Below, piece after piece: positions 1 through 64,000 of a DNA stretch of 64,000 nt (positions are counted from its first letter, which is position 1; each line of letters starts with the position of its first letter). The translations under genes were made by a program, and so were the position numbers. The DNA comes from Bacteroidales bacterium. Its GTDB lineage: Bacteria > Bacteroidota > Bacteroidia > Bacteroidales > UBA932. The notes beneath the pieces were generated by a model, which ran no database searches, had not been told where the DNA came from, and saw only the letters and a list, made by a program, of their open reading frames with translations. The DNA is taken from NCBI GenBank assembly GCA_017469745.1, contig JAFUFS010000006.1, positions 38,627 through 102,626 on the forward strand, read 5' to 3'.

Positions 1-1077
1 CCACATGGAAGACAACTCTTTTCCGCTCTCACGGAACCACGCTGTCACCGAAAATGGGACTGTTCCAAGTACGCTCAAATCATAGCCGCTTTTGTCCTGG
101 AGGTTGTCCAACTCGATGGTATTACTGGATAATAACTTATTATCAGTCTTGGTCTTCCACCCGTATTTCGACAGGTCTGAAAGGATCTGGTCCATGGAAC
201 ATCTCCATCGGTCGGCGGGCAGCACTCCGAACGGACGGGTCACGATATCTGAAGGGGATAGTTCTTTCTGAACTACTTCTTTAGCTGTTTCCGTCGCCTT
301 TGGAGCCTCTGTTTTCTTAGGCGTCTCTGTTTTCTTAGGGGCTTGGGTAGGTTTGGCAGAGGCAGGTTCGTCATCCCAATAGGTGATTACCCTTTTGACG
401 GATTCACCAGTATCAGGGTCATAGAGGGCAGTATAATTCCCATGTGAGTCACGCCCGCGGACAATATAATTGGTAGTGTTTGAGTTGTAATCATTAATGA
501 TGAAATAAAAACTGTTGAGGTATTTCTCCAGACTGGGGAAGAAGTCTTTCCCAGAGTCAAAGCCATTCTCTATCAATGAATCCAGGGTCTCCGACACAAA
601 GTCAGTCTCGAAAAACGCTGTGGTAAACGATTCTTTGCCATCATCATGGAAGGTAATGACCTCCGTGTTTTCCATATTACCCCAAAATGGGTCATATTCA
701 GAATACTTGTCATAAAATCCGATAAGATCATCCCCTTTGTAACGGAATCTGTATTCTTCGTCATCTGAGAACACAATACCATTCAACCGGCCATCGGAAC
801 GATCTGTTCTCTTAATATGGCGGACACGGTTCGTTTTGTCTGTAGGAGTTGATACCCATTGATCAAGCTTGCCCTCGTTGGTGAAGGCTATAAAACTGAA
901 GTCATGGACGTCATATGTTTCCGAACCATCACCTGTGTTAAATATGCGGCATTCTTTGACATGACCTTTAAGGCCGAAGGCTGCGGCGTCATGGTACTGT
1001 TGGGCAGATAAAGACAGGCCGAAGAACAGTCCGGAGACAACTAAAAGAAGGGATAAACTAAATGATTCTCTATTCAT
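1..1077 (-). CDS. Secreted protein of unknown function, 3' end beyond the window
   Basis: The reverse strand is open for 359 codons from an ATG at 1077 to the window edge with no stop, so the gene is partial at its C-terminus. The first 27 or so residues form a signal peptide (basic start, leucine-rich core, cleavage near LSAQ). An acidic, aromatic-rich globular region follows to about residue 240. Residues 241-265 are a Pro/Lys/Thr/Glu linker with two copies of PKKTE, and a second globular region begins near residue 275. I recognise no family. The two-domain layout with a low-complexity linker suggests an exported periplasmic or surface protein, which is inference. Every codon was read through the span, so the frame is secure. 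Confidence 0.8.
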   Translation of the reverse strand, partial: MNRESFSLSLLLVVSGLFFGLSLSAQQYHDAAAFGLKGHVKECRIFNTGDGSETYDVHDFSFIAFTNEGKLDQWVSTPTDKTNRVRHIKRTDRSDGRLNGIVFSDDEEYRFRYKGDDLIGFYDKYSEYDPFWGNMENTEVITFHDDGKESFTTAFFETDFVSETLDSLIENGFDSGKDFFPSLEKYLNSFYFIINDYNSNTTNYIVRGRDSHGNYTALYDPDTGESVKRVITYWDDEPASAKPTQAPKKTETPKKTEAPKATETAKEVVQKELSPSDIVTRPFGVLPADRWRCSMDQILSDLSKYGWKTKTDNKLLSSNTIELDNLQDKSGYDLSVLGTVPFSVTAWFRESGKELSSMW

Positions 1078-1131
1078 ACTACAAAAATAGCAATTCTTCC
1101 GTGAACCCGCTGCCTCGGTCATCAGATCACC

Positions 1132-1659
1132 TTAGAACCCGACAGTGAGGCCGGCGGTCAGGCAACCATTGACTTCATGCGAGGATGGGAGGATCTCCGC
1201 TGTGGGAGCTAGATAGATATTGCTGTTTTTGAATAATCTCAAGGCTATGCCCGGCAAAATGGTAGATCTCCATTTCCAGGAGGGTGTATGCTCGATTTCT
1301 CCACCATCAACATCTGTCCCGATAATCTTATAGACACATTCTCCTCCAAGCGTCGCTTCTCCGAACAACAGGAAACGCCTTTTCCGGTCAAGCGGAACAT
1401 ACCTGCGATAGAAACCGTAAACCGGAATCTTCCTTACGTCGGCCGGATACGCATCCCAGTGTTCCAATCCGAGACCGCTGCCAATTCCAAACACGTTGTC
1501 GCCCACCCGGGCGCCAGCCATCACTTCGTACGAACCATGATAGATGGAGACAAAAGCCTTAAGGGAAAACTCAGGTGACCAGCCGGACCTCTCGGCATTC
1601 TGGGCAGAAACTGTCATCGTGAAAAGAATGACAGCTAAAGAGCATAAATACTTTTTCAT
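1132..1659 (-). CDS. Small outer-membrane beta-barrel-like protein
   Basis: This is a 175-residue exported protein starting at MKKYL, with a signal peptide ending at VSAQ. The ATG seven codons upstream (1680) gives an acidic, proline-containing start that fits a signal peptide less well. The mature part alternates short hydrophobic and polar strands and ends in TVGF, a terminal aromatic residue typical of outer-membrane barrels. The gene is divergent from the next one, which encodes a protein of similar type. Their 90-base shared upstream region holds three copies of an 8-base motif. Function is unknown; a small porin-like or adhesin-like barrel is the inference. Confidence 0.65.
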   Translation of the reverse strand: MKKYLCSLAVILFTMTVSAQNAERSGWSPEFSLKAFVSIYHGSYEVMAGARVGDNVFGIGSGLGLEHWDAYPADVRKIPVYGFYRRYVPLDRKRRFLLFGEATLGGECVYKIIGTDVDGGEIEHTPSWKWRSTILPGIALRLFKNSNIYLAPTAEILPSSHEVNGCLTAGLTVGF

Positions 1660-1688
1660 CGTTTTTTTTGGGGAGTCCATAATACTAA

Positions 1689-1727
1689 ATGCAAGAATCT
1701 AAAAATCTTGCATCTTTTCATGCAAGA
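1689..1727. promoter_or_regulatory. Cluster of three ATGCAAGA sites between divergent genes
   Basis: ATGCAAGA occurs perfectly at 1689-1696, inverted (TCTTGCAT) at 1706-1713, and direct again at 1720-1727. The first two can form a hairpin. The cluster lies between two divergent barrel-type genes, so it may be a regulator binding region controlling both, or an RNA hairpin. No consensus -7 box is clear nearby. The regulatory role is inferred from position and repetition only. Confidence 0.4.
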
Positions 1728-1771
1728 ATTCAGGAATCGGGGATTAAGAGATATGTAGAAGCGAAAAAAGT

Positions 1772-2395
1772 ATGAAAAGAATCCTACTTTCAGTTATAGC
1801 TGTGATAGTCATCGCGGCGGGAGCCATGGCTCAGGAAAAGATAAAAAGGTTCGAGAATATATTTCAAGTCGGAGGAGGTCTTTTCCTGGAAAGCGGCACT
1901 TACGACAGCGGCAACAATCCCGGAGCAGCCCTTAGACTTTCCTACGGCCTGGACATCAAGTTCAATGAATGCTGGTCCATCATGCCCGGCATAGGGGCTG
2001 CCGGAATGCTCGGGGACGTCCGGCATTGGGGCTGGGTCGGCGGAGACGTTGATGACTATTCCTGCCTAGATGCTTTCTGCGATGTCCGGTTCGACATACA
2101 ATCAGACGGAAGCCGGATAGTGCTCGGCCTCGGGCCCTGTTTCTACTATTCGAAAAACTCTGACACCTACTACATCGACCATGATCCCATGGATCCAAGG
2201 AATAGCGATATCAAGTTCTGGAATCATGGTTACGGACTCCGTCCGAGCATATTCTTCGAACATGGTAGGCATTTCAAATGGGGTTTCGAAGGAAACATAG
2301 GACTCAGGAATATGCGGATCCCATATCCCGAGCATAACATAACCGGAAAAACGCGTTTCAACAACATCATGGTGGTCGCAGCATTTGGATTTTGA
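1772..2395 (+). CDS. Outer-membrane beta-barrel-like protein
   Basis: This 207-residue exported protein has a signal peptide (KRILLSVIAV...AMAQ), then a chain of amphipathic strands with glycine/tyrosine turns. It ends in VVAAFGF, the terminal phenylalanine typical of the outer-membrane assembly signal. It looks like a compact OmpA/OmpW-sized eight-strand barrel, but no family motif is decisive. It may be the first gene of a run continuing into the editing protein, hydrolase and sulfatase that follow on the same strand with short gaps or overlaps. Confidence 0.6.
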   Translation: MKRILLSVIAVIVIAAGAMAQEKIKRFENIFQVGGGLFLESGTYDSGNNPGAALRLSYGLDIKFNECWSIMPGIGAAGMLGDVRHWGWVGGDVDDYSCLDAFCDVRFDIQSDGSRIVLGLGPCFYYSKNSDTYYIDHDPMDPRNSDIKFWNHGYGLRPSIFFEHGRHFKWGFEGNIGLRNMRIPYPEHNITGKTRFNNIMVVAAFGF

Positions 2396-2417
2396 CAATT
2401 ATTGCTTATAATTGTCC

Positions 2418-2963
2418 ATGTTCAAAGTCAGCGATATCATCCACACGGCACCGGAGGAGTTTTCAACTCCCTTGCAGAAAGAAGTTTACGCAACATTTTC
2501 AAAACTCGGAATTCCATTCGAAAGAGTGGACACGGATCCCGGCCTCACCATGGAGGACTGCCAGTGGATCGACGAAAAGATCGGATGCAGGATCGTCAAG
2601 ACCCTGTTCCTTTGCAACCGCCAGCAGACGGAATTCTATCTCTACGTCACATCTGACGACAAACCGTTCATAACCAAGGAATTCTGCGGGAAGCTCGGCA
2701 TCCCCAGGGTCTCTTTTGCCGGAGCTGATAATCTCAAGAAACTGACCGGAGTGGAAGTCGGGGCAACGACTATCCTCAGCTCCGTACTTCATGAAGCCGC
2801 GGCAATCCACCTGGTCATGGACAAAGAAATCGCAGAGAGCGAAGTGTTCGCCTGCACCGACGGTACCGCCACCTGTTTCGTCAAGATAAAGACGGAAGAC
2901 CTGATCGGGAAGTATATTCCTTCTACAGGACATAATTTGTTAATAATCAGCAATGAATCATAG
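2418..2963 (+). CDS. YbaK/ProX-type aminoacyl-tRNA editing protein
   Basis: The roughly 181-residue protein belongs to the YbaK/ProRS-associated family, free-standing domains that hydrolyse mischarged tRNA such as Ala-tRNA(Pro) or Cys-tRNA(Pro). The N-terminal part (GIPFERVDTDPGLTMEDC), the K-T-L-F-L-C-N strand near residue 64, and the GVEVGATTILSS loop near 115 match ProX/PrdX-like members. The start is placed at the ATG at 2418; the TTG two codons upstream is less likely. The stop overlaps the next gene's possible start by 11 bases. The substrate amino acid cannot be read from sequence. Confidence 0.75.
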   Translation: MFKVSDIIHTAPEEFSTPLQKEVYATFSKLGIPFERVDTDPGLTMEDCQWIDEKIGCRIVKTLFLCNRQQTEFYLYVTSDDKPFITKEFCGKLGIPRVSFAGADNLKKLTGVEVGATTILSSVLHEAAAIHLVMDKEIAESEVFACTDGTATCFVKIKTEDLIGKYIPSTGHNLLIISNES

Positions 2964-3807
2964 TATGAAAGCTCAGTTTATCCTGCCTTGGCTGGTCATG
3001 GCCCTGGTCGTGTCACTGACATTGCCCGGCTGCGCCTCCGCCGCCAAATCCGCTTCAACCGATTCTTTCTCCAAAGAAGAATTATGGCTCAATAAAGACG
3101 GACAGAAGATCTACGGGGTTCTATACCGCCCTGAAGGGATCAAGAAAGCGCCCCTCCTTGTCGTCTCACATGGAATCGGCAGCAACCACCTCTCAGGTGC
3201 ACCTTATGCCGAAGCCCTGGTCAAGCTTGGTTACGCCGTCTACTGCTATGACTTCTGCGGAGGTGGCAGGGCGAGCAAATCTGACGGAAAGACTTCCGAA
3301 ATGTCCATTTTCTCCGAGGAAAAGGATTTGGAGGCCGTGGTCGACGGACTGAAAAACGTCGAGGGAATAAAGAAAGGTAAAGTCACCTTGCTTGGAATAA
3401 GCCAGGGTGGCATGGTGTCGGCCCTTTTCGCCGGAGACCATCCTAAAATGGTTGAGAAACTCGTTCTCGTCTATCCTGCCCTTTGCATCAAAGATGACTG
3501 GGTGACTAAATACCCCAAGATCACCGACATGCCTGAGGTTGTGAATTCCTTCGGGATGCAGCTCGGTCGGGCCTATGTGGAAGGCCTGTACGACCTGGAC
3601 GTCTACGGAAGGATAGCACGGTACGAAGGCCAGGTGCAGATCCTACATGGCGACCAGGACAGGCTCGTGCCCATCTCCTACTCTGAAAAGGCACATGAGG
3701 CCTACAGGAACTCCGCCTTCAAGGTGATGCCCGGAGCCGGCCACGGCTTCCGCGGCAAAGTCCAGGAAGAAGCCATAGAAATCATCAAGAACTTCCTGAA
3801 AAAGTGA
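2953..3807 (+). CDS. Alpha/beta-hydrolase lipoprotein
   Basis: This 284-residue serine hydrolase is predicted to be anchored to a membrane. An N-terminal signal ends in the lipobox LTLPGC (Cys27). The fold motifs are in order: oxyanion region VVSHGIGSN, nucleophile elbow GISQGG, acid in GDQDRLVP, and catalytic His in GAGHGF near the C-terminus. This is the usual esterase/acyl-aminopeptidase-like arrangement. An ATG at 2965, one base after the preceding stop, is an equally good start. The stop forms a TGATG overlap with the sulfatase gene, so the two are probably translated together. The substrate is unknown; an acyl group on a sulfated glycan is a guess from context. Confidence 0.75.
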   Translation: MNHSMKAQFILPWLVMALVVSLTLPGCASAAKSASTDSFSKEELWLNKDGQKIYGVLYRPEGIKKAPLLVVSHGIGSNHLSGAPYAEALVKLGYAVYCYDFCGGGRASKSDGKTSEMSIFSEEKDLEAVVDGLKNVEGIKKGKVTLLGISQGGMVSALFAGDHPKMVEKLVLVYPALCIKDDWVTKYPKITDMPEVVNSFGMQLGRAYVEGLYDLDVYGRIARYEGQVQILHGDQDRLVPISYSEKAHEAYRNSAFKVMPGAGHGFRGKVQEEAIEIIKNFLKK

Positions 3808-5357
3808 TGAATATGAAACCGTCCAAACTGCTCTTGCCGGCATTGGCGCTCGGTGCCACGGCATGCGGCCAAAAAGAAGCTCCTGCACCCAGGCCAAACG
3901 TCCTCGTGATCGTTGCCGACGACCTCGGTCTCGGGGATGTCAGCTGCTACGGAAGCGCAACCATCAGCACTCCCAACATCGACCGCCTGGCGGGCGAGGG
4001 CCTGATGATGCGAAATGCCTATGCAACAAGCTCGACCTCAACTCCCAGCCGTTTTGCCTTGTTCACAGGAATGTACCCCTGGAGGAATCCTGACGCGAAG
4101 ATCCTCCCGGGAGACGCCCCGCTGATCATAGATCCCTCAACCCCCACCCTGCCGAAAATGATGCAGGAACTGGGTTATTCTACCGGAGCCATCGGGAAAT
4201 GGCACCTGGGAATGGGCTATGGCAAACTGGATTGGAACAAGGAGATCTCCCCTTCCGGCAACACCGTGGGCTTTGACTACACCAACCTGATCCCGGCCAC
4301 GGTGGATCGCGTCCCTACGGTCTACGTGGAAAACGGACTGGTCCAGAACCTTGATCCGGACGATCCGATCGAGGTCGACTACGAGAAGAACTTCCCTGGC
4401 GAACCCACTGCCAACACCAATCCTGAGATGATGAAGATGCGCTGGCACCACGGTCATCAGGGAACCATAGTCAACGGTGTTCCACGAATAGGATTCATGA
4501 AGGGCGGCCGGAAGGCCAGATGGAGGGATGAGGACATGGCCGACTATTTCCTCGGCAAGGTCAAGTCCTTCATGGTCAGTCACAAGGACGAACCTTTCTT
4601 CCTCTACTACGGCCTGCATGAACCTCATGTCCCCCGTGTCCCTAATGAGAGATTTGCCGGGGCCAGCGGACTCGGTCCGAGGGGCGACGCGGTGGTAGAG
4701 GCGGACTGGTGCGTAGGCCAGGCCGTAGCCTGCCTAGATTCACTCGGAATCCTGGACAACACGATCGTGATCTTCACTGCCGACAACGGAGCTGTCCTTC
4801 AGGACGGTTACCAGGACCAGGCCCTGGAACTGGCCACCGAAAAAGGCCATGACCCCGACAACGGACTGCGCGGAGGAAAATACAGCCTCTACGATGCCGG
4901 AACACATATTCCTTTCATCGTCTACTGGAAAGGTCACATCGAACCGGCAGTCTCCGATGCCTGGTTCTGCCAGGTGGATCTCTTCGCAACATTCGGAGAG
5001 ATGCTCGGCGGGAATGTTGCCGAAGGCACCGACAGCGAGAATGCTCTGGACGTCTTCCTGGGCAAGGATTTGAAAGACGGCCGCGAAGCTCAGATCCTGG
5101 AGGCCCAGGGAAGGCTTGCCCTCCGCAAGGGAGACTACGTCTTCATCCCGGCATATTCAGGACCGGCTACCAATGAGACCGGCATCGAGCTGGGCTGCAA
5201 CGACCATGACACTCTCTGGGACCTGAAGGAGGATCCGGCACAAAGAAAGGACCTCTCCGAAGAAAGGCCCGATCTTCTTGCGAAATTGAAGGAAGAGTTT
5301 CTCGGTCTCGTCGGCTCGAGTTACAACCCCGGTCACGAGTCCGATCCTCTCCAGTAG
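3807..5357 (+). CDS. Ser-type sulfatase, lipoprotein
   Basis: This type I sulfatase (alkaline phosphatase superfamily, about 516 residues) removes sulfate from glycans or other esters. The signature STSTPSRFALFTG contains the residue converted to formylglycine, here serine (Ser78 from this start), so activation would need an anaerobic sulfatase-maturating enzyme. The N-terminal metal site DDLGLGD and the second signature GAIGKWHLG are present, and the metal-binding TADNG lies near residue 325. A short lipobox-like signal ends at Cys20. The start is the ATG in TGATG; GTG at 3804 and ATG at 3813 are alternatives. It converges with the GH84 gene three bases beyond its stop. No maturase gene is in the window. 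Confidence 0.88.
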   Translation: MNMKPSKLLLPALALGATACGQKEAPAPRPNVLVIVADDLGLGDVSCYGSATISTPNIDRLAGEGLMMRNAYATSSTSTPSRFALFTGMYPWRNPDAKILPGDAPLIIDPSTPTLPKMMQELGYSTGAIGKWHLGMGYGKLDWNKEISPSGNTVGFDYTNLIPATVDRVPTVYVENGLVQNLDPDDPIEVDYEKNFPGEPTANTNPEMMKMRWHHGHQGTIVNGVPRIGFMKGGRKARWRDEDMADYFLGKVKSFMVSHKDEPFFLYYGLHEPHVPRVPNERFAGASGLGPRGDAVVEADWCVGQAVACLDSLGILDNTIVIFTADNGAVLQDGYQDQALELATEKGHDPDNGLRGGKYSLYDAGTHIPFIVYWKGHIEPAVSDAWFCQVDLFATFGEMLGGNVAEGTDSENALDVFLGKDLKDGREAQILEAQGRLALRKGDYVFIPAYSGPATNETGIELGCNDHDTLWDLKEDPAQRKDLSEERPDLLAKLKEEFLGLVGSSYNPGHESDPLQ

Positions 5358-5360
5358 ATC

Positions 5361-7130
5361 CTACAGCATTCCTTCGAGTTTTTCCATCAGCTTCTCATAG
5401 AAAGGCTGGAGGACCACGGTACTCGTGCTGTGCTCTTCGTAAGCCTTCTTCTCTTCGTCGCTCATGCGTGCACTTTCAAGAACCTGCCTCAAAGCGGCCT
5501 TGTCAGAACCCTTCGACAAGCGCAGGGCATCCATGGCCTTGCGGCACCTGGAGGCCTGGGCTCCGAACTGGACAAGCCAGGGGCGGAGTTCCTTAAGGAG
5601 CATCTCGGGGCAGGCCTTCTCCATGCGTGCAGGCACGGTCTCCATCCTGAGGAACTCGTCGTAGAGACGGTTGAACTGCTCGGGAGTGTAGTTGTCAGGA
5701 TCTATGACCTCGGTCTCCCATGATTCAGCCCTGCGGAAACGCTTTCCGGCGTCACAGTTGTGGATCGCGAAGAGTCGGTAGGCCTCCGTGTCTTCCGGAA
5801 CCAGCTCAGCAAGAGCCCTTTCCCAGCTGTCCATAGGGTTGTAGCCGGAAGGATTCCAAGTGTAGTCGGCAACGCTGTAGATTGCAAGCTTTGAAGCCTC
5901 GCCATGCTCCATCGGATTGGTCAGGAGACCGGATAGTTCCTTGGAGGTCAGGTCGGTGTCGAAGCCGTAGGAAGGTCCCTGGAGGATGTGGGGAAGGATG
6001 TAGTCCGACACGGGGAAATTCCACCAGAACAAGGCTGGACGGCGGGTACGGCTGTCAACATATTCAAGGGTGCTCCTGGTCACATGAGACATGACCTGGT
6101 CGCCGGTCCAGAAGATCTGATAAGCCGGATCGAGTGACTTTCCGAAGATCGCAAGGGCTCCGTCCTCTCCTGGTTTCGAACGAGCCTTGGCATATTCGGT
6201 GGGACAGAGGATCAGGTGGGCGATGTCCTTATGTGCTTTATAGATGTCTTTCTTAAGATTCGTAAGCCACTCGGCCTGCTTGTGGGCATCGGCCCCGTCT
6301 CCCTTGATGTCGTCAAAGAATATCGCGAAAGAGCGGACTCCAAGGCCGTACATCGCATCGAACTTCTTGAGGATGTTGGAATAGTCCTCAGCGTCCCAGC
6401 GGATGTCTCCTCCGGGATGGATGGCCCAGGCAAACTCCACAAGGTTTTCCTTGCAGGCCTTCACCAGCTCAGCGATCTTAGCAGCTTCGTCGGCGGGATA
6501 AGGCTCCCTCCAGCTGGGTGTCCTGTGATAAGGATCATCCTTGGGACCATAGACATAGAGATTCATCTTGTTGCGTCCCATGAAGTCAATCAGGTCGAGA
6601 CGCACCTCATGCGGCCACGGCGGCCCGTAGAAGCCTTCGATGACACCTCTGAGCGGGAGCGTGGGCTTGTCGCACACTGTTATGACAGGAAGGGCAGTCC
6701 CTTTCCTGTCTTCAATGACCTGGCGTAAGGTCTGAAGACCGTAGAAAACTCCGGCCTTGTCGAATCCGGTGATGCTGATTGAGTTCCCGGCAATCTCAAG
6801 GCGGTAGGCTCCGGAGACAGGCTCCATACCTTGTTTAGTAAAAAAAGACTTGGAAGAATTGATTCGCAACGTCAATGGTGTCCCGCTGACAGAAGTCGGG
6901 AGGAATCCGGCCAGCTGGAAAAGCTTCTTGTCCCCTTTCAATGAGAAGCCCTCGTTGACAGGACAGGTGACGGCAGAATTGACAGTAACTTGACGGGGAA
7001 GCGGATTGATGACAAGTCCGCCATGGTCGACCTTCTCACCGGGCACAGGAGGGGCGACATCGCCGATCTGGGCGGAAAGGATGAGGCTGGCAAAAAGGCC
7101 GGCAAGGGTGAATAAGGATCTCTTGATCAT
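5361..7130 (-). CDS. GH84 beta-N-acetylglucosaminidase (hexosaminidase)
   Basis: This 589-residue secreted glycoside hydrolase resembles the Bacteroides GH84 enzymes that remove terminal GlcNAc from host glycans. It has a signal peptide to about residue 21 and an N-terminal GH20b-like alpha/beta domain (residues 40-150). The catalytic barrel begins at RGVIEGFYGPPW (161). The paired catalytic aspartates lie in FFDDIKGDG (Asp273-Asp274), with YGPKDDPYHR and the FWWNFPVSD substrate loop also present. The C-terminal 120 residues are helical. A TATCTTTG box at 7163-7170 gives a leader of about 30 bases. Convergent pairing with the sulfatase suggests joint use on mucin or glycosaminoglycans, which is inference. 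Confidence 0.93.
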   Translation of the reverse strand: MIKRSLFTLAGLFASLILSAQIGDVAPPVPGEKVDHGGLVINPLPRQVTVNSAVTCPVNEGFSLKGDKKLFQLAGFLPTSVSGTPLTLRINSSKSFFTKQGMEPVSGAYRLEIAGNSISITGFDKAGVFYGLQTLRQVIEDRKGTALPVITVCDKPTLPLRGVIEGFYGPPWPHEVRLDLIDFMGRNKMNLYVYGPKDDPYHRTPSWREPYPADEAAKIAELVKACKENLVEFAWAIHPGGDIRWDAEDYSNILKKFDAMYGLGVRSFAIFFDDIKGDGADAHKQAEWLTNLKKDIYKAHKDIAHLILCPTEYAKARSKPGEDGALAIFGKSLDPAYQIFWTGDQVMSHVTRSTLEYVDSRTRRPALFWWNFPVSDYILPHILQGPSYGFDTDLTSKELSGLLTNPMEHGEASKLAIYSVADYTWNPSGYNPMDSWERALAELVPEDTEAYRLFAIHNCDAGKRFRRAESWETEVIDPDNYTPEQFNRLYDEFLRMETVPARMEKACPEMLLKELRPWLVQFGAQASRCRKAMDALRLSKGSDKAALRQVLESARMSDEEKKAYEEHSTSTVVLQPFYEKLMEKLEGML

Positions 7131-7162
7131 TTGAAATGATGTGTTTATGGTTTAGAGCATAA

Positions 7163-7170
7163 CAAAGATA
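7163..7170 (-). promoter_or_regulatory. -7 promoter box for the GH84 gene
   Basis: TATCTTTG on the reverse strand matches the Bacteroidota TAnnTTTG consensus and sits 33 bases upstream of the GH84 ATG. Confidence 0.6.
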
Positions 7171-7181
7171 CGAAACCATGT

Positions 7182-7204
7182 CGTGAAAAATCGCTATATT
7201 CACG
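7182..7204. promoter_or_regulatory. Inverted repeat upstream of the DUF296 gene
   Basis: CGTGAA and TTCACG flank an 11-base spacer, 13 bases before the DUF296 start and just behind the divergent GH84 promoter. It could be an operator. No protein that binds it can be named. Confidence 0.3.
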
Positions 7205-7217
7205 AAAAATTGGGAAT

Positions 7218-7640
7218 ATGTATTCATTCGTTCAAGACGGCGACAGGTATGTCGTCAGCATAGACAATCATCAGGAAGTAGTGGGCGCCCTGGCGGCTTT
7301 CTGCAAGGAACAGGGAATCCTCTGCGGGGAGATCAGCGGTATCGGAGCGGTCAACCATGCCGTCCTCCGTTTCCTCGATCCGGCCACAAAGAAATACGTC
7401 GACAAGACCTTCGAGGAGCAGATGGAGATCTCCAGCCTCGTGGGCAACATCTCCGAAAAGGACGGAGAGGTCTACTTGCATCTCCATGCCAATTTCGGAA
7501 GGAGGGACTACACCGTGGTCGGCGGTCACCTGCTGAGCTGCCTGCTGAACGGAGCCTGCGAACTGGTGGTCACCAGGTTCCATTGCAAGGTCGGACGTCG
7601 TTTCGACGAGGAAACTGGCCTGAACCTATATTCATTCTAG
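7218..7640 (+). CDS. DUF296/PPC-domain protein
   Basis: This 140-residue single-domain protein is of the PPC (plant and prokaryote conserved, DUF296) family. The motifs are GEISGIGAVNHAVLRFLD (residues 37-54), the histidine pair in HLHANFG near 93, and GGHLL near 107, which form the trimer and metal-site region in known structures. Bacterial members have been proposed as DNA-binding or small-molecule-binding proteins; their role is not settled. It leads the run into aroB, whose likely start lies 11 bases after this stop, so it is probably co-transcribed with shikimate genes. Confidence 0.82.
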   Translation: MYSFVQDGDRYVVSIDNHQEVVGALAAFCKEQGILCGEISGIGAVNHAVLRFLDPATKKYVDKTFEEQMEISSLVGNISEKDGEVYLHLHANFGRRDYTVVGGHLLSCLLNGACELVVTRFHCKVGRRFDEETGLNLYSF

Positions 7641-7651
7641 CATCCACTGAC

Positions 7652-8650
7652 TTGGAAACGAAGATCAACATAGTCCACTGCCCCTTGGCTGAGGTCGGAA
7701 AGTTCATCCCCGAATCTTCCGGCTTGTTCATCATCTGCGACCGGAATGTCTCCTGGATCCCCGAAAGGATAGGAGTCAAGGCCGAAGGAGTTTATTTGGT
7801 CGAAGCCACGGAGCAGAACAAGACGATCGGAACCGTGGCTGAAATCTGCCGCTGGCTGATGGAACAGGGTGCGGACAGGAAAGCCTTCCTCCTGGGAATA
7901 GGCGGCGGCGTCACGACTGACATCACAGGTTTCGCGGCATCAGTCTACAAAAGAGGCGTAAAATTCGGTTTCATCCCCACCACCCTGCTTTCCCAGGTCG
8001 ATGCAGCAATCGGCGGAAAGAACGGAGTCAACCTGGACTCTTTCAAGAATATGGTGGGTGTAATACGCCAGCCCGAAGTCACCTTCATCTGTCCGGAACC
8101 GCTTGAAACCCTGCAGGATACGCAGATAGTTTCCGGAGCGGCCGAGCTGATCAAGACCTTCATAATCTGCAACGGGAATGACAACTACTCCAAGGCAGTG
8201 GAAGCCTTGAAGAACCAGTCAAGGAACCTCGGACCGCTTGTAGCAGAGGCCGCAAAGGTCAAGGCCGGAATCGCTTCAAGGGATCCTGAGGAACACGGCG
8301 AAAGGCGCCTCCTCAACCTCGGCCACACCTTCGGCCATGCGATTGAAAAACTGTCTGAAGAAAGCATCGGTCATGGCCAGGCTGTGGCCATGGGAATAAT
8401 CCTGGCTGCCAGGCTCTCAGAGAAAGCAGGTGCTGCCGAGTGTGGCCTGTCAGCCCGCCTTGAAAGTGATTTCAAAGCCTGCGGCCTGCCGACTGAGTGC
8501 CCTTTCGGAATAAGCGAAATGGCCGCCGCGATGAAGAAAGACAAGAAAGCCGAGGGAAGCATAGTACATTTCGTGCTTCCTCTGTCGATAGGACATGTTG
8601 AAACCAGGGATCTCAGCGTCGAAGATGCCGTCAAACTGCTTGAATCATGA
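7652..8650 (+). CDS. aroB: 3-dehydroquinate synthase
   Basis: The enzyme converts DAHP to 3-dehydroquinate, step two of the shikimate pathway, using NAD and a divalent metal. Visible motifs are the nucleotide-binding GIGGGVTTDITGF, the PTTLLSQVDAAIGGKNGVN block, the metal ligand region SGAAELIK, and the metal-site histidines in RRLLNLGHTFGHAIE and GHGQAVAMGI. No ATG lies near the expected N-terminus. TTG at 7652 gives 332 residues starting just before the first strand and is preferred; TTG at 7583 would overlap the preceding gene by 58 bases. The stop overlaps the next start as ATGA. Confidence 0.93.
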   Translation: METKINIVHCPLAEVGKFIPESSGLFIICDRNVSWIPERIGVKAEGVYLVEATEQNKTIGTVAEICRWLMEQGADRKAFLLGIGGGVTTDITGFAASVYKRGVKFGFIPTTLLSQVDAAIGGKNGVNLDSFKNMVGVIRQPEVTFICPEPLETLQDTQIVSGAAELIKTFIICNGNDNYSKAVEALKNQSRNLGPLVAEAAKVKAGIASRDPEEHGERRLLNLGHTFGHAIEKLSEESIGHGQAVAMGIILAARLSEKAGAAECGLSARLESDFKACGLPTECPFGISEMAAAMKKDKKAEGSIVHFVLPLSIGHVETRDLSVEDAVKLLES

Positions 8651-10656
8651 TCTGTACAACTCTGCAGAACCGCTCCCTTGAAGAGATCTTCGACCTTCTG
8701 GAAAACAGCTCTCCAACGATCCAGATGGCCGAAATCCGGCTTGACCGATGCCCGCTCGACTTGGATGGGATCGAAGAACTGTTCTCCAGTTCAGACACAC
8801 CTCTGATAGCCACCTGTAGGGTGGCAGGAGACGGAAGCGGATCATGGGAAGAAGCTGAAGAGAAACTGAGGAAGGCCATCGAAGCCGGAGCAGCTTTCGT
8901 AGATCTGGAAATCGAGGCTCCAAAGGAGATTGGGAAGCGTCTGAGGAGGGCTTGCAACGAGTTCGGTACGGCCATGATCCGTTCGTGCCATTTTTTCGAG
9001 GGGGTTCCTTCTGAAGAAACCCTCCTTCAAACTGCTGAAAAGTGCAGGAAATTCGGAGGAGAGATCGTCAAGGTGGTGGGCATGGCAGGCTCAGAAGAAG
9101 ATGCTGCACGGATCCTTTCCCTTTATGACCACGACGACCCTCATCGGCTTGTAGCTTTTGCCATGGGCGCCCATGGCAGGCAGTCCCGCATTGAATGTCT
9201 AGGAAGGGGCGCTCCCTTCACCTATGCCGCGCTTTCAGAACAAGAAGCAGCAGCCCCGGGACAGTGGGCATATTCAGAGATGACTGAGGAAGTGTACGGG
9301 AACAGGAAACCTCTGTCCGGCAATGAGATCCTGGAGATGCCGTCCTCAAAGAGTTTCGCCCAACGGGCAATCATCGCCGCCGCCCTTGCATGCCGTTCCA
9401 GGAAGGGTTCCACCATCCTGAACGGCTACTCCCCCTGCGGTGACAACGAGGCCGCCATCAATGTCGCCAAAGCCCTCGGTGCCGACGTCACCGTCTCCAA
9501 CACCTCTGTCATCCTGAGCGCAGCGAAGGATCTAGCTGCAGCGAAGGATCTCCATGTCGGCGAATCCGGCCTTCTCACCCGCCTTATGATTCCGCTCACA
9601 GCTGCCATGCAGCATCCGGGATCCGGCTCCAAGACTGACATAACCGGCGAAGGAACCCTTTTGGGCCGTCCCTTGAAAGGGGCTTCAGAGATAATGGCCA
9701 GGTTCGGAACCGTTCTGAGGCCGTTGAACGAACAGACCGGTGAGATCAAAGTTCCTCTTTCAGTGCAAGGACCGCTCCTGCCCGGGAAGAACGACATCTC
9801 CGGGAAGGATGGCTCACAGTTGATTTCAGGCCTTTTGATGGCCCTGCCCCTACTCCAGGGCGATTCGACCATCCATGTCCACGATCCCAAGAGCATCCCC
9901 TACATGTTCATAACGGTGGATGTGCTGAAGAAATTCGGTATCCGGATCGGCAGCGAGATGGAGGGTGACGAGGAATTCATGGAGACCCAGGACTGGAGTC
10001 TCTGCACTGGGGTTACATTCAAGATCAAAGGTGGACAGGAATATCTTCCCGCGTCCTTCGACATCGAGGGGGACTGGAGCGCAGCTGCCAATTTCCTGGT
10101 TGCAGGGGCGGTGTTCGGCAAGGTCCAGCTATCCGGGCTTGACACCTCTTCCCTCCAGGCCGACATATCCATAATGGACATCCTGATGGATGCCGGAGCC
10201 AGCCTATCCCAGTTGGATGAATCGGGCGTAATTACGTCTCAAAGGGCTCCTTTGAGGGCCTTCGACACCGATCTCAACAACTGCCCTGACCTATTCCCCA
10301 TCGTTTCGGTGCTGGCCGCTTTCTGCGGCGGAGAGAGCCATATCCTTGGGTTCAGTAGGCTTGCAAGCAAGGAGAGCGACCGTGGCAAGGCGATTCTGGA
10401 GATGCTGAATAAGATGGGTGTCGTGGCCTTCGCCGAAGGGGACATGATGATCGTTCCGGGGCAGACTCTCGAGAGCCGCCTGCTGAATGGAACTCTCCTG
10501 AAGGGAGGTGAATATTCCTCATCCCATGACCATCGCATGGCGATGGCCCTCACCGTTGCCTCCCTCGGAGCCGACAGCCCGGTCATCATCGATGACACCG
10601 CCTGCGTCGCCAAATCCTTCCCTGCCTTCTTCCATATCTGGAACAGACTTTCCTGA
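8647..10656 (+). CDS. Fused type I 3-dehydroquinate dehydratase and EPSP synthase (AroD-AroA)
   Basis: This 669-residue bifunctional protein covers shikimate pathway steps three and six. Residues 1-215 are a type I dehydroquinase: EIRLD near 29, the catalytic His in SCHFFEG (His115), and the Schiff-base lysine in EIVKVVGMA (Lys142). Residues 225-669 are EPSP synthase: SSKSFAQRA, GESGLLTRLM, the GEGTLLGRPL region, and DHRMAMAL near the end. AroA is complete apart from about 15 extra residues (288-302) encoded by a dispersed repeat with the peptide VILSAAKDLAAAKDL just before the GESG loop. Type I dehydroquinase joined to AroA is not a fusion I know to be common. A frameshift fusion is unlikely because the linker is in frame and both parts are full length. 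Confidence 0.92.
   Translation: MICTTLQNRSLEEIFDLLENSSPTIQMAEIRLDRCPLDLDGIEELFSSSDTPLIATCRVAGDGSGSWEEAEEKLRKAIEAGAAFVDLEIEAPKEIGKRLRRACNEFGTAMIRSCHFFEGVPSEETLLQTAEKCRKFGGEIVKVVGMAGSEEDAARILSLYDHDDPHRLVAFAMGAHGRQSRIECLGRGAPFTYAALSEQEAAAPGQWAYSEMTEEVYGNRKPLSGNEILEMPSSKSFAQRAIIAAALACRSRKGSTILNGYSPCGDNEAAINVAKALGADVTVSNTSVILSAAKDLAAAKDLHVGESGLLTRLMIPLTAAMQHPGSGSKTDITGEGTLLGRPLKGASEIMARFGTVLRPLNEQTGEIKVPLSVQGPLLPGKNDISGKDGSQLISGLLMALPLLQGDSTIHVHDPKSIPYMFITVDVLKKFGIRIGSEMEGDEEFMETQDWSLCTGVTFKIKGGQEYLPASFDIEGDWSAAANFLVAGAVFGKVQLSGLDTSSLQADISIMDILMDAGASLSQLDESGVITSQRAPLRAFDTDLNNCPDLFPIVSVLAAFCGGESHILGFSRLASKESDRGKAILEMLNKMGVVAFAEGDMMIVPGQTLESRLLNGTLLKGGEYSSSHDHRMAMALTVASLGADSPVIIDDTACVAKSFPAFFHIWNRLS
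9508..9551. repeat. Dispersed short repeat inside the AroA part
   Basis: GTCATCCTGAGCGCAGCGAAGGATCT is represented at 9508-9533 and followed by a partial second copy (GCAGCGAAGGATCT) ending at 9551. The first part is the same as the repeat at 50231-50257 in another coding sequence. It is read in frame here and adds about 15 residues before the conserved GESG loop of EPSP synthase. No long flanking arms are visible at this copy. Confidence 0.8.
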
Positions 10657-10790
10657 CTGAATAGCAGGCTATACCACCTGTAACCACTGCCACCCTCGGC
10701 ACGTTAAGAGGGGGGACCGGAGCGGAACACAGTGAAGCGAGCGGTGGGGCCGCGAAGCGGCGGTTACTGGGGGTATAGTCTGCTATTCGG
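10657..10790. repeat. Palindromic element, intergenic copy with long arms
   Basis: Imperfect inverted arms of 31 bases (10657-10687 and 10760-10790, about five mismatches) enclose a 72-base core. The core is almost identical to those at 14299-14430 and 19636-19770. The left arm begins at the base after the aroD-aroA stop, and the right arm supplies the TAG stop of the convergent lipoprotein gene. Position and foldback suggest a two-way transcription terminator. The arms differ completely from the arms of the other two copies. Confidence 0.85.
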
Positions 10791-12288
10791 AACTACCGTT
10801 GGAAGAGGACTCCCGGAAGGAGAGGGTGGTGCCGGGGGAGGTGCGCATGGTGTGGCCGATACGATGACGGTCGGTGCGGACACGGCCCTTTATGAATTCG
10901 GGAATATTGTAGGAGAACATCAGGTCTGAATAGAACTTAGCCGGCTTCCTCTGCGGCAGCAGGAACGGCTTGTGCTCCTGCCCGTCCTCATCGATGAAGG
11001 TCATGTAGAGGCGCGTGTAGAGCCCGTCGATGCGACGGCTCGAGAACACCATGAAACGGCTGTTTGAACTCCAGCTGTGGTAGCTGTCCACATTGCCGGA
11101 ATTAGCCTCCGACATAGGCCTGATCGCACCGTCTGAAAGATTGACGGCATAAAGGTCAGAATCCTTGTGCCAGATTGAGAAATTCCCGAAACCATGCTTA
11201 GTAAAGACCAGCGTCTTCCCATCGGGAGACACCCTCGGGAAAGATGCGCTTGAAGAATCAGCGGCATGGAAAAGGGTGTCTATCTTCGATCCGACAGTCC
11301 CGGTCTCAGGATTGAAATCAACCCTGCAGAGATTGTAGTGGACATCCCTGTAACCCTCCGGCATAGGGTCGACCGCCGGAGCCGAGCAGAAATAAAGGCT
11401 CCTGCCGTCCGGAGAGAATGTCGGGAAGGTCTCGAAAGCATCTGAACGCATCAGCTCTGGGTTGGAGAAGACCTGCATGGTCTGCGTGTCCATCACGACC
11501 ACATCCGATTCCGCATCGAAAACCTCGATCCTGTTGTGGTCGGCAGCATGGAACGACTGGAAAGTCTTGTTAACCGAGAAAGCTATGTAGCGCCCTTCCG
11601 GATGCCAGTAGGGATAGACCAGGTTGGAAATGGTCTTGTCCGTCTTGGTGTTCAGTTTCTCGACATGGGAACCGTCCATGTAGACAGTGCCTCCGTTGGC
11701 AGCTCTCATGTGGAAGACCATCCTGGAAGGATCCTGCATCCTGAACGAGTGGCAGTTGACGCAGTTGTTGTCCGTCAGACGGTTCTCGTAGATAGGAGTC
11801 TGCTTGAAAGAAGCTATATTCCTCTGGTACAGTCCCATCTTGTTCCAGAGGCCGTAGCCGGGGGCGATCAGACGGTAAGCCACATAAGGATCGGCCTCAT
11901 ATTCACTGACATTCACCTTGAAAGGGCTGTAAGAGAGCCACTTCCCATTGCGGCGCACCACCACGGTGAAGTCCAGGCTTCCTCCTTTCGAGGCTTCGAG
12001 AAGATTCCGCCACTTGCGCATAGGGATCCTGAAACCGTGCTTACCTGCCTTGATTCCGATCCTGCGACCGTCAGCAGACGTTATTTCAAGGAAAGCCTTT
12101 TCTTCTCCGCCGATGGTGAAATCAAGAGGGGCTATGTTGCATGGGACGGTCACTTCGGAATAGTCGGGGAACATCCCTTCAGGCTGGCCGTCGAGCGTTC
12201 CTGCAACATTGACTTTCGAAGAGCAGGAAACTGCAGCCAGAAGCACCGGCACCATGAATATTCTTAAGAATCTTTTCATCTCTTTCAT
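10783..12288 (-). CDS. Lipoprotein with CxxCH motif and TolB-like WD40/PD40 propeller
   Basis: This 501-residue protein has a signal ending in the lipobox AAVSC (Cys22). A beta-sandwich-like N-terminal part follows, then a single haem-binding motif CVNCH (176-180). The remainder is a beta-propeller with repeated TFSPDGRSLYF and RVSPDGKTLVF type blades. Bacteroidota relatives are usually labelled TolB-like or cytochrome c biosynthesis proteins; direct evidence of function is lacking to my knowledge. The last residues are encoded by the arm of the palindromic element, which also gives the stop. It follows the DUF6057 gene by six bases at the end of the suf-ispE run. Confidence 0.75.
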   Translation of the reverse strand: MKEMKRFLRIFMVPVLLAAVSCSSKVNVAGTLDGQPEGMFPDYSEVTVPCNIAPLDFTIGGEEKAFLEITSADGRRIGIKAGKHGFRIPMRKWRNLLEASKGGSLDFTVVVRRNGKWLSYSPFKVNVSEYEADPYVAYRLIAPGYGLWNKMGLYQRNIASFKQTPIYENRLTDNNCVNCHSFRMQDPSRMVFHMRAANGGTVYMDGSHVEKLNTKTDKTISNLVYPYWHPEGRYIAFSVNKTFQSFHAADHNRIEVFDAESDVVVMDTQTMQVFSNPELMRSDAFETFPTFSPDGRSLYFCSAPAVDPMPEGYRDVHYNLCRVDFNPETGTVGSKIDTLFHAADSSSASFPRVSPDGKTLVFTKHGFGNFSIWHKDSDLYAVNLSDGAIRPMSEANSGNVDSYHSWSSNSRFMVFSSRRIDGLYTRLYMTFIDEDGQEHKPFLLPQRKPAKFYSDLMFSYNIPEFIKGRVRTDRHRIGHTMRTSPGTTLSFRESSSNGSSE

Positions 12289-12293
12289 GGCCG

Positions 12294-14075
12294 TCAGATC
12301 TTTTTGAACATGAAATAGTACCAGTAGGTGTCGGAGAAGGACTTCATGTCCCGGATCGGATTGCCGTTGCTGGCTCCGAGTTCAAAGAAACGCCTTTTGA
12401 AGGACTGGTAGCGGGAGAAGGTTGCGTCCGTCACTCCGTGCTCCCTGCAGTAGGCCTCGTCCTCCTCGGAGTATACGAGCACCGCCTCCTGAAGATGAAG
12501 GTTAAGCGACCCGTCGGGATTGTAGGCCTTGGGATCGTTCTCGATGTAAGCCTTGAGGCCATCTACGTCCTTTGCGAGAAGCATGTAGGCCACGTAATAG
12601 TCCCTGGCTGCGGCATTGTCCGGAGCTACCCCCAGGATCAGTTCGAGGTCCTTGTGAGGGTCCATGCCTACGAAATGGTCGGCAGGAGGGATGCAACGCC
12701 TCAGGTAGCCGAGCTCGGGATCTGCCTCGACAGCCTCATCATTCCAAAGGAACCGGCGCATCTCGCTGGCCTCCTTCCTGTACCCCCAGGTCTTTTCCAT
12801 TTCGGAAATATACTTCCCTGCGACCTCGTAGGCACCCCAGGCCAGGTTGGTCCTGATCAGGCGCATCATCATCGAAGGGCTGCCGAAACGGACTCCCACG
12901 CTCGCGTCGAACGCCTTGTTCTGCGAATGTGCCACATTGCCCATCTGGTAGTAGATGTGGCTGTCGAGTGCTATGACGTCGGGAATCCTGTCGCTCTGAT
13001 CGTCTGCTGCCACGAGGGACATGATCCCACTCTGGGGATAGTCGAAGAGTTTGTCGAGCAGCTGCCCTTTGTGCGAAAGAGCCAGGTTGCGCACATTCAT
13101 CATGAGGAAATTCTCATGCCTTGCCGTCCGGTCGGAAAGTATTGAATCCCAATCCTCTGCCACCACGAAATGGTTCAGGCGGAGCATGTCATAGTACTTC
13201 TTGTCCATGTGGGAAGGAATCCGCAGAAGGGCGACTATAAAAATCAGGAGGGCGGCGCTGGCCACCACGACCTGGGCCACATTGCCCTTGAGCTTCCCGG
13301 CAAGTACGGCCAAGACTGCCACAAGCGGAAGTGCTATCCATGATGCATGAATATAAAGTCCCGGATGGACCAGAGGTTCATAATAGAAATCCTGAAGCAG
13401 GGCCAGCCTCATGCTCTGAATGAAGCCGAGGCGGACAGCGACCCAGGCAAAAAGAAGGACGGCGGCCAGGGAGACGGCACCGAGGTACCATTGATCTTTG
13501 CCCGAAAGTGCATCAAGAAGGATGACACAGACGGCGAACAGAACTGCGGCAGAGCCGACGAGCCAGTAGAGGAGAACCGACATCAGAACTCCCGCGATGA
13601 CTCTTCCGAGCTTGCTCTTCTCCTGAAACACAGCGACATACAACCAAAGGAATATAGCCACCATGATGAAGGCCACGAATCCCTGGTAATAATACAGCGA
13701 ATCGCCCAGGGCTCCTTGCTGGAAGAAAACGGGGAGGAAACAAAAAGGAAGGACGGTAATCGAAGCTCCGGCCTTCTTGAGGGTTTTCCAAAGGATAAGG
13801 GCTGTGCAGGCTCCCAACAAGGCAGTCTGCAAGGCTCCGGCCCAGGGAAGCTTGAAGAACTGGACGAAAAACTGCGATGCAACCATGGCGAATCCTCCTA
13901 TGCTTCCCAACTTCGACAGGATGTCGGGGCAGTCATAGAGGAAAAGCTGGTTCTGCTCCCTGTAAAAGAACGTGAATTCCTCCCATTTTTGAAGAAGGAC
14001 ACAGGAAAAAGCAGTCGCCACGATTGCCACGGCTGCCGCGATCCATTTGAATATGTCTTTTTTCGGAAGAGCCAT
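12294..14075 (-). CDS. DUF6057 family membrane protein
   Basis: The 593-residue protein has about ten hydrophobic membrane spans in its first 300 residues (WIAAAVAIVATAFSC, LPWAGALQTALLG, VIAGVLMSVLLYWLVG and others). A soluble C-terminal half rich in helical TPR-like pairs follows. Length, order and pairing with the haem-motif lipoprotein downstream fit the Bacteroidota DUF6057 family. The layout recalls glycosyltransferase-C-like membrane proteins, but no catalytic motif is evident. It starts 14 bases after ispE, so it is probably co-transcribed with the suf genes. Confidence 0.7.
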   Translation of the reverse strand: MALPKKDIFKWIAAAVAIVATAFSCVLLQKWEEFTFFYREQNQLFLYDCPDILSKLGSIGGFAMVASQFFVQFFKLPWAGALQTALLGACTALILWKTLKKAGASITVLPFCFLPVFFQQGALGDSLYYYQGFVAFIMVAIFLWLYVAVFQEKSKLGRVIAGVLMSVLLYWLVGSAAVLFAVCVILLDALSGKDQWYLGAVSLAAVLLFAWVAVRLGFIQSMRLALLQDFYYEPLVHPGLYIHASWIALPLVAVLAVLAGKLKGNVAQVVVASAALLIFIVALLRIPSHMDKKYYDMLRLNHFVVAEDWDSILSDRTARHENFLMMNVRNLALSHKGQLLDKLFDYPQSGIMSLVAADDQSDRIPDVIALDSHIYYQMGNVAHSQNKAFDASVGVRFGSPSMMMRLIRTNLAWGAYEVAGKYISEMEKTWGYRKEASEMRRFLWNDEAVEADPELGYLRRCIPPADHFVGMDPHKDLELILGVAPDNAAARDYYVAYMLLAKDVDGLKAYIENDPKAYNPDGSLNLHLQEAVLVYSEEDEAYCREHGVTDATFSRYQSFKRRFFELGASNGNPIRDMKSFSDTYWYYFMFKKI

Positions 14076-14089
14076 GGGATAAATATACG

Positions 14090-15172
14090 TTATTTTTTGA
14101 AAAGGGCGAACAGGGCCGATCCGGAGCCGGACATGGCGGCATAGGAGGCGCCGGCATCATAGAGGGACTGCTTGATGGCGGCGAGTTCCGGATGGAGCTT
14201 GAAGACCGTCGTCTCAAAGTCGTTCACCACCAGTCCCTTCCACTCTTCCACCGGCCTCTTCAGCAGCTCCCGCAAACCGTCCCCGATACCTGGTTCTGTC
14301 GAAGGGACTATAGGTTCCGGGGACACTGCCACCCTCGGCACGTTAAGAGGGGGGACCGGAGCGGAACGTAGTGAAGCGAGCGGTGGGGCCGAACGAAGAG
14401 AGGCGTCCCCGGTGCCTATAGTCCCTTCGATGGAGCATCGGGGCACGATGCCGTCATAGGCTTCTTTGGTGGAGACACTGATGCCCTCGGGGACGATGAC
14501 CTTAAGGTCGTAACCATTGAGGTCAAGGTCGAACGGCTCCAGGATCTCCCCGCGGCCGGTGCCGATCATCGGCCGGTTCCAGACGAAGAAAGCACAGTCG
14601 CTGCCAAGTCTGGAAGCATATTCAGAAAGCCTCTCTTCCGAAAGGCCGAGGCCGCAAATCTCGTTCAGCGCCTTCAGGGTGAAGGCCGCATCAGCGGATC
14701 CGCCACCGAGCCCCGCTCCCACGGGAGCCTTTTTTTCAAGGAATATCTTTACCGGCGGCAGGTCGAAATCCTCCGCCAGAAGGAAGTAAGCCTTGGCGCA
14801 CAAGTCCTTGAGCGGATCCCAGTCCACTCCCTCTTTCCTCGCGATGGTGATCATCAGCTTCCCATCCTCGGACAGCCCTTGTACCAGCTCTCTGCCACAA
14901 TCCGGAGGGGCAGTCCGGCCCCGGCGAAGTCCATCCTCGCTTCGCTGCGGCTGAGTATCGCCTAAGGCCGGCTGCTCCTCCGGATGCATGCCGTCGTATT
15001 GGGCGAAAAGAGAGGCGGATGTGCGGCTGTAATCATCGCCGGCGATGACCTCAAGATTGTCCCCGAACTCATGACAAGGAACAAACAACGTCTCGATGTC
15101 ATGATAGCCATCGGGCCGCTTCCGGATCACATTCAACCCGAAGTTAAGTTTCACATTCGTCCGGAGAACCAT
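14090..15172 (-). CDS. ispE: 4-diphosphocytidyl-2-C-methyl-D-erythritol kinase with two element-derived insertions
   Basis: This GHMP kinase of the MEP isoprenoid pathway phosphorylates CDP-ME. The N-terminal block (LNFGLNVIRKRPDGYHDIETLF), the ATP loop PVGAGLGGGSADAAF, and the C-terminal AAMSGSGSALFALF are intact. At 360 residues it is about 70 longer than usual. The excess lies in two stretches encoded by palindromic elements: residues about 63-91 (14900-14985) and about 248-291 (14299-14430). Without them the length is about 287, normal for the family. Both insertions keep the frame and fall in loops between conserved blocks, so the enzyme may still work. It begins eight bases after sufD. 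Confidence 0.9.
   Translation of the reverse strand: MVLRTNVKLNFGLNVIRKRPDGYHDIETLFVPCHEFGDNLEVIAGDDYSRTSASLFAQYDGMHPEEQPALGDTQPQRSEDGLRRGRTAPPDCGRELVQGLSEDGKLMITIARKEGVDWDPLKDLCAKAYFLLAEDFDLPPVKIFLEKKAPVGAGLGGGSADAAFTLKALNEICGLGLSEERLSEYASRLGSDCAFFVWNRPMIGTGRGEILEPFDLDLNGYDLKVIVPEGISVSTKEAYDGIVPRCSIEGTIGTGDASLRSAPPLASLRSAPVPPLNVPRVAVSPEPIVPSTEPGIGDGLRELLKRPVEEWKGLVVNDFETTVFKLHPELAAIKQSLYDAGASYAAMSGSGSALFALFKK
14299..14430. repeat. Palindromic element inside ispE (large copy)
   Basis: The arms TCGAAGGGACTATAGG (14299-14314) and its exact reverse complement (14415-14430) are extended inward by CCGGGGAC/GTCCCCGG after two unpaired bases. They enclose the core shared with 10657-10790 and 19636-19770. 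The span is 132 bases, a multiple of three, and is read antisense to the core as Arg/Ser/Ala/Pro-rich peptide. The arms are unrelated to those of the other copies. Confidence 0.85.
14900..14985. repeat. Smaller palindromic element inside ispE
   Basis: Arms at 14900-14920 and 14966-14985 (ATCCGGAGG.GCAG.CCGGCC and its complement, one substitution and one extra base) enclose about 45 bases. The centre carries CTCAGCCGCAGCGAAGCGAGG on the reverse strand, similar to the GAGCGNAGCGAAG repeats elsewhere. It adds about 29 residues to the N-terminal third of IspE without breaking the frame. Confidence 0.7.
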
Positions 15173-15180
15173 AACAGTTT

Positions 15181-15850
15181 CTATTTTGCCAGCGAGCGGA
15201 TGGCGGATTCTATAGCGGAGGCAAGAGCCTCATCCTCAAGGCCTTCCAGGACAGGAGCAACAAACGAAATCATCTGCAGGACCTTGGCCTCATCCTCCGG
15301 GATGCCGCGGGAACGCATGTAGAACTGCTCGTCCTCGTTGAGTTTTCCGACGGTCGCGCCGTGAGAGCACTTGACGTCATCGGCATAGATCTCAAGGCGG
15401 GGCTTTGTGTTGACCCTAGCCTCGTCTGAAAGGACAATGTTGTGGTTCTCCTGATAAGCCTCTGTCTTCTGGGCATCCGGAGCCACGATGATCTTTCCGA
15501 AGAAAGCACATTTGGACTGGCCGGAAGCCAGACCGTTGAAAAGCTGGTGGGAGGTACAGCCAGGGGCCCGATGGTGCATGGTGATGTCGAACGTGACTTC
15601 ATCCGTGCCGTCGGAAATGTATATTCCTTTAAGATCCGCTTCTGCGCCCGGACCGACCAGATCGACAGTGACCGGAATCCTGGCCGACACTCCCGGCAGC
15701 ACCACGAAGGTCTCCTCGAGTTTCTCACCTTCGCCGACTACGAATGAATATTCCTCCTGCGACCGGCTGCCATCGATGATGATAACCCTGGCCGCGGGAC
15801 CCGTCGGAACAGGCACCGGAGTGGACACGTAGTTGCCGTGGTCTATCTCT

Positions 15851-15870
<20 letters not shown>
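15181..15870 (-). CDS. sufD: Short SufD-like Fe-S scaffold protein
   Basis: This component of the SufBCD iron-sulfur assembly complex is a right-handed beta-helix that pairs with SufB and binds SufC. The C-terminal signature is present: EAYQENHNIVLSDEARVNTKP, then DVKCSHGATVGKLNEDEQFYMRSRG. The protein is only about 230 residues from the ATG at 15870, which overlaps sufC by 20 bases. Typical SufD is over 400 residues, so the N-terminal helical domain and part of the helix are missing. No broken remainder is visible, since sufC occupies the upstream sequence. It is followed by ispE after eight bases. Confidence 0.87.
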
Positions 15871-16591
<721 letters not shown>

Positions 16592-16718
16592 AATATCCTG
16601 TTATGTAACTATTTATTAATCAAGCTTTTCCTTAATTTAACGGTCTTAAAAACAGCACCGTTGAATTATTTAATAATCTAATATTCAATCACATACGTAC
16701 CAGCGCATTCTTCCTCTT

Positions 16719-17378
16719 TTATTTTCCGTCTCTGTACAACTTGAACCAAGTCCAGAGCGACCAGATTCCGTTGATGAGGTACAGGGCGCTGACGATCGGC
16801 ATGAACACCAGGCCGGCGCTGAGGTACAGGGTTATGTTGGCAGCATTGACCACCAGCCAGACGATCCAGCAGTCCCATTTTTTCTGGGCTGAAAGGAACT
16901 GGGCCAGGAGGGTCAGCATCAGCACGAAGGAGTCCAGCCAAGGGGTCGGGTCAGGACTGAAGATCCCGACTCCCCAATGAGTTCCGAGTTGGCTGAGGAC
17001 ATATCCCCAGACAGCCCCGGCGACTACGACGACCGTCAAGGCCACGCACCAGCCTTTCATGTCCAGACGGCTGACTTTCAGGGCGGTAGCGTCACCGGCA
17101 CTCTTCTCATCTTCCTTCGGGTGGGTCCATCTCCAATGACCGAAGGCATTGATAGCGAAAGCTATCGGCTGGAGGAGCATGGCCGAATACAGGTGCCTCT
17201 GCCAGAACAGCATGAACAGCAGGATGTTATACAAGTATCCCACCCAGAAATTGTACTTGCTGTTCCTTCCGGCCATCACCACGCAGGTAAGGCCCGCGAT
17301 GACACCGATCAGTTCGAGCCAGCTAACACCGGCTCCTCCCATGGTAAAGGCTATATTGTTGATGTCGAATATATTCAT
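16719..17378 (-). CDS. pnuC: PnuC-type nicotinamide riboside/NMN transporter
   Basis: This 219-residue inner-membrane protein of the PnuC family, facilitative importers of vitamin B3 ribosides, has about seven spans. Family marks are the ELIGVIAGLTCVVMAGR first span, the NFWVGYLYNILLF and FGHWRWT segments, and the WIVWLVVNAANITLYL motif with its Trp and Asn residues. Its start overlaps the sufB stop as TAATG, so it is translationally linked to sufB. No kinase partner gene (nadR) is present. Its place between sufB and sufC is unusual. Confidence 0.9.
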   Translation of the reverse strand: MNIFDINNIAFTMGGAGVSWLELIGVIAGLTCVVMAGRNSKYNFWVGYLYNILLFMLFWQRHLYSAMLLQPIAFAINAFGHWRWTHPKEDEKSAGDATALKVSRLDMKGWCVALTVVVVAGAVWGYVLSQLGTHWGVGIFSPDPTPWLDSFVLMLTLLAQFLSAQKKWDCWIVWLVVNAANITLYLSAGLVFMPIVSALYLINGIWSLWTWFKLYRDGK

Positions 17379-18826
17379 TATCCTACTGAACCTTCAAGTG
17401 AAACTTGGAGAAGCTTGGTGGCTTCTACCGCAAACTCCATAGGAAGCCGTGAAAGCACCTCATGAGCATAGCCGTTGACGATCAGGCCCACAGCGTCCTC
17501 GGCGTCCAAGCCGCGCTGGTTGCAGTAGAACAGCTGCTCGTCGCTGATTTTAGAAGTAGTTGCCTCATGTTCGACTATGGCTGTCGGATTGAAGCTCTGG
17601 ATGTCCGGGAAAGTGTGGGCTCCGCACAGCGACCCGATCAGCAAGCTGTCGCACTGGGAATAGTTCCTCGCACCAATGGCTCCTGAATTCATCCTGACGA
17701 GGCCGCGGTAGCTGTTCTGGCTGTGACCGGCGGAAATACCCTTGCTGACTATGCGGCTCTTCGTACCCCGGCCGATGTGGACCATCTTCGTACCGGTGTC
17801 CGCCTGCTGGTAGTTGTTCGTCACCGCCACTGAATAGAATTCCGAAGAGGAATAGTCTCCCTTCAGGATCGTAGAAGGATATTTCCATGTGATGGCGGAG
17901 CCGGTCTCGACCTGGGTCCAGCTCAAATGGGCCCCGCTATCCTTGCATATTCCCCTCTTGGTCACGAGATTCAGGATTCCTCCCCTGCCCTGGGCGTCTC
18001 CAGGGTACCAGTTCTGGACCGTGGAGTACTTCACGTCGGCATCCTTCTCAACAATGATCTCCACCACGGCAGCATGGAGCTGGTTCTCGTCCCTCATCGG
18101 AGCAGTGCAGCCTTCCATGTAGCTCAGCGAAGATCCTTCGTCAGCCACGATCAAGGTTCTTTCGAACTGGCCGGTTCCGGCCGCGTTGATCCTGAAATAG
18201 CTGGAGAGGTCCATGGGGCATTTCACCCCCTTGGGAATATAGCAGAAGCTGCCGTCGCTGAACACAGCCGAATTGAGGGCTGCGAAGAAATTGTCCCCTG
18301 ACGGAACCACGCTTGCAAGATATTTCCTGACCAGGTCGGGATGCTCCTTTACAGCCTCCGAGAAGCTGCAGAATATTATTCCTTTCTCTGCCAGTGACGC
18401 CCGGAAGGTCGTTGCCACTGAGACAGAATCAAACACAGCATCCACTGCCACGACTCCGGCCAGAGCCTCACGCTCCCGTACAGGAATGCCCAGCTTCTCG
18501 AAAGTTTCTTCAAGCTTAGGGTCTATTTCCTTGGGCCTTTCAGAGTCCTTCTTGGGGGCTGCGTAATAGATGATATCCTGAAAATCGATCTCCGGCATGT
18601 CGAGATGGCCCCACTCGGGCATCTCCATCTTCTGCCATTTCCTGAAGGCGTCCAGACGGAACTCCAGCAGCCACTCCGGCTCCTGCTTCAAGGCGGAAAT
18701 CGTACGTATGATGTCCTCGTTCAGTCCTTTAGGAATAAAGTCCTGGCGGATGTCCGTCACGAACCCTTCCTTGTACTCCTGCGAGGTTATCCCTTCGATT
18801 ATCTTGTCTTCTTCTCTCTGATCCAT
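17378..18826 (-). CDS. sufB: SufB Fe-S cluster scaffold protein
   Basis: This is the core scaffold on which SufBCD builds iron-sulfur clusters. The 482-residue protein is of normal length. Conserved blocks include the [11 protein letters not shown] region, [23 protein letters not shown], and [11 protein letters not shown] near the C-terminus. The start is MDQREED at 18826. The ATG at 18847 would lie inside the promoter box at 18845-18852, so it is rejected. It heads the run sufB-pnuC-sufC-sufD-ispE-DUF6057-lipoprotein. SufS and SufE/SufU are not in the window. Confidence 0.95.
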
Positions 18827-18844
18827 CGTCAAATCTCCATTATG

Positions 18845-18852
18845 CAAAGATA
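18845..18852 (-). promoter_or_regulatory. -7 promoter box for sufB
   Basis: Reverse-strand TATCTTTG lies 18 bases before the sufB ATG at 18826. It is paired with an identical divergent box for aroC 11 bases away. Confidence 0.7.
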
Positions 18853-18863
18853 GCGAAAATAAG

Positions 18864-18871
18864 TATCTTTG
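18864..18871 (+). promoter_or_regulatory. -7 promoter box for aroC
   Basis: TATCTTTG ends 19 bases before the aroC ATG at 18891. The closeness of the two divergent boxes means the polymerases would compete for or share the upstream DNA. Confidence 0.7.
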
Positions 18872-18890
18872 CGTTGGTGCATAATATTGA

Positions 18891-20024
18891 ATGAATATGA
18901 ATACGTTCGGCAGGAATTTCAGGGTACAGGTGTTCGGCGAGTCTCATGGCGAGGCCATAGGAGTTGTCGTGGACGGCGTTAAGTCGGGGATTCCTCTCTC
19001 CAAGGAGGATTTCACCGAGGACATCCTGCGCCGCAAAAGCGGTGCGAAGGGCACTACGCCAAGGATCGAATCCGATGAGCCTGAGATCCTAAGCGGGGTC
19101 TTTGAAGGCCACACCACGGGAGCCCCACTCGCTATCATATTCAGGAACAACAACACAAGGTCCGGTGACTATGATGCCTTGAGAGATGTGCCCAGGCCCG
19201 GCCATGCAGACTTCACTGCTGCTGTCAAGTGGAACGGCTTCAACGACCCTCGTGGCGGCGGCCATTTTTCAGGCCGGCTGACCCTGCCCCTGGTAGCTGC
19301 CGGAGTGATTGCCAAGAAGCAGTGCGCCCTTTCTTCCAGTTCAGAGATTGGGTTCAAAGCTGAGCTTAAAGAAATCGGCGGAGAGACAGATCCGTCCAAA
19401 TGGGATGCCCTCCTTGAAGAAACTTCACGTGAAGGAGATTCCCTCGGCGGTATTGTAGAATGCAGGATTGATAACGTTCCAGCCGGCCTGGGTAATCCTT
19501 TTTTCGATTCAGTCGAAGCTCTTCTTTCCCATGCCGTTTTCTCAATTCCTGGAGTACGCGGCATCGAGTTCGGTGACGGTTTCTCAGCCGCCCGCATGAA
19601 AGGATCGGAGCATAATGATCCCTTGATGCTTCATTCCGAAGGAGCCAGGCCGGCCATCGAGGACAATGCCACCCTCGGCACTAGAGGGGGGACCGGAGCG
19701 GAACGTAGTGAAGCGAGCGGTGGGGCCGAGCAAAGCGAGGCGTCCGAGAGGCCGGGCCTGGCTCCTTCGGGCGTACAATCAGCTAAGAACGGGGCCGGAG
19801 GAATCAACGGGGGTATTACGAACGGAGCGCCTATCGTGTTCCGCGTGGCCTTCAAGCCGACCTCCAGCATCTCAAAGACCCAGAAAACCCTCAACATCAA
19901 GACCGGCGAAACTGTCAGCCTCAACGTTCCAGGCCGTCACGATGTCTGCTTCGCTTTACGTACCCCGGTCATAGTCGAAGCCGTCGCAGCCATCGTCCTG
20001 GCTGACTTGGCGAACAGCATTTAA
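18891..20024 (+). CDS. aroC: Chorismate synthase with an element-derived insertion
   Basis: This enzyme forms chorismate from EPSP with reduced FMN, the last step of the shikimate pathway. The signatures are [11 protein letters not shown] at the start, the RPGHADF motif near residue 104, [21 protein letters not shown], and [17 protein letters not shown] at the end. Residues about 249-294, between GSEHND and NGAGGINGG, come from a palindromic element (19636-19770). They read as a Gly/Ala/Glu/Arg/Ser-rich stretch containing [17 protein letters not shown]. The insertion is 135 bases and keeps the frame. ATG at 18897 is an alternative start. The gene converges with the TrpB2-type gene. Confidence 0.95.
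19636..19770. repeat. Palindromic element inside aroC
   Basis: The arms (CCGAAGGAGCCAGGCCGGCC at 19636-19655, its complement with one extra G at 19750-19770) enclose the shared core. The span is 135 bases, a multiple of three. Compared with the other two cores, this one lacks three bases (CACTAGAGG instead of CACGTTAAGAGG), a change that also keeps the frame. The arms are unrelated to those of the other copies. Confidence 0.85.
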
Positions 20025-20076
20025 GCACTGCCTCAAAGTCAGCGTTTTTCAGAAATCATTAATAACCAAACAATTA

Positions 20077-20113
20077 CAGAAAACGCATAGACAATTTGTC
20101 TATGCGTTTTCTG
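20077..20113. terminator. Two-way hairpin terminator between aroC and the trpB gene
   Basis: CAGAAAACGCATAGACAA pairs perfectly with TTGTCTATGCGTTTTCTG, sharing the central bases. The A-rich and T-rich ends would give a U-tract in either direction. It lies between two convergent genes. A related but less perfect hairpin is at 35244-35276. Confidence 0.75.
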
Positions 20114-20159
20114 CATCTGCTTATGTAGCAGGCTGTTACAAAAAACGGCCAAATTCTAT

Positions 20160-21524
20160 CTACTGATTCAGGGCGTCAGCTGACTTGATGTACTTGGCCA
20201 GATCCTCGTCGGAAACATGATAGTTGCCCATTTCACCGGAGAAGTACTGGTCATAGGCGCTCATGTCCACGAAACCGTGACCGGAAAGATTAAAGAGGAT
20301 GGTCTTCTGCTCGCCGGTCTCCTTGCACTTGAGAGCCTCGTTGATAGTGGCTGCAATAGCGTGGCAGGATTCGGGAGCAGGAATGATACCCTCGGTCTGG
20401 GCGAAGAGAACGCCGGCCTTGAAGGAATCAAGCTGCTCGATGTCAACTGCTTCCATGAAACCGTCCTTCATCAGCTGGGACATGATGACACCAGCGCCAT
20501 GGTACCTGAGACCGCCGGCATGGATGGTGGCAGGCTTGAAGGTGTGGCCAAGGGTGTACATCGGAAGGAGCGGAGTAAGTCCGGACTCGTCGCCGAAATC
20601 ATATTCAAACTTACCTCGGGTAAGCTTGGGGCATGAATAAGGTTCCGCTGCGATGAAACGGGTCTTCTTTCCGTCCTTGATGTTGTGGCGCATGAAAGGA
20701 TAGGCGATTCCGCTGAAGTTGGATCCACCGCCGAAGCAAGCTATGACGATGTCGGGATATTCGCCGGCAAGTTCCATCTGCTTCTCGGCTTCCAATCCGA
20801 TGATTGACTGGTGCAGGCAGACATGGTTAAGAACGGAACCGAGGGTGTACTTGCAATTCGGAGTGGTAACTGCCAGCTCGATGGCCTCAGAGATTGCACA
20901 GCCAAGGGATCCCTGGTCGTTGGGGTTGACGGTCAGGATGTCCTTTCCGGCACGGGTCGACATGGAAGGGGAAGGAGTGATGGCAGCTCCGAAGGTCTGC
21001 ATGATAGAACGGCGGTAGGGCTTCTGGTTGTAGCTGACCTTCACCATGTAGACTGCGCAGTCGATTCCAAATTTCTTCGCTGCATAGGAAAGGGCACCTC
21101 CCCACTGGCCGGCTCCGGTCTCGGTGGTGATGTTCGTGATTCCCTGCTTCTTGGCATAGTAGGCCTGGGCAAGGGCTGAATTCAGCTTGTGGCTACCTGC
21201 AGGAGAAACACTCTCATTCTTGAAATAGATGTGGGCGGGAGTGCCGAGGGCTTCCTCAAGTTCGTAGGCACGGACAAGCGGTGTGCAGCGGTAGGCTGCG
21301 TACTGCTCGCGGACCTCTTCAGGAATAGGAATCCATTCGTCGGTCTGGTTGAGTTCCTGGTTGGCACATTCCTCACAGAAGATAGGATAAAGATCCTGAG
21401 GAGTGAGCGGCTGCCTGGTTCCGGGATTGAGGAAGGGCAGGGGCTTGTTGGGCATGATGGCCTGGATGTTGAAAAAATGCGTGGGAATCTCTGATTCCGG
21501 GAGCAAGAACTTTTTCTGTCTCAT
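20160..21524 (-). CDS. trpB: TrpB2-type tryptophan synthase beta chain
   Basis: This PLP enzyme of 454 residues makes tryptophan from indole and serine. It is the longer TrpB2 form, which often acts without TrpA. Marks are the NESVSPAGSHKLN motif with the PLP lysine, ITTETGAGQWGGALS, the phosphate loop ACFGGGSNF, and AEPYSCPKLTRG. No trpA or other trp gene is adjacent. A tryptophan attenuator directly upstream (21566-21687) strongly supports the assignment and shows regulation by tryptophan supply. Confidence 0.93.
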   Translation of the reverse strand: MRQKKFLLPESEIPTHFFNIQAIMPNKPLPFLNPGTRQPLTPQDLYPIFCEECANQELNQTDEWIPIPEEVREQYAAYRCTPLVRAYELEEALGTPAHIYFKNESVSPAGSHKLNSALAQAYYAKKQGITNITTETGAGQWGGALSYAAKKFGIDCAVYMVKVSYNQKPYRRSIMQTFGAAITPSPSMSTRAGKDILTVNPNDQGSLGCAISEAIELAVTTPNCKYTLGSVLNHVCLHQSIIGLEAEKQMELAGEYPDIVIACFGGGSNFSGIAYPFMRHNIKDGKKTRFIAAEPYSCPKLTRGKFEYDFGDESGLTPLLPMYTLGHTFKPATIHAGGLRYHGAGVIMSQLMKDGFMEAVDIEQLDSFKAGVLFAQTEGIIPAPESCHAIAATINEALKCKETGEQKTILFNLSGHGFVDMSAYDQYFSGEMGNYHVSDEDLAKYIKSADALNQ

Positions 21525-21565
21525 TGCTGTTCGTTTTTATTGGGTTTATAATTAAAAATAGTCAC

Positions 21566-21641
21566 AAAAAAAGGTGGCGCGCTGTAAGTCAGCGTGCCAC
21601 CTGTATGCTTCAATGGTAACTACGACGGACGACTTACAGCT
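21566..21641 (-). promoter_or_regulatory. Tryptophan attenuator: terminator and antiterminator
   Basis: On the reverse strand, GGTGGCACGCTG-ACTTA-CAGCGCGCCACC (21601 to 21573) forms a 12-pair hairpin with one mismatch, followed by seven Ts (21572-21566): an intrinsic terminator 42 bases before trpB. GCTGTAAGTC (21640-21631), at the end of the leader peptide, is exactly complementary to GACTTACAGC (21590-21581) in the terminator loop and 3' arm, making an antiterminator. The Trp codons themselves lie in GGTGGCGC, which can pair with the terminator's GCGCCACC. The structures exclude one another, as in classic attenuation. Confidence 0.85.
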
Positions 21642-21687
21642 TTGAACTGCAAGTGCGCCACCAGAAATTATTGTTCGTAGTCTTCAT
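21634..21687 (-). CDS. Trp leader peptide, 17 residues with tandem Trp codons
   Basis: The reverse-strand ORF ATG...TAA encodes MKTTNNNFWWRTCSSKL, with two adjacent TGG codons. Ribosome stalling there at low charged tRNA-Trp would free the downstream antiterminator. The promoter box ends only seven bases before the ATG, so the transcript probably starts at or within a few bases of the start codon, implying leaderless translation. Confidence 0.85.
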   Translation of the reverse strand: MKTTNNNFWWRTCSSKL

Positions 21688-21693
21688 TCTTCG

Positions 21694-21724
21694 CAAATAT
21701 GGCTAAAAAAATCTAAAAAACAAA
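21694..21724 (-). promoter_or_regulatory. Promoter of the trp leader
   Basis: Reverse strand: TTTG at 21724-21721, a 19-base spacer, then CATATTTG at 21701-21694, matching TTTG-N19-TAnnTTTG except for the first base of the -7 box. The -33 TTTG lies three bases beyond the sdhC stop. Confidence 0.65.
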
Positions 21725-21726
21725 TT

Positions 21727-22458
21727 TTAGCCGATAATTCCGTTTGCCTGGAGGAAGGCGTTGACTGCCGTTGCCAGGAAGAGGCAGACGATCAGGCTGG
21801 CGACGATGACGCCGATGACCTTGAGCCTCTTGAACCAGATCTGGCTGTTCCAACCCACGGTCTGGAACATGCTCCAGAAGCCATGGCAGAGGTGGAACCA
21901 GATGGCCACAAACCAAATGATGTAGAGGAGAAGCATCCACCACTTGCCGAAGGTTGCTTCAAGCAGGAGGTAAGGATTGTTCTCGAAATTACCTATTCCG
22001 AACATCTCCGGAAGCTGCATCTTGGCCCAGAAATGGGAAAGATGGAAGAGGAGGATGCCGAGGATCACGATACCAAGGACGAACATGTTCTTGGCAGCCC
22101 AAGAATCAGCAGCAGCCACGCTCTGAGCCTCGTAACGCTTGACACCACCGCGAGCCTTGATGTTCCTGTAGGTGATCACGCAACCGTAGATGATGTGTAC
22201 GAACACGCCAAGAGCAAGGATGGGGACCATGATGTCAATGAAAGAAGTTGACATGAAGTCGCAACCAAGCTTGAAAAGGCCATCGCCGGCTGAGAAGAGC
22301 TTGTCATCAGCAGCCACGGAGCCGAATTTGCCCGTGAATGAATCAATGACAGAGAAAAAATTTATAGTCCCGTGAAGGAGCAGGAAAACAATGAGGAAGG
22401 CTCCACTGATTGCCTGGATGAACTTCCTGCCGATCGAATAATGAAACGCGTTTGGCAT
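21727..22458 (-). CDS. sdhC: Succinate dehydrogenase/fumarate reductase cytochrome b subunit (b558 type)
   Basis: This 243-residue membrane anchor would bind haem b and pass electrons between quinone and SdhAB/FrdAB. It has five spans. Histidines fit the b558 family pattern: FLLLHGTINF, FVHIIYGCVITYRN, LFHLSHFWAKM and WFHLCHGFWSMFQ. In most Bacteroidota sdhA and sdhB follow directly. Here the next gene is trpB with its own promoter, so this is an orphan copy within the window. It starts 21 bases after tRNA-Met. Confidence 0.9.
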   Translation of the reverse strand: MPNAFHYSIGRKFIQAISGAFLIVFLLLHGTINFFSVIDSFTGKFGSVAADDKLFSAGDGLFKLGCDFMSTSFIDIMVPILALGVFVHIIYGCVITYRNIKARGGVKRYEAQSVAAADSWAAKNMFVLGIVILGILLFHLSHFWAKMQLPEMFGIGNFENNPYLLLEATFGKWWMLLLYIIWFVAIWFHLCHGFWSMFQTVGWNSQIWFKRLKVIGVIVASLIVCLFLATAVNAFLQANGIIG

Positions 22459-22479
22459 TATCGTCAGTATTTGTGGTAG

Positions 22480-22553
22480 TAGCGGGGGTGGGGCATGATC
22501 CCACGACCTCCGGATTATGAATCCGACGCTCTAGCCAGCTGAGCTACCCCGCC
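22480..22553 (-). tRNA. tRNA-Met (CAT anticodon)
   Basis: The cloverleaf reads well: acceptor GGCGGGG with CCCCGCT (a G-U closing pair), D arm AGCTCAGCTGGCTAGAGC, anticodon loop TTCATAA in stem CGGAT/ATCCG, and T arm GTGGG/CCCAC. CCA is not encoded. It matches the elongator tRNA-Met type, since position 1 pairs with 72 unlike initiators. A lysidine-modified tRNA-Ile2 cannot be excluded from the anticodon alone. Confidence 0.93.
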
Positions 22554-22605
22554 ATAATTTATTAAAAAACACGGAACGCTTGATGGCAAACGCCCGTGCC
22601 TAAAG

Positions 22606-22676
22606 TTGAGATAGAAGGATTCGAACCCTCACTGACAGAGCCAGAATCTGTAGTGCTACCATTACACCATATCTCA
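22606..22676 (-). tRNA. tRNA-Gln (CTG anticodon)
   Basis: Acceptor TGAGATA/TATCTCA, D arm GGTGTAATGGTAGCAC, anticodon stem ACAGA/TCTGT with loop TTCTGGC (anticodon CTG), T arm GAGGGTTCGAATCCTTC, and no encoded CCA. It is 52 bases upstream of tRNA-Met on the same strand, so probably in one transcript. Confidence 0.94.
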
Positions 22677-22712
22677 ATGATTCCCTCACACATCAGATGT
22701 GGTTTGGGATTG

Positions 22713-22720
22713 CAAAAATA
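22713..22720 (-). promoter_or_regulatory. -7 promoter box for the tRNA pair
   Basis: Reverse-strand TATTTTTG lies 36 bases before tRNA-Gln. A small palindrome (CCACATCTGATGTG) sits between it and the tRNA. Confidence 0.5.
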
Positions 22721-22767
22721 GAGATTTATCCTGAATCCGCAAAATTAATTCGAATTTTTATGGTCTT

Positions 22768-23262
22768 TTAGTCCTCTTTCCCCATGAGCAGTACGGTTGC
22801 CCATACCTCGCAGCCCTCGCCACGGCCGACAAAACCAAGACGCTCGGTAGTGGTGGCCTTGACACTGACCTGACCTTTGTCAATTCCCATTATCCCTGCC
22901 AGGGTCTCGCGCATCTGATCTATGTAAGGCCTCAACTTGGGTTCCTGCAGGGCTATGGTGATGTCGACGTTCACGATATCATATTCAAGCATCGAAACCA
23001 CTTCCGCGAGCAGTTTCTTGCTGTCTATGCCTTTGAATTTAGGGTCGCTGTCGGGAAAGTGAAGGCCGATGTCCCCGAGCGCAGCCGCCCCGAGAAGGGC
23101 ATCGCAAAGGGCATGGATGGCCACATCTCCGTCCGAATGGGCGACGAAACCTTTCTCTGAAGGGATCCTGACCCCGCAGAGCCACATCGGAAGGCCCTCC
23201 TTCAAGGCATGAACATCATAACCATTGCCCACCCTGGGACTTTTTGAATACAACCAACTCAT
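22768..23262 (-). CDS. ispF: 2-C-methyl-D-erythritol 2,4-cyclodiphosphate synthase
   Basis: This MEP-pathway enzyme cyclises CDP-ME 2-phosphate. It is 164 residues, normal length. Zinc ligands are in GYDVH (Asp16, His18) and DGDVAIHALCDALLGA (His50). The FPDSDPKFKG loop and the C-terminal KATTTERLGFVGRGEG motif are present. IspE in the same window acts on the step before it, but the two genes are 8 kb apart. A TAATTTTG box lies upstream. Confidence 0.96.
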   Translation of the reverse strand: MSWLYSKSPRVGNGYDVHALKEGLPMWLCGVRIPSEKGFVAHSDGDVAIHALCDALLGAAALGDIGLHFPDSDPKFKGIDSKKLLAEVVSMLEYDIVNVDITIALQEPKLRPYIDQMRETLAGIMGIDKGQVSVKATTTERLGFVGRGEGCEVWATVLLMGKED

Positions 23263-23284
23263 AATGAAATAACGTCTGTTCTGA

Positions 23285-23292
23285 CAAAATTA
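23285..23292 (-). promoter_or_regulatory. -7 promoter box for ispF
   Basis: Reverse-strand TAATTTTG lies 22 bases before the ispF ATG, back to back with the symporter promoter. Confidence 0.55.
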
Positions 23293-23306
23293 AGAAAACA
23301 AATCGG

Positions 23307-23314
23307 TATATTTG
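23307..23314 (+). promoter_or_regulatory. -7 promoter box for the symporter gene
   Basis: TATATTTG ends four bases before the ATG at 23319 and 13 before the ATG at 23328, which argues for the second ATG unless the message is leaderless. Confidence 0.6.
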
Positions 23315-23327
23315 TGTTATGAAAGTC

Positions 23328-24527
23328 ATGAAAAGCTACATCCAGACTCTCATACTACTGCTTGGAGTTGCGATCGGAGCCATCTGCGGGGCGATCTTCG
23401 GCCCGGCGGCATCCTTCGTCAAGCCGATCGGAGAAATCTTCCTCAACCTGATGTTCGTACTCGTCGTGCCCATTGTCTTTTTCTGTGTGGCCAACGCAGT
23501 GTGCAGGCTGACCGTTGAGAAGAAGGTCTGGAAAGTCCTCGGCTGGTCGGTGGCCGTGTTCCTGGTAACCTCTATAGTGGCCGGGGTCCTGACCTGGCTT
23601 CTCTGCGAGTTCTGGAATCCTCTTGGAGCTTTCGCGACCAGGATCCCTCCGGAAAGGTCGGAAGAGGCAGTGATTCCCCTCTCGGGTAGCACCTTCCTTG
23701 AGACGATCAGGAATATGTTCACAGTCAGCGACTTCAGCCATATCCTAAGCAAGGAAAGCCTGCTTCCGCTGTTCGTATTCTCCGCCCTGTTCGGCGCCGC
23801 CGTACCTCTCTGCGGAGAAAAGGGGAAACCGATGGAGCATTTCCTCTCCAGCGGAATGGCCGTGGTGATGCAGGCCCTCAAAGCCCTAATGTATGTCGCT
23901 CCCCTGTGCCTTGGCTGCTACTTCGCCGACATGATCGGGAACCTCGGCGGACAGATCGTCGGAAGCTACATCAACAGCCTCCTGCTCTACCTCGTCATGG
24001 CCGCCTTGCTCTTCTTCGTAGTGAATTCGATCTATGTCATCAGTGCTGGAGGGAAAGGCTTGCTCGCCGGTTTCTGGAAGAATATGGCAGGACCGTCACT
24101 TATGGCGGTTTCGACATGTTCCAGTGCCGCGACCATCCCTGCAGGCATAGAGGCCACAAAGAAGATGGGAGTCGACGGCTCGGTCTCAGAGGCGGTCATC
24201 CCTCTGGGAATCAACCTCCACAAGGACGGCTCAGTGGTCTCCGGAGTCCTGAAGACGATCTTCGCCGTTTCCTTCTACGGACTGAGCGGTTACGGATGCA
24301 TTGACATCGTAGGAATAGCCATACTTACCAGCCTCGTAATCGGGGCGATTCCTGTCGGAGGAATGACAGGAGAAATATTGATTTGTACCATCCTGGGAGT
24401 TGATCCCGAGTTTGCCGCCACGCTGCTTGTCATAGGCACGTTGGTCGACATCCCCGCGACCCTCCTCAACACGTCGGACAACCTTGTGAGCGCGATCTGG
24501 GTGGACAAACTCTGCAAGAATATATGA
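23328..24527 (+). CDS. Dicarboxylate/amino acid:cation symporter (DAACS family)
   Basis: This is a sodium- or proton-coupled importer of glutamate, aspartate, serine/threonine or dicarboxylates, about 399 residues. It has eight spans and the two re-entrant loops of this family. The serine-rich hairpin STCSSAATIPAGIEATKKMGV is near residue 265, followed by VIPLGINLHKDGS and the GGMTGEIL and DIPATLLNTSDN segments that hold substrate and sodium. It is shorter in the N-terminal half than GltP. The substrate cannot be fixed. The stop and next start overlap as ATGA. Confidence 0.9.
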   Translation: MKSYIQTLILLLGVAIGAICGAIFGPAASFVKPIGEIFLNLMFVLVVPIVFFCVANAVCRLTVEKKVWKVLGWSVAVFLVTSIVAGVLTWLLCEFWNPLGAFATRIPPERSEEAVIPLSGSTFLETIRNMFTVSDFSHILSKESLLPLFVFSALFGAAVPLCGEKGKPMEHFLSSGMAVVMQALKALMYVAPLCLGCYFADMIGNLGGQIVGSYINSLLLYLVMAALLFFVVNSIYVISAGGKGLLAGFWKNMAGPSLMAVSTCSSAATIPAGIEATKKMGVDGSVSEAVIPLGINLHKDGSVVSGVLKTIFAVSFYGLSGYGCIDIVGIAILTSLVIGAIPVGGMTGEILICTILGVDPEFAATLLVIGTLVDIPATLLNTSDNLVSAIWVDKLCKNI

Positions 24528-25549
24528 TCAGACACATCTACAGACATTCAGGATCCTTCTCCTTCGAGGCCGGAGGAAGCATTGACAATCTCGAAGTAGT
24601 TTACCATACATCGCCCTGGGAATATGTCCCCGGCAAGAAAGTAATCTGGCTCTGCCACGCACTGACGGCATCCTCCGATGCGGAAGGAGAATGGTGGCCC
24701 GCCCTCGTCGGGCCCGGAAAGGTCCTGGACACAGACAAGTATTTCGTGATCTGTGCCAATGTCCTTGGTTCAGCGTGCGGCTCTTCGGGCCCGGCATCAA
24801 TTAATCCAAAGACAGGGAAACCATATTACTTTGATTTTCCCAAGGTCACTGTCCATGACACGGTCTGCGCTTTCGATTTGCTGAGGGAGCACCTTGGAAT
24901 CAGCAAGATAGACATGATCGTGAGCACCTCGATGGGAGGGTTCATGACCTTCGACTGGCTGGCCTGGAAACCGGAGATATTCACCGGGAAAGTGTTCTTC
25001 ATCGCCACCGGAGCCAGGGTCACCCCTTGGCTGACCGGCTTCAATTCAGCGATGAAGATGGCCCTCTATGCCGACCCAACTTTCAAGGAGCACAAGAGCC
25101 TCAAGGGTGGAATGGACGGCTTGAAAGCAGCCCGTACCATCGCCCTGCTGACATATCGCTGTGAAGAGGGTCTTTTCAAACAGGTCGAGGATTCTCCGGA
25201 CGTAATGTTCGCAGACAAGGCAGGATCGTACTACCGCCACCAGAGCTCCAAGTTCGTGAAGGACTGGGACGCCTATTCCTACCTCTATGTCTGCGACGAG
25301 GTGGATAGCAATAACGTGGGCCGTGACCGCGGCGGAGTGGAAAAGGTCCTGAACGGGATCAAGGCAGACTGCACCTTCGTCTGCATGTCCTCGGACGAAC
25401 TCTTCCCTCCCGAAGACATGAAACCTTGGTCAGAGATGGTTCCAGGCTCGAAGTATTTCCAGATCGAAACCCCTTACGGCCATGACGGCTTCCTCATCGA
25501 GACCGAAGCCATCGGCCGCCTCCTCGCCCCAGCACTGAAGGATATTTGA
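24524..25549 (+). CDS. MetX-like homoserine O-acyltransferase
   Basis: This 341-residue alpha/beta-hydrolase-fold acyltransferase is related to homoserine O-acetyltransferase. Visible landmarks are LCHALTASSDAEGEWW (family NALTGS region), nucleophile elbow VSTSMGGFMTFDW, acid in SSDELFPPEDM, and catalytic His in YGHDGFLIE. The elbow reads TSMGG where classic MetX has GGSMGG. It is translationally coupled to the symporter, so a link between amino acid import and methionine/cysteine synthesis is possible but inferred. Acetyl versus succinyl donor cannot be decided. Confidence 0.83.
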   Translation: MIRHIYRHSGSFSFEAGGSIDNLEVVYHTSPWEYVPGKKVIWLCHALTASSDAEGEWWPALVGPGKVLDTDKYFVICANVLGSACGSSGPASINPKTGKPYYFDFPKVTVHDTVCAFDLLREHLGISKIDMIVSTSMGGFMTFDWLAWKPEIFTGKVFFIATGARVTPWLTGFNSAMKMALYADPTFKEHKSLKGGMDGLKAARTIALLTYRCEEGLFKQVEDSPDVMFADKAGSYYRHQSSKFVKDWDAYSYLYVCDEVDSNNVGRDRGGVEKVLNGIKADCTFVCMSSDELFPPEDMKPWSEMVPGSKYFQIETPYGHDGFLIETEAIGRLLAPALKDI

Positions 25550-25564
25550 TTTTATCCAAAAAAG

Positions 25565-25595
25565 TTTGTAATTGATACTATTATTAGTATCTTTA
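25565..25595 (+). promoter_or_regulatory. hicAB promoter with overlapping operator palindrome
   Basis: TTTG at 25565-25568, a 19-base spacer, and TATCTTTA at 25588-25595 form a near-consensus promoter. The perfect inverted repeat GATACTA-TTAT-TAGTATC (25574-25591) fills the spacer and enters the -7 box, an ideal place for autorepression by the antitoxin. Confidence 0.7.
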
Positions 25596-25611
25596 CACAA
25601 ACTCTTAAACT

Positions 25612-25869
25612 ATGGGGAAAAAGGAAAAACTTCTGGCAAGATTCCTGTCCTTACCGAAAGACTTCACTTTTGAAGAGACGGTAACCTTGATGTCTCATTT
25701 TGATTATCATATCCATAACAAAGGAGCGACATCGGGGTCACGAATCAGGTTCAAAAATGAAAAGACAGGGGCATATGTAGACATCCACAGGCCACATCCT
25801 GGAACAGTCATGAAATTGTGGATGTTAAAGGAACTGAAGCATCACTTTGAAAGTAGGGGGTTATTATGA
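25612..25869 (+). CDS. hicA: HicA-family toxin (mRNA interferase)
   Basis: The 85-residue protein has the HicA double-stranded-RNA-binding-like fold: TFEETVTLMSHFDYHIHNKGATSGSRIRF, then DIHRPHPGTVMKLWMLKELKHH. HicA toxins cleave mRNA and are blocked by HicB. The usual catalytic histidine of the Gly-Ser-His motif is replaced by Arg (GSR) here, though other histidines are close, so activity is uncertain. The stop overlaps the hicB start as ATGA. Confidence 0.85.
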   Translation: MGKKEKLLARFLSLPKDFTFEETVTLMSHFDYHIHNKGATSGSRIRFKNEKTGAYVDIHRPHPGTVMKLWMLKELKHHFESRGLL

Positions 25870-26222
25870 AAGATTATCTGGAATACAAAGGTTATAAAGG
25901 TACTGTTGAATACAGCAAAGAAGATGACTGCCTTTGCGGTAAAGTCATCGGGATGAGCAAGGACCTGATCATGTACGAAGGAAGCACTCTGGAAGAGCTT
26001 CGGTCTGATTTCAATAAAGCCGTTGATGACTACATCGCCGGATGTATTGCTGATGGCATCGAACCCAGGAAACCTTTCAGCGGAAAAATGATCCTAAGAA
26101 TCCCCTCCGGACTTCATGAAAGGATTGCCATAAGTGCAAGCTCTTCTGGCAAATCCATAAATGATTATCTGGTTTTCACTCTTGATAAAAACGTTCCACA
26201 GTACGGAACCGACGGACGCTGA
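25866..26222 (+). CDS. hicB: HicB-family antitoxin
   Basis: This 118-residue antitoxin has an N-terminal HicB fold (YKGTVEYSKEDDCLCGKVIG, then EGSTLEELRSDFNKAVDDYI) that binds HicA. A C-terminal ribbon-helix-helix follows (KMILRIPSGLHERIAISASSSGKSINDYLVFTL) that would bind the palindrome upstream of hicA. The order toxin then antitoxin is normal for hicAB. The gene ends one base before the convergent dipeptidase stop. Confidence 0.88.
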   Translation: MKDYLEYKGYKGTVEYSKEDDCLCGKVIGMSKDLIMYEGSTLEELRSDFNKAVDDYIAGCIADGIEPRKPFSGKMILRIPSGLHERIAISASSSGKSINDYLVFTLDKNVPQYGTDGR

Positions 26223-26223
26223 C

Positions 26224-27777
26224 CTAGAAGCCGCGGCCGTGCTTCATCCAGAGGTCTTCCTCCAGCTTGTGCCAGAGGTCGGCGGCAGCATTGTAGATCT
26301 TGGCGGTGTAGGCGTTGAGAGCTGCGGTGGAAGGATTCTTCTCAACTTCAGGAAGTCCCTCGAAACCAAGGTCTTCGATGGTCTGGACATCCTTCATCAC
26401 CCTCTCCTTGTTGGTTTGCCATGCAAGCGTGGCCAGACGGTTCGGCCTGCGGAAGGTCCAGAGAGCTCCTTCAGGAACATAACGCCTCATGCCGCAGGTG
26501 TCGAACGCCGCGGGAAGCTCGGTGGTGCCACTGAATATGGGGAAGCGCGGGCTCTCTCCGGGATTGTCGAGGGCATACCAGCAGACTCCGCCGACAGAAT
26601 CAGGCAACCAGTCACGAGCCTGGATCACCGTTGAATGGGAGCACCAGGCGACAGCTATGGTACGGGTGAATTCAACGGCTCCGGGAGCGACCCCGTTGAT
26701 CATGTTGCGGGTGTCGGTCGTCAGCCAAGGGTTGGCGACTGGACTGACCTTCTTGGTAGCAGGCTTGTCCTTAGTTGCAGGCACGTCCACAAGGAGGTTC
26801 TTGGTCATGTCGAATTCCAGTCCTTCGTAAGTGCCGCGAAGGATTTCCATGACCCTGCGGACATCCACCTTCTCGTCAGGCTTGACAGAGAAAGGAAGAT
26901 CGGGAGCATCGTAAGAAAGTTTTAGGGACGGGGCCAGGGTGTTCAGGATAACATATTCCCTCTCCTTGAAATTCTTGCCGTCTCCGTAGGAGCCATGGTA
27001 GGCCTTCCAGAACACGAAGTCGCCCTCGCCATCCCAGAGGCCATATTCCTTGGCCACAGCCTCGACATTGTCGGAAGCCATGAAATAGTCCTTGTTACTG
27101 CGGTCGATCTTGCCGATCCTGGGGATATTGGCCGAGACTGCGACCTCGTCGTCAGGTACCCTCTGGGCTACCCAGACAGCACCCTTCTTTCCGCGGCCGC
27201 AACCAAGGATCTCGAAGAACCAGGCTTCTTTCTTATCGATCACCGTGATGCACTCTCCTCCGTCGGCATAGCCGTACTTCTCGGCAAGCTCGCCCATCAT
27301 ACGGACTGCGTCGCGGGCATTGTCGCAGCGCTGGAGGGCAATCCTCTGAAGTTCCTCGATGAGGAACATGCTGCTGCCGTTGCGAAGGGTGTCAGGACCG
27401 GAGAACGTGGTCTCTCCCATCGCCACCTGCTTCTCGTTCATGCAAGGATAGGCTGTGTTGAGGTAGGCATAGGTGTGACGAGCCTGAGGGATCTGCCCGG
27501 CGTAGCGGACTCCGGTCGTGTCGCCCCTGAAAGCCGTCCTGCGGGTATTCTTGAATATGTCGACCATCTCCTTGCGCCCATAGTTGGCTGCAGGCTCGAC
27601 GGTTATCCACGTACGGGACACTCCGTCGCAGGTGTGCGAGGTGATGACGGAGCCGTCTGCCGATGCCAGACGCCCGACCACGAGGCTCGTACATTCATCC
27701 CTTGAATACTCGTCATCCTGTCCCCAGGCTGCAAATGCGCAAATCAGCGCGAGGCCCACCGAAAAAAACTTCTTCAT
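26224..27777 (-). CDS. C69-family secreted dipeptidase
   Basis: The 517-residue peptidase is of family C69 (PepD type, Ntn-hydrolase fold), which cleaves dipeptides. The signal peptide ends at AAWGQ. The presumed nucleophile is the cysteine in RDECTSLVVG (Cys29), which needs removal of the leader to be exposed. LASADGSVI and the later TRTIAVAWCSHSTVIQARDWLP block match the family. Export of a C69 enzyme is common in Bacteroidota. A TATCTTTG box lies 26 bases upstream. Confidence 0.9.
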   Translation of the reverse strand: MKKFFSVGLALICAFAAWGQDDEYSRDECTSLVVGRLASADGSVITSHTCDGVSRTWITVEPAANYGRKEMVDIFKNTRRTAFRGDTTGVRYAGQIPQARHTYAYLNTAYPCMNEKQVAMGETTFSGPDTLRNGSSMFLIEELQRIALQRCDNARDAVRMMGELAEKYGYADGGECITVIDKKEAWFFEILGCGRGKKGAVWVAQRVPDDEVAVSANIPRIGKIDRSNKDYFMASDNVEAVAKEYGLWDGEGDFVFWKAYHGSYGDGKNFKEREYVILNTLAPSLKLSYDAPDLPFSVKPDEKVDVRRVMEILRGTYEGLEFDMTKNLLVDVPATKDKPATKKVSPVANPWLTTDTRNMINGVAPGAVEFTRTIAVAWCSHSTVIQARDWLPDSVGGVCWYALDNPGESPRFPIFSGTTELPAAFDTCGMRRYVPEGALWTFRRPNRLATLAWQTNKERVMKDVQTIEDLGFEGLPEVEKNPSTAALNAYTAKIYNAAADLWHKLEEDLWMKHGRGF

Positions 27778-27802
27778 GTCCGTCTTATTATTGTGATGGA
27801 CA

Positions 27803-27810
27803 CAAAGATA
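27803..27810 (-). promoter_or_regulatory. -7 promoter box for the dipeptidase gene
   Basis: Reverse-strand TATCTTTG lies between the end of the exporter operon and the dipeptidase ATG, giving the dipeptidase its own promoter. Confidence 0.6.
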
Positions 27811-27821
27811 AGGAAAGGAAA

Positions 27822-29141
27822 TCAGAATTCCAGCGGACGGCCGCGGTAGAAGTCCAGGAGTTTGGCGGAGTAAAGGTATTCGTAGCGGGAGCGTACCAGG
27901 TCGGACTCGGCCTTAAGCCAGGCATCACGGGACTCGTTGAATTCGGTGATGTTGGCCTTGCCGTTCTCGTATTTGGCTTTCACGAGTTCGAAAGACTCTT
28001 CGGCGCTGGCCTGGGCATCCTGGCTGGAGCGATACTTTTCACCCGCCGCCACGGCGTTGTAGTAAGCCTGCTGGATCTCCTTGTAAAGGGTCTTCTTGGT
28101 GTTCTCGAGCTGGAGCACCTGGTTGGTCCTGGAAAGCTCGGCCTGGCGGACTTGGTTCCTGTTCTGGAAGCCGGTGAATATAGGTACGCTCAGGGAAAGC
28201 CCAAGGTACTGGCTGAAGTTATGCTTGATCTGCTCCATGAAGGCTGCCGACGGGGCCGCGCTCATGGTGTAGTAGTTGGTGCCGATTCCGCCGCTGGCGC
28301 TGAGAGAAGGAAGGAAGGCTCCCTTTGCGCTCTTTATGGAGAACTCAGTAGCATCCAGACGGAATGTCTCTGCCTGGATAGAAGGCTTGTTCTCCACGGC
28401 CTCAGCGTAGATGTCCTCAGGGTTGCCGAGCAGGAGACCGTCGATCGGCACGGCAGGGCGGACTATGCAGAATCCTTCCGGACTGGGAAGTTCAAGAAGC
28501 TGGGAAAGGTCCAGAAGGGAAAGGTTGAGATTGTTCCTGGCCTGGGTGGCGGAAAGTCGGCTCTGCCCGAGGGCGGCTTTCTGCTGTGAGAGCTGGGCGG
28601 GAGATGCCTTGCCGTTTTCAAGCATGGCTGAAAGGCGTTCGACCTGGAGGGAGTCTATTCCCACCTGGTTCATCGCCACGTCCAGGAGTTCCATGTTGTA
28701 GAGGATCTGCACATAGGCCTGGGCCACGTTGACGCTCATGTCTTCCTTCGCCTTCTCAAGGTCGGCCGTGGAAGCCTTGAGGTTCAGAGCCGTCTCCTTG
28801 ATGTTGTTGCTGATCCGAAGGCCGTTGAATATGGGTACTGACGTACCGAGGGATATTCCGGTACTGGTCGTATTGGTGTTGGAATAGGTGTTGTCGGCAG
28901 TAAGGCCTCGGCCGAAGGAGAAATTCTCGCTTGTGCTTCCGCTTACCTGCGGGAGCCGGTTGCCCTTGGCGGTCTCAAGCTGGATCTCCTGCTGCTTGAC
29001 CCTGAGGTCCTGCTGCTGCAGGGTTATGTTGTTCTGCTGGGCATGACGGATGCATTCCGCCAAAGTCCAGGGGCCGCTGTGGTTCTGGCCGAAAGCGGCC
29101 CCTGACACAAAAACAGCTATGAGTAAAAAATGTGGTTTCAT
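27822..29141 (-). CDS. TolC-family outer-membrane efflux protein
   Basis: The roughly 439-residue outer-membrane channel is the exit duct of the exporter encoded upstream. It has a signal peptide ending at AFGQ and the two homologous coiled-coil halves of the OEP family, with repeated patterns such as NGLRISNNIKETALNLKAS and FTGFQNRNQVRQAELSRTNQ. The adaptor stop and this start overlap as TGATG, which selects the ATG at 29141 over the GTG at 29144. It is the last gene of the five-gene operon. Confidence 0.92.
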   Translation of the reverse strand: MKPHFLLIAVFVSGAAFGQNHSGPWTLAECIRHAQQNNITLQQQDLRVKQQEIQLETAKGNRLPQVSGSTSENFSFGRGLTADNTYSNTNTTSTGISLGTSVPIFNGLRISNNIKETALNLKASTADLEKAKEDMSVNVAQAYVQILYNMELLDVAMNQVGIDSLQVERLSAMLENGKASPAQLSQQKAALGQSRLSATQARNNLNLSLLDLSQLLELPSPEGFCIVRPAVPIDGLLLGNPEDIYAEAVENKPSIQAETFRLDATEFSIKSAKGAFLPSLSASGGIGTNYYTMSAAPSAAFMEQIKHNFSQYLGLSLSVPIFTGFQNRNQVRQAELSRTNQVLQLENTKKTLYKEIQQAYYNAVAAGEKYRSSQDAQASAEESFELVKAKYENGKANITEFNESRDAWLKAESDLVRSRYEYLYSAKLLDFYRGRPLEF

Positions 29142-30235
29142 CACTTCTTATCGATTATCTGGTTGCCACGTACCTTGTCACCCTCCTTCAGGCCGGACTT
29201 GATCTCGATGTTGATTCCGTCGGAAAGTCCTGTGGTGACAGGGATCTTGTCATACTTCTTCTCTCCCTTCACAAGATAGACGAAGGAGGAGTCTCCGCTG
29301 AAGGTCAGTGCGCTCTCAGGAACCGAAAGGACACCCTCGACACCCTCCAGAAGGATCTCGGCATTGGCGCTGTAGCCGGAACGTACGGTGACGCTGTCAG
29401 GAACGGTCAGGGCCGCCTTGATCTCGAACTCGTTGGTTCCGTTCTTCTCCTGGGCCTTGGGCGAGATGAACTCCATGACGGCATCCAGCTGCACGTCCTT
29501 GAGGGCTCCGACGGTGATCTTCATCGGAACGCCTTCCTTGACACGGCCTACCTCTGTCTCGTCGATGAAGCCGTCGAAGATCAGGTCGCCCATGTTGGCC
29601 ACGGTGGCGATGGTGGTTCCGTCGTTGAAGGTGTTGCTCTGGGTCACGGAGTTTCCGACCTTGACAGGAATGTCCAGGATGAGACCGGAAATGGTGGACC
29701 TGATGAGGGTCGAGCTGGACTTGGCGTTACTCTTGGAGACACCGTCACGGACCACCTCGAGGGTCTCGATGGCTGCTGCCTTCTCTTCCTTGGCCTGGTC
29801 GAGGGCCTGACGCACCTGGTCATATTCCTCGGCACTCACCAGATTCTTGTCGAACAGGGCCTTCTCGCGGTCGTAGTTGGTCTGGGCCTGCTTGAGGTTG
29901 ATCTCGGCTAGGCGGACCCTGGACTGGGCGGAGCTCAGGGAACTCATCTCGGGGATGACCTTCACCTTGGCGATGACCTCGCCCTCGGTGACTTTTTCTC
30001 CGGCGACCTTGTAGAGCTCGGAGATGATGCCGCTGATCTGGGGCTTGATGTTGACTTCGTCACGTGGAATGATCTTTCCGGTCACGACGGAAGTCTTGCG
30101 GATGTCCTTGATGGAGGCCTCCAGCTGTTCGTACTTGATCTCCTTCGGACGGGAGTTCCTCCACAGGGCCACGAAGGTACCTATGAACACGATGGCGACC
30201 AGCGCCAGGATAATGTACTTAAGGTTCTTTTTCAT
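29141..30235 (-). CDS. MacA-like periplasmic adaptor (HlyD family)
   Basis: This 364-residue adaptor bridges inner-membrane ABC permeases and the TolC-like channel. It has an N-terminal membrane anchor (ILALVAIVFIGTFVALW) and a lipoyl-like half QISGIISELYKVAGEKVTEGEVIAKV. A coiled-coil hairpin spans residues about 95-165, the second lipoyl half is STISGLILDIPVKVGNSVT, and beta-barrel and membrane-proximal domains follow. It sits 12 bases downstream of a permease gene. Confidence 0.92.
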   Translation of the reverse strand: MKKNLKYIILALVAIVFIGTFVALWRNSRPKEIKYEQLEASIKDIRKTSVVTGKIIPRDEVNIKPQISGIISELYKVAGEKVTEGEVIAKVKVIPEMSSLSSAQSRVRLAEINLKQAQTNYDREKALFDKNLVSAEEYDQVRQALDQAKEEKAAAIETLEVVRDGVSKSNAKSSSTLIRSTISGLILDIPVKVGNSVTQSNTFNDGTTIATVANMGDLIFDGFIDETEVGRVKEGVPMKITVGALKDVQLDAVMEFISPKAQEKNGTNEFEIKAALTVPDSVTVRSGYSANAEILLEGVEGVLSVPESALTFSGDSSFVYLVKGEKKYDKIPVTTGLSDGINIEIKSGLKEGDKVRGNQIIDKK

Positions 30236-30247
30236 ATCATCGTTCTT

Positions 30248-31498
30248 TTATTCATCTCTCATTGCATCCACAGGCTTGATATTCATTGCGCGGAGGGCGG
30301 GGGCAAGTCCCGCCAGCACTCCAAGTACGACCAGGAGCAGCAAGACTGCTATTCCGGTCCAGAATCCTATCTGGAAGGACACCGTGGAACCCACGTCGGG
30401 CATGGAAGAAACCACGCTTCCGGCACCCCACAGGATCAGCACGGAAAACAGGATTCCGAACATTCCGGCAAGGATCGTAAGGCCGATGCTCTCGGTTATG
30501 ATCTGCGAAAGGATCATCTTCGGAGTCGCTCCGATGGCCCTGCGGATGCCGATCTCGGTTGTACGTTCCTTGACTGTGACCATCATGATGTTCGAGACTC
30601 CGATGGCTCCTGCCAGTAGGGTTCCGAGGCCTACCAGGATGACCAGGATGTTGACTCCCTTGAAGAGGTTGTCCACTATCCTGAATATCTTTTCCGTGTC
30701 CAGCATCATTATGGCATTGTTGTCGTCCGGAGCAATGGAATGCCGTTTCGAAAGGATTCCGCGGACCTTTTCCTGTGCAGCATCAGAATCTACGCCTTCC
30801 TTGAGGGTCATGCAGATGATGTCGAACTTGCCTCCCCGGTTGTTCAACCTGTTCATCAACTGGTAAGGAATGACCACGCTCTGGTTGGGGCTGCCGTTGA
30901 TGTTTATTCCAGAATTGCGGTCGTCGACACCTATGATCTGGAAATACGAGTCCTTGACTTTTATGTACTCTCCGGTCGGGTCGCCTCCTTCTGGAAAAAG
31001 GTTCGAATACACCCTTTTCCCTATCACGCAGACCTTCCTCTCCTGTTCGCAGTCCACTTCATTGATCCAGCGGCCATAGAGCATCTTCGGCGTCTCGATC
31101 CTGACATATTCATAGGACAGTCCCTTCAGGATTCCGGAGTAGGTGTTTTCCTTGTAGGACATTCCCTGTCCCCAGTCTGAGTCCATCATGGTCACGACGT
31201 CCGTCTCCGGCACGAGGGTTTTGATGGCTTCGATGTCTGTTTTATCAAGGTGCCAGGTGCGGTCCCTCTTGAACCCTCCATAGGGTTTGGACGTATTGTT
31301 GCTTCCCACTATAACCGCATTGGAGGTGAAGCCGGCGAAGTTCTGGTTCAGGATGGACTTGAGGCCGTCGCCTCCGCCAAGCATGATCAGGAGCATGAAT
31401 ATTCCCCAGAATATTCCGAAACCGGTCAGGAGGGTCCTGCTGCGGTTGCGGGCCAGGGTGTCAACTATTTCCTTGTATCTGTCAATGTCGAATCTCAT
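30248..31498 (-). CDS. MacB-type ABC transporter permease
   Basis: This 416-residue permease has one N-terminal membrane span, a periplasmic MacB_PCD domain (residues 45-250), and three C-terminal FtsX-domain spans. ERTTEIGIRRAIGATPKMI is the coupling-helix region facing the ATPase. Unlike E. coli MacB the ATPase is not fused; it is encoded separately upstream. The MacA/TolC partners suggest export of peptides, macrolides or lipids; the substrate is unknown. Confidence 0.92.
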   Translation of the reverse strand: MRFDIDRYKEIVDTLARNRSRTLLTGFGIFWGIFMLLIMLGGGDGLKSILNQNFAGFTSNAVIVGSNNTSKPYGGFKRDRTWHLDKTDIEAIKTLVPETDVVTMMDSDWGQGMSYKENTYSGILKGLSYEYVRIETPKMLYGRWINEVDCEQERKVCVIGKRVYSNLFPEGGDPTGEYIKVKDSYFQIIGVDDRNSGININGSPNQSVVIPYQLMNRLNNRGGKFDIICMTLKEGVDSDAAQEKVRGILSKRHSIAPDDNNAIMMLDTEKIFRIVDNLFKGVNILVILVGLGTLLAGAIGVSNIMMVTVKERTTEIGIRRAIGATPKMILSQIITESIGLTILAGMFGILFSVLILWGAGSVVSSMPDVGSTVSFQIGFWTGIAVLLLLVVLGVLAGLAPALRAMNIKPVDAMRDE

Positions 31499-31510
31499 GG
31501 CTCCTCCCTC

Positions 31511-32773
31511 CTATTTTTCAGCTCTCAGGGCCTCGATCGGGCGCACCCTTGCACCCTTCCAGGCCGGAATGATTCCGGCGATGGTTCCTGCCACGATCAG
31601 AAGCAGCGTCGCCTCGATCGCAACATCGAAACCTACTCCGATGTTTTTGAATATGTACATCTGCATGATTCCCATGTCCATGGGATGCGAGCCGATGGTC
31701 TTGTCAAGGGCGAAGTCCGCCACCATGCCGATAACCATGCCAATGTAGCCGAAGAAGGCGGTAATCACGACGCTTTCCACCACGATTAGTTTCATGATCG
31801 AAAGAGGCTTGGCGCCCAGGGCCTTGCGGATCCCGAACTCATGGATCCTCTCCTTGACGGTAATGAGCATGATGTTGGAGACTCCTACTATTCCGCTGAG
31901 CAAGGTCAGCAGTCCAAGTATCCAGAGGGCTGTGCGCATGATCCGGACCGCCTTGCTGATCTCCTGGTTGCTGAGATAGTAGTTGCTAAGATAGGTTGTC
32001 CTGGTGTCTTCGGGATCCATTCCATGGAAGATATTCATCGCCCTCTTGTAGCCTTTTTCGAACTCCTCGTTGGCTTCCTTGGTCTCCAGGTCATGGAATT
32101 CCATGGTGATCCGGCTGAGCCAGGCGCCCTCGGTACGCATTGTCTTCGCCGTTGAATACGGGATGTAGGAATTATGACCCCAGGATTGCTCCTCCGCCTC
32201 AACGATACCTATTACTTTGAACGGTATGTCGCCCATGTTGATGTGGCGGCCAAGGATCTTGGAATAGTCCTTGTCGTCTCCGAGCAGCTGGGTGGCTGCA
32301 TTATCATCTATGACTATGTGCTTGCTCTTGTCCTTTATGTCACTCTTGTTGATAAAGCGTCCGGCCACCAGGTTCAGCCTCCAGACATCCTTGAGCTGGG
32401 GGTCCACTCCCATGATATATGAAGAAAGAGCCTCCTTCCCAAGGCTCAGGGTGTCGGAGAAGTCCAGGCTTCCGTAGGCCCTGTCGATCTTCTCGCTGAA
32501 CTGCTCGGAGAAGGCGATGTCACGGTCGTTGAAGCGGAGGACCGTACCTTCCTTTATTCCGTTGTAAGGCTTGCTGGTGGATCCCGGATAGACGGCTATT
32601 ATGTTCTGGACCGTGTCGAAGGCATTGTTCATCAGCGCATTCATGAGTCCGTTGCCGGTCCCCAGAAGTACGATGATGATAATGATTCCCCAGCTCACCG
32701 CAAACCCGGTAAGGGCGGTGCGCAGCTTGTTCTGCCGCAGGGTACTCCATATTTCCGTAAAAAGGTCGAACAT
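31511..32773 (-). CDS. MacB-type ABC transporter permease, second paralogue
   Basis: This 420-residue permease has the same layout as its neighbour: N-terminal span, MacB_PCD periplasmic domain, and three C-terminal spans with the coupling segment ERIHEFGIRKALGAKPLSI. The two permeases are diverged paralogues with 12-base spacing and probably form a heterodimer. The N-terminal LRQNKLRTALTGFAVSWGI segment is characteristic of the Bacteroidota members. Confidence 0.92.
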   Translation of the reverse strand: MFDLFTEIWSTLRQNKLRTALTGFAVSWGIIIIIVLLGTGNGLMNALMNNAFDTVQNIIAVYPGSTSKPYNGIKEGTVLRFNDRDIAFSEQFSEKIDRAYGSLDFSDTLSLGKEALSSYIMGVDPQLKDVWRLNLVAGRFINKSDIKDKSKHIVIDDNAATQLLGDDKDYSKILGRHINMGDIPFKVIGIVEAEEQSWGHNSYIPYSTAKTMRTEGAWLSRITMEFHDLETKEANEEFEKGYKRAMNIFHGMDPEDTRTTYLSNYYLSNQEISKAVRIMRTALWILGLLTLLSGIVGVSNIMLITVKERIHEFGIRKALGAKPLSIMKLIVVESVVITAFFGYIGMVIGMVADFALDKTIGSHPMDMGIMQMYIFKNIGVGFDVAIEATLLLIVAGTIAGIIPAWKGARVRPIEALRAEK

Positions 32774-32784
32774 ATTCCTGCGGT

Positions 32785-33507
32785 TTACTTCAGGACTCCG
32801 TCAGATCCGAACCGCATCGCATCATGTGCGCGGTTCTCCTCGATCTGTCCGATCACTCCGTCCTTGATGTGGATTATCTTGTTGGTGTAGTTTGCGACTC
32901 CGCTCTCGTGGGTTACAACGATTATGGTAAGCTTGTCCCTTTCATTGAGCTCCTTGAGGAGTTCCATGATCTCGACTGAAGTCTTGGAGTCGAGGGCTCC
33001 CGTGGGCGCGTCGGCAAGGATGATGTCTGGCTTGGTCACCAGGGCGCGGGCGATCGCCACCCTCTGCTTCTGGCCGCCGGACATCTCGTTGGGATAGTGT
33101 CCGGCCCAGTCCTTAAGGCCAAGACGCTCGATGTATTCCATCGCCATCTCATGGCGCTTGTGGCGGCTGACTCCCTGGTAGAAAAGAGGCAGCTCGACGT
33201 TCTCGACCGCGGTCTTGAAGCCGATAAGATTATAGGACTGGAAGATGAATCCGATCATCTTGTTGCGGTACTCGGCGGCCTTGGCCTCTGTGAGATCCCA
33301 GATCAACTTCCCGTCGATCCTGTACTCGCCGGAATCGTAGTTGTCAAGGATGCCCAGAATGTTCAGCAGGGTAGATTTTCCGGAACCGGAAGCACCCATG
33401 ATGGACACGAATTCCCCTCGCTCGATTCCAAGGTTGATTCCTTTCAGAACATGCAGAGGCTGTGCTCCAAAATATGTCTTGTTGACGTCTTTAAGCTCAA
33501 TCAGCAT
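32785..33507 (-). CDS. ABC transporter ATPase (MacB/LolD type)
   Basis: This 240-residue ATPase energises the two permeases. Walker A GASGSGKST, Q-loop FIFQSYNLIG, signature MSGGQKQRVAIARAL, and Walker B IILADAPTGALDSKT with switch HESG are all present. The Walker B Asp-Ala-Pro variant replaces the usual Asp-Glu-Pro: the glutamate normally needed for efficient hydrolysis reads as alanine. It is the first gene of the operon. Confidence 0.93.
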   Translation of the reverse strand: MLIELKDVNKTYFGAQPLHVLKGINLGIERGEFVSIMGASGSGKSTLLNILGILDNYDSGEYRIDGKLIWDLTEAKAAEYRNKMIGFIFQSYNLIGFKTAVENVELPLFYQGVSRHKRHEMAMEYIERLGLKDWAGHYPNEMSGGQKQRVAIARALVTKPDIILADAPTGALDSKTSVEIMELLKELNERDKLTIIVVTHESGVANYTNKIIHIKDGVIGQIEENRAHDAMRFGSDGVLK

Positions 33508-33553
33508 ACGTTTTCGTCTTATTTGTTCGGTGTATTATTTTACTAATACACTG

Positions 33554-33561
33554 CAAAGATA
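33554..33561 (-). promoter_or_regulatory. -7 promoter box of the ABC exporter operon
   Basis: Reverse-strand TATCTTTG with a TTGC 18 bases further upstream lies 46 bases before the ATPase start. It would drive all five exporter genes. Confidence 0.65.
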
Positions 33562-33601
33562 CAGATGTTTTTGTAATTTGCAACACCTTAAGGACAAAAA
33601 T

Positions 33602-33635
33602 CGGCCCATACTCTATGAAATAGACGTACGGGCCG
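33602..33635 (-). terminator. Hairpin with T-tract after the mini-ORF
   Basis: On the reverse strand CGGCCCGTAC pairs with GTATGGGCCG (one G-T pair) around a 14-base loop and is followed by ATTTTT: a plausible intrinsic terminator for a transcript from 33.7-33.9 kb. Confidence 0.6.
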
Positions 33636-33661
33636 TAAAAATGTAACGGAATATATTCCTT

Positions 33662-33739
33662 TTAGAAGCCGATCTGCTGAGCTCCTTTGCCTGAATATGT
33701 GGCGATTTTACCATTATAATTGGAGTGCCTGGTACACAT
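33662..33739 (-). CDS. 25-residue mini-ORF of unknown function
   Basis: The reverse-strand ATG...TAA frame encodes a basic 25-residue peptide: MCTRHSNYNGKI, then ATYSGKGAQQIGF. It lies in the 384-base gap between the exporter operon and the phosphatase gene, between a perfect 10-pair hairpin upstream and a terminator downstream. This arrangement suggests a small transcript or a retained gene tail, but I recognise no family and coding is uncertain. The rest of the gap shows nothing else except the exporter promoter. Confidence 0.3.
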   Translation of the reverse strand: MCTRHSNYNGKIATYSGKGAQQIGF

Positions 33740-33765
33740 ACGATTGATTATTAGGTATTTAAACA

Positions 33766-33797
33766 ATTAGACGGTGCTGATTTAGCAACCGTCTAAT
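33766..33797. terminator. Perfect hairpin downstream of the phosphatase gene
   Basis: ATTAGACGGT and ACCGTCTAAT form a perfect 10-pair stem, with three further pairs (GCT/AGC) inside. It lies 95 bases after the phosphatase stop on the reverse strand and could end that transcript. The T-run is short. Confidence 0.45.
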
Positions 33798-33891
33798 ATT
33801 ATTATCTTTTGAATATCAACCACTTCCATAACAGGCCAATCTGCCACGAGGGGTGATGTGTGAAAGAACGGCCGGGGATCAGGAAGGCTGG

Positions 33892-35166
33892 CTATCTCAG
33901 GTACCCCTTGATGTTATCCTTGACGGTGGACCAGCGGTAATAGGGTCCTTCGACTGGCTCGAGGCCGCGGAGAAGGGTCTCTTTTTCGTTGAACAGGAAC
34001 TTGACCAGGACATCACCCTTCTTGTTGCGGTAGAATACCATTTGGAGATTAACGGCAAAGGGAACGTTGAAAGGTGCGAACCAGTTTGACCTGGCCTCTT
34101 CTGCTGTCATCCTGTCACCGACTCCTTCAAGACCAAGATAGGAGACGAGAGCCAGGGCGGGATAGTCATGTCCGAAACGGAGGTCTGCGGCCAGTTTGCC
34201 ATTGGCGATAGCCTCGTCGGCCTTGGTCACAATGTCATTCACCAGGGGCTCGGAAAGCGGCATGCGAAGGTGACCTAGTTCCTTGGAGTTGCACTGGCCG
34301 AGATAAAGGTAGATGTTGGAAAGCTCGAACCATTTGTAGATCGCGTCAAAAGGCAGGAAACGGAGAATAGGTCTCATCTCGAAAGCATCCGTGACGACTC
34401 CTGCCTCGAAGATGTACCTCTCGAACCTCTCGACATTCTTAACATGTTTCTTTGCAGCGACAGGATCGTTGAAAAGGAGGTTCATGACCTGCACTGTGTC
34501 AGGACGGTAGGTGGCGTCAATGGAATCCCTGATCCTGCGGACTTCCTTCCAGACTTCTTCTGTAGGATCGTTGCTGATGTATTTCTGGTAGGTCTCGCCG
34601 CAGTCCCAGCTGATGTCCATTTTCGGATCCAGGGCTTTAAGGTTGCCAGTGAATGCCGTCATGCTGACGATGCAGCGTGGAACTATGCTGGAAATGGCAC
34701 GGACAGAAGTACCTTTTCTTTTGAATACCTTCTTGAAACGGGCATACATCCTGCCTGCTATCTTGGAGTGTTCTTCGCAGCCCATCCGTGTCAGGCGGCC
34801 GTTCATCCCGTTATGGGTGGCGTTGACCTGGATCACTTCATTAAGGAGCGAGTCACCTGAAGCCGTCAGCAGACCGTCTTCCTTAGCAGCCTTCAAGATG
34901 TCAATCAAGGCATTGTACTGAGCCTCTCCCCAGTTCGAACGGGCCCCATGACGACCGTAGTGGCTGATGTAGAAAGGCTTGTAACCCTTCGGAGCCTTTG
35001 TGTCATGAATAGGATTCCATTCGTAGCAATGGGTGTTGTTTCCCGCTCTGGCGATGTTCTCTTTCAAGAGCCTTGCGAACTCCGGATTCTGGAACTGACT
35101 GCCAGATTCTTGACCATAAACCAAGACCGACACCAAGAGGGCAAAAATGATTATCGAACGCTTCAT
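33892..35166 (-). CDS. Secreted histidine acid phosphatase family protein
   Basis: This 424-residue exported phosphatase is of the clade-2 histidine phosphatase family (acid phosphatase/phytase type). The signal peptide ends at VYGQ. The catalytic motif is SHYGRHGARS (Arg72, His73, Arg76); the histidine forms the phospho-enzyme. The C-terminal proton-donor region reads RFGHDYPALAL, where HD takes the place of HAE. The substrate may be phytate, other inositol phosphates or general phosphomonoesters. It has its own promoter (TATTTTTG at 35189-35196). Confidence 0.88.
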   Translation of the reverse strand: MKRSIIIFALLVSVLVYGQESGSQFQNPEFARLLKENIARAGNNTHCYEWNPIHDTKAPKGYKPFYISHYGRHGARSNWGEAQYNALIDILKAAKEDGLLTASGDSLLNEVIQVNATHNGMNGRLTRMGCEEHSKIAGRMYARFKKVFKRKGTSVRAISSIVPRCIVSMTAFTGNLKALDPKMDISWDCGETYQKYISNDPTEEVWKEVRRIRDSIDATYRPDTVQVMNLLFNDPVAAKKHVKNVERFERYIFEAGVVTDAFEMRPILRFLPFDAIYKWFELSNIYLYLGQCNSKELGHLRMPLSEPLVNDIVTKADEAIANGKLAADLRFGHDYPALALVSYLGLEGVGDRMTAEEARSNWFAPFNVPFAVNLQMVFYRNKKGDVLVKFLFNEKETLLRGLEPVEGPYYRWSTVKDNIKGYLR

Positions 35167-35188
35167 CTGTTAGTATTTTTAAGAAAGA

Positions 35189-35196
35189 CAAAAATA
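35189..35196 (-). promoter_or_regulatory. -7 promoter box for the phosphatase gene
   Basis: Reverse-strand TATTTTTG lies 22 bases before the phosphatase ATG. Confidence 0.55.
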
Positions 35197-35243
35197 ATCA
35201 AATAGCCCGTTATTTACAATACGCTCATTATCAGATAAATATA

Positions 35244-35276
35244 AAAAACGCATAGACTAATTGCCCATGCGGTTTT
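35244..35276. terminator. Imperfect hairpin related to the one at 20077-20113
   Basis: AAAACGCATAGAC...GCCCATGCGGTTTT forms a stem with mismatches. Its left half is identical for 13 bases to the hairpin between aroC and trpB. Here it lies between two divergent genes, so a terminator role for either is unclear; a dispersed repeat is the other reading. Confidence 0.4.
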
Positions 35277-35333
35277 AGCAAGTGCTTGACTATCTGCATA
35301 TTCCGAAAAACGAAATAATTGCACAAAAAACGA

Positions 35334-35341
35334 TACCTTTG
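35334..35341 (+). promoter_or_regulatory. -7 promoter box for queH
   Basis: TACCTTTG lies seven bases before the ATG at 35349. It shows that a TTG start at 35319 would be upstream of transcription, so 35349 is the real start and the leader is very short or absent. Confidence 0.65.
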
Positions 35342-35348
35342 TAAGACG

Positions 35349-35993
35349 ATGAATACTCATTTCGAAGGATGCAGTTTCAGGCCGGAGCTTCCGGAGGGGT
35401 GTGATCTGAAAAAGGACCGCATCCTGCTTCATTGCTGCTGCGGACCGTGTTCGACTGCCATCCTGGAATGGATGGTCGAAGAAGGCCTCCGCCCGGGCCT
35501 GTTCTTCAGCAACTCGAACATCGTCCCTTTTGATGAATATGTCAAACGCCGTGACGAACTGGCCCGCTACGCTGCTTCCTTCGGCTTGGAGGTCACAGAT
35601 GATGAATATGACCACAGCGCCTGGCTGGAGTTTGTCAGGTCACGCTGCAGATCGGCTGAAGTACTGGCCGGCCCGGAACGCGGCCCGCGCTGCGTAGCCT
35701 GCTTCGAATTCCGCCTCAGGCGCGCTGCAGAGTACGCCGCAACAAATGGTTACAGTATTCTGACCACAACCCTCGCATCCTCCCGCTGGAAGGTTCTCTC
35801 ACAGGTTGACGACGCCGGACGACGTGCCGTCCTAGCGTTTCAGGGAGAAAAACAAGATGAGCAAAAGCTGATCTGGTGGCCGCAGAACTGGCGCAAGGGC
35901 GGACTTCAAGAGCGCAGGAACTTCCTTATCAAGTCCTGCGCCCTCTACAACCAAACCTGGTGCGGCTGTGAATTCAGTCAAAGAAATCTTTAA
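35349..35993 (+). CDS. queH: Epoxyqueuosine reductase QueH
   Basis: This 214-residue enzyme reduces epoxyqueuosine to queuosine in tRNA, the cobalamin-independent replacement of QueG (DUF208 family). Cysteine motifs are LLHCCCGPC (Cys29-Cys34), CVACFEFRL near residue 117, and the C-terminal cysteines in SCALYNQTWCGC. These would hold an Fe-S cluster and second metal. The TTTLASSRWK segment is conserved. The start is fixed by the promoter box just upstream. The 3' end overlaps the convergent secreted-protein gene by four bases. Confidence 0.92.
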   Translation: MNTHFEGCSFRPELPEGCDLKKDRILLHCCCGPCSTAILEWMVEEGLRPGLFFSNSNIVPFDEYVKRRDELARYAASFGLEVTDDEYDHSAWLEFVRSRCRSAEVLAGPERGPRCVACFEFRLRRAAEYAATNGYSILTTTLASSRWKVLSQVDDAGRRAVLAFQGEKQDEQKLIWWPQNWRKGGLQERRNFLIKSCALYNQTWCGCEFSQRNL

Positions 35994-38032
35994 ACCTCTT
36001 CTCCGGCCTCGGCGAAGCGGGCGGCGGCGTTGAGGAAGTGGGTGGTGATCCAGAAGACGGTCCAGTGCTCCGAATAGCCTCCGCGAAGCTTGTGGACGTT
36101 GGACATGTCCCCCTGCTGCGCGAAATTGGTGTGCTGCAGCTGCTCTCCCTGGCTCCCGTAGGAATCAGTCAGCTGGAAGCAGGTACGGAACATGACCTTG
36201 GAAAGGTTCACGAGCCTTTCGTCGCCCAGATAACGCCCCATCTTGCACACCTCCGGTGCGAACAAAACCCCGTAGACATCTATGTGCTGGTTCTGGGCCG
36301 AAACCACAGTCCACCCGGTAGTCTTGAAATTGTGGTCAGCCATCCTTCCAGCGGGAAGCGGAATGTCCCAGACCACGACATAGCTCAGGCACACGTCCAT
36401 CGCATGCTTAGCCCAATCGAGATACTTCTTGTCTGCGAATCTCTCATAGCACTCAAGGAAGCCCTGGAACGCAGCCCAAGCCCCTTCCTTATCCTCGCAT
36501 GTAGCATCCAACGTACCTCCCCAATAACAACCGTCCATCTCCAGATGGCGCGAAGCGAACTCCCCTGCCGCCTTCTCAGCGGCCTGACGGTAGCGTTTCA
36601 CACCGAACAGATCGGACGCAATGGCAAGCGGAGCGATGAAGAATCCTTCAGCCGTGGATTTAGGGTTCCACTCCTTTGAAAGGATCCTGGCCGCAACCCC
36701 GTCACAAGCCTTGCGGAGGAACTTCTCCCATTTCGAAGTATCATATTCCTTGGACTTCCTGGCGGTCTCGATGGCCTTGGCGAAATTGTACATCGCCTGG
36801 CCGCAGGAGACGGGATCCCCCTGGTCCCACTCGCCTGTGAAGAAGTTGTAGCGGACCGCGAAAAGCCCGTCCTCCAGGAACTTGCATCCCGTCAGGAAAT
36901 CAAGGCTCCTCTGCACCTTGTCATGAATCGAAGGATCTCCGAGCCGGCCTGAAAGAACCTGCAAGGCATAGCCCGGCGAATCCGCCTGGCCGCACCAACC
37001 CATCACGATGTCCTTCCTGGAATATCTCGAATCGTACATGTCGAAACCGGCCGCCGCATCGTTCTCCATCCAGCGGGACAGGGCGAAACGGTATTTGGTG
37101 TCCACTATCTCCTTGAAGGTCGGGAACCTCTGCGCATCGTAAGGCTTATAAAGGTCAAGGGAGGTGTAGACCGGCCTCTGGAAGCCAGTCCCCTTACGCT
37201 CTATCGCATAAAGATCGACAAGATATTCCTTTTCAATCACCCTGCCGGGCTCAAGATCGATGTAGGTGTCGGAATAGCGCATGTACTCGCGCTGACGCGC
37301 CTTGGCGACGCTCCTGTGCCCGTTGTAGCCGATCGGGCCAGAATACATCACTATCTCGGTGCAGCCTTCCCTGGCCTCGGCTCCAAGCGACCACCACTGG
37401 TCGTCGAGCACGGCCCCGCGGACCGGAGACGGTGTTGTGTGCACTGCCACGGCACGAAGGGTCGAAGGATTCTCGAGCATCACGAACGGCATCGGATAAC
37501 GATGGTCCTCGAAGACCGCGAACTCTCCGGGAGATCCGGTCCATGTGGCTATCAGCTTAGGATTGACCGAAGCGCCGTTCTTGTTCCCGTAATAGACGAT
37601 TCCCGGAGCGAAGAGCGACAGACCGTCCCCTTTTTCCTGAAGACGCACCGAAAGAGTGACGTTGCGAAGCGTGTCCTTTCCCGTCCATTCGAACCTCCTA
37701 ATGCAACGCACCAGGCCGTCCTCGGTCTGTGAATATGAATCCGTGAGTTCAAGGTCCCCTTGGGAGAAGGACGCAATCCCCTTCAGGACCGTCCATGCGC
37801 CCGTCTTCTCGACCTTGGAAGCCTTTACGTGGGTCCAGTCGGTCATCCAATCGTCCTTCAAACCGGTCGCAACCGACCAAAGGCCTTCGGCGGGAGTGCG
37901 AAGGACATCCTTCCCGTCTGTGAAAACCACTCCACCGTCTTCAACCGAGAATCTCGTCTGGGCATAAGAATCCCATGTTGACGACACCGATACCATCAGC
38001 ACCGCCAACGATGCAAGCAACCAATTTCTCAC
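35990..38032 (-). CDS. Secreted six-hairpin-type protein, possible glycan-active enzyme
   Basis: The roughly 680-residue exported protein probably starts at GTG 38032, 10 bases after the preceding stop. Its signal peptide is RNWLLASLAVLMVSVSSTWDSYAQ. A beta-sandwich region (residues about 30-290) is followed by an aromatic-rich helical half with repeated motifs such as GWCGQADSPGYALQVL, FFIAPLAIASDLFG and GAWAAFQGFLECYERF. These resemble alpha/alpha six-hairpin glycosidases or polysaccharide lyases. No catalytic pair can be assigned. The reading frame continues upstream to 38176 but overlaps the small membrane gene. Confidence 0.6.
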   Translation of the reverse strand: MRNWLLASLAVLMVSVSSTWDSYAQTRFSVEDGGVVFTDGKDVLRTPAEGLWSVATGLKDDWMTDWTHVKASKVEKTGAWTVLKGIASFSQGDLELTDSYSQTEDGLVRCIRRFEWTGKDTLRNVTLSVRLQEKGDGLSLFAPGIVYYGNKNGASVNPKLIATWTGSPGEFAVFEDHRYPMPFVMLENPSTLRAVAVHTTPSPVRGAVLDDQWWSLGAEAREGCTEIVMYSGPIGYNGHRSVAKARQREYMRYSDTYIDLEPGRVIEKEYLVDLYAIERKGTGFQRPVYTSLDLYKPYDAQRFPTFKEIVDTKYRFALSRWMENDAAAGFDMYDSRYSRKDIVMGWCGQADSPGYALQVLSGRLGDPSIHDKVQRSLDFLTGCKFLEDGLFAVRYNFFTGEWDQGDPVSCGQAMYNFAKAIETARKSKEYDTSKWEKFLRKACDGVAARILSKEWNPKSTAEGFFIAPLAIASDLFGVKRYRQAAEKAAGEFASRHLEMDGCYWGGTLDATCEDKEGAWAAFQGFLECYERFADKKYLDWAKHAMDVCLSYVVVWDIPLPAGRMADHNFKTTGWTVVSAQNQHIDVYGVLFAPEVCKMGRYLGDERLVNLSKVMFRTCFQLTDSYGSQGEQLQHTNFAQQGDMSNVHKLRGGYSEHWTVFWITTHFLNAAARFAEAGEEV

Positions 38033-38042
38033 CTTTTCCGGA

Positions 38043-38228
38043 TTATTTAAACCACTCGGTAACGTGGTTCTTCGCCCACAGGAAATAGACAGCGAGACCG
38101 ATCCAGCTGGTGATGAGAACGAGCACTGAGCAGATGATCTTTCCGACGATGGACATGGGTTTCTTGAAGATGTCAAGCACTGCCAGAACGGACAGGACGA
38201 TACCGATGATGTAGACTATTGATGCCAT
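38043..38228 (-). CDS. Small PLDc_N-like membrane protein
   Basis: The 61-residue protein has two membrane spans (IVYIIGIVLSVLAVLDIF and IICSVLVLITSWIGLAVYFLWA). It resembles the short proteins that consist only of the cardiolipin-synthase N-terminal (PLDc_N) domain. They carry no catalytic site; the role is unknown. It lies 10 bases ahead of the secreted protein gene. Confidence 0.7.
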   Translation of the reverse strand: MASIVYIIGIVLSVLAVLDIFKKPMSIVGKIICSVLVLITSWIGLAVYFLWAKNHVTEWFK

Positions 38229-38297
38229 AATGTGATTGAATTTCCTACAAGATAAGTATTATTTTCCGATCTTTGTACTACCAAATCCCTCTATCAA

Positions 38298-40856
38298 ATG
38301 AAAAAGTCCTTGTTAGTCCTGATGACCCTTCTCTGCCTTGCAGCATGCAAGCAGGAGAAGGTGAAAAAAGCCGTCTACATCATCATTGACGGAGTTCCGG
38401 CCGACATGGTGGAAAGGCTGAACCTGCCTGCGATAAACGAAATTTCCAGCCTCGGGGCCTATGGAAGAAGCTACGTCGGAGGCACTGTCGGACGCTACGA
38501 CCAGACGCCTACCATCTCGGCAGTCGGCTACACCGACCTGCTCACTTCCACCTGGGTCAACAAGCACAATGTCCCCGGCAACAGCAACCTCGAGCCCAAC
38601 TACAACTACTGGACTCTCTTTAGGATCGCAAAAGAACAGAAAAAGGATTTCAAGACAGGAATATTTTCCAGTTGGATCGACAACAGGACAGTGCTGATCG
38701 GAGAAGGAAAGCCGGAGACCGGCAACCTGAAGATAGACTACGTCTGCGACGGGTACGAACTCGACACGGTAGCCTTCCCTCACAAGAAATACGACCTCCA
38801 TATCCTCGACATCGATGAGCATGTCTCGAAGGAGGCGGCCAAATGCATCAAGGAGAATGCTCCGGATCTCAGCTGGGTCTATCTCTGGTACACCGACGAC
38901 GCAGGCCACACCTTCGGCAACGGGGAGACCTTCGACGAGGCAGTAAGAAGGGCTGACCAGCAGATTGAAAGGGTCTGGGAGGCCGTCAAATACCGCGAGA
39001 AGAATTTCAATGAGGACTGGATGATCGTGGTGACTACAGACCATGGCCGGGACTTCATGGGCTATGGCCACGGCAAACAGTCGGAGAGGGAAAGGGTCAC
39101 ATGGGTGGCCACCAACAAGAAAGTCAACGAAAGGATGAAGAGCGGCAAGTCGGCAATCACCGACATCGCTCCCTCGATAAGCCGCTTCATGGGCTTCGAA
39201 ATCCCAAGGGACATTCTCTGGGAACAGGACGGAATGCCATTCATCGGCAAGGTGGACATCATGGAGATGGACATACTCCCGTACGACAATTTTGTCGACC
39301 TGAAATGGGAATGCATCGATTCCAAGGCCACGGTTAATGTCTGGGCGGCAGCCAGCAACAATTTCAAGGAAGGCGGCAGGGACGAGTGGATCAATGTAGG
39401 ATCTACTCCTGCAGGCAAGGAGACCTTCAGGGTGGATCTCAAGAGCCTTCCCGAGTCAAAATTCTACAAGTTCGTACTCGAAACGCCCAACAACCACCTG
39501 AACCGCTGGTATTCGGTCACAAAAGAAAAATACACCAATTTCAAGCTTCCAGTAGCAACTCCGTCTCTGACAGGGTGGGCAGATGACGTGAAGGCAGGAC
39601 TTGACGATTTTATTTCAACTTACGGAAGTTCCGGCAGCAAGCCTGGGAAAAAGCCCTATGCCGTATTTGACTTCGACAACACCACCAGCATATTCGACAT
39701 CCAGTACCAGATGGTTCCCTTCCAGCCCATGATGATGGCTTTTGCGATAGAACCGCAAGAGATGCGTACCCTGCTGATGGAAGACCTGACCAAGCCGGAC
39801 GCATATTCAGAACTGATTGAGGACATCTGCTGGGACTACAAGTCCCTTTGGAGCAAGTTCGGGCCCTTCTCTGCTTCCGGCATGGCCCCTTCGGACACAG
39901 CCGCCCTTCACAAGGATCCGGAGTGGCTGGACTTCGCGACCAAGATGTACAACATGTACAACCTGGTCTACGAAGTGGAACCGAACGATGTCTGCATCTA
40001 CTGGCTCACTTCCTGGTTCCACGGGATGAGCGATGATGAAATCTATGCCCTTTCAAAGGCTTCCCATGAGGCTTTCAAGGACGTTGAAACCTCCATCGTG
40101 AACTGGGGTGGCGAGAGGCCTTGTTCCTGGACCAGCGGAATCTCCGTGACAGAGGAGTTGAAGGATCTATGGAAGTCTTTGAAGGATAATGGAATAGACA
40201 TTTGGGTCTGCTCCGGATCGCAGCTTGAACAGGTCAGGGCGGCGGTCGACGTGTTCGGCCTGCACGACTTCTGCACGGGAATCCTGGCTGTTCCGACCAA
40301 ATACGATTCCTCAACAGCAGGCTATCTGGCCCTCCCGGGCGGGCAATGGAAGAGAGACTCTCTCGAAACCGGAAGCTACACCTGGTGCGAAGGAAAAGTG
40401 ACCGCCATCAACAACGCCCTCGTCCCACGCTACGGCCACGGGCCTGACGCCGGATTCATGGACAGCAGCGGAGACTTCCATTTCTGCACTGAATATTCCT
40501 CACTCAAGCTGGTCGTCTGCTTCAACACGGCCGACAAGGCCCCTACCGACGGAGCCGGACTCGTTGCGGAAACCGCTCTCTACGAAAGGGATGCTCTTGG
40601 TTATGATCTTAAGAAAGCCAACAAGGCCGGGGACACCTTCTATCTTCTTCAAGGCAGGAACGAGAACGGCATGAGGAGCCTCAACGCGTCAAATGCCACC
40701 ATTAAGTACGGCTCAAGGAATCAGATCCTGTTCAAGGGAGAGGAGAACCAGGCCTTCCTCGACAAGTTGAAGTCGGAAAAGCCTACCGTCAAGGCAATCT
40801 TCGACACTTACGCTCTTGGAAGCATCGCTGGCTTCACTGGCTACCACTCACGCTAG
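38298..40856 (+). CDS. Lipoprotein fusing a type I phosphodiesterase and a HAD phosphatase
   Basis: This 852-residue surface or periplasmic lipoprotein has lipobox CLAAC (Cys17). Residues 20-330 are an alkaline-phosphatase-superfamily phosphodiesterase/pyrophosphatase domain: metal ligand in IIIDGVP (Asp31), nucleophile region DQTPTISAVGYTD (Thr72), then YTDDAGHTFG and VVTTDHGRDFMGYGHG. A linker with a beta-sandwich segment (residues 330-430) follows. Residues 450-852 are a HAD-superfamily domain with motif I FDFDNTT (Asp458, Asp460), motif II WVCSGSQ, and a late acidic GFMDSSGD motif. The two folds are unrelated, and both look complete. A GATCTTTG near-consensus box lies 22 bases upstream. 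Confidence 0.85.
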   Translation: MKKSLLVLMTLLCLAACKQEKVKKAVYIIIDGVPADMVERLNLPAINEISSLGAYGRSYVGGTVGRYDQTPTISAVGYTDLLTSTWVNKHNVPGNSNLEPNYNYWTLFRIAKEQKKDFKTGIFSSWIDNRTVLIGEGKPETGNLKIDYVCDGYELDTVAFPHKKYDLHILDIDEHVSKEAAKCIKENAPDLSWVYLWYTDDAGHTFGNGETFDEAVRRADQQIERVWEAVKYREKNFNEDWMIVVTTDHGRDFMGYGHGKQSERERVTWVATNKKVNERMKSGKSAITDIAPSISRFMGFEIPRDILWEQDGMPFIGKVDIMEMDILPYDNFVDLKWECIDSKATVNVWAAASNNFKEGGRDEWINVGSTPAGKETFRVDLKSLPESKFYKFVLETPNNHLNRWYSVTKEKYTNFKLPVATPSLTGWADDVKAGLDDFISTYGSSGSKPGKKPYAVFDFDNTTSIFDIQYQMVPFQPMMMAFAIEPQEMRTLLMEDLTKPDAYSELIEDICWDYKSLWSKFGPFSASGMAPSDTAALHKDPEWLDFATKMYNMYNLVYEVEPNDVCIYWLTSWFHGMSDDEIYALSKASHEAFKDVETSIVNWGGERPCSWTSGISVTEELKDLWKSLKDNGIDIWVCSGSQLEQVRAAVDVFGLHDFCTGILAVPTKYDSSTAGYLALPGGQWKRDSLETGSYTWCEGKVTAINNALVPRYGHGPDAGFMDSSGDFHFCTEYSSLKLVVCFNTADKAPTDGAGLVAETALYERDALGYDLKKANKAGDTFYLLQGRNENGMRSLNASNATIKYGSRNQILFKGEENQAFLDKLKSEKPTVKAIFDTYALGSIAGFTGYHSR

Positions 40857-42214
40857 GCAAGCAGGCCGGAGATGAAGATGGCCGCTATCGTGAGCGGTGC
40901 GATGTACTTTATCAGGAAATAGATGAACGGGAACATCCTCGAATTAGCCTTGAGGGTGCCTCCGTTCGTGAGCTCGTCGCGGACTGCCGCCTTGTCCATC
41001 TTCCATCCTACGAATATGCTGAACATAAGGGCTCCGAGGGTCATCAGCCAGTTGGAACACAATCTGTCACAGAAATTGAAAATCGTGTTGCCCAGCAGCT
41101 TGACTCCGGACAGGGTGCCGAAAGAAAGGGAACAGAGAATTCCGAGAACCAGGGTAAGGAAGAATATCCCGGCCGTGGCCTTGGTCCTTGAAACACCTTT
41201 TTCTTCGACCATGTAAGCCACTCCGACCTCCATCATGGAGATTGACGAAGTAAGGGCTGCTACAAGGATGGTCAGGAAGAAGAGAATTGCCACGGCGGCA
41301 CTCAGGAACTGTCCGCCGGCTCCCATCTTAGCAAAGATGTAAGGAAGGGTCTCGAACACGAGGCCCGGACCGCTGCTGGGAGCTATGCCGGCCGCAAACA
41401 CCGCCGGCATGACTGCAAATCCTGCCAGGATTGCAAACAACATGTCGAAAAGAGCCGTCCCGGTTCCGGAGACCAGGATGTTCTCATCCTTGCTGACATA
41501 GGAGGAGTAGATGAGCATGGTTCCGACTCCTAATGACAGGGAGAAGAAACTTTGTCCCAGGGCGGCAGAAAAAGCGTCAGATGACAATTTTGAAAAGTCC
41601 GGTTTCACAAGGTACCGCACTCCGTCCATGGCTCCGGGCAGGGTCACCGAGTACACGGCGATGACCACTATCAGCACGAAAAGAACCGGCATGGAGATCT
41701 TGCTGAACTTCTCGATCCCTTTCTTGACTCCGGAAAAGATGATCAGAGCCGTCAGGCCCAGGAACACCAGAAGGCAGGCCAGCGGGCCCCAGACGGAAGA
41801 CGAGAATGCCGCGAACATCCCTGTCACCTCCTCAACATTTTCAGGCTTGAACTGGAGGGCGCAAGCCTTGATAAGATAGGCGAAGGACCAGCCTCCAACA
41901 ACGCTGTAATACGACAGGATGATGAGAGGAGAGACAATGGTCAGCAGGCCCAGCCATTTCCAATGTGTACCTGGAGCCAGGGTGCTCATGGCCCCGAAGG
42001 TGTTCTGGTGGGTCCTGCGACCTATGATGGATTCCGAAAGCAGGATCGGAAGCGAGAGCAGGAAGCAGCAGACTATGTACACCAGGATGAAAGCCGCCCC
42101 GCCATATTCACCTACGATGAAGGGGAAGCGCCAGATGTTGCCAAGTCCTATCGCCGAGCCGGCCATCGCCATGATCACGGCCGCCCTGCTGCCAAAATTC
42201 TCCCGGTTTGTCAT
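40853..42214 (-). CDS. Sodium:neurotransmitter symporter family transporter
   Basis: This 453-residue secondary transporter is of the SNF family, LeuT-fold importers of amino acids driven by sodium. The first span has the hallmark AMAGSAIGLGNIWRFPF with the unwound sodium/substrate site. About 12 spans follow, including SYYSVVGGWSFAYL and the SLGVGTMLIYSSYVSKDENI segment. It is a diverged paralogue of the gene upstream, whose stop overlaps this start as ATGA. The substrate is unknown. Confidence 0.93.
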   Translation of the reverse strand: MTNRENFGSRAAVIMAMAGSAIGLGNIWRFPFIVGEYGGAAFILVYIVCCFLLSLPILLSESIIGRRTHQNTFGAMSTLAPGTHWKWLGLLTIVSPLIILSYYSVVGGWSFAYLIKACALQFKPENVEEVTGMFAAFSSSVWGPLACLLVFLGLTALIIFSGVKKGIEKFSKISMPVLFVLIVVIAVYSVTLPGAMDGVRYLVKPDFSKLSSDAFSAALGQSFFSLSLGVGTMLIYSSYVSKDENILVSGTGTALFDMLFAILAGFAVMPAVFAAGIAPSSGPGLVFETLPYIFAKMGAGGQFLSAAVAILFFLTILVAALTSSISMMEVGVAYMVEEKGVSRTKATAGIFFLTLVLGILCSLSFGTLSGVKLLGNTIFNFCDRLCSNWLMTLGALMFSIFVGWKMDKAAVRDELTNGGTLKANSRMFPFIYFLIKYIAPLTIAAIFISGLLA

Positions 42215-43500
42215 AACACTAGATTGGTGATGAAGATGGTGATAACTGTTATCGGTGCCACGTAACGGATCAGGAAGTAGAAGATACCGAAGACCTTACG
42301 GTTGATTGTGCCGTTGTTGGTCAGCTCATCCCGGACATCTTCTTTCTTCATCTTCCATCCCACGAAAAGGACGACTAAAAGGACTCCGGCGGTCAGCATG
42401 AAGTTGGAAGAGAAGGCATCCACCTTTCCGAACACATTGACTGAGAACACGCTTGCCAGGCCGAGCAGCCAAGTGACCGCAAAGACTACAAGGCAGGCCA
42501 CCGACCTCTTGAAATGCTGCTCCTCAACAAGGTAAGCCACTCCGACCTCGATCAGTGAGATGCTTGACGTCATGGCCGCCACGATCACGGAGAAGAAGAA
42601 CAGGGATGCCACGCAGGTAGCGATCCAAGGAGAAGAGGCTCCCATGCTGGAAAAGACATGGGGCAAGGTCTGGAAGACCAGGCCGGGGCCGCTGCTCGGG
42701 GCGATGCCGGCTGAAAAGACGGCCGGCATGATGGCAAATCCTGCCAGGACGGAAAAGACCAGGGCGGCAACAACGGTTCCGACTCCGGATGCGACCAGGT
42801 TCTCATCCTTATGGACGTACGAGGAATATGTGATTACTATTCCCATTCCAAGGGACATCGAATAGAAGCTCTGTCCCAGGGCAAAGGCGAAAGTCCTTCC
42901 CGTCAGCTTGGAGAAATCCGGTTTGATGAGGTAGTCCACACCCTTGTCCGCCCCCGGCATATTCAAGGAATAGATCATGATGAGCACGATCAGGACGAAG
43001 AGCAGGGGGATGGAGATCTTGTTGAACTTTTCTATTCCTCCCTTTATTCCGAAAGCCACGATGAGGCAGGAAAGGGCCAGGAATATGGTGTTGAACAGGA
43101 GCGGAGTCCATCCGGCAGGGCGGAACTCGCCGAAATCAAGGGACAGGGATTTGACGAAATACTCGATCGACCAGCCTCCCACGATGCTGTAGTACGAGAC
43201 GATGATCGTCGGGGTGATCACGCTCAGGTAGCCCAGGATCGTCCAGAAGCTTTTGGGAGCCAGCTTGTTCATGGCCCCGATTGCGTTGGCGTGGGTCCTG
43301 CGACCGACCAGGGCCTCAGACAGGAATATCGGGAAAGACAGGATGAACGAGCATAGGATGAACACCAGGATGAAGGCAGCTCCGCCGTATTCCCCAACCA
43401 TGTAGGGGAAGCGCCAGATGTTGCCAAGTCCGATAGCTGATCCGGCCATCGCCATGATCACTGCAGCACGGCTGCCGAAATGTTCTCTTTTTGCCGCCAT
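42211..43500 (-). CDS. Sodium:neurotransmitter symporter family transporter, second copy
   Basis: This 429-residue SNF transporter has the same signature (AMAGSAIGLGNIWRFPYM) and the same order of conserved loops (SYYSIVGGWSIEYF, SLGMGIVITYSSYVHKDENL). It is first in a two-gene run with its paralogue. Similar proteins in tandem suggest duplication followed by divergence in substrate range. A tandem repeat array lies directly upstream. Confidence 0.93.
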   Translation of the reverse strand: MAAKREHFGSRAAVIMAMAGSAIGLGNIWRFPYMVGEYGGAAFILVFILCSFILSFPIFLSEALVGRRTHANAIGAMNKLAPKSFWTILGYLSVITPTIIVSYYSIVGGWSIEYFVKSLSLDFGEFRPAGWTPLLFNTIFLALSCLIVAFGIKGGIEKFNKISIPLLFVLIVLIMIYSLNMPGADKGVDYLIKPDFSKLTGRTFAFALGQSFYSMSLGMGIVITYSSYVHKDENLVASGVGTVVAALVFSVLAGFAIMPAVFSAGIAPSSGPGLVFQTLPHVFSSMGASSPWIATCVASLFFFSVIVAAMTSSISLIEVGVAYLVEEQHFKRSVACLVVFAVTWLLGLASVFSVNVFGKVDAFSSNFMLTAGVLLVVLFVGWKMKKEDVRDELTNNGTINRKVFGIFYFLIRYVAPITVITIFITNLVL

Positions 43501-43518
43501 TTGTTCAGTTCATTAAAA

Positions 43519-43590
43519 GATTCTTCGTTTCACTAAAGAGAGATTCTTCGTTTCACTAAAGAGAGATTCTTCGTTTCACTCAGAATGACA
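43519..43590. repeat. Three tandem 23-base repeats of the GATTCTTCG family
   Basis: GATTCTTCGTTTCACTAAAGAGA repeats at 43519, 43542 and 43565; the third copy changes after TTTCACT into CAGAATGACA, the usual end of the dispersed repeat. The folA stop codon (43576-43578) lies inside the third unit, so the array encodes the last residues of FolA. There are no unique spacers, so it is not a CRISPR. Confidence 0.85.
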
Positions 43591-44091
43591 GGGGGATATT
43601 CGAGTGTAGATGGTGAATTCGTAACCATAACCGGTCTCAGGGTCGATCTCTACCGGGGTCGTAGATTCGACTTTCCAGATTGCCGGATCGATCACCGGGA
43701 AGAAGGTGTCGGCATCCTCGATGGTAGCATGGACATGGGTGATGTAGAGCTTGTCAGCCGTGGGGAGCGCCTGACGGTAAGTTTCTCCACCGCCCATCAC
43801 GAACACCTTCCCTGTGGTATCGTCGACCATTTCATAGGCTTCTTCAAGGCTTCCTGCCACCTTGACTCCTTCCGGCTTGTCAGGCCAGGGGAAGATGGAG
43901 ATGACCACGTTGTCCCTCTTGGGAAGGGGCTTGCCTCCGATCGACTGGAATGTCATCCAGCCCATCACCACGGGACTGCCGGTTGTGGTCTGGCGGAAAT
44001 ATTTCATGTCCGCGGCAATGTGCCATAGAAGGGCATTGGCCTTGCCGATTGCACGGTTGTCGGCGATTGCGACTATTATGCATTTTTCCAT
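43576..44091 (-). CDS. folA: Dihydrofolate reductase
   Basis: This 171-residue enzyme reduces dihydrofolate with NADPH to regenerate tetrahydrofolate consumed by ThyA. Motifs are IGKANALLWHIAADMKYFR (active site region), GSPVVMGWMTFQSIG, and the NADPH loop VFVMGGGETYRQALP. The C-terminus ISPCHSE is encoded by the dispersed repeat, which also supplies the stop. It follows thyA on the same strand, separated by an 85-base gap full of repeat fragments. Confidence 0.95.
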   Translation of the reverse strand: MEKCIIVAIADNRAIGKANALLWHIAADMKYFRQTTTGSPVVMGWMTFQSIGGKPLPKRDNVVISIFPWPDKPEGVKVAGSLEEAYEMVDDTTGKVFVMGGGETYRQALPTADKLYITHVHATIEDADTFFPVIDPAIWKVESTTPVEIDPETGYGYEFTIYTRISPCHSE

Positions 44092-44105
44092 ATTCAGGGT
44101 TATTT

Positions 44106-44172
44106 AGATTCTTCGCTTCGCTCAGAATGACAAATGAACAATTCAGAATGAGAAATAAAGAATTCAAAATGA
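44106..44172. repeat. Dispersed repeat and decayed fragments between thyA and folA
   Basis: AGATTCTTCGCTTCGCTCAGAATGACA is present in full at 44106-44132, followed by decayed fragments ending in ATTCAGAATGAG and ATTCAAAATGACAG. It is the same family as the arrays at 43519 and 58283. Confidence 0.8.
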
Positions 44173-44176
44173 CAGG

Positions 44177-44971
44177 TCAGACGGCGACGGGGGCCTTGAT
44201 GGCGGGCCAGGGGTCATAACCTTCAAGGGTGAAATCTTCGTACTTGAAGTCGAATACGCTTTTCACTTCAGGATTCAGGATCATCCTGGGCAGCTGGCGG
44301 GGCTCCCTGGAGAGCTGCTCGCGCACCTGATCGAAGTGATTCAGGTAGATGTGGGTGTCTCCGGTGGTGTGGATGAACTCTCCCGGCTTAAGACCACAAT
44401 CCTGGGCTATCATCATTGTCAGAAGAGCATAGGATGCGATGTTGAACGGTACGCCGAGGAAGGTGTCCGCACTCCTCTGGTAAAGTTGGCAGGAGAGCTT
44501 TCCATCAGCCACATAGAACTGGAAGAGGCAGTGGCAAGGTGGAAGGGCCATCTGGTCAACCTCTCCGGGATTCCAGGCGCACACAAGCATGCGACGGGAA
44601 TCGGGATTGTTGCGGATGGTCTCCACAACCTGCTTGAGCTGATCGATCGAACGTCCGTCAGGTGCCGGCCAGGAACGCCACTGATGGCCGTAGACAGGAC
44701 CGAGGTCTCCGCTCTCGTCAGCCCACTCGTCCCAGATCGAGACTCCGTGGTCCTTGAGGTACTTGATGTTAGTGTCCCCGGAGATGAACCAGAGAAGCTC
44801 GTAGATTATGGACTTGAGGTGGACCTTCTTCGTAGTAAGAAGGGGGAAGCCTTCAGAAAGGTCAAACCTCATCTGGTGGCCGAAGACGGACTTGGTACCG
44901 ACGCCGGTGCGGTCGTGCTTGACCACACCTTCGTCCATTATCCTCTTCAGCAAGTCAAGGTACTGTCTCAT
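44177..44971 (-). CDS. thyA: Thymidylate synthase
   Basis: This enzyme methylates dUMP to dTMP using methylene-tetrahydrofolate. From MRQYLDLL at 44971 it is 264 residues, the same length as the E. coli enzyme. The catalytic cysteine is in [13 protein letters not shown], and [21 protein letters not shown] and [18 protein letters not shown] are present. The start overlaps the galM stop as ATGA, so the longer frame to 45076 is rejected. Co-direction with folA fits their metabolic link. Confidence 0.97.
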
Positions 44972-46017
44972 GCCACGGAGAATTGCCAGATTATCGCCTC
45001 CTTGAACTCTTCCTCGGGCCTGAGCACCGTGGTGGGATAGTCCGGTTTGTTCGGGGAATCCGGGCAGTGCTGGCACTCGATGGCGACGCCTTCATAGTCG
45101 AAATAGCTGCGTCCGCATTTTGCCACAGGGCAGCCGGCAAGCCAGTTACCGGTGTAGATCTGGACGGCAGGCTGGGTGGTGAAGACCTCGAGCATGCGGC
45201 CGCTCTGGGGAGAATAGAGCTTTGCGGCAGCCTGGAGCTGACCGGGTTCATAACCGTTGATCATCCAGCAGTTGTCATAACCCTTGCCATATCTGAGCGC
45301 CGGGAAATCTTCCTTGATCTCTGCTCCGATCTTCTTGAACTCCTGGAAATCCATCGGGGTTCCGGCTACCGGATCCGGTTCGCCTACAGGGATAAGGGTC
45401 TCATCTGTAGGAAGATAGACGGAAGCGTTGAGCTTAAGCTCATGGCCGAGGATGTCACCGTTGCCTTCTCCGTTGAGGTTGAAATAGGCATGGTTGGTAA
45501 GGTTTACAACCGTGGCCTTGTCAGTCTTGGCGGTAAGGAAAAGCTTGAGGGCGTTGTCCTCGCTCCACTCGTAGCGGGCGACCACCTTGAGGTTGCCGGG
45601 ATAGCCGGCTTCTCCATCCTCGGAGAAATACATGAACTCCACGGCATCTCCGTCAATCCTGCTTTCCCAGACTTTGTTCTGGAAGCCGTCAGGACCGCCA
45701 TGAAGGTGATTGGGGCCGTTGTTGATAGGAAGAGTATATTCAACTCCGTCGAGGGTGAACTTGCCAAGGGCGATGCGGTTGGCGAAACGGCCGGGGCATT
45801 TTCCTGCGCAAGGTCCGTCGGCGAAATAACTTCCGGCCTCCGGATAACCCAGGACAACATCGGCCAGCTTTCCGTCCTTGTCAGGCACGGCGATGCCGAC
45901 TATTCCGGCTCCAACACTTGAAAGGCGGACGAAGGCTCCGCTTTCATTCTGGATCGTGTAGAGAAGGATCTCTTCTCCTGAAGGGGCCTTGCCCCAGATT
46001 TCCTTATTGACTTTCAT
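44968..46017 (-). CDS. galM: Aldose 1-epimerase (mutarotase)
   Basis: This 349-residue enzyme interconverts alpha and beta anomers of galactose or glucose. Motifs are [17 protein letters not shown], the [10 protein letters not shown] histidine, [13 protein letters not shown] with the catalytic His, and the C-terminal acid region. It has no signal peptide, so it is cytoplasmic. The start at 46017 lies one base after the stop of the thioredoxin lipoprotein gene. galK is in the window but 9 kb away, so the pair does not form an operon. Confidence 0.93.
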
Positions 46018-46018
46018 C

Positions 46019-46996
46019 TTATTGGTGTTTTTGAATATTCTGCAGGTAGACAATAACTTTTTCCGTCGTGGCATCCTTCATGATCACGTTCTTGTCGCGG
46101 TCCAGGATGTACAGTGAGGGGATTCCCCTTACGTTGTAGGTAAGGTTCTGCCGAATGGCGAAATCCTGGTCGTAACCGTTGTGCCACTCGGTGGGATATT
46201 CCTTTGCAAGGGCCTGCCATTTCTCTCTTTCGAGGTCGATGTAGACATTCACCACCGACAGGGTTCCTTCCTTGACAAGCTTTGGGATGTCCGCATTGGA
46301 CTTGATGCTTTCAATCACGTCATGGCAGGCGTCGCAGCCTGGATTGGTGAACATGAGAAGGGTGTACTCTCCCTTCATCCCATGGAGGGTGTGCAACCGG
46401 CCAGAAAGGTCCGTAAACGAGAAATCCGCCGCCTGCGAACCGACCTGATTGAGTGCGCACATGTCCGCGTCATGTGAATAGGCTGGCTTCATGTCTTCGG
46501 CAACCAGTTCCGACTCCGCAAGGTTGGAGACGAAAGGAAGATAAAGATCTTCATCCCGGACCGGAGAATTGGGATCGTAAAGGTATTTCGGGACCATCTT
46601 CTCGAAAAAGGAGAATACGTTGGACGAAGGATGTTCTTTGGAGTAGCTTTCGACTTTAGCAAAAAAAGAATCGACCTCCTTCTCTGCAAAAGTCCTCTTG
46701 CAATTTCCCTCCAGAAGGGTCACATACATCCCAAGGGCGCTCTCCACTTCTTCAGATGAGACTCCGTTGACATGGGCAGAGTCGCAGAGGTAGTCGCCTT
46801 CAAGGAAGGCATCCCAGAAATGGGAGACCGTGTACTCGACGGCTTCAGCGCCGTCGGTGATCATGGTCGGCGCTTTCGGAGCCTGGGGTATCTGGCGTGT
46901 TCCTTCGCCGCTCACGGAACGGGACTTCTTCCCGCCGCAGGAAACCAGCAGCAGACAGAGTACGACCGTGAATATATTCCCGAAAGCCCTTTTCAT
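46019..46996 (-). CDS. DUF5106/thioredoxin-domain lipoprotein
   Basis: The 325-residue lipoprotein has lipobox LLLVSC, an N-terminal DUF5106-like helical domain (residues 45-175), and a C-terminal thioredoxin-like domain. The redox motif NPGCDACH (Cys221, Cys224) and the cis-proline loop RGIPSLYILD complete the active site. Such proteins are thought to act as periplasmic disulfide reductases in Bacteroidota. The ATG at 46996 is chosen over the GTG at 46999. It follows the phosphate cotransporter gene immediately. Confidence 0.83.
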   Translation of the reverse strand: MKRAFGNIFTVVLCLLLVSCGGKKSRSVSGEGTRQIPQAPKAPTMITDGAEAVEYTVSHFWDAFLEGDYLCDSAHVNGVSSEEVESALGMYVTLLEGNCKRTFAEKEVDSFFAKVESYSKEHPSSNVFSFFEKMVPKYLYDPNSPVRDEDLYLPFVSNLAESELVAEDMKPAYSHDADMCALNQVGSQAADFSFTDLSGRLHTLHGMKGEYTLLMFTNPGCDACHDVIESIKSNADIPKLVKEGTLSVVNVYIDLEREKWQALAKEYPTEWHNGYDQDFAIRQNLTYNVRGIPSLYILDRDKNVIMKDATTEKVIVYLQNIQKHQ

Positions 46997-46999
46997 CAC

Positions 47000-48721
47000 C
47001 TAACCGACCTTTTCAAGCAGACTCTGGGAAACGTTGATTATGAAATCGCCCATCTTTTCAAGTTCCTGGACGATGTCGATGTAGAACACACCGGTCTGGT
47101 AGTTGTAACCGGGTTTTTCGCAGTTGACGATGTGCTCCTCGCGGAGGATGTCACGATAGTCATTAATGCCGTCTTCGGCAGCCTCGGCGTTGGAGATGTC
47201 CTTGAGGAACTGCCTGGGAGACTTCATGTTCTCTATCATGGCGGTGAAAGCTGCCTCAACCTTGTCGAGCATCTGGCCGAGCTTCTGGAGCATGTCTTCT
47301 CCGAACCACTTGCCGTGCTCATGCGAACGCTTGAGCATCCTTCCGATAGCCTCTCCCGAGTCTCCGATGCTTTCGAGTTCTCCGATGACCCTGTACATGG
47401 ACTTGATCCTCTGGGCCGAAATAGCGCTGATCTCGCCCTTTGACACCTCTCCGAGGTAAGAGGCTATCTCGTACTCGATCTTGTCGGTGATCTCCTCGTA
47501 CTTGATCAGCTGGTCGTTCATCTTATCGAACTCCTCAGCACTTCCGGCAGCAATGGCCTCGCGGATGAAACCGACTTCCCTGCCGCAGATCTCGCCGAAA
47601 TGGATGATCTCCTGCTTGGCCTCCTCAAGAGAGAGCTCTGCAGTGGAAAGAGGGCCTCCGGAGATGTACTTGAGCCTGTACATCTCGTCCTCTTCCTTGG
47701 TCGGGAAAATCCAGGTCACGAGCTTCACGATCTGAGGGATGAACCAGACCAGGAGCAAGGTGTTGACGATGTTGAAGAGGGTGTGCATCGTACAGACGCT
47801 GTACAGCAGGGACGTGCTGATGGCTGCGGCGTTGGTGGTGTCCGTAAGGTCGGCGGTGTTGGGATCGGGAAGACCGAACATGGTCACGATCGAACCGACG
47901 AGCTTTAGGAACAGGGGGAAGATGCAGAGCACCCAGCAGACTCCGAAGGTGTTGATCACCGTGTGGGAGATTGCCGTTCTCTTCGCCGCGGTGTTACCCA
48001 CAGATGCCGCAATGTTGGCGGCTATGGTGGTTCCGATGTTCTCTCCGAGGATCATCGCGGCCGCAAGCTTGAAAGGAATGACTCCCGTGGTCACGAGAAT
48101 CATGATGATTGCCATGGTGGCCGCCGAAGACTGGAAGCAGACCGTAAGGACGATTCCTATGAGCAGGAAAATGAATATCGAGCCGACTCCGAGCTGTGTC
48201 CATGAATGGAGGAAGCCGAGGGATTCGGGAGTGATAAGGACCTGGGCGGTTGACCTGAGCTGGGCAAAGCCTATGAAGAAAAGGGCGAAGCCTATTATGA
48301 TCTGTCCGATTTCCTTCTGTGCCTGGGTACCCTTGAGCTGCATCATCAGGAATCCCAGGAAAATCAGCGGGAATGCAAAATCGGCCATGTTGAACGAGAA
48401 TCCGAACACGGCCATGATCCATGAAGTGATAGTAGTTCCGATGTGTGCTCCCATGATCACTCCGATCGCCTGCCCGAGCACGAGCAGTCCGGCGTTGACG
48501 AAACTGACGACCATGATGGTCGTTGCCGTCGAAGACTGGATAACGGCTGTCACGCCTATTCCAGTGATGATTTGCTTGAAGGGATTGGAAGTCATGGATG
48601 CGAGGAAGGAACGGAGTCCGTCACCCGCGACTTTCTGGAGACCACCGCTCAAGAGGTTGAGGCCGAAAAGAAACAATGCGACCGATCCCAGGAGCGTCAA
48701 AATCTGAAGGATAACTTGCAT
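47000..48721 (-). CDS. Na/Pi-cotransporter family protein with PhoU domain
   Basis: The 573-residue membrane protein of the NptA/PNaS family couples sodium to phosphate movement. Two inverted repeats each carry the QSS motif (VIQSSTATTIMV near residue 62 and CFQSSAATMAII near 200), with GAHIGTTIT and GENIGTTIA following. The C-terminal 200 residues form PhoU-like helical bundles. It has a TAAATTTG promoter box upstream and probably leads a run into the thioredoxin lipoprotein, galM, thyA and folA. Confidence 0.93.
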   Translation of the reverse strand: MQVILQILTLLGSVALFLFGLNLLSGGLQKVAGDGLRSFLASMTSNPFKQIITGIGVTAVIQSSTATTIMVVSFVNAGLLVLGQAIGVIMGAHIGTTITSWIMAVFGFSFNMADFAFPLIFLGFLMMQLKGTQAQKEIGQIIIGFALFFIGFAQLRSTAQVLITPESLGFLHSWTQLGVGSIFIFLLIGIVLTVCFQSSAATMAIIMILVTTGVIPFKLAAAMILGENIGTTIAANIAASVGNTAAKRTAISHTVINTFGVCWVLCIFPLFLKLVGSIVTMFGLPDPNTADLTDTTNAAAISTSLLYSVCTMHTLFNIVNTLLLVWFIPQIVKLVTWIFPTKEEDEMYRLKYISGGPLSTAELSLEEAKQEIIHFGEICGREVGFIREAIAAGSAEEFDKMNDQLIKYEEITDKIEYEIASYLGEVSKGEISAISAQRIKSMYRVIGELESIGDSGEAIGRMLKRSHEHGKWFGEDMLQKLGQMLDKVEAAFTAMIENMKSPRQFLKDISNAEAAEDGINDYRDILREEHIVNCEKPGYNYQTGVFYIDIVQELEKMGDFIINVSQSLLEKVG

Positions 48722-48743
48722 TTCGGATAAATGAATATTCCTA

Positions 48744-48751
48744 CAAATTTA
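48744..48751 (-). promoter_or_regulatory. -7 promoter box for the Na/Pi cotransporter gene
   Basis: Reverse-strand TAAATTTG lies 22 bases before the ATG at 48721, back to back with the promoter of the large protein gene. Confidence 0.55.
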
Positions 48752-48773
48752 CTCATTCTTCTTCATAAATCTG

Positions 48774-48781
48774 TATCTTCG
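48774..48781 (+). promoter_or_regulatory. Near-consensus -7 box for the large HExxH protein gene
   Basis: TATCTTCG differs from TATCTTTG at one base and lies nine bases before the ATG at 48791. It argues against the in-frame ATG at 48731. Confidence 0.5.
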
Positions 48782-48790
48782 TACCCAGAA

Positions 48791-51700
48791 ATGAAAAGAA
48801 TTGTCCTGCTGCTTCTACTGATGTCTGTCTGCGTCTGTGCGCAGGCACAATTTTCCCTTACAGGAAGCGATCCGTCCAAGGTCAGATGGATGCAGATGAG
48901 CACTCCTGAATTCAGGATCATCTACCCGGAAGGGGAGGATTCCCTCGCAAGGGTGTACGGGGTTTCCCTCGAAAAGGCCAGGATAGGGGTCAGCCGCTCG
49001 TCAGGACTTCTTATCGGAGAACGCTACCGGACCAGGATGCCGGTCGTGCTCCACAGTTTCAACACCATTCCCAACGCTTCCGTGGCCTGGGCCCCTAAAA
49101 GGATGGACTTTTTCACGGCTCCGGATCCATATTCACCGACACCGGTACCTTGGGTGAAACTGCTCTCCCTCCACGAAGGAAGGCATGCCAGCCAGATGCA
49201 GGCCGGAGTTGCAGGACGCTTCAAGGTGTTCAAATACCTCTCCGGGGAACTTTTCTCCGGGGCTTACGCCGGACTCTATCCCGGACCCACCCTGCTCGAA
49301 GGGGATGCCGTGGTGACCGAGACCGCACTCACTTCGTCCGGAAGGGGCCGGCAGGCCTCTTTCCTGTCGTACATGATGCCGGCCTTTGAGAGCGGGGACT
49401 GGAGGAATTTCTGGAAGTGGTCTTACGGCTCCCACAAGTACTACACTCCTGACTATTACAAAGTCGGCTACATGCTCATCTCCGGAACCAGGGTCTTCTT
49501 CGACGATCCCCTGTTCACGAAGGAATATTTTTACCGCTCCTCCGGACGCAGCCTGTTTTTCAATCTGCAGAAAACAGTCAGGGACGCGAGCGGAGTCGGA
49601 CTGGCCAAAGCCTTCAGGACGATCGAGGAAGGCTATGCCAGCATCTGGGCAGAAGAAGCCATGTCCAGGTGGCCATTCATGCCCTCCTCGCAGGTCACAC
49701 CTCCTCCATGGAGGCACACTGCGTACACCGGCTCTGTCATGGCAGGAGATTCCGGAGTCTGGACCGTCAGAAGCGGACTCACCACACCTCCCGCCCTTGT
49801 CAGGCTCGGACCTGCCGGGGAAGAACAGGTCGTGAGGCCTTTTTCCACTTCAACGGGTAAACTTACCTATGACCAGGCAGGAGGAAGGATCTGGTGGTCG
49901 GAGACCGTCGCCCATCCAAGATGGACCCTTGCAGGCAGTTCCAGGATCCGCTACATCGAAACTTCCGATCCCAAGAAGATCCACGACCTGACCAAGGAAG
50001 GTAAGTATTTCAATCCTTCCCCATCTCCCGACGGAAGCCTGGTCTGTGTCACTGAATATCCTGCCGCGGGCGGTTCCCGCCTCTTGCTCCTTGACAGTGG
50101 CAGCGGAGAAATCAAATCCGTCATTCCCGCTCCGGATTCTCTCCAACTCACCGAGACTGCCTGGTCGGGAGACAGGCTTTTCGCCGCAGGCCTTTCCGAC
50201 CACGGCATGGGCATTTACCCGATCAACGATTGTCATCCTGAGCGCAGCGAAGGATCTGTCGAAGGTTCTGTCGGACAGCCCATCTTACCCCCTCAACCTG
50301 TAGAACTGTCCAATCTCGGTACCCCCCTGTCCCAGAGCCTGAACGGCCATTCCATCTCCTTCCTTTGCGACCGCTCCGGAGTGAACGAAATGTACCTCCT
50401 GGAAGTGGATTCCGGAAAACTCCTTCAGGTCACATCGACCAGGTTCGGAATCCAGGCCCCATTCTTTGGAGAAAAGGGCGATACCCTCTACTACAGTTCG
50501 CTTGCTCCCTCAGACAAACCAGAGGCTTACAGGCAGGGCATGATGGTCTATTCTACTGCTGTTGAAGATCTTCCGATGAAAGAGGTTTCTTTTGAAGAAA
50601 CCCATGCCTGGAGGATTGCGGACGCCCTTACCGCCCAAGAAAAAACTCTAGCAGGGGAAGGTGTTGATCTAGTCCCCGAGATTCCAGGGTTGGCTTTCTC
50701 TGAGCCCAAACGGTTCAGGAAGCTGACTCCGGCCGTCCACTCCTGGACTCCGTTCTACTTCAACTACGACAACATCGAAGCCATAAGCTCCGACGAGACC
50801 TACAAATCGGCCGCTCTCGGAGCGACAGTCCTGTTCCAGAACCTTGTCGGTGACGGTTACGGCTTCATAGGTTACAACCTGCACGAGGATCCTGACCCGA
50901 CCACTTGCCTGAGATTCTCTTCCTGGAGACATTCGGGGCATTTCAAGTACACCTATTCAGGACTTCTTCCGGTCATCGAGGTTTCGGCGGACCTGGGAGA
51001 CCGGGCTTCTAAAGAGATAATTAGGGTGCAGCAGGCCGATGTGACCGGTGGAAAGGTGTCGATATTCACTTCCAGGACTAAGAAAGATTCGCCCTTCTTC
51101 GAAGGAAGCCTGAGGCTCTATGTTCCTTTGAAATTCAACTCAGGTGGCTTATCCAGGGGTGTGGTTCCGCAACTGAGGTACCGCTTCACCAACGATGTCT
51201 ACAACGACCGGATCAGCCTCAGGGAGGTGTTCGGAACCGAGGAAAACTCTTCCTGGAAAGAAATCGGTTCGCTCGGGAAGGATCACTCTTCGATGCTCTC
51301 CACCCTCGATCTTTCGGTAAGAGGTTACATAATGAGGGACAGGGCTCCTTCGCAGTCTTGGCCAAGGCTGGGAATAGGAGCGGAGACAGGCCTGCGCACA
51401 AGGCCGGGACATTCCGACTATTTCAGCAGCACGGCCTACATGTACCTCTACGGCTACCTTCCCGGCGTCATGCAGGATCAAGGAATAAAACTAAGTGCCA
51501 TCGTCGGTAAAGACTTCGGAGGCGGCAGGTTCAGCTACCCGGACATGCCGGCGTCGTTCCTTCCCCGTGGATTTGCCGAGACCAACTTCACCTCGGTAGC
51601 CAACACCTGTTCTCCTTTCCGTTACAAGTTCTCATTCGACTATTCCCTGCCTCTCCTTAACCTTGACTGGTCATGGATGAGTCCGGTTGCCTATGTCAAG

Positions 51701-51970
51701 AACCTCGAAATCGTTCCTTTTGCCGACTTCGCATTCAACAAATTCACCGTCCTCGAGGAATTCCTCATCAACATGAAAGAAGTAAGGAAAGCTACCCTGG
51801 CCAGTTTCGGAACTGACATAGTCTTCCATCTCGGCAACCTGTTCTGGCTTCCTTATGATTCGAGCTTCGGAGTCAGGTACGCTTACAATTCGTGGACGGA
51901 CATAGACAAATTCCCCGTACAGGGCCTGGACCACCATTACTTCGGAGCCATATTCAGTGTCTCAATGTAA
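48791..51970 (+). CDS. Large exported HExxH / beta-propeller / barrel protein
   Basis: The 1059-residue exported protein has a signal peptide ending at CAQAQ. Residues 35-330 resemble a zinc peptidase of the MA-like type: HEGRH (128-132) with a downstream EGDAVVTE (170-177) as possible third ligand. Residues 340-600 contain TolB-like propeller strands (NPSPSPDGSLVCVTE, SLNGHSISFLCDRSGVNEMYLL). From about 680 the pattern is amphipathic strands ending in FGAIFSVSM, suggesting an outer-membrane barrel. A dispersed repeat encodes CHPERSEGSVEGSVGQP within the propeller part. I know no named family with all three parts; whether the protease site is active is unknown. Confidence 0.7.
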   Translation: MKRIVLLLLLMSVCVCAQAQFSLTGSDPSKVRWMQMSTPEFRIIYPEGEDSLARVYGVSLEKARIGVSRSSGLLIGERYRTRMPVVLHSFNTIPNASVAWAPKRMDFFTAPDPYSPTPVPWVKLLSLHEGRHASQMQAGVAGRFKVFKYLSGELFSGAYAGLYPGPTLLEGDAVVTETALTSSGRGRQASFLSYMMPAFESGDWRNFWKWSYGSHKYYTPDYYKVGYMLISGTRVFFDDPLFTKEYFYRSSGRSLFFNLQKTVRDASGVGLAKAFRTIEEGYASIWAEEAMSRWPFMPSSQVTPPPWRHTAYTGSVMAGDSGVWTVRSGLTTPPALVRLGPAGEEQVVRPFSTSTGKLTYDQAGGRIWWSETVAHPRWTLAGSSRIRYIETSDPKKIHDLTKEGKYFNPSPSPDGSLVCVTEYPAAGGSRLLLLDSGSGEIKSVIPAPDSLQLTETAWSGDRLFAAGLSDHGMGIYPINDCHPERSEGSVEGSVGQPILPPQPVELSNLGTPLSQSLNGHSISFLCDRSGVNEMYLLEVDSGKLLQVTSTRFGIQAPFFGEKGDTLYYSSLAPSDKPEAYRQGMMVYSTAVEDLPMKEVSFEETHAWRIADALTAQEKTLAGEGVDLVPEIPGLAFSEPKRFRKLTPAVHSWTPFYFNYDNIEAISSDETYKSAALGATVLFQNLVGDGYGFIGYNLHEDPDPTTCLRFSSWRHSGHFKYTYSGLLPVIEVSADLGDRASKEIIRVQQADVTGGKVSIFTSRTKKDSPFFEGSLRLYVPLKFNSGGLSRGVVPQLRYRFTNDVYNDRISLREVFGTEENSSWKEIGSLGKDHSSMLSTLDLSVRGYIMRDRAPSQSWPRLGIGAETGLRTRPGHSDYFSSTAYMYLYGYLPGVMQDQGIKLSAIVGKDFGGGRFSYPDMPASFLPRGFAETNFTSVANTCSPFRYKFSFDYSLPLLNLDWSWMSPVAYVKNLEIVPFADFAFNKFTVLEEFLINMKEVRKATLASFGTDIVFHLGNLFWLPYDSSFGVRYAYNSWTDIDKFPVQGLDHHYFGAIFSVSM
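50231..50257. repeat. Dispersed short repeat inside the large HExxH protein gene
   Basis: The 27-base unit TGTCATCCTGAGCGCAGC-GAAGGATCT is identical over 26 bases to the copy at 9508-9533 in the aroD-aroA gene. It is read in a different frame there (ILSAAKDL) than here (HPERSEGS), yet both stay open. Confidence 0.85.
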
Positions 51971-51979
51971 TTTTTTTTC

Positions 51980-51987
51980 TATCTTTG
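51980..51987 (+). promoter_or_regulatory. -7 promoter box for the YeiH-type gene
   Basis: TATCTTTG lies 32 bases before the ATG at 52020. Confidence 0.65.
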
Positions 51988-52019
51988 CAAAATAGTAGAA
52001 CATTTTACTAATTTTCAAT

Positions 52020-53372
52020 ATGGAAAAAAACAAGACTGTCCCGGCATTCTGGGGCAAGGAGGACTGGCAGGCCATATGGATTGGTTTCATTATCATCCTG
52101 TTCGCCTGCATCGCTGTCCTGACAAAGGCATTTGATTTTTCTGCCGTCAAATTCTCCACTTGGGCTGTAGGCGAGGCCGCTGCCACCAAGGCAGTTCCTC
52201 TGGCACAGCAACTTGGCGCTTGGGCCTTCTGGCGCAAACTCATCGTGACCGTAGTGGTCCTGGGAACCCTCTTCACGCTTGGAGTCAAGCTCCAGGGAGG
52301 AAGCGTCAAAAAGTACATTCCTGCTTTCCTGGTCCTCTTCGTGATCGCCCTGGTGGTCCGCATGGTCAGCGCAGAGTTCACCCTCAACCGTTATCTTGAG
52401 TGGGCATTCTGGGCCCTGCTGATCGGCCTTCTGATCGCAAACACCGTCGGTGTGCCGGAATGGCTGAAGCCTGCCATCAAGACCGAATTCTACATCAAGA
52501 CCGGTCTCGTGATCATGGGCTTTTCCGTCCTGTTCTCAAACATCGCCAAGTTCGGTCTCTACGGACTCGGAATCGCATGGATTGTCACCCCGATCGTCAT
52601 AATATTCATGTGGTGGCTGGGAACCAAGGTGCTGAAGATTGACAACAAGCCGCTCGTAATTACCCTCGCTTCGGCGACCTCTGTCTGCGGAACATCTGCA
52701 GCCATCGCCACAGGAGCAGCTTCAGGAGCAAAGAAGGACGACCTTTCCATCGCCATTTCGATCTCCATCATATTCACCATCCTCATGATGGTCTTCGAGC
52801 CTATGATTATCAAGGCCGCCGGAATGACACAGCTCATGGGTGGTGCCCTGATCGGTGGTACGGTCGATTCCACCGGAGCAGTGGTCCTGGCAGGTAACGC
52901 CCTCGGACCCGAGGCCGAGCAGGCTGCCGTCCTCGTCAAGAGCATCCAGAACATCCTGATCGGCTTCATCGCCTTCTTCGTGGCTGTCTTCTTCGCCACC
53001 CGCGTGGACAAGAATTCAGAGAAGAAAGTCGGCGCCGGTGAAATCTGGAACCGCTTCCCTAAGTTCATCCTCGGTTTCTTCGCCGCTTCCCTGATCGCCT
53101 CCTTCATCATCCAGCCTCTTTGCGGCAGCGGAGCAGTCAAGGAGATCAACGGTGTGCTCGACCAGTACAAGAACTGGGCTTTCGTCCTGGCATTCACCAG
53201 CATCGGACTCGACACCAACTTCAAGGAGATCGCAAAGCAGATGCAGGGCGGAAAGGTCCTTTGGCTCTATGTCATCGGACAGGTGTTCAACATCGCCCTC
53301 ACCCTCTTCGCCGTCTGGTTCCTCCTCTCGGGAGTGGTCTTTGACATCCCAGTCCTCGACCTCTACAAATAA
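52020..53372 (+). CDS. YeiH/UPF0324 putative sulfate exporter family protein
   Basis: The 450-residue inner-membrane protein has about 11 spans. The UPF0324 (PSE) marks are ASATSVCGTSAAIATGAASGAKKDD near residue 220, then the GGTVDSTGAVVLAGNALG loop, and the C-terminal AFTSIGLDTNFKEI. Sulfate export is the assigned but weakly tested role. It is longer at the N-terminus than the E. coli protein, with two additional spans. It is followed after two bases by a small membrane protein gene. Confidence 0.88.
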   Translation: MEKNKTVPAFWGKEDWQAIWIGFIIILFACIAVLTKAFDFSAVKFSTWAVGEAAATKAVPLAQQLGAWAFWRKLIVTVVVLGTLFTLGVKLQGGSVKKYIPAFLVLFVIALVVRMVSAEFTLNRYLEWAFWALLIGLLIANTVGVPEWLKPAIKTEFYIKTGLVIMGFSVLFSNIAKFGLYGLGIAWIVTPIVIIFMWWLGTKVLKIDNKPLVITLASATSVCGTSAAIATGAASGAKKDDLSIAISISIIFTILMMVFEPMIIKAAGMTQLMGGALIGGTVDSTGAVVLAGNALGPEAEQAAVLVKSIQNILIGFIAFFVAVFFATRVDKNSEKKVGAGEIWNRFPKFILGFFAASLIASFIIQPLCGSGAVKEINGVLDQYKNWAFVLAFTSIGLDTNFKEIAKQMQGGKVLWLYVIGQVFNIALTLFAVWFLLSGVVFDIPVLDLYK

Positions 53373-53374
53373 CA

Positions 53375-53656
53375 GTGGGTTCAGGCAAGAACAAAGCATT
53401 CAAAGTGGTCACCATCGTCGCGGTGGTGGCCATTTTGGCTTGCGCCGTCTGGATCATGGCCAACAAGCTCGGCCTTGCCCAGGAATATGATTTCGGGGCC
53501 GGAGCCTATTACTATGCAGACATCCCGGGGTACGAGAAGATATTCAGGGACGACGTTTACAGCACGAAAGTACCTTACTGGGTCCATGTCGTCCTCTTCC
53601 TTGCCTGGGGATGGCTGATGTACCGGCTCTGGGTCTGGATAGACAAACGTAAATAA
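53375..53656 (+). CDS. Small membrane protein following the YeiH-type gene
   Basis: The 93-residue protein starts at GTG, two bases after the previous stop. One span is near the N-terminus (VVTIVAVVAILACAVWIMA), a polar aromatic loop follows, and a second span (VHVVLFLAWGWLMYRLWVW) is at the end. No family is recognised. Tight spacing suggests a partner of the exporter. Confidence 0.6.
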   Translation: MGSGKNKAFKVVTIVAVVAILACAVWIMANKLGLAQEYDFGAGAYYYADIPGYEKIFRDDVYSTKVPYWVHVVLFLAWGWLMYRLWVWIDKRK

Positions 53657-54307
53657 ATGAACACAAAGATGATGGCTTCATGCTCCTTCTGTGGAAGCAC
53701 AAAGGAAATTACAACCCTCGGCGGGATCAACGTTGGAGAGAATCCTTCCTTGAAGGCTAAATTCAAGGATGGCTCCCTGTTCATCTGGGAATGCCCTTCC
53801 TGCGGCAGGGCGAACCTTGCTTCCTGGCAGACTATCTACCATGATCCTGAAGAGAAAATCATGATCTGGCTTCTTCCGGAGGGCCTTGTTCCTGAAGAAA
53901 AGGTGGAGGCCATCGGTCGTCAGATCGAAGCGTCATCCGACCTTCCGGAAGGCTATGTGTTCAGGAGGGTCACAGATGTCGGATCGCTGATCGAAAAGGT
54001 CAACATCTTCGACGCAGGCCTCGACGACACGGTTATCGAGATGTGCAAGTACGTCACCAAGATGGAACTGGCCGAAAAGGGTGGCGGAAAAGACATCCTG
54101 GACACCTCGATGAAATTCTTCAGGACCGACGGCCCTGACGGGGACCTGGAATTCTCCTATCCCGGGGACGGCAAGATGCAGGGTGTCCGCATCGGGTTCA
54201 ATGTCTACGGAGATTGCGCCGGAATCATCCGACGCAATCCTTCAATGAAGCCTTCCGGAGGCTTCCCCGTTGTAGACCAGGCTTGGATAGCCCGTTTCTT
54301 CGGCTAG
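53657..54307 (+). CDS. CpXC-domain protein
   Basis: The 216-residue cytoplasmic protein has an N-terminal zinc-ribbon-like pair of CxxC motifs, CSFCGS and WECPSCGRAN, followed by the conserved strand region of the CpXC domain. Its function is unknown; the family is often found near stress or envelope genes. The start lies directly after the TAA of the preceding gene. It converges with galK three bases after its stop. Confidence 0.72.
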   Translation: MNTKMMASCSFCGSTKEITTLGGINVGENPSLKAKFKDGSLFIWECPSCGRANLASWQTIYHDPEEKIMIWLLPEGLVPEEKVEAIGRQIEASSDLPEGYVFRRVTDVGSLIEKVNIFDAGLDDTVIEMCKYVTKMELAEKGGGKDILDTSMKFFRTDGPDGDLEFSYPGDGKMQGVRIGFNVYGDCAGIIRRNPSMKPSGGFPVVDQAWIARFFG

Positions 54308-54310
54308 TCC

Positions 54311-55462
54311 CTATTCGACCTTCCTTGCGCCGTCGCTGATGACGACGTCATAGATCTTCACATCGTGGCCGAACTTGTCAGGGAACTGCTCCTTGACGGC
54401 AGCGATGAATCCGTCGTAGAGTTCTTCCTTGACCAGGTTGATGGTGCAGCCTCCGAAGCCGCCGCCCATGACGCGGGAACCGGTGACATCGCACTTGCGG
54501 GCCAGCTTGTTGAGGAAGTCGAGTTCAGGGCAGCTCACCTCATAGAGCTTGCTGAGGCCGAAATGGGTCTGGTACATCATCTCGCCCACGGTCTCATAGT
54601 CGCCTCTCTCAAGGGCATCGCAGACGTCGAGAACCCTCTGGACCTCTCCGATCACATATTCAGCCCTGAGGAAGTCCTCCTCGGGGATCTCTTCGCGGAC
54701 CTCTTCGAGCCAAACCCTCTTTGCATCGCTGAGGAAGTCAACCTCTGGATGGTTCTTCTTGATTGCGGCAGCTGCATTCTCGCAGGATTCACGCCTCTTG
54801 TTGTAGGCTGAAGATGCGAGCTCATGCTTCACGCAGGAGTCGACGAGGACCACCTTGTAGCCCACGGGATCGAACGGATAGTATTTGTACTCAAGGGTCT
54901 TGCAGTTCAGGCGGATGAGGCTGCCCTTCTTTCCGAAGATGGAAGCGAACTGGTCCATGATTCCGCACTTGACGCCGCAGTAGTTGTGCTCGGTGCTCTG
55001 GCCGATCTTGGCAAGCTCGAACTTGTCGATGTTGTTGCCGAAGATCTCGTTGAGAGCGAATGCGAAGGTGCTCTCAAGGGCTGCTGAAGAAGAAAGTCCC
55101 GCTCCGAGGGGAACGTCTCCTGCGAACACGCAGTTGAAACCTTCGACCTTGCCGCCGCGCTTGATGGTCTCGCGGCAGACACCGAAGATGTAGCGGGCCC
55201 ACTGCTGCTGAGGCTTGTCCTCCTCTGCGAGGCCGAACTCAACGTACTCATCGTAGTCGAGGGAGAAAGCCTTCACCTTGTTGGTTCCGTTGACCTTGAT
55301 CTCGGCCATGATGCCGCAGTCGATGGCTCCCGGGAACACATAACCGCCGTTGTAGTCAGTGTGCTCTCCAATGAGGTTGACGCGTCCTGCAGAAGCAAAA
55401 ACTTCTCCTTCAACTCCGAAGAGAGTCTTGAATTTTTCCCTGATTCTGGTTTTCATTTCCAT
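54311..55462 (-). CDS. galK: Galactokinase
   Basis: This GHMP kinase phosphorylates galactose at C1, the entry step of the Leloir pathway. It is 383 residues. The galactose signature GRVNLIGEHTDYNGGYVFPGAID is near residue 27, the ATP loop PLGAGLSSSAALE near 118, and the C-terminal GSRVMGGGFGGCTINLV near 330. A TATTTTTG box at 55505-55512 drives it. galM is elsewhere in the window; galT and galE are not. Confidence 0.96.
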   Translation of the reverse strand: MEMKTRIREKFKTLFGVEGEVFASAGRVNLIGEHTDYNGGYVFPGAIDCGIMAEIKVNGTNKVKAFSLDYDEYVEFGLAEEDKPQQQWARYIFGVCRETIKRGGKVEGFNCVFAGDVPLGAGLSSSAALESTFAFALNEIFGNNIDKFELAKIGQSTEHNYCGVKCGIMDQFASIFGKKGSLIRLNCKTLEYKYYPFDPVGYKVVLVDSCVKHELASSAYNKRRESCENAAAAIKKNHPEVDFLSDAKRVWLEEVREEIPEEDFLRAEYVIGEVQRVLDVCDALERGDYETVGEMMYQTHFGLSKLYEVSCPELDFLNKLARKCDVTGSRVMGGGFGGCTINLVKEELYDGFIAAVKEQFPDKFGHDVKIYDVVISDGARKVE

Positions 55463-55504
55463 AGATGTGTGTTATTTGATATTATGTTTTTCTGGCCGTT
55501 CTTA

Positions 55505-55512
55505 CAAAAATA
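55505..55512 (-). promoter_or_regulatory. -7 promoter box for galK
   Basis: Reverse-strand TATTTTTG lies 42 bases before the galK ATG at 55462, in a short gap after the endonuclease/phosphatase gene. Confidence 0.55.
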
Positions 55513-55519
55513 ATAAATA

Positions 55520-56503
55520 TTATTGAATCTTGAGTGTTATGGGGCAATGATCGCTCACGCCGCCGGAATATCGCGGCCCGGTGAACGTCCTGAATGGTTT
55601 TTCCCCAGAATGAGCATTGTCCCGCACCATCAGGAAAGGGATCCTGACGACCTTCATCGCCGCACCGGGGTTCCTTTCCATCAAGTCCGGAGAAATGAAG
55701 AACATGTCTATCATCTCCCATTTCCCTGAATATTTGATCGTCCCCAGCCCCTTCGCGGCCGGCTCCGAAGCCAGATTGGCCATCTTTCTTGAATATCTTC
55801 CCGTCGAAGACGGCACGTCGTTGAAGTCGCCCATGGCTATCACCTTTCGCCAGCCGTCCGCAAAGAGGGAATCCGTTGCTTCTTCAAGGCGTTTCATGGC
55901 TAGGGCCCGCCGTGGTGCTGAGCCGTCACCGTACTTCGAAGGATGGTGGTTCACGAGGAAGGCTATGCTGTCCCCTCCTTCACGAAGGAAAGCGGCCAGC
56001 AGGATGTCCCTGGTAAGGATCGATGGTCCGTCCTTGTTGCTGATTCTCAATGGTTTTGAGCTCAACGGCTTAAGTTTGGTTTTTCGGTAAAGCAACCCTG
56101 TGTCTATACCGCGCGGATCCGGAGATTCGAAATGGACTATTCCATAATCCAGACGGGAAAGCCTGGTGTCCCTCAGTAGCCTCTCCAGGACGAATCGGTT
56201 CTCGATCTCCGCGACTCCTATCACATCCGGAAGCCTTCCTTCGCTGTCCGCCACCCAGAGGACAGACTTTGCGACTGCCCGGCATTTGGCTTCGAATTTC
56301 CTCCTGGTCCAGTGCCTCTTCCCCCATGAAGTGAATTCTTCCTCAGAAGAGTTGTTCAGCAGGGTGTCGCGTTTCCATTCGAAGAAGTTTTCCAGATTCC
56401 AGAACATCACAAGCAAGGAGTCCTTCCCGGCCTCCGGATATGGATTGCAGGGGGCCGGGAAAAGACTCGAAAAAACTATGAGTATGGAGATAAGCACACC
56501 CAA
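55520..56503 (-). CDS. Secreted endonuclease/exonuclease/phosphatase family protein
   Basis: This 327-residue metal-dependent phosphoesterase has a hydrophobic N-terminal signal (LISILIVFSSLF) and no ATG: TTG at 56503 or GTG at 56497 must be used. EEP motifs are FWNLENFF, VIGVAEIENR with the metal glutamate, IAFLVNHHPSKYG, MGDFNDVPSS, and the terminal GVSDHCPI with the catalytic Asp-His. It could be a nuclease or a phosphodiesterase acting outside the cytoplasm. Confidence 0.88.
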   Translation of the reverse strand: MGVLISILIVFSSLFPAPCNPYPEAGKDSLLVMFWNLENFFEWKRDTLLNNSSEEEFTSWGKRHWTRRKFEAKCRAVAKSVLWVADSEGRLPDVIGVAEIENRFVLERLLRDTRLSRLDYGIVHFESPDPRGIDTGLLYRKTKLKPLSSKPLRISNKDGPSILTRDILLAAFLREGGDSIAFLVNHHPSKYGDGSAPRRALAMKRLEEATDSLFADGWRKVIAMGDFNDVPSSTGRYSRKMANLASEPAAKGLGTIKYSGKWEMIDMFFISPDLMERNPGAAMKVVRIPFLMVRDNAHSGEKPFRTFTGPRYSGGVSDHCPITLKIQ

Positions 56504-56563
56504 AGGTGGGACTTCAAAACAGAAAAAAGGACAATAAACGGAAAAACATTTTCTTTAGATTCG

Positions 56564-56571
56564 TATCTTTG
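56564..56571 (+). promoter_or_regulatory. -7 promoter box for ychF
   Basis: TATCTTTG lies 40 bases before the ychF ATG. Confidence 0.65.
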
Positions 56572-56611
56572 TGTTCAATAATTATTAACTGAACTTAGAA
56601 ATCAATAAGAT

Positions 56612-57715
56612 ATGTCCTTGAAATGCGGAATAGTCGGACTTCCGAATGTAGGTAAGTCAACTTTGTTCAACTGCGTGAGTTCCGGAAAAGCCCAGAGCGC
56701 CAACTTCCCCTTCTGTACGATAGAGCCCAACCTGGGTTCCACCAACGTACCGGACAAGAGGCTCGAGGTACTCGCCGACATGTGCAAGCCGAAGAGCGTA
56801 GTTCCCGCCACGGTCGACATAGTTGACATCGCAGGCCTGGTCAAGGGTGCCAGCAAGGGCGAAGGACTTGGAAACCAGTTCCTCGCCAACATCCGTGAAA
56901 CCGACGCCATCCTCCATGTCCTCCGTTGCTTCGACGACGGCAACGTGGTCCATGTGGACGGCAGCGTGGATCCCGTCAGGGACAAGGAAGTCGTGGACAT
57001 GGAACTCCAGATAAAGGATCTCGAGACCGTCGAATCCCGTCTTGCAAAATCCATGAAACAGGCCACCACCGGAGGTGACAAGACTGCCCGCAAACTGGTT
57101 GACCTTCTCCAGCGCTACAAGGAGGCCCTCGAGCAGGGCAAGTCCTGCAGGACTGTCGAGCCGGCCAACGAGGAAGAGGCTGCAATGGCAAAGGATCTCT
57201 ACCTCCTGACCAACAAGCCGGTGATGTACGTCTGCAACGTAGACGACGCCTCCGCCGCCAGCGGCAATGAATATGTCGAAGCAGTTCGCGAGGCCGTCAA
57301 GGACGAGGATGCCGAAATCCTTGTGATTTCTGCAAAGACAGAGTCTGAAATCGCAGAGATGGACAGCTACGAGGACCGCCAGATGTTCCTGGTGGAAATG
57401 GGGCTTCAGGAATCCGGAGTCGTAAGACTGATCCAGGGAGCATACCATCTTCTCGGACTTCAGACCTTCTTCACCGCCGGAGCCGATGAATGCCGTGCCT
57501 GGACGATCCATAAGGGCGACAAAGCGCCGAAGGCGGCCGGAGTGATCCACACAGACTTCGAAAAAGGCTTCATAAGGGCCGAAGTCATCAAGTACGAGGA
57601 CTACGTAGCCCTCGGCAGCGAAAGTGCCGCCAGGGCCGCAGGAAAGCTTGCTACGGAGGGAAAGGAATATGTGGTCCAGGACGGAGACATAATGCATTTC
57701 CTGTTTAACGTGTAA
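56612..57715 (+). CDS. ychF: Ribosome-binding ATPase YchF
   Basis: This 367-residue P-loop protein of the Obg/TRAFAC class prefers ATP and binds ribosomes; in other bacteria it acts in translation and oxidative stress. The P-loop is GLPNVGKSTLFN (residues 8-19), followed by DIAGLVKGASKGEGLGNQFL, a coiled-coil insert (residues 130-200), and the C-terminal TGS domain AWTIHKGDKAPKAAGVIH. It is full length, and the next gene starts 11 bases later. Confidence 0.96.
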   Translation: MSLKCGIVGLPNVGKSTLFNCVSSGKAQSANFPFCTIEPNLGSTNVPDKRLEVLADMCKPKSVVPATVDIVDIAGLVKGASKGEGLGNQFLANIRETDAILHVLRCFDDGNVVHVDGSVDPVRDKEVVDMELQIKDLETVESRLAKSMKQATTGGDKTARKLVDLLQRYKEALEQGKSCRTVEPANEEEAAMAKDLYLLTNKPVMYVCNVDDASAASGNEYVEAVREAVKDEDAEILVISAKTESEIAEMDSYEDRQMFLVEMGLQESGVVRLIQGAYHLLGLQTFFTAGADECRAWTIHKGDKAPKAAGVIHTDFEKGFIRAEVIKYEDYVALGSESAARAAGKLATEGKEYVVQDGDIMHFLFNV

Positions 57716-57726
57716 ACACCTGAGAT

Positions 57727-58260
57727 ATGAAAAGGACTACAATAGCTGCAGCTTTCGCTGCCCTGGTCATCACAGTAGGCTGTGCAACGACTGTAAGCCT
57801 TCCCGACCGGCTCGACAGGTTCGTCGAGAAGACTGAGAAGGAATACAAGAACTACTCCCAGGAGGACTGGAAGAAGTCCCGTGAAGAATATGACGCCCTT
57901 GTTGCTGAAATGAAGGAAAACTACGATTCCTACACGACTGCCGAGAAGGTTCGCACCATGCAGGCTATGGGAAGATACGGTACAATGGCTCTTGGAAGCG
58001 AGATTTCCGGAGTTTCCGAAGAGATCGGCGACGTCCTGGAACAGATCCCCGAGACCATCAACGACATGATCGACCAGATCGACACCGCCGCCCTTCGCAA
58101 ATCTGTCGAAGGAATCAAGACCGGCATAGAAGGACTGGTTGAAAGCATCGACACGGCAAGGATCCGCAAGTCCATCGAAGGGTTGACCCAGAGCATCGAC
58201 ACTGCGAAGCTCCGCCAGAAGCTTGAGGCCGTGGTCAAGATCCTTTCAGGAGAAGAATAA
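57727..58260 (+). CDS. Lipoprotein with helical repeats (DUF6565-like)
   Basis: The 177-residue lipoprotein has lipobox VITVGC. The mature part is highly charged and helical. Residues 115-170 contain three related repeats of the form I-D-T-A-x-L/I-R-K-S/L-x-E-G spaced about 19 residues, probably a coiled coil or amphipathic helix bundle. It resembles short Bacteroidota lipoproteins labelled DUF6565, but that match is from memory and loose. The stop abuts the palindromic element at 58261. Confidence 0.6.
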   Translation: MKRTTIAAAFAALVITVGCATTVSLPDRLDRFVEKTEKEYKNYSQEDWKKSREEYDALVAEMKENYDSYTTAEKVRTMQAMGRYGTMALGSEISGVSEEIGDVLEQIPETINDMIDQIDTAALRKSVEGIKTGIEGLVESIDTARIRKSIEGLTQSIDTAKLRQKLEAVVKILSGEE

Positions 58261-58385
58261 TAAAGAGGCTGACCAAAAAAAGATTCTTCACTTCGTTCAG
58301 AATGACAGTTGTGTCAATGACAGTTGTATGTCATTCTGAGGCAGGTCTTACCTGCCGAAGAATCTTTTTTTAGTCAGTCTCTTTA
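58261..58385. repeat. Palindromic element between convergent genes
   Basis: Arms of 29 bases (58261-58289 and 58357-58385, two mismatches) begin TAAAGAG and run through seven As into AGATTCTTC. Inside are two facing GATTCTTC...AGAATGACA repeats and a nested perfect hairpin GGCAGGT-CTT-ACCTGCC (58340-58356). It starts at the base after the lipoprotein stop and ends 11 bases before the convergent ppiD stop, so it probably terminates both transcripts. Confidence 0.85.
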
Positions 58386-58395
58386 CTATATTCTG

Positions 58396-60495
58396 CTAGA
58401 AGAAGCGGGCCCTGTGGTCCTTGACGTCGGCTTCCTGCATCATGACGGGAAGAATCATCTGAGCGTTGTAGCTGCTCATCTGGGTTGCTGCGTTCTTGGC
58501 GTCGTCCTCAGTGAAGAAGGACTCCATCTCGCGGGAGTTCACCTTGAAGACGTAGGTTCCGATGGCGCCTGCGACAGGACCGCAGATCTTGCCTTCGGGA
58601 GCCACGGAAGCGGCACCGATGAACATCGGGTCGAGACCCTGGCCGGCGAGGGATGCGAACCTCACATCGACACCTGAGCTGACAACACTGTGAAGGGTGT
58701 CTGCAATGGTCTGAAGGTCATTCAGGCCCTTTATCCTTTCGGCTACCCTCTCAGCGGCCTTGACACTCAGCTTCTCGCTGTAGAGCTGCTGGTTGATCAT
58801 GTCCTTGACCTCTTCGATGGTGGCGATGCCCTCCTTGTGAATACCCTTGACGGTGGTCACGAAGAAGAAGTTGTTGTTGACTGTGATGATAGGGGAAACC
58901 TTTCCGACCTTGTTGTCGAAGATCCACCTGGTGACTTCCTTGGCCTGGTCGATGGCGCCGTAGCTTGAAGTGCTCTCAAGGACGCCGTTCATGGGGTGTG
59001 AGTAGACACCGCAGGAATCGACTGCTGCAAGGTAGTTCTGATAGCTGCCTGCTGCGATCTTTGCGAACTTGCTGGCCTGTGAATAGTAGTTGTTGAAGGT
59101 CTCACCGCTTGCAAGGGCGGTCTTCTCAAGGATGGCGACCTGCTTCTTGGTGACAGGAGCTGTCCTCTTAGTGACCTCCACGACATGGGTTCCGTACTGG
59201 GTCTTGATGGAATAAGGCTTGCCTACCTGGGCGGTAAGGACAGACTCGAATCCGGGGATCATGTAGTTCTGGGTCATCCAGCCGATGCTTCCGAGCTCAC
59301 CGTCTGCAGCAGACTGGGTGTAGTCGGAGAACGAAGCTGCAAGGTTGGAGAAATTCTCACCCTTTGCAAGGACACCGAGAAGGCTGTCGGCCTTGGTCGC
59401 TGCATCTGTACCACGGAGAAGGATGTGCCTTACGTAGACGGAATCAGGAATCTGGGCAGTCTCCATGATCCTGCCGGCGTAGAAGACGTTGGTGTTCTCG
59501 TCAGCAATGATAGGAGAAGTACCGGTGGCGTTGCCGAAGACAAAGGCGTTGAGGTCGGAGTTGATGACGTTGAGTTCACCGTCCTTGTACCAACGCTCGT
59601 CAAGAGACATCTCGGAGTTCTTGGCAAGGAAGGACTTCATGCCTTCGGTGGTGCTGAATTCCTCGTAAAGCTTGTCCATGGACTCGCTGGTGGCGTTGAT
59701 GTCGGCCTGTGAAGGCTTTACCTCGAAGACAACATATTCAATGTCACGGGAAGCGTTCTGCTTGAACATGTCCTTGTGGTCGTCGTAGTACTTCTTGATC
59801 TCGGCGGAGCTCACCTTGATGGTGGTGTCCTGTGCGTATCCGAGGGGAACCATGACGAAGTCAACATTGGTAGTGTTGTTGTTCTCGGCAATAGCCCTCT
59901 TGAGCATCAAGGGGTTCTGGATGTTGCTCTGGTTGAAGAGGGAACCGTACTTTGCGTAGTACTGCTGGGTTCCGACGGTGTTCTGGATGTAATCCCAGTA
60001 AGTCTTGAGCCTTCCGGAAGCGTCCTGAGGGATGCTGGAGATGAAATTCTGGAGTGCGGTCTTGGAGAAGTTACCGTTCTCATCCATGAAAGCGGGGTTT
60101 TGGGCGATGATAGGGGAAACCATGTCACCTGCCAGAAGTTCCTTCATCTCGTCCTCACCTACCCTGATGCCGGCCTCGTTGGCCTTCTTGGTGAACAGGT
60201 ACCTGTCAACTAGGCTCTGCCAGGCAGCGTTGCGGATCTGCTCCTGCTGCTGCTCATTCTGGGCGGAGGAACCGGTCACCATTTCATTGACGGTGGTGAA
60301 ATTGTCGATATCCTGCTGGAAATCCATGTAGGAAACGGCTTTTCCGTTGATCTCACCGACATTGTTCTTTGAAGACATCATCTGGAACGCAGACTCGAGT
60401 GTTCCGGGGTCTACGATAAAAGACAGAAGGGCCAGAGCGATGATGATAGACACCGCAAGACCAGCCTTTTCGCGAGTTTTTTGAAGAATCGCCAT
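58396..60495 (-). CDS. ppiD: PpiD/SurA-type periplasmic peptidyl-prolyl isomerase
   Basis: The 699-residue membrane-anchored chaperone has one N-terminal span (AGLAVSIIIALALLSFIVDPG) and a SurA_N-like helical domain (residues 35-210). A parvulin domain centred near 360-440 carries VRHILLRG, DGELGSIGWM and GKPYSIKTQYGTHVVEV. A second, more diverged segment follows before the C-terminal helices. It would help fold outer-membrane proteins. The gene follows lptC after 73 bases; the CorC-like gene often found between the two is absent. Confidence 0.9.
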   Translation of the reverse strand: MAILQKTREKAGLAVSIIIALALLSFIVDPGTLESAFQMMSSKNNVGEINGKAVSYMDFQQDIDNFTTVNEMVTGSSAQNEQQQEQIRNAAWQSLVDRYLFTKKANEAGIRVGEDEMKELLAGDMVSPIIAQNPAFMDENGNFSKTALQNFISSIPQDASGRLKTYWDYIQNTVGTQQYYAKYGSLFNQSNIQNPLMLKRAIAENNNTTNVDFVMVPLGYAQDTTIKVSSAEIKKYYDDHKDMFKQNASRDIEYVVFEVKPSQADINATSESMDKLYEEFSTTEGMKSFLAKNSEMSLDERWYKDGELNVINSDLNAFVFGNATGTSPIIADENTNVFYAGRIMETAQIPDSVYVRHILLRGTDAATKADSLLGVLAKGENFSNLAASFSDYTQSAADGELGSIGWMTQNYMIPGFESVLTAQVGKPYSIKTQYGTHVVEVTKRTAPVTKKQVAILEKTALASGETFNNYYSQASKFAKIAAGSYQNYLAAVDSCGVYSHPMNGVLESTSSYGAIDQAKEVTRWIFDNKVGKVSPIITVNNNFFFVTTVKGIHKEGIATIEEVKDMINQQLYSEKLSVKAAERVAERIKGLNDLQTIADTLHSVVSSGVDVRFASLAGQGLDPMFIGAASVAPEGKICGPVAGAIGTYVFKVNSREMESFFTEDDAKNAATQMSSYNAQMILPVMMQEADVKDHRARFF

Positions 60496-60516
60496 TTTGT
60501 ATTGTTTTATTCTATA

Positions 60517-60549
60517 ATTATCTAAAATAGATATTGGGGTGCGAAGATA
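60517..60549 (-). promoter_or_regulatory. Near-consensus promoter and palindrome upstream of ppiD
   Basis: Reverse-strand TATCTTCG at 60549-60542 is one base off the TATCTTTG box. A 15-base palindrome TATCTAAAATAGATA lies at 60519-60533, downstream of it. Together they could give ppiD its own regulated start separate from lptC. Confidence 0.4.
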
Positions 60550-60568
60550 GTGATTTTTATTTAATTAA

Positions 60569-61201
60569 TCATCTTTTTTTGAGCAAAGGGCCAATAAAGT
60601 TGACTGAATCTATCACTACCCTTGCCGTGTCCTGAATCACATAGACATAGCTGTTGAACGGCCTGAAGAGGATGGCATTACGGGCCATTTCGTCCGAACG
60701 CATCCCGTAACCCTGCATGAAATCGTCGTTTGTGAACATCCTCACATAGCAGTCTGTGTAGATCTCTTTCTGGGTCTGGTCCCAGTAAAGGGTGTCGGTC
60801 TCGAGGGTCTGCTGCTTCATGATGTTCTGGACGATCACGTTGCCGAAGGCCGACCAGTACTCGTTGTCCCTTTTCTTGCTCTTGAAGTGCTTGGCATTGT
60901 TGGAATGGAGGACGGTTTCAAGAAGGTCGTCCTCTGAATATGCAAACACATGGAGTCCCTGCGGGAAAAGTTCGTAGGAACAGGTGTCGTTGTCGTAACG
61001 CTCCATCACATCTGCTTCCACACGCATCTTCAGACCGCCGTTCCGGGTCTGGACCATGAACAGGCTGTCGACGGTCTGCACCGGCGTTTCCGAAAGGTTG
61101 AGCTGGGCCGCTTCCGAAAGCTTTCCGCTGCATGAATATACGACGAAAGCAACCGCTGATGCGGTTGCAATCATCGTTAGAGTATGTGAAAGGAGCTTCA
61201 A
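60569..61201 (-). CDS. lptC: LPS export protein LptC
   Basis: This 210-residue protein of the LptC/OstA-like family takes lipopolysaccharide from LptBFG towards LptA. No ATG is present at the expected N-terminus; TTG at 61201 gives a basic signal sequence ending in the lipobox VVYSCSG, while ATG at 61174 gives a shorter one. The repeated beta-jellyroll strands (GLKMRVEADVMERYDN, NVIVQNIMKQQTLETDTLYWD) match the family. It lies five bases after the TPR protein gene. Confidence 0.85.
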   Translation of the reverse strand: MKLLSHTLTMIATASAVAFVVYSCSGKLSEAAQLNLSETPVQTVDSLFMVQTRNGGLKMRVEADVMERYDNDTCSYELFPQGLHVFAYSEDDLLETVLHSNNAKHFKSKKRDNEYWSAFGNVIVQNIMKQQTLETDTLYWDQTQKEIYTDCYVRMFTNDDFMQGYGMRSDEMARNAILFRPFNSYVYVIQDTARVVIDSVNFIGPLLKKR

Positions 61202-61206
61202 GAGTC

Positions 61207-62508
61207 TTACTTCTGAGTCCTTACGGTAGTCGTTGCATGCATTCCTCCGCAGTTGACGGTGTAGGACTGTCCGTCCACGATGTCATACATGAAAGCTTCT
61301 GCCTTCTGCGGATAGTAAACACTGTAGGAGCCGATGAGCTTGTTGCAGTCGGCGGTCAGTGACTCGTCAGCAGCCTTTGCCTTCTGGAGATAGTCGACGG
61401 CTACCCAGTAGTTGGCCCTTCTCTCAACCTCGTTGCCTCCACACCTGGTTGCACCCCAGATGGTTCCGATCAGGTAGTAAGCCTTACCCTGGTTGGCGGG
61501 ATCAAGTTCTGCAGCCTTCCTTGCGGCGTCGAATGCCTTGGCGTTCATGCCGTTCTTCAGACCGAAAGCAGCAAGTTCGAGATTGTAGTTGGCCTTGGTG
61601 GCGGCATCAAGATCTCCGAATGCAAGAGCCTCTTCGAGGTACTTGACGGCGGTGGAGTTGTCGTTCTGAGCGGCATGCAGCTTATAGAGATAATAAGCGG
61701 ATGCGGCTGAAGGCTCGTTGGCGTGCATCTTGGTCACAGCCTTGAGGAAGAGGTCGTTGTTCTGGCAGCCCTCGGTGTTGCCCATCATCTTGACGATGTT
61801 GGTGACAAGGTCGATGTTGTCAGGATCAGCCTCGTAACGAGGAGTGAACAGGGCGATGAGGTTGTCGCAGCTTGCGACCTGGCTGGTGATGAACAGTCCC
61901 TCGATGTCACCCTTGGTCTTGACCACTTCTTCAGTCTGCTCTGCCTTTCCGATGAGGGCGATGGCATTCTGATAGGTGTTGATCACTTCCTCAGCTCCGA
62001 GCTTATCGGCCTTGAATAGGTCGATGGCGGAGTTGAGCTGGAGAAGGAGAAGGCTGGGCTTTGTCTTTTCCTGGTTTGAGGCCACGATGGCTCCGAGTCC
62101 GTCATAAAGCTGCTTCGGATCCTTGTAGAACTGGGTCATGTACTGTCCCTTGGTGTTCATTGCGGCAACCGCATAGTTGGGATAGTATTCTGCCCTGATA
62201 TCGTTAAGATTCAGCAGTGAATCGATGAGGGCCTTCCTGGCGTCTGCATCCTTGGTCTTGTTGATTTCCCTGCCAAGCAGGACCATACCGTTAAGAAGCA
62301 TGTTCTGGCTTGCAGTAGGAGGGCAGATCTTCATTGCCTTTCTCCAGTTGGGGAGGGCGTCGTCATAATTCTTCTGCTTGTAGTACTCCTGATAGTAAGA
62401 CAGATACTTCTTGCATTCTTCAGCGTTCGGGCCGAACTTGTCCTGAGCCGAAACTATCGTTCCGAGCGTCATTGCCATAGCCAGCAGTACTAATGTAATC
62501 TTTTTCAT
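61207..62508 (-). CDS. Exported TPR-repeat protein
   Basis: The 433-residue exported protein has a signal peptide ending at VSAQ. Helical tetratricopeptide-like pairs run throughout (YYQEYYKQKNYDDALPNWRKAM, AASAYYLYKLHAAQNDN, AFDAARKAAELDPANQGKAYYLIG). It lies in the conserved Bacteroidota run between a barrel protein and LptC, which points to a scaffold role in envelope biogenesis. No enzyme motif is present. Confidence 0.82.
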   Translation of the reverse strand: MKKITLVLLAMAMTLGTIVSAQDKFGPNAEECKKYLSYYQEYYKQKNYDDALPNWRKAMKICPPTASQNMLLNGMVLLGREINKTKDADARKALIDSLLNLNDIRAEYYPNYAVAAMNTKGQYMTQFYKDPKQLYDGLGAIVASNQEKTKPSLLLLQLNSAIDLFKADKLGAEEVINTYQNAIALIGKAEQTEEVVKTKGDIEGLFITSQVASCDNLIALFTPRYEADPDNIDLVTNIVKMMGNTEGCQNNDLFLKAVTKMHANEPSAASAYYLYKLHAAQNDNSTAVKYLEEALAFGDLDAATKANYNLELAAFGLKNGMNAKAFDAARKAAELDPANQGKAYYLIGTIWGATRCGGNEVERRANYWVAVDYLQKAKAADESLTADCNKLIGSYSVYYPQKAEAFMYDIVDGQSYTVNCGGMHATTTVRTQK

Positions 62509-62548
62509 GGTCGTTTGTATTTGCTTATTTTCTCTGTTAGTTCTTATG

Positions 62549-63874
62549 TTAGTCGTACCTGGTCTTAATGAACCAGATATCGTGAATGTTAAGTCCTACG
62601 TTGAAACTTACGTATCTTTCCCTTACCAATCCGTTGGCTTTTGAACCCCTCTGTCCAAAATCCATGCCGACAGTTAAACCGTTGTACAAACGGAACACCG
62701 GAAACGTCGCTCCAAGAGTCAATCCGATGGCATTCAGGTCGTTCCCGTCGATCTTGCAATAAGCCTGGTCCCAATAGGCTCCGGCCCTGTAAGTGATCCT
62801 GCGCCGGTAGTAACGGATGTCGTTCCTGTTTGGCACAAAAGAGAAACCTGCCCTGACAGACTGGGCTGTGGTCGCGCTGAAAACGGCGTTGCCAACATTT
62901 GCGAAACCAATGACCTTGTCCATCCCGGAGGAAGACCAGTCTGAACGGAGATAGTTGATCTCTGCCGTCCACTTGTCACCTCCCTTGAGGGCAAGTCCTA
63001 CTCCGATCTCGCTGGCCAGCTTGACCTTTCCGTTTCCAAGGGTGTCTGAATATGTCCTCGGAGAAGGAGTGGAATCGTTGATGGAAGAGATGGTCTGGAT
63101 TTCGAACCGGTCCACTGTTCCTCGAAGGTTAGACTGCAGCTTATAGGTTGCTCCGACGACAGCGGAAACGTCCTTAGCGACAGGGAAGGCGTACTGGACT
63201 CCGAATTTTCCGGTCATCGCGTTGAGGGTCATGGTGTAACCACTGCTGATGCTCCTGTGGGAAGTAGATGCCATCTGGAAGGAATTGTCCTTGTGGAGAC
63301 TTCCGAAGATGTAGTCAAGTTCTCCGCCCACAGAGAAACCTTTGAACAGATTGTAGCCTACTCCTGTGAACAGGTTATACAATCCGCCGTAACCCTGAAC
63401 AGTGTTGAGGATGGATCCTGTGTGAGCAATTATGTTCTGGTCCGTCTCCCATGCCGAAACCTTGTAGCCTATGTCGCTGTACGGGGCTATTCCAACGTAC
63501 ATAGCCATGGGCTTGAAGATCGGGAAGGACATTATTATGCTGTTGACGTTGAACGTGTTGTTCGAACTATGCATATCGTCCTGGGTATAGTAGCGGTTAC
63601 CCTGCGAAACGCTGAAATCGAGCATGAAGGACTGGATGTCCCTTTCGGTCACGGCTGCCGGATTCAGGATGTTGAGATTTCTCTTGTCGCGGGTTGCTAT
63701 TCCTACACCACCCATGCTTCTGTTGTAAGCGGTTCCGAATTTTGACAAATCTCCGATCCCGTACATTGAATAAGGGGAATAGGAATTATAGGCGTCATTC
63801 TGCGCACCCAAAGGGAGTGTACAGAACATCACCGCAGCAATCAGGAGTATCTTGTCAAACTTTCCTTTCAGCAT
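62549..63874 (-). CDS. FadL-like outer-membrane beta-barrel protein
   Basis: The 441-residue outer-membrane protein has a signal peptide ending at LGAQ. The N-terminal SPYSMYGIGDLSKFGTAYNRSMGGVGIA motif and NILNPAA segment are typical of FadL/PorV-like barrels in Bacteroidota. Many alternating strands follow with short turns. It is conserved in position downstream of coaX, and its start overlaps the coaX end by 20 bases. The substrate is unknown. Confidence 0.82.
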   Translation of the reverse strand: MLKGKFDKILLIAAVMFCTLPLGAQNDAYNSYSPYSMYGIGDLSKFGTAYNRSMGGVGIATRDKRNLNILNPAAVTERDIQSFMLDFSVSQGNRYYTQDDMHSSNNTFNVNSIIMSFPIFKPMAMYVGIAPYSDIGYKVSAWETDQNIIAHTGSILNTVQGYGGLYNLFTGVGYNLFKGFSVGGELDYIFGSLHKDNSFQMASTSHRSISSGYTMTLNAMTGKFGVQYAFPVAKDVSAVVGATYKLQSNLRGTVDRFEIQTISSINDSTPSPRTYSDTLGNGKVKLASEIGVGLALKGGDKWTAEINYLRSDWSSSGMDKVIGFANVGNAVFSATTAQSVRAGFSFVPNRNDIRYYRRRITYRAGAYWDQAYCKIDGNDLNAIGLTLGATFPVFRLYNGLTVGMDFGQRGSKANGLVRERYVSFNVGLNIHDIWFIKTRYD

Positions 63875-64000
63875 AACTCTCGGCTATTAAGGCCAACCCC
63901 ATCAACACTAAATTGCAGACTACAAAGATGGAGTTTTTCATTCTTTTTGCAAAATATAACGCGTCTCCGCCGGTAAAAACTGCAACTTTTTCCGGAAAAC
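63855..64000 (-). CDS. coaX: Type III pantothenate kinase, C-terminal end only
   Basis: The reverse-strand frame open at the window edge ends in TGA at 63855. The 48 visible codons include VAVFTGGDALYFAKRM and then LVLMGLALIAE, the conserved C-terminal TGGDA and L-V-x-x-G-L motifs of CoaX, which phosphorylates pantothenate in coenzyme A synthesis. The N-terminal four fifths lie beyond the window. The known Bacteroidota order coaX - barrel - TPR - lptC supports the call. Confidence 0.85.
   Translation of the reverse strand, partial: FPEKVAVFTGGDALYFAKRMKNSIFVVCNLVLMGLALIAESYAERKV

What the first reader, a model, noticed from the sequence alone, without database searches (positions are those of the whole stretch)
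10657..19770. Palindromic element family: shared core, private arms at each site
Three elements of 132-135 bases (10657-10790, 14299-14430, 19636-19770) share a nearly identical core of about 65 bases. Each core is enclosed by inverted arms of 16-31 bases that pair with each other within the copy but have no similarity between copies. A simple transposon would carry the same ends everywhere. Either the arms covary to keep a stem while the sequence drifts, which is odd beside a nearly invariant core, or insertion creates an inverted duplication of target DNA. The second would be a mobility mechanism I cannot match to a known class. Behaviour is closest to Rickettsia palindromic elements and REP/BIME sequences, but the sequence is different.
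Basis: partly seen in the sequence, partly recalled or inferred. Interest (0 to 1): 0.9.

Follow-up and report, generated by a model that had tools for sequence, protein, structure and literature searches.

The report
Mobile knotted hairpin with private arms
The three repeats belong to a large family of apparently mobile DNA hairpins in gut Bacteroidales whose knotted centre is conserved, while the long outer stem differs from place to place yet its two sides tend to change together, even inside enzyme genes.

Summary
The family has about 20 copies in this genome and occurs in 122 of 200 species genomes of the genus. The core is a fold: hairpin P2 with a loop-to-downstream pseudoknot, plus hairpins P3 and P4, closed by stem P1 (the private arms). 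Two-sided base changes support each helix. No Rfam family matches.

Arms belong to the locus. Copies with near-identical cores at different sites share only about 7 nt of arm; copies at one site in related species share about 93%. There the arms often change in concert (13 two-sided against 14 one-sided changes), and 7 of 24 same-site pairs face opposite ways. Published work links both to template switching between inverted repeats. More G·T than A·C mismatches hint that one strand's fold matters. 118 of 217 copies lie inside long open frames, several of them housekeeping enzymes.

How a new copy gets its arms was not observed. Outermost bases sometimes look like an inverted copy of target, but 'empty' sites can also be deletions, and at glyA a core loss is the simplest reading. 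RAYT-like transposases co-occur but do not flank the elements. The enzyme is unknown.

The parts
10659..10788 (+). Element copy 1, whole (P1 arms 10659-10685 and 10762-10788), between the convergent frames of a DHquinase/EPSP-synthase fusion (+) and a PD40 protein (-)
10686..10712 (+). Copy 1: P2 hairpin (GCC 10689-10691 / GGC 10698-10700) and pseudoknot CCCTC 10693-10697 with GAGGG 10708-10712
   Evidence: sequence; pairing of these helices supported in other copies
10716..10760 (+). Copy 1: P3 (ACCG 10716-10719 / CGGT 10742-10745) and P4 (10750-10760)
   Evidence: sequence read by eye; covariation of P3/P4 was counted on cores of the other main type only
14299..14430 (+). Element copy 2, whole; in frame inside the IspE-type GHMP kinase ORF 14090-15172 (-), element strand opposite to the gene
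14328..14351 (+). Copy 2: P2 GCC 14328-14330 / GGC 14337-14339 and pseudoknot CCCTC 14332-14336 with GAGGG 14347-14351
   Evidence: sequence
19636..19770 (+). Element copy 3, whole; in frame inside chorismate synthase AroC ORF 18891-20024 (+), in the variable loop after SEHND (residues 249-294 of 377)
19668..19688 (+). Copy 3: P2 GCC 19668-19670 / GGC 19677-19679 and pseudoknot CCCTC 19672-19676 with GAGGG 19684-19688
   Evidence: sequence

Best explanation
This is a non-autonomous mobile element whose conserved part is a folded core: hairpin P2 with a loop-to-downstream pseudoknot, plus hairpins P3 and P4. A long closing stem P1 (the arms) encloses it. Shown: (1) the core is dispersed in tens of copies and is present or absent at given sites between related species; (2) all helices, the pseudoknot included, show paired substitutions; (3) P1 is specific to the locus, not to the core lineage; (4) at one locus the two arms often change in concert, and related species can carry the element in opposite orientations. 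Inferred: concerted arm change and inversion are products of DNA-polymerase template switching between the arms, helped by selection for the folded + strand (G.T mismatches exceed A.C). Inferred, weaker: a new copy brings the core with the inner ~7 nt (about 21 nt in one subfamily); the rest of the stem is made at the new site by fold-back copying of local DNA, or by wholesale renewal soon after, and is then kept paired by template switching. Core loss by deletion leaves short palindromes. Insertions survive between genes and, in frame, in tolerant loops of enzymes. The mobilising enzyme is unknown; a RAYT-like single-strand (HUH) transposase is a candidate.
For: Family and spread. Structure: 34 type-1 cores, 94.8% of cells paired, 17 of 32 pairs with two-sided change, covariation score 0.340 against 0.110 +- 0.008 shuffled (0 of 500 as high) and at most 0.080 with slid partners. 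Pseudoknot: of 17 matches departing from CCCTC/GAGGG, found without asking for pairing there, 13 are fully complementary (CCCCC/GGGGG, CCCGC/GCGGG, CCCGT/ACGGG, CCCAC/GTGGG). Private arms: paralogs with core >=92% identical (155 pairs) fall mostly to 0.25-0.45 identity beyond 7 nt (single positions up to 0.65), orthologs (15 pairs) stay near 0.93 to 30 nt. Concerted change: 13 two-sided WC>WC, 14 one-sided from WC (9 to mismatch, 5 to G.U), 518 same, flanks 4973/5505 identical; independent changes at flank rate would give roughly 2 such doubles (my estimate). Opposite orientation: 7 of 24 same-site pairs. Strand bias: isolated arm mismatches G.T 78, A.C 44, p=0.003. Template switching is reported to homogenise arms and invert spacers: PMC8604942, PMC8794818 (passages). 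In-frame hosts.
Against: No fresh insertion with an undoubted pre-insertion site was found: the closest pair (L058/L064, 96% identical flanks) can equally be a deletion between 4-bp repeats. In L130/L265 (72% identical) most of the private arm is not in the other genome's site. Four same-site groups show arms replaced almost wholesale (L352, L345/L365, L346/L356, L349/L361), which one-base template switching does not explain. Eleven of the 13 concerted changes come from the G148/G064/G003 trio; in the G188/G042 pairs one-sided changes prevail. The same-site pairs were chosen for matching arms or flanks, which favours conserved arms. In four flipped pairs the cores also differ or were not scored as near-identical (L121/L135 60/72, L089/L109 69/77, and L346/L356, L349/L361), so re-insertion is possible there; the clean flips are L128/L269 (68/69), L123/L107 (81/81) and L096/L092 (79/81). 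The G.T bias could come from strand-biased deamination. RAYT association is imperfect: 14 element-bearing genomes have no PF01797 hit; G094, with 27 copies, lacks clade A.
Confidence: 0.6

Rival explanations
1. Insertion targets the loop of hairpins that already exist (terminators and the like), so private arms are simply the target's stem.
For: The glyA 3' site: G042 has a coreless terminator-like hairpin with the same stem as the core-bearing copy in G188. Several other sites without core hold small palindromes (L371, L260, L377, L064, read by eye).
Against: At glyA the more distant G017 also carries the core, so G042 is most simply a loss. Other empty sites show no hairpin by eye (L265, L369, L375). 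Of 185 copies only 1 has a T-rich tract (6 of 9) after the right arm and 3 an A-rich one before the left arm. Long perfect hairpins inside AroC or IspE before insertion are implausible.
Confidence: 0.15
2. A conserved functional RNA family at fixed sites: arms drift under pairing selection, and cores look alike only because of function, with little mobility.
For: Covariation in the helices, G.T excess, persistence at one site across related species, position between stop and start codons in the five sites I read.
Against: Presence/absence between the related genomes G188 and G042, in-frame insertion in many unrelated enzymes and opposite orientations in 7 of 24 same-site pairs do not suit a fixed cis function. 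Orthologous cores are 97% alike (1380/1426) where flanks are 90% alike and arms still match, so paralogs 96-98% alike to copy 1 should not have saturated arms.
Confidence: 0.15
3. A REPIN-like element moved by a RAYT (HUH Y1) transposase acting on single-stranded hairpins.
For: PF01797 proteins occur in 143 of 200 genomes and are associated with element presence: 108/35/14/43, odds ratio 9.5, p=6e-11. Clade A alone: 71/9/51/69, odds ratio 10.7, p=1e-11. Neither is corrected for phylogeny or genome completeness. A strand-specific fold and inversion in place would fit a single-strand mechanism.
Against: The core model hit 1 of 39 loci of PF01797 matches (L292, about 0.9 kb from the gene) and 0 of 30 clade A loci, some of them the same places, while described RAYT genes are always flanked by their REPs (PMC2817692, passages). 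No GTAG head seen. 14 element-bearing genomes show no PF01797 hit and 51 no clade A hit at E<1e-80.
Confidence: 0.25

Closest known systems
Rickettsia palindromic elements (RPE)
   Same: About 150 bp, palindromic, many copies, inserted in frame in unrelated genes (PMC10969869, passages).
   Different: Here the stem differs at every locus, the centre has a covarying pseudoknot, and same-site copies can face opposite ways. Sequence relation to RPEs was not tested.
REP / REPIN / BIME with RAYT transposase
   Same: Dispersed hairpins with paired changes and G.T pairs in stems; HUH Y1 proteins in the same genomes.
   Different: REPs are 20-40 bp with a GTAG or CGTC end, and rayt genes are flanked by them (PMC2817692, PMC3733652, passages); neither was found here.
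Hairpins made or kept by template switching (PMC8604942, PMC8794818)
   Same: Arm homogenisation, several compensatory changes at once, inversion of the spacer (passages).
   Different: The passages read concern short hairpins with spacers of a few bases; here the inverted part is a ~70-base folded core of a dispersed element.
Coding palindromes of Nematomorpha mitochondria (PMC6649704)
   Same: Inverted repeats kept inside working protein genes (abstract).
   Different: There both arms encode conserved protein; here the palindrome is an added loop.

Membership tests
REP/REPIN with RAYT | GTAG (or CGTC) tetranucleotide at the hairpin end | tested here: not met
   By eye on the arm listings: no common tetranucleotide at the arm ends, which are private
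REP/REPIN with RAYT | rayt gene flanked by two inverted copies of the repeat | tested here: not met
   Core model hit 1 of 39 loci (L272-L310) and 0 of 30 (L311-L340), mostly about +-1.5 kb; some of the 30 are the same places as among the 39
REP/REPIN with RAYT | Y1/HUH transposase present in genomes with the repeat | tested here: inconclusive
   108 of 122 element-positive genomes and 35 of 78 element-negative ones
Rickettsia palindromic elements | In-frame insertion in unrelated protein genes | tested here: met
   118 of 217 copies inside a stop-to-stop frame >200 aa with >=10 codons beyond each end; hosts with Pfam matches include AroC, GHMP kinase, LytB/IspH, TrmO, PurH, RsmF, MiaA
Rickettsia palindromic elements | Sequence homology to RPE families | not tested
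   No RPE sequences were fetched
MITE / IS with fixed terminal inverted repeats | Same terminal repeats in all copies | tested here: not met
   Paralogs share ~7 nt of arm, one subfamily ~21 nt
MITE / IS with fixed terminal inverted repeats | Constant-length target site duplication | tested here: inconclusive
   4-bp direct repeats at L058 (TGGT) and L130 (GCTT), also explicable by deletion
Any Rfam 15 family | Covariance-model score above gathering | tested here: not met
   Window: two tRNAs only; eight element loci at E<=1: one hit far below its gathering score, E 0.13
Template-switch hairpins | Concerted arm changes and in-place inversion at orthologous sites | tested here: met
   wholesale arm changes go beyond the described pattern

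The most novel reading that the evidence does not exclude
A new kind of mobile element: a pseudoknotted core that moves without its own ends and builds a fresh, paired stem from the DNA of each new site by fold-back synthesis (an inverted target duplication), then uses template switching to keep the stem paired and to flip itself.
Probability: 0.3. Interest if true: 0.92.

Novelty: new variant of a known kind. Interest (0 to 1): 0.76.

Why it matters
It separates two things usually lumped together in a mobile repeat: the part that moves (a conserved, knotted core) and the ends (a stem that belongs to the site). If the stem is made on arrival, that is a transposition outcome I can match to no known class. 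If it is renewed by template switching, the family is a natural recorder of that process: many independent loci and several closely related species in which inversions and paired changes can be counted. It also shows long hairpins tolerated inside enzymes that are usually needed, and offers a folded nucleic-acid family without an Rfam match for structure and enzyme work.

Tried and rejected
Rejected: one duplicated segment; a plain transposon with fixed ends; an Rfam RNA; arms as pure drift of an inherited stem (orthologs against paralogs); insertion into terminator loops as the general rule (1 of 185 copies has a T-rich tract after the right arm; polarity at glyA).

Led nowhere: clustering ORFs near elements for a partner gene gave small clusters that looked like ordinary genes, not annotated further; element length modulo 3 shows no clear bias (75/62/62), as only the net insertion matters. 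No covariance model was built. Of the 20 stretches, ten (L368-L377) were aligned; L378-L387 were only included in whole-set pattern scans. Of the 16 pairs printed, those of L086, L088, L094, L099, L108, L110 and L117 hold other repeats, remnants or unclear junctions, or were not printed (L099), and were not used for junction arguments.

Limits of counts: most scripts found copies by exact GCCACCC[TC]CGGC, so the conserved loop is partly ascertained; one search relaxed the pairing bases. Loci came mainly from a pattern requiring AGAGGG, so variant cores are under-sampled. The 34 cores of A2 were picked by eye from 95 diverse ones (of 173), all of the GGGAGGGG type; the window's own cores are of the other type. 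Same-site pairs were chosen by matching arms or flanks. The 15-23 nt distance bins (G.T 47, A.C 15) were looked at after the fact. Stop/start positions and small palindromes at empty sites were read by eye.
Full report
What was checked. The 91-base core of copy 1 finds 25 places in the own genome at E<=10, 16 of them at E<=1e-10. Extracted and folded, most of the 25 have long inverted arms that pair with each other and not with those of other copies; the weakest matches are partial or degenerate. The window is part of contig 23 of a 2.38 Mb draft genome. Named relatives in the records listed are nearly all uncultured Bacteroidales or Bacteroidia MAGs, mostly from rumen, omasum and gut (capped list). 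Contig lengths identify G188 with RUG12619 and G042 with RUG13106.

Spread. The pattern GCCACCCTCGGCN{2,7}AGAGGG occurs in 122 of 200 genomes of the genus, up to 31 times in one, with no hits of the reversed control pattern in the rows listed. In a family-level sample, which includes genomes of the same genus, it is in 69 of 299 genomes and 7 of 25 genera.

Anatomy. On the + strand (the one with GCCACCC): P1 left arm; P2 hairpin NNNNGCC-ACCCTC-GGCNNNN, often with one bulged base; a short linker; GAGGG, which pairs with the P2 loop CCCTC; P3 flanked by G-runs; P4 with a short loop; P1 right arm. I aligned 34 cores of the GGGAGGGG type (A2), picked by eye from 95 diverse ones. On them 17 of 32 pairs have two-sided changes; the covariation score is 0.340, against 0.110 +- 0.008 in shuffles and at most 0.080 with slid partners. 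The structure given was my own reading of these sequences, which favours cells paired but not two-sided change. The pseudoknot never varies in that set. A scan that did not ask for pairing at two of its five positions found 253 matches, 17 of them departing from CCCTC/GAGGG. Of these, 13 are fully complementary in four new combinations; L205 has a G.U, L103 and L366 are mismatched, L244 is a false hit in P3. Some of the 13 are likely orthologs. No Rfam family matches.

Private but shared by descent. In six genomes (104 copies) paralogs whose cores are >=92% identical (155 pairs) share the arm to about 7 nt from the core; further out identity is mostly 0.25-0.45 with single positions up to 0.65, against 0.22-0.41 in pairs with unlike cores. 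Orthologous copies (15 pairs) share about 0.93 of positions out to 30 nt. One subfamily, mostly in open frames, shares about 21 nt (GCCAGTCTGG...). Hence the outer arm belongs to the locus, not to the core lineage.

Concerted change. In 19 same-site pairs flanks are 90.3% identical (4973/5505). There, 518 arm pairs are unchanged, 13 changed on both sides to another Watson-Crick pair, 5 went from WC to G.U and 9 from WC to a mismatch on one side, 1 changed on both sides to a mismatch, 10 one-sided changes fell on pairs that were not WC, and 5 were gapped. Eleven of the 13 fall in trio pairs, two in G188/G042 pairs. Example: L351 GGCGGGAGGGTATACCACCGGAAACC and L359 GGCTGGAGGGTGTACCACCGCAAACC, each perfect in both arms. 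Four further same-site groups have arms changed almost wholesale, yet paired.

Turning in place. With flanks compared in both directions, 7 of 24 same-site pairs carry the element in opposite orientation. In three of them the cores are nearly identical (L128/L269 68/69, L123/L107 81/81, L096/L092 79/81) and inversion is the simplest reading; in the other four the cores differ more and re-insertion is possible. In the flipped pairs compared, small asymmetries of the arms travel with the core, so switch points would lie in the outer arms. Template switching between inverted repeats is reported to homogenise arms and invert the spacer (PMC8604942) and to create and maintain hairpins with compensatory changes (PMC8794818); I read passages of both.

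Strand bias. Over 224 copies, arm mismatches are G.T 157 and A.C 101; A.G also exceeds C.T (228 to 51), largely from a common mismatch near the core. Those isolated in the helix and more than 13 nt from the core are G.T 78 and A.C 44, p=0.003. A purely double-stranded mechanism has no reason to prefer one; selection on the folded + strand, or strand-biased deamination, does.

Sites. 118 of 217 copies lie inside stop-to-stop frames longer than 200 aa (mechanical). Frames with Pfam matches include AroC, GHMP kinase (IspE type), LytB/IspH, TrmO, PurH, RsmF, a phospholipase-D-like protein, a semialdehyde dehydrogenase and MiaA; the element lies between or beside the matched segments. In AroC the same loop holds the element in either orientation, a second palindrome, or His/Cys-rich inserts in different species. 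Five other sites that I read by eye (L341, L342, L349, L354, L364) lie between the stop codon of one gene and the start codon of the next.

Present and absent sites. Sixteen G188/G042 pairs were printed (flanks 72-99% identical) and six groups of the trio G148/G064/G003. L058 against L064 (96%) reads CCTTTGGT|GGCGACC without and CCTTTGGT[CGCCGCCAG...core...CTGGT]GGCGACC with the element: a 4-bp direct repeat and an inverted copy of the right flank on the left. L130/L265 is similar but only 72% identical. Both could be deletions between the direct repeats. Scars with outer arms but no core occur (L371, L260), as does a deletion between CACCCTC repeats (L374). At glyA, G188 and the more distant G017 have the core while G042 has a coreless terminator-like hairpin with G188's stem, so core loss is the simplest reading there. 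Other relatives have other hairpins at that place. Birth of the arms is not seen directly.

Enzyme. PF01797 (Y1/HUH) proteins are in 143 of 200 genomes. With element presence the table is 108, 35, 14, 43 (odds ratio 9.5, p=6e-11). One clade (alignment A1) with best E<1e-80 is in 80 genomes: 71, 9, 51, 69 (odds ratio 10.7, p=1e-11). Neither is corrected for phylogeny or incompleteness, and no other transposase was tested as a control. Clade A is not needed everywhere: G094 has 27 copies without it. NCBIfam's REP-associated transposase model hits these proteins below its cut-off. The core model hit 1 of 39 and 0 of 30 such loci. So a RAYT-like mover is a lead, not a finding.

Novelty. Eight searches of the paper library (terms on palindromic elements, RAYT/REP, Rickettsia elements, Bacteroidales structured RNAs, template switching, Cryptobacteroides) showed no description of this family in the listings I saw; subscription papers are mostly not held. 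I file it as a new variant of the palindromic mobile repeat, with a real chance that its way of getting ends is new.

Noticed in passing
window 14900-14985: A second, different palindromic element lies in the same GHMP kinase ORF: core GGCGAAGTCCATCCTCGCTTCGCTGCGGCTGAGTATCGCCTAAG with 20-28 nt arms. Relatives occur in L098, L116, L135 and L266 with partly differing arms.
   Followed up: partly
L056-L085 (AroC loci); window 18891-20024: The AroC loop after SEHND is an insertion hot spot across the genus: our element in either orientation, other palindromes, a CHSERSEES-type repeat, or long His/Cys/Glu-rich tracts.
   Followed up: partly
L402, L403, L404, L406, L367, L383 (positions): A distinct subfamily with P2 such as CTTGTCC/GGACAAG and pseudoknot CCCCC/GGGGG, larger P3 and its own arms.
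   Followed up: partly
L060, L098, L114, L119: Another GC-rich repeat (…GGGGGACTGAGGGGCGTNCCCCTCAGACTCCCT…TCGCTTCGCTCCGA) stands in or beside element sites.
   Followed up: no
L263 / L397 (G042, glyA 3' end): A coreless element stem looks like a bidirectional intrinsic terminator, AAAAATAAGCCCCTATCA-CTCG-AATGATAGGGGTTTATTTTT.
   Followed up: partly
window 58257-58389: An AT-rich inverted repeat with 33-nt arms (91% complementary) around a 67-nt spacer, unlike the element by eye.
   Followed up: no
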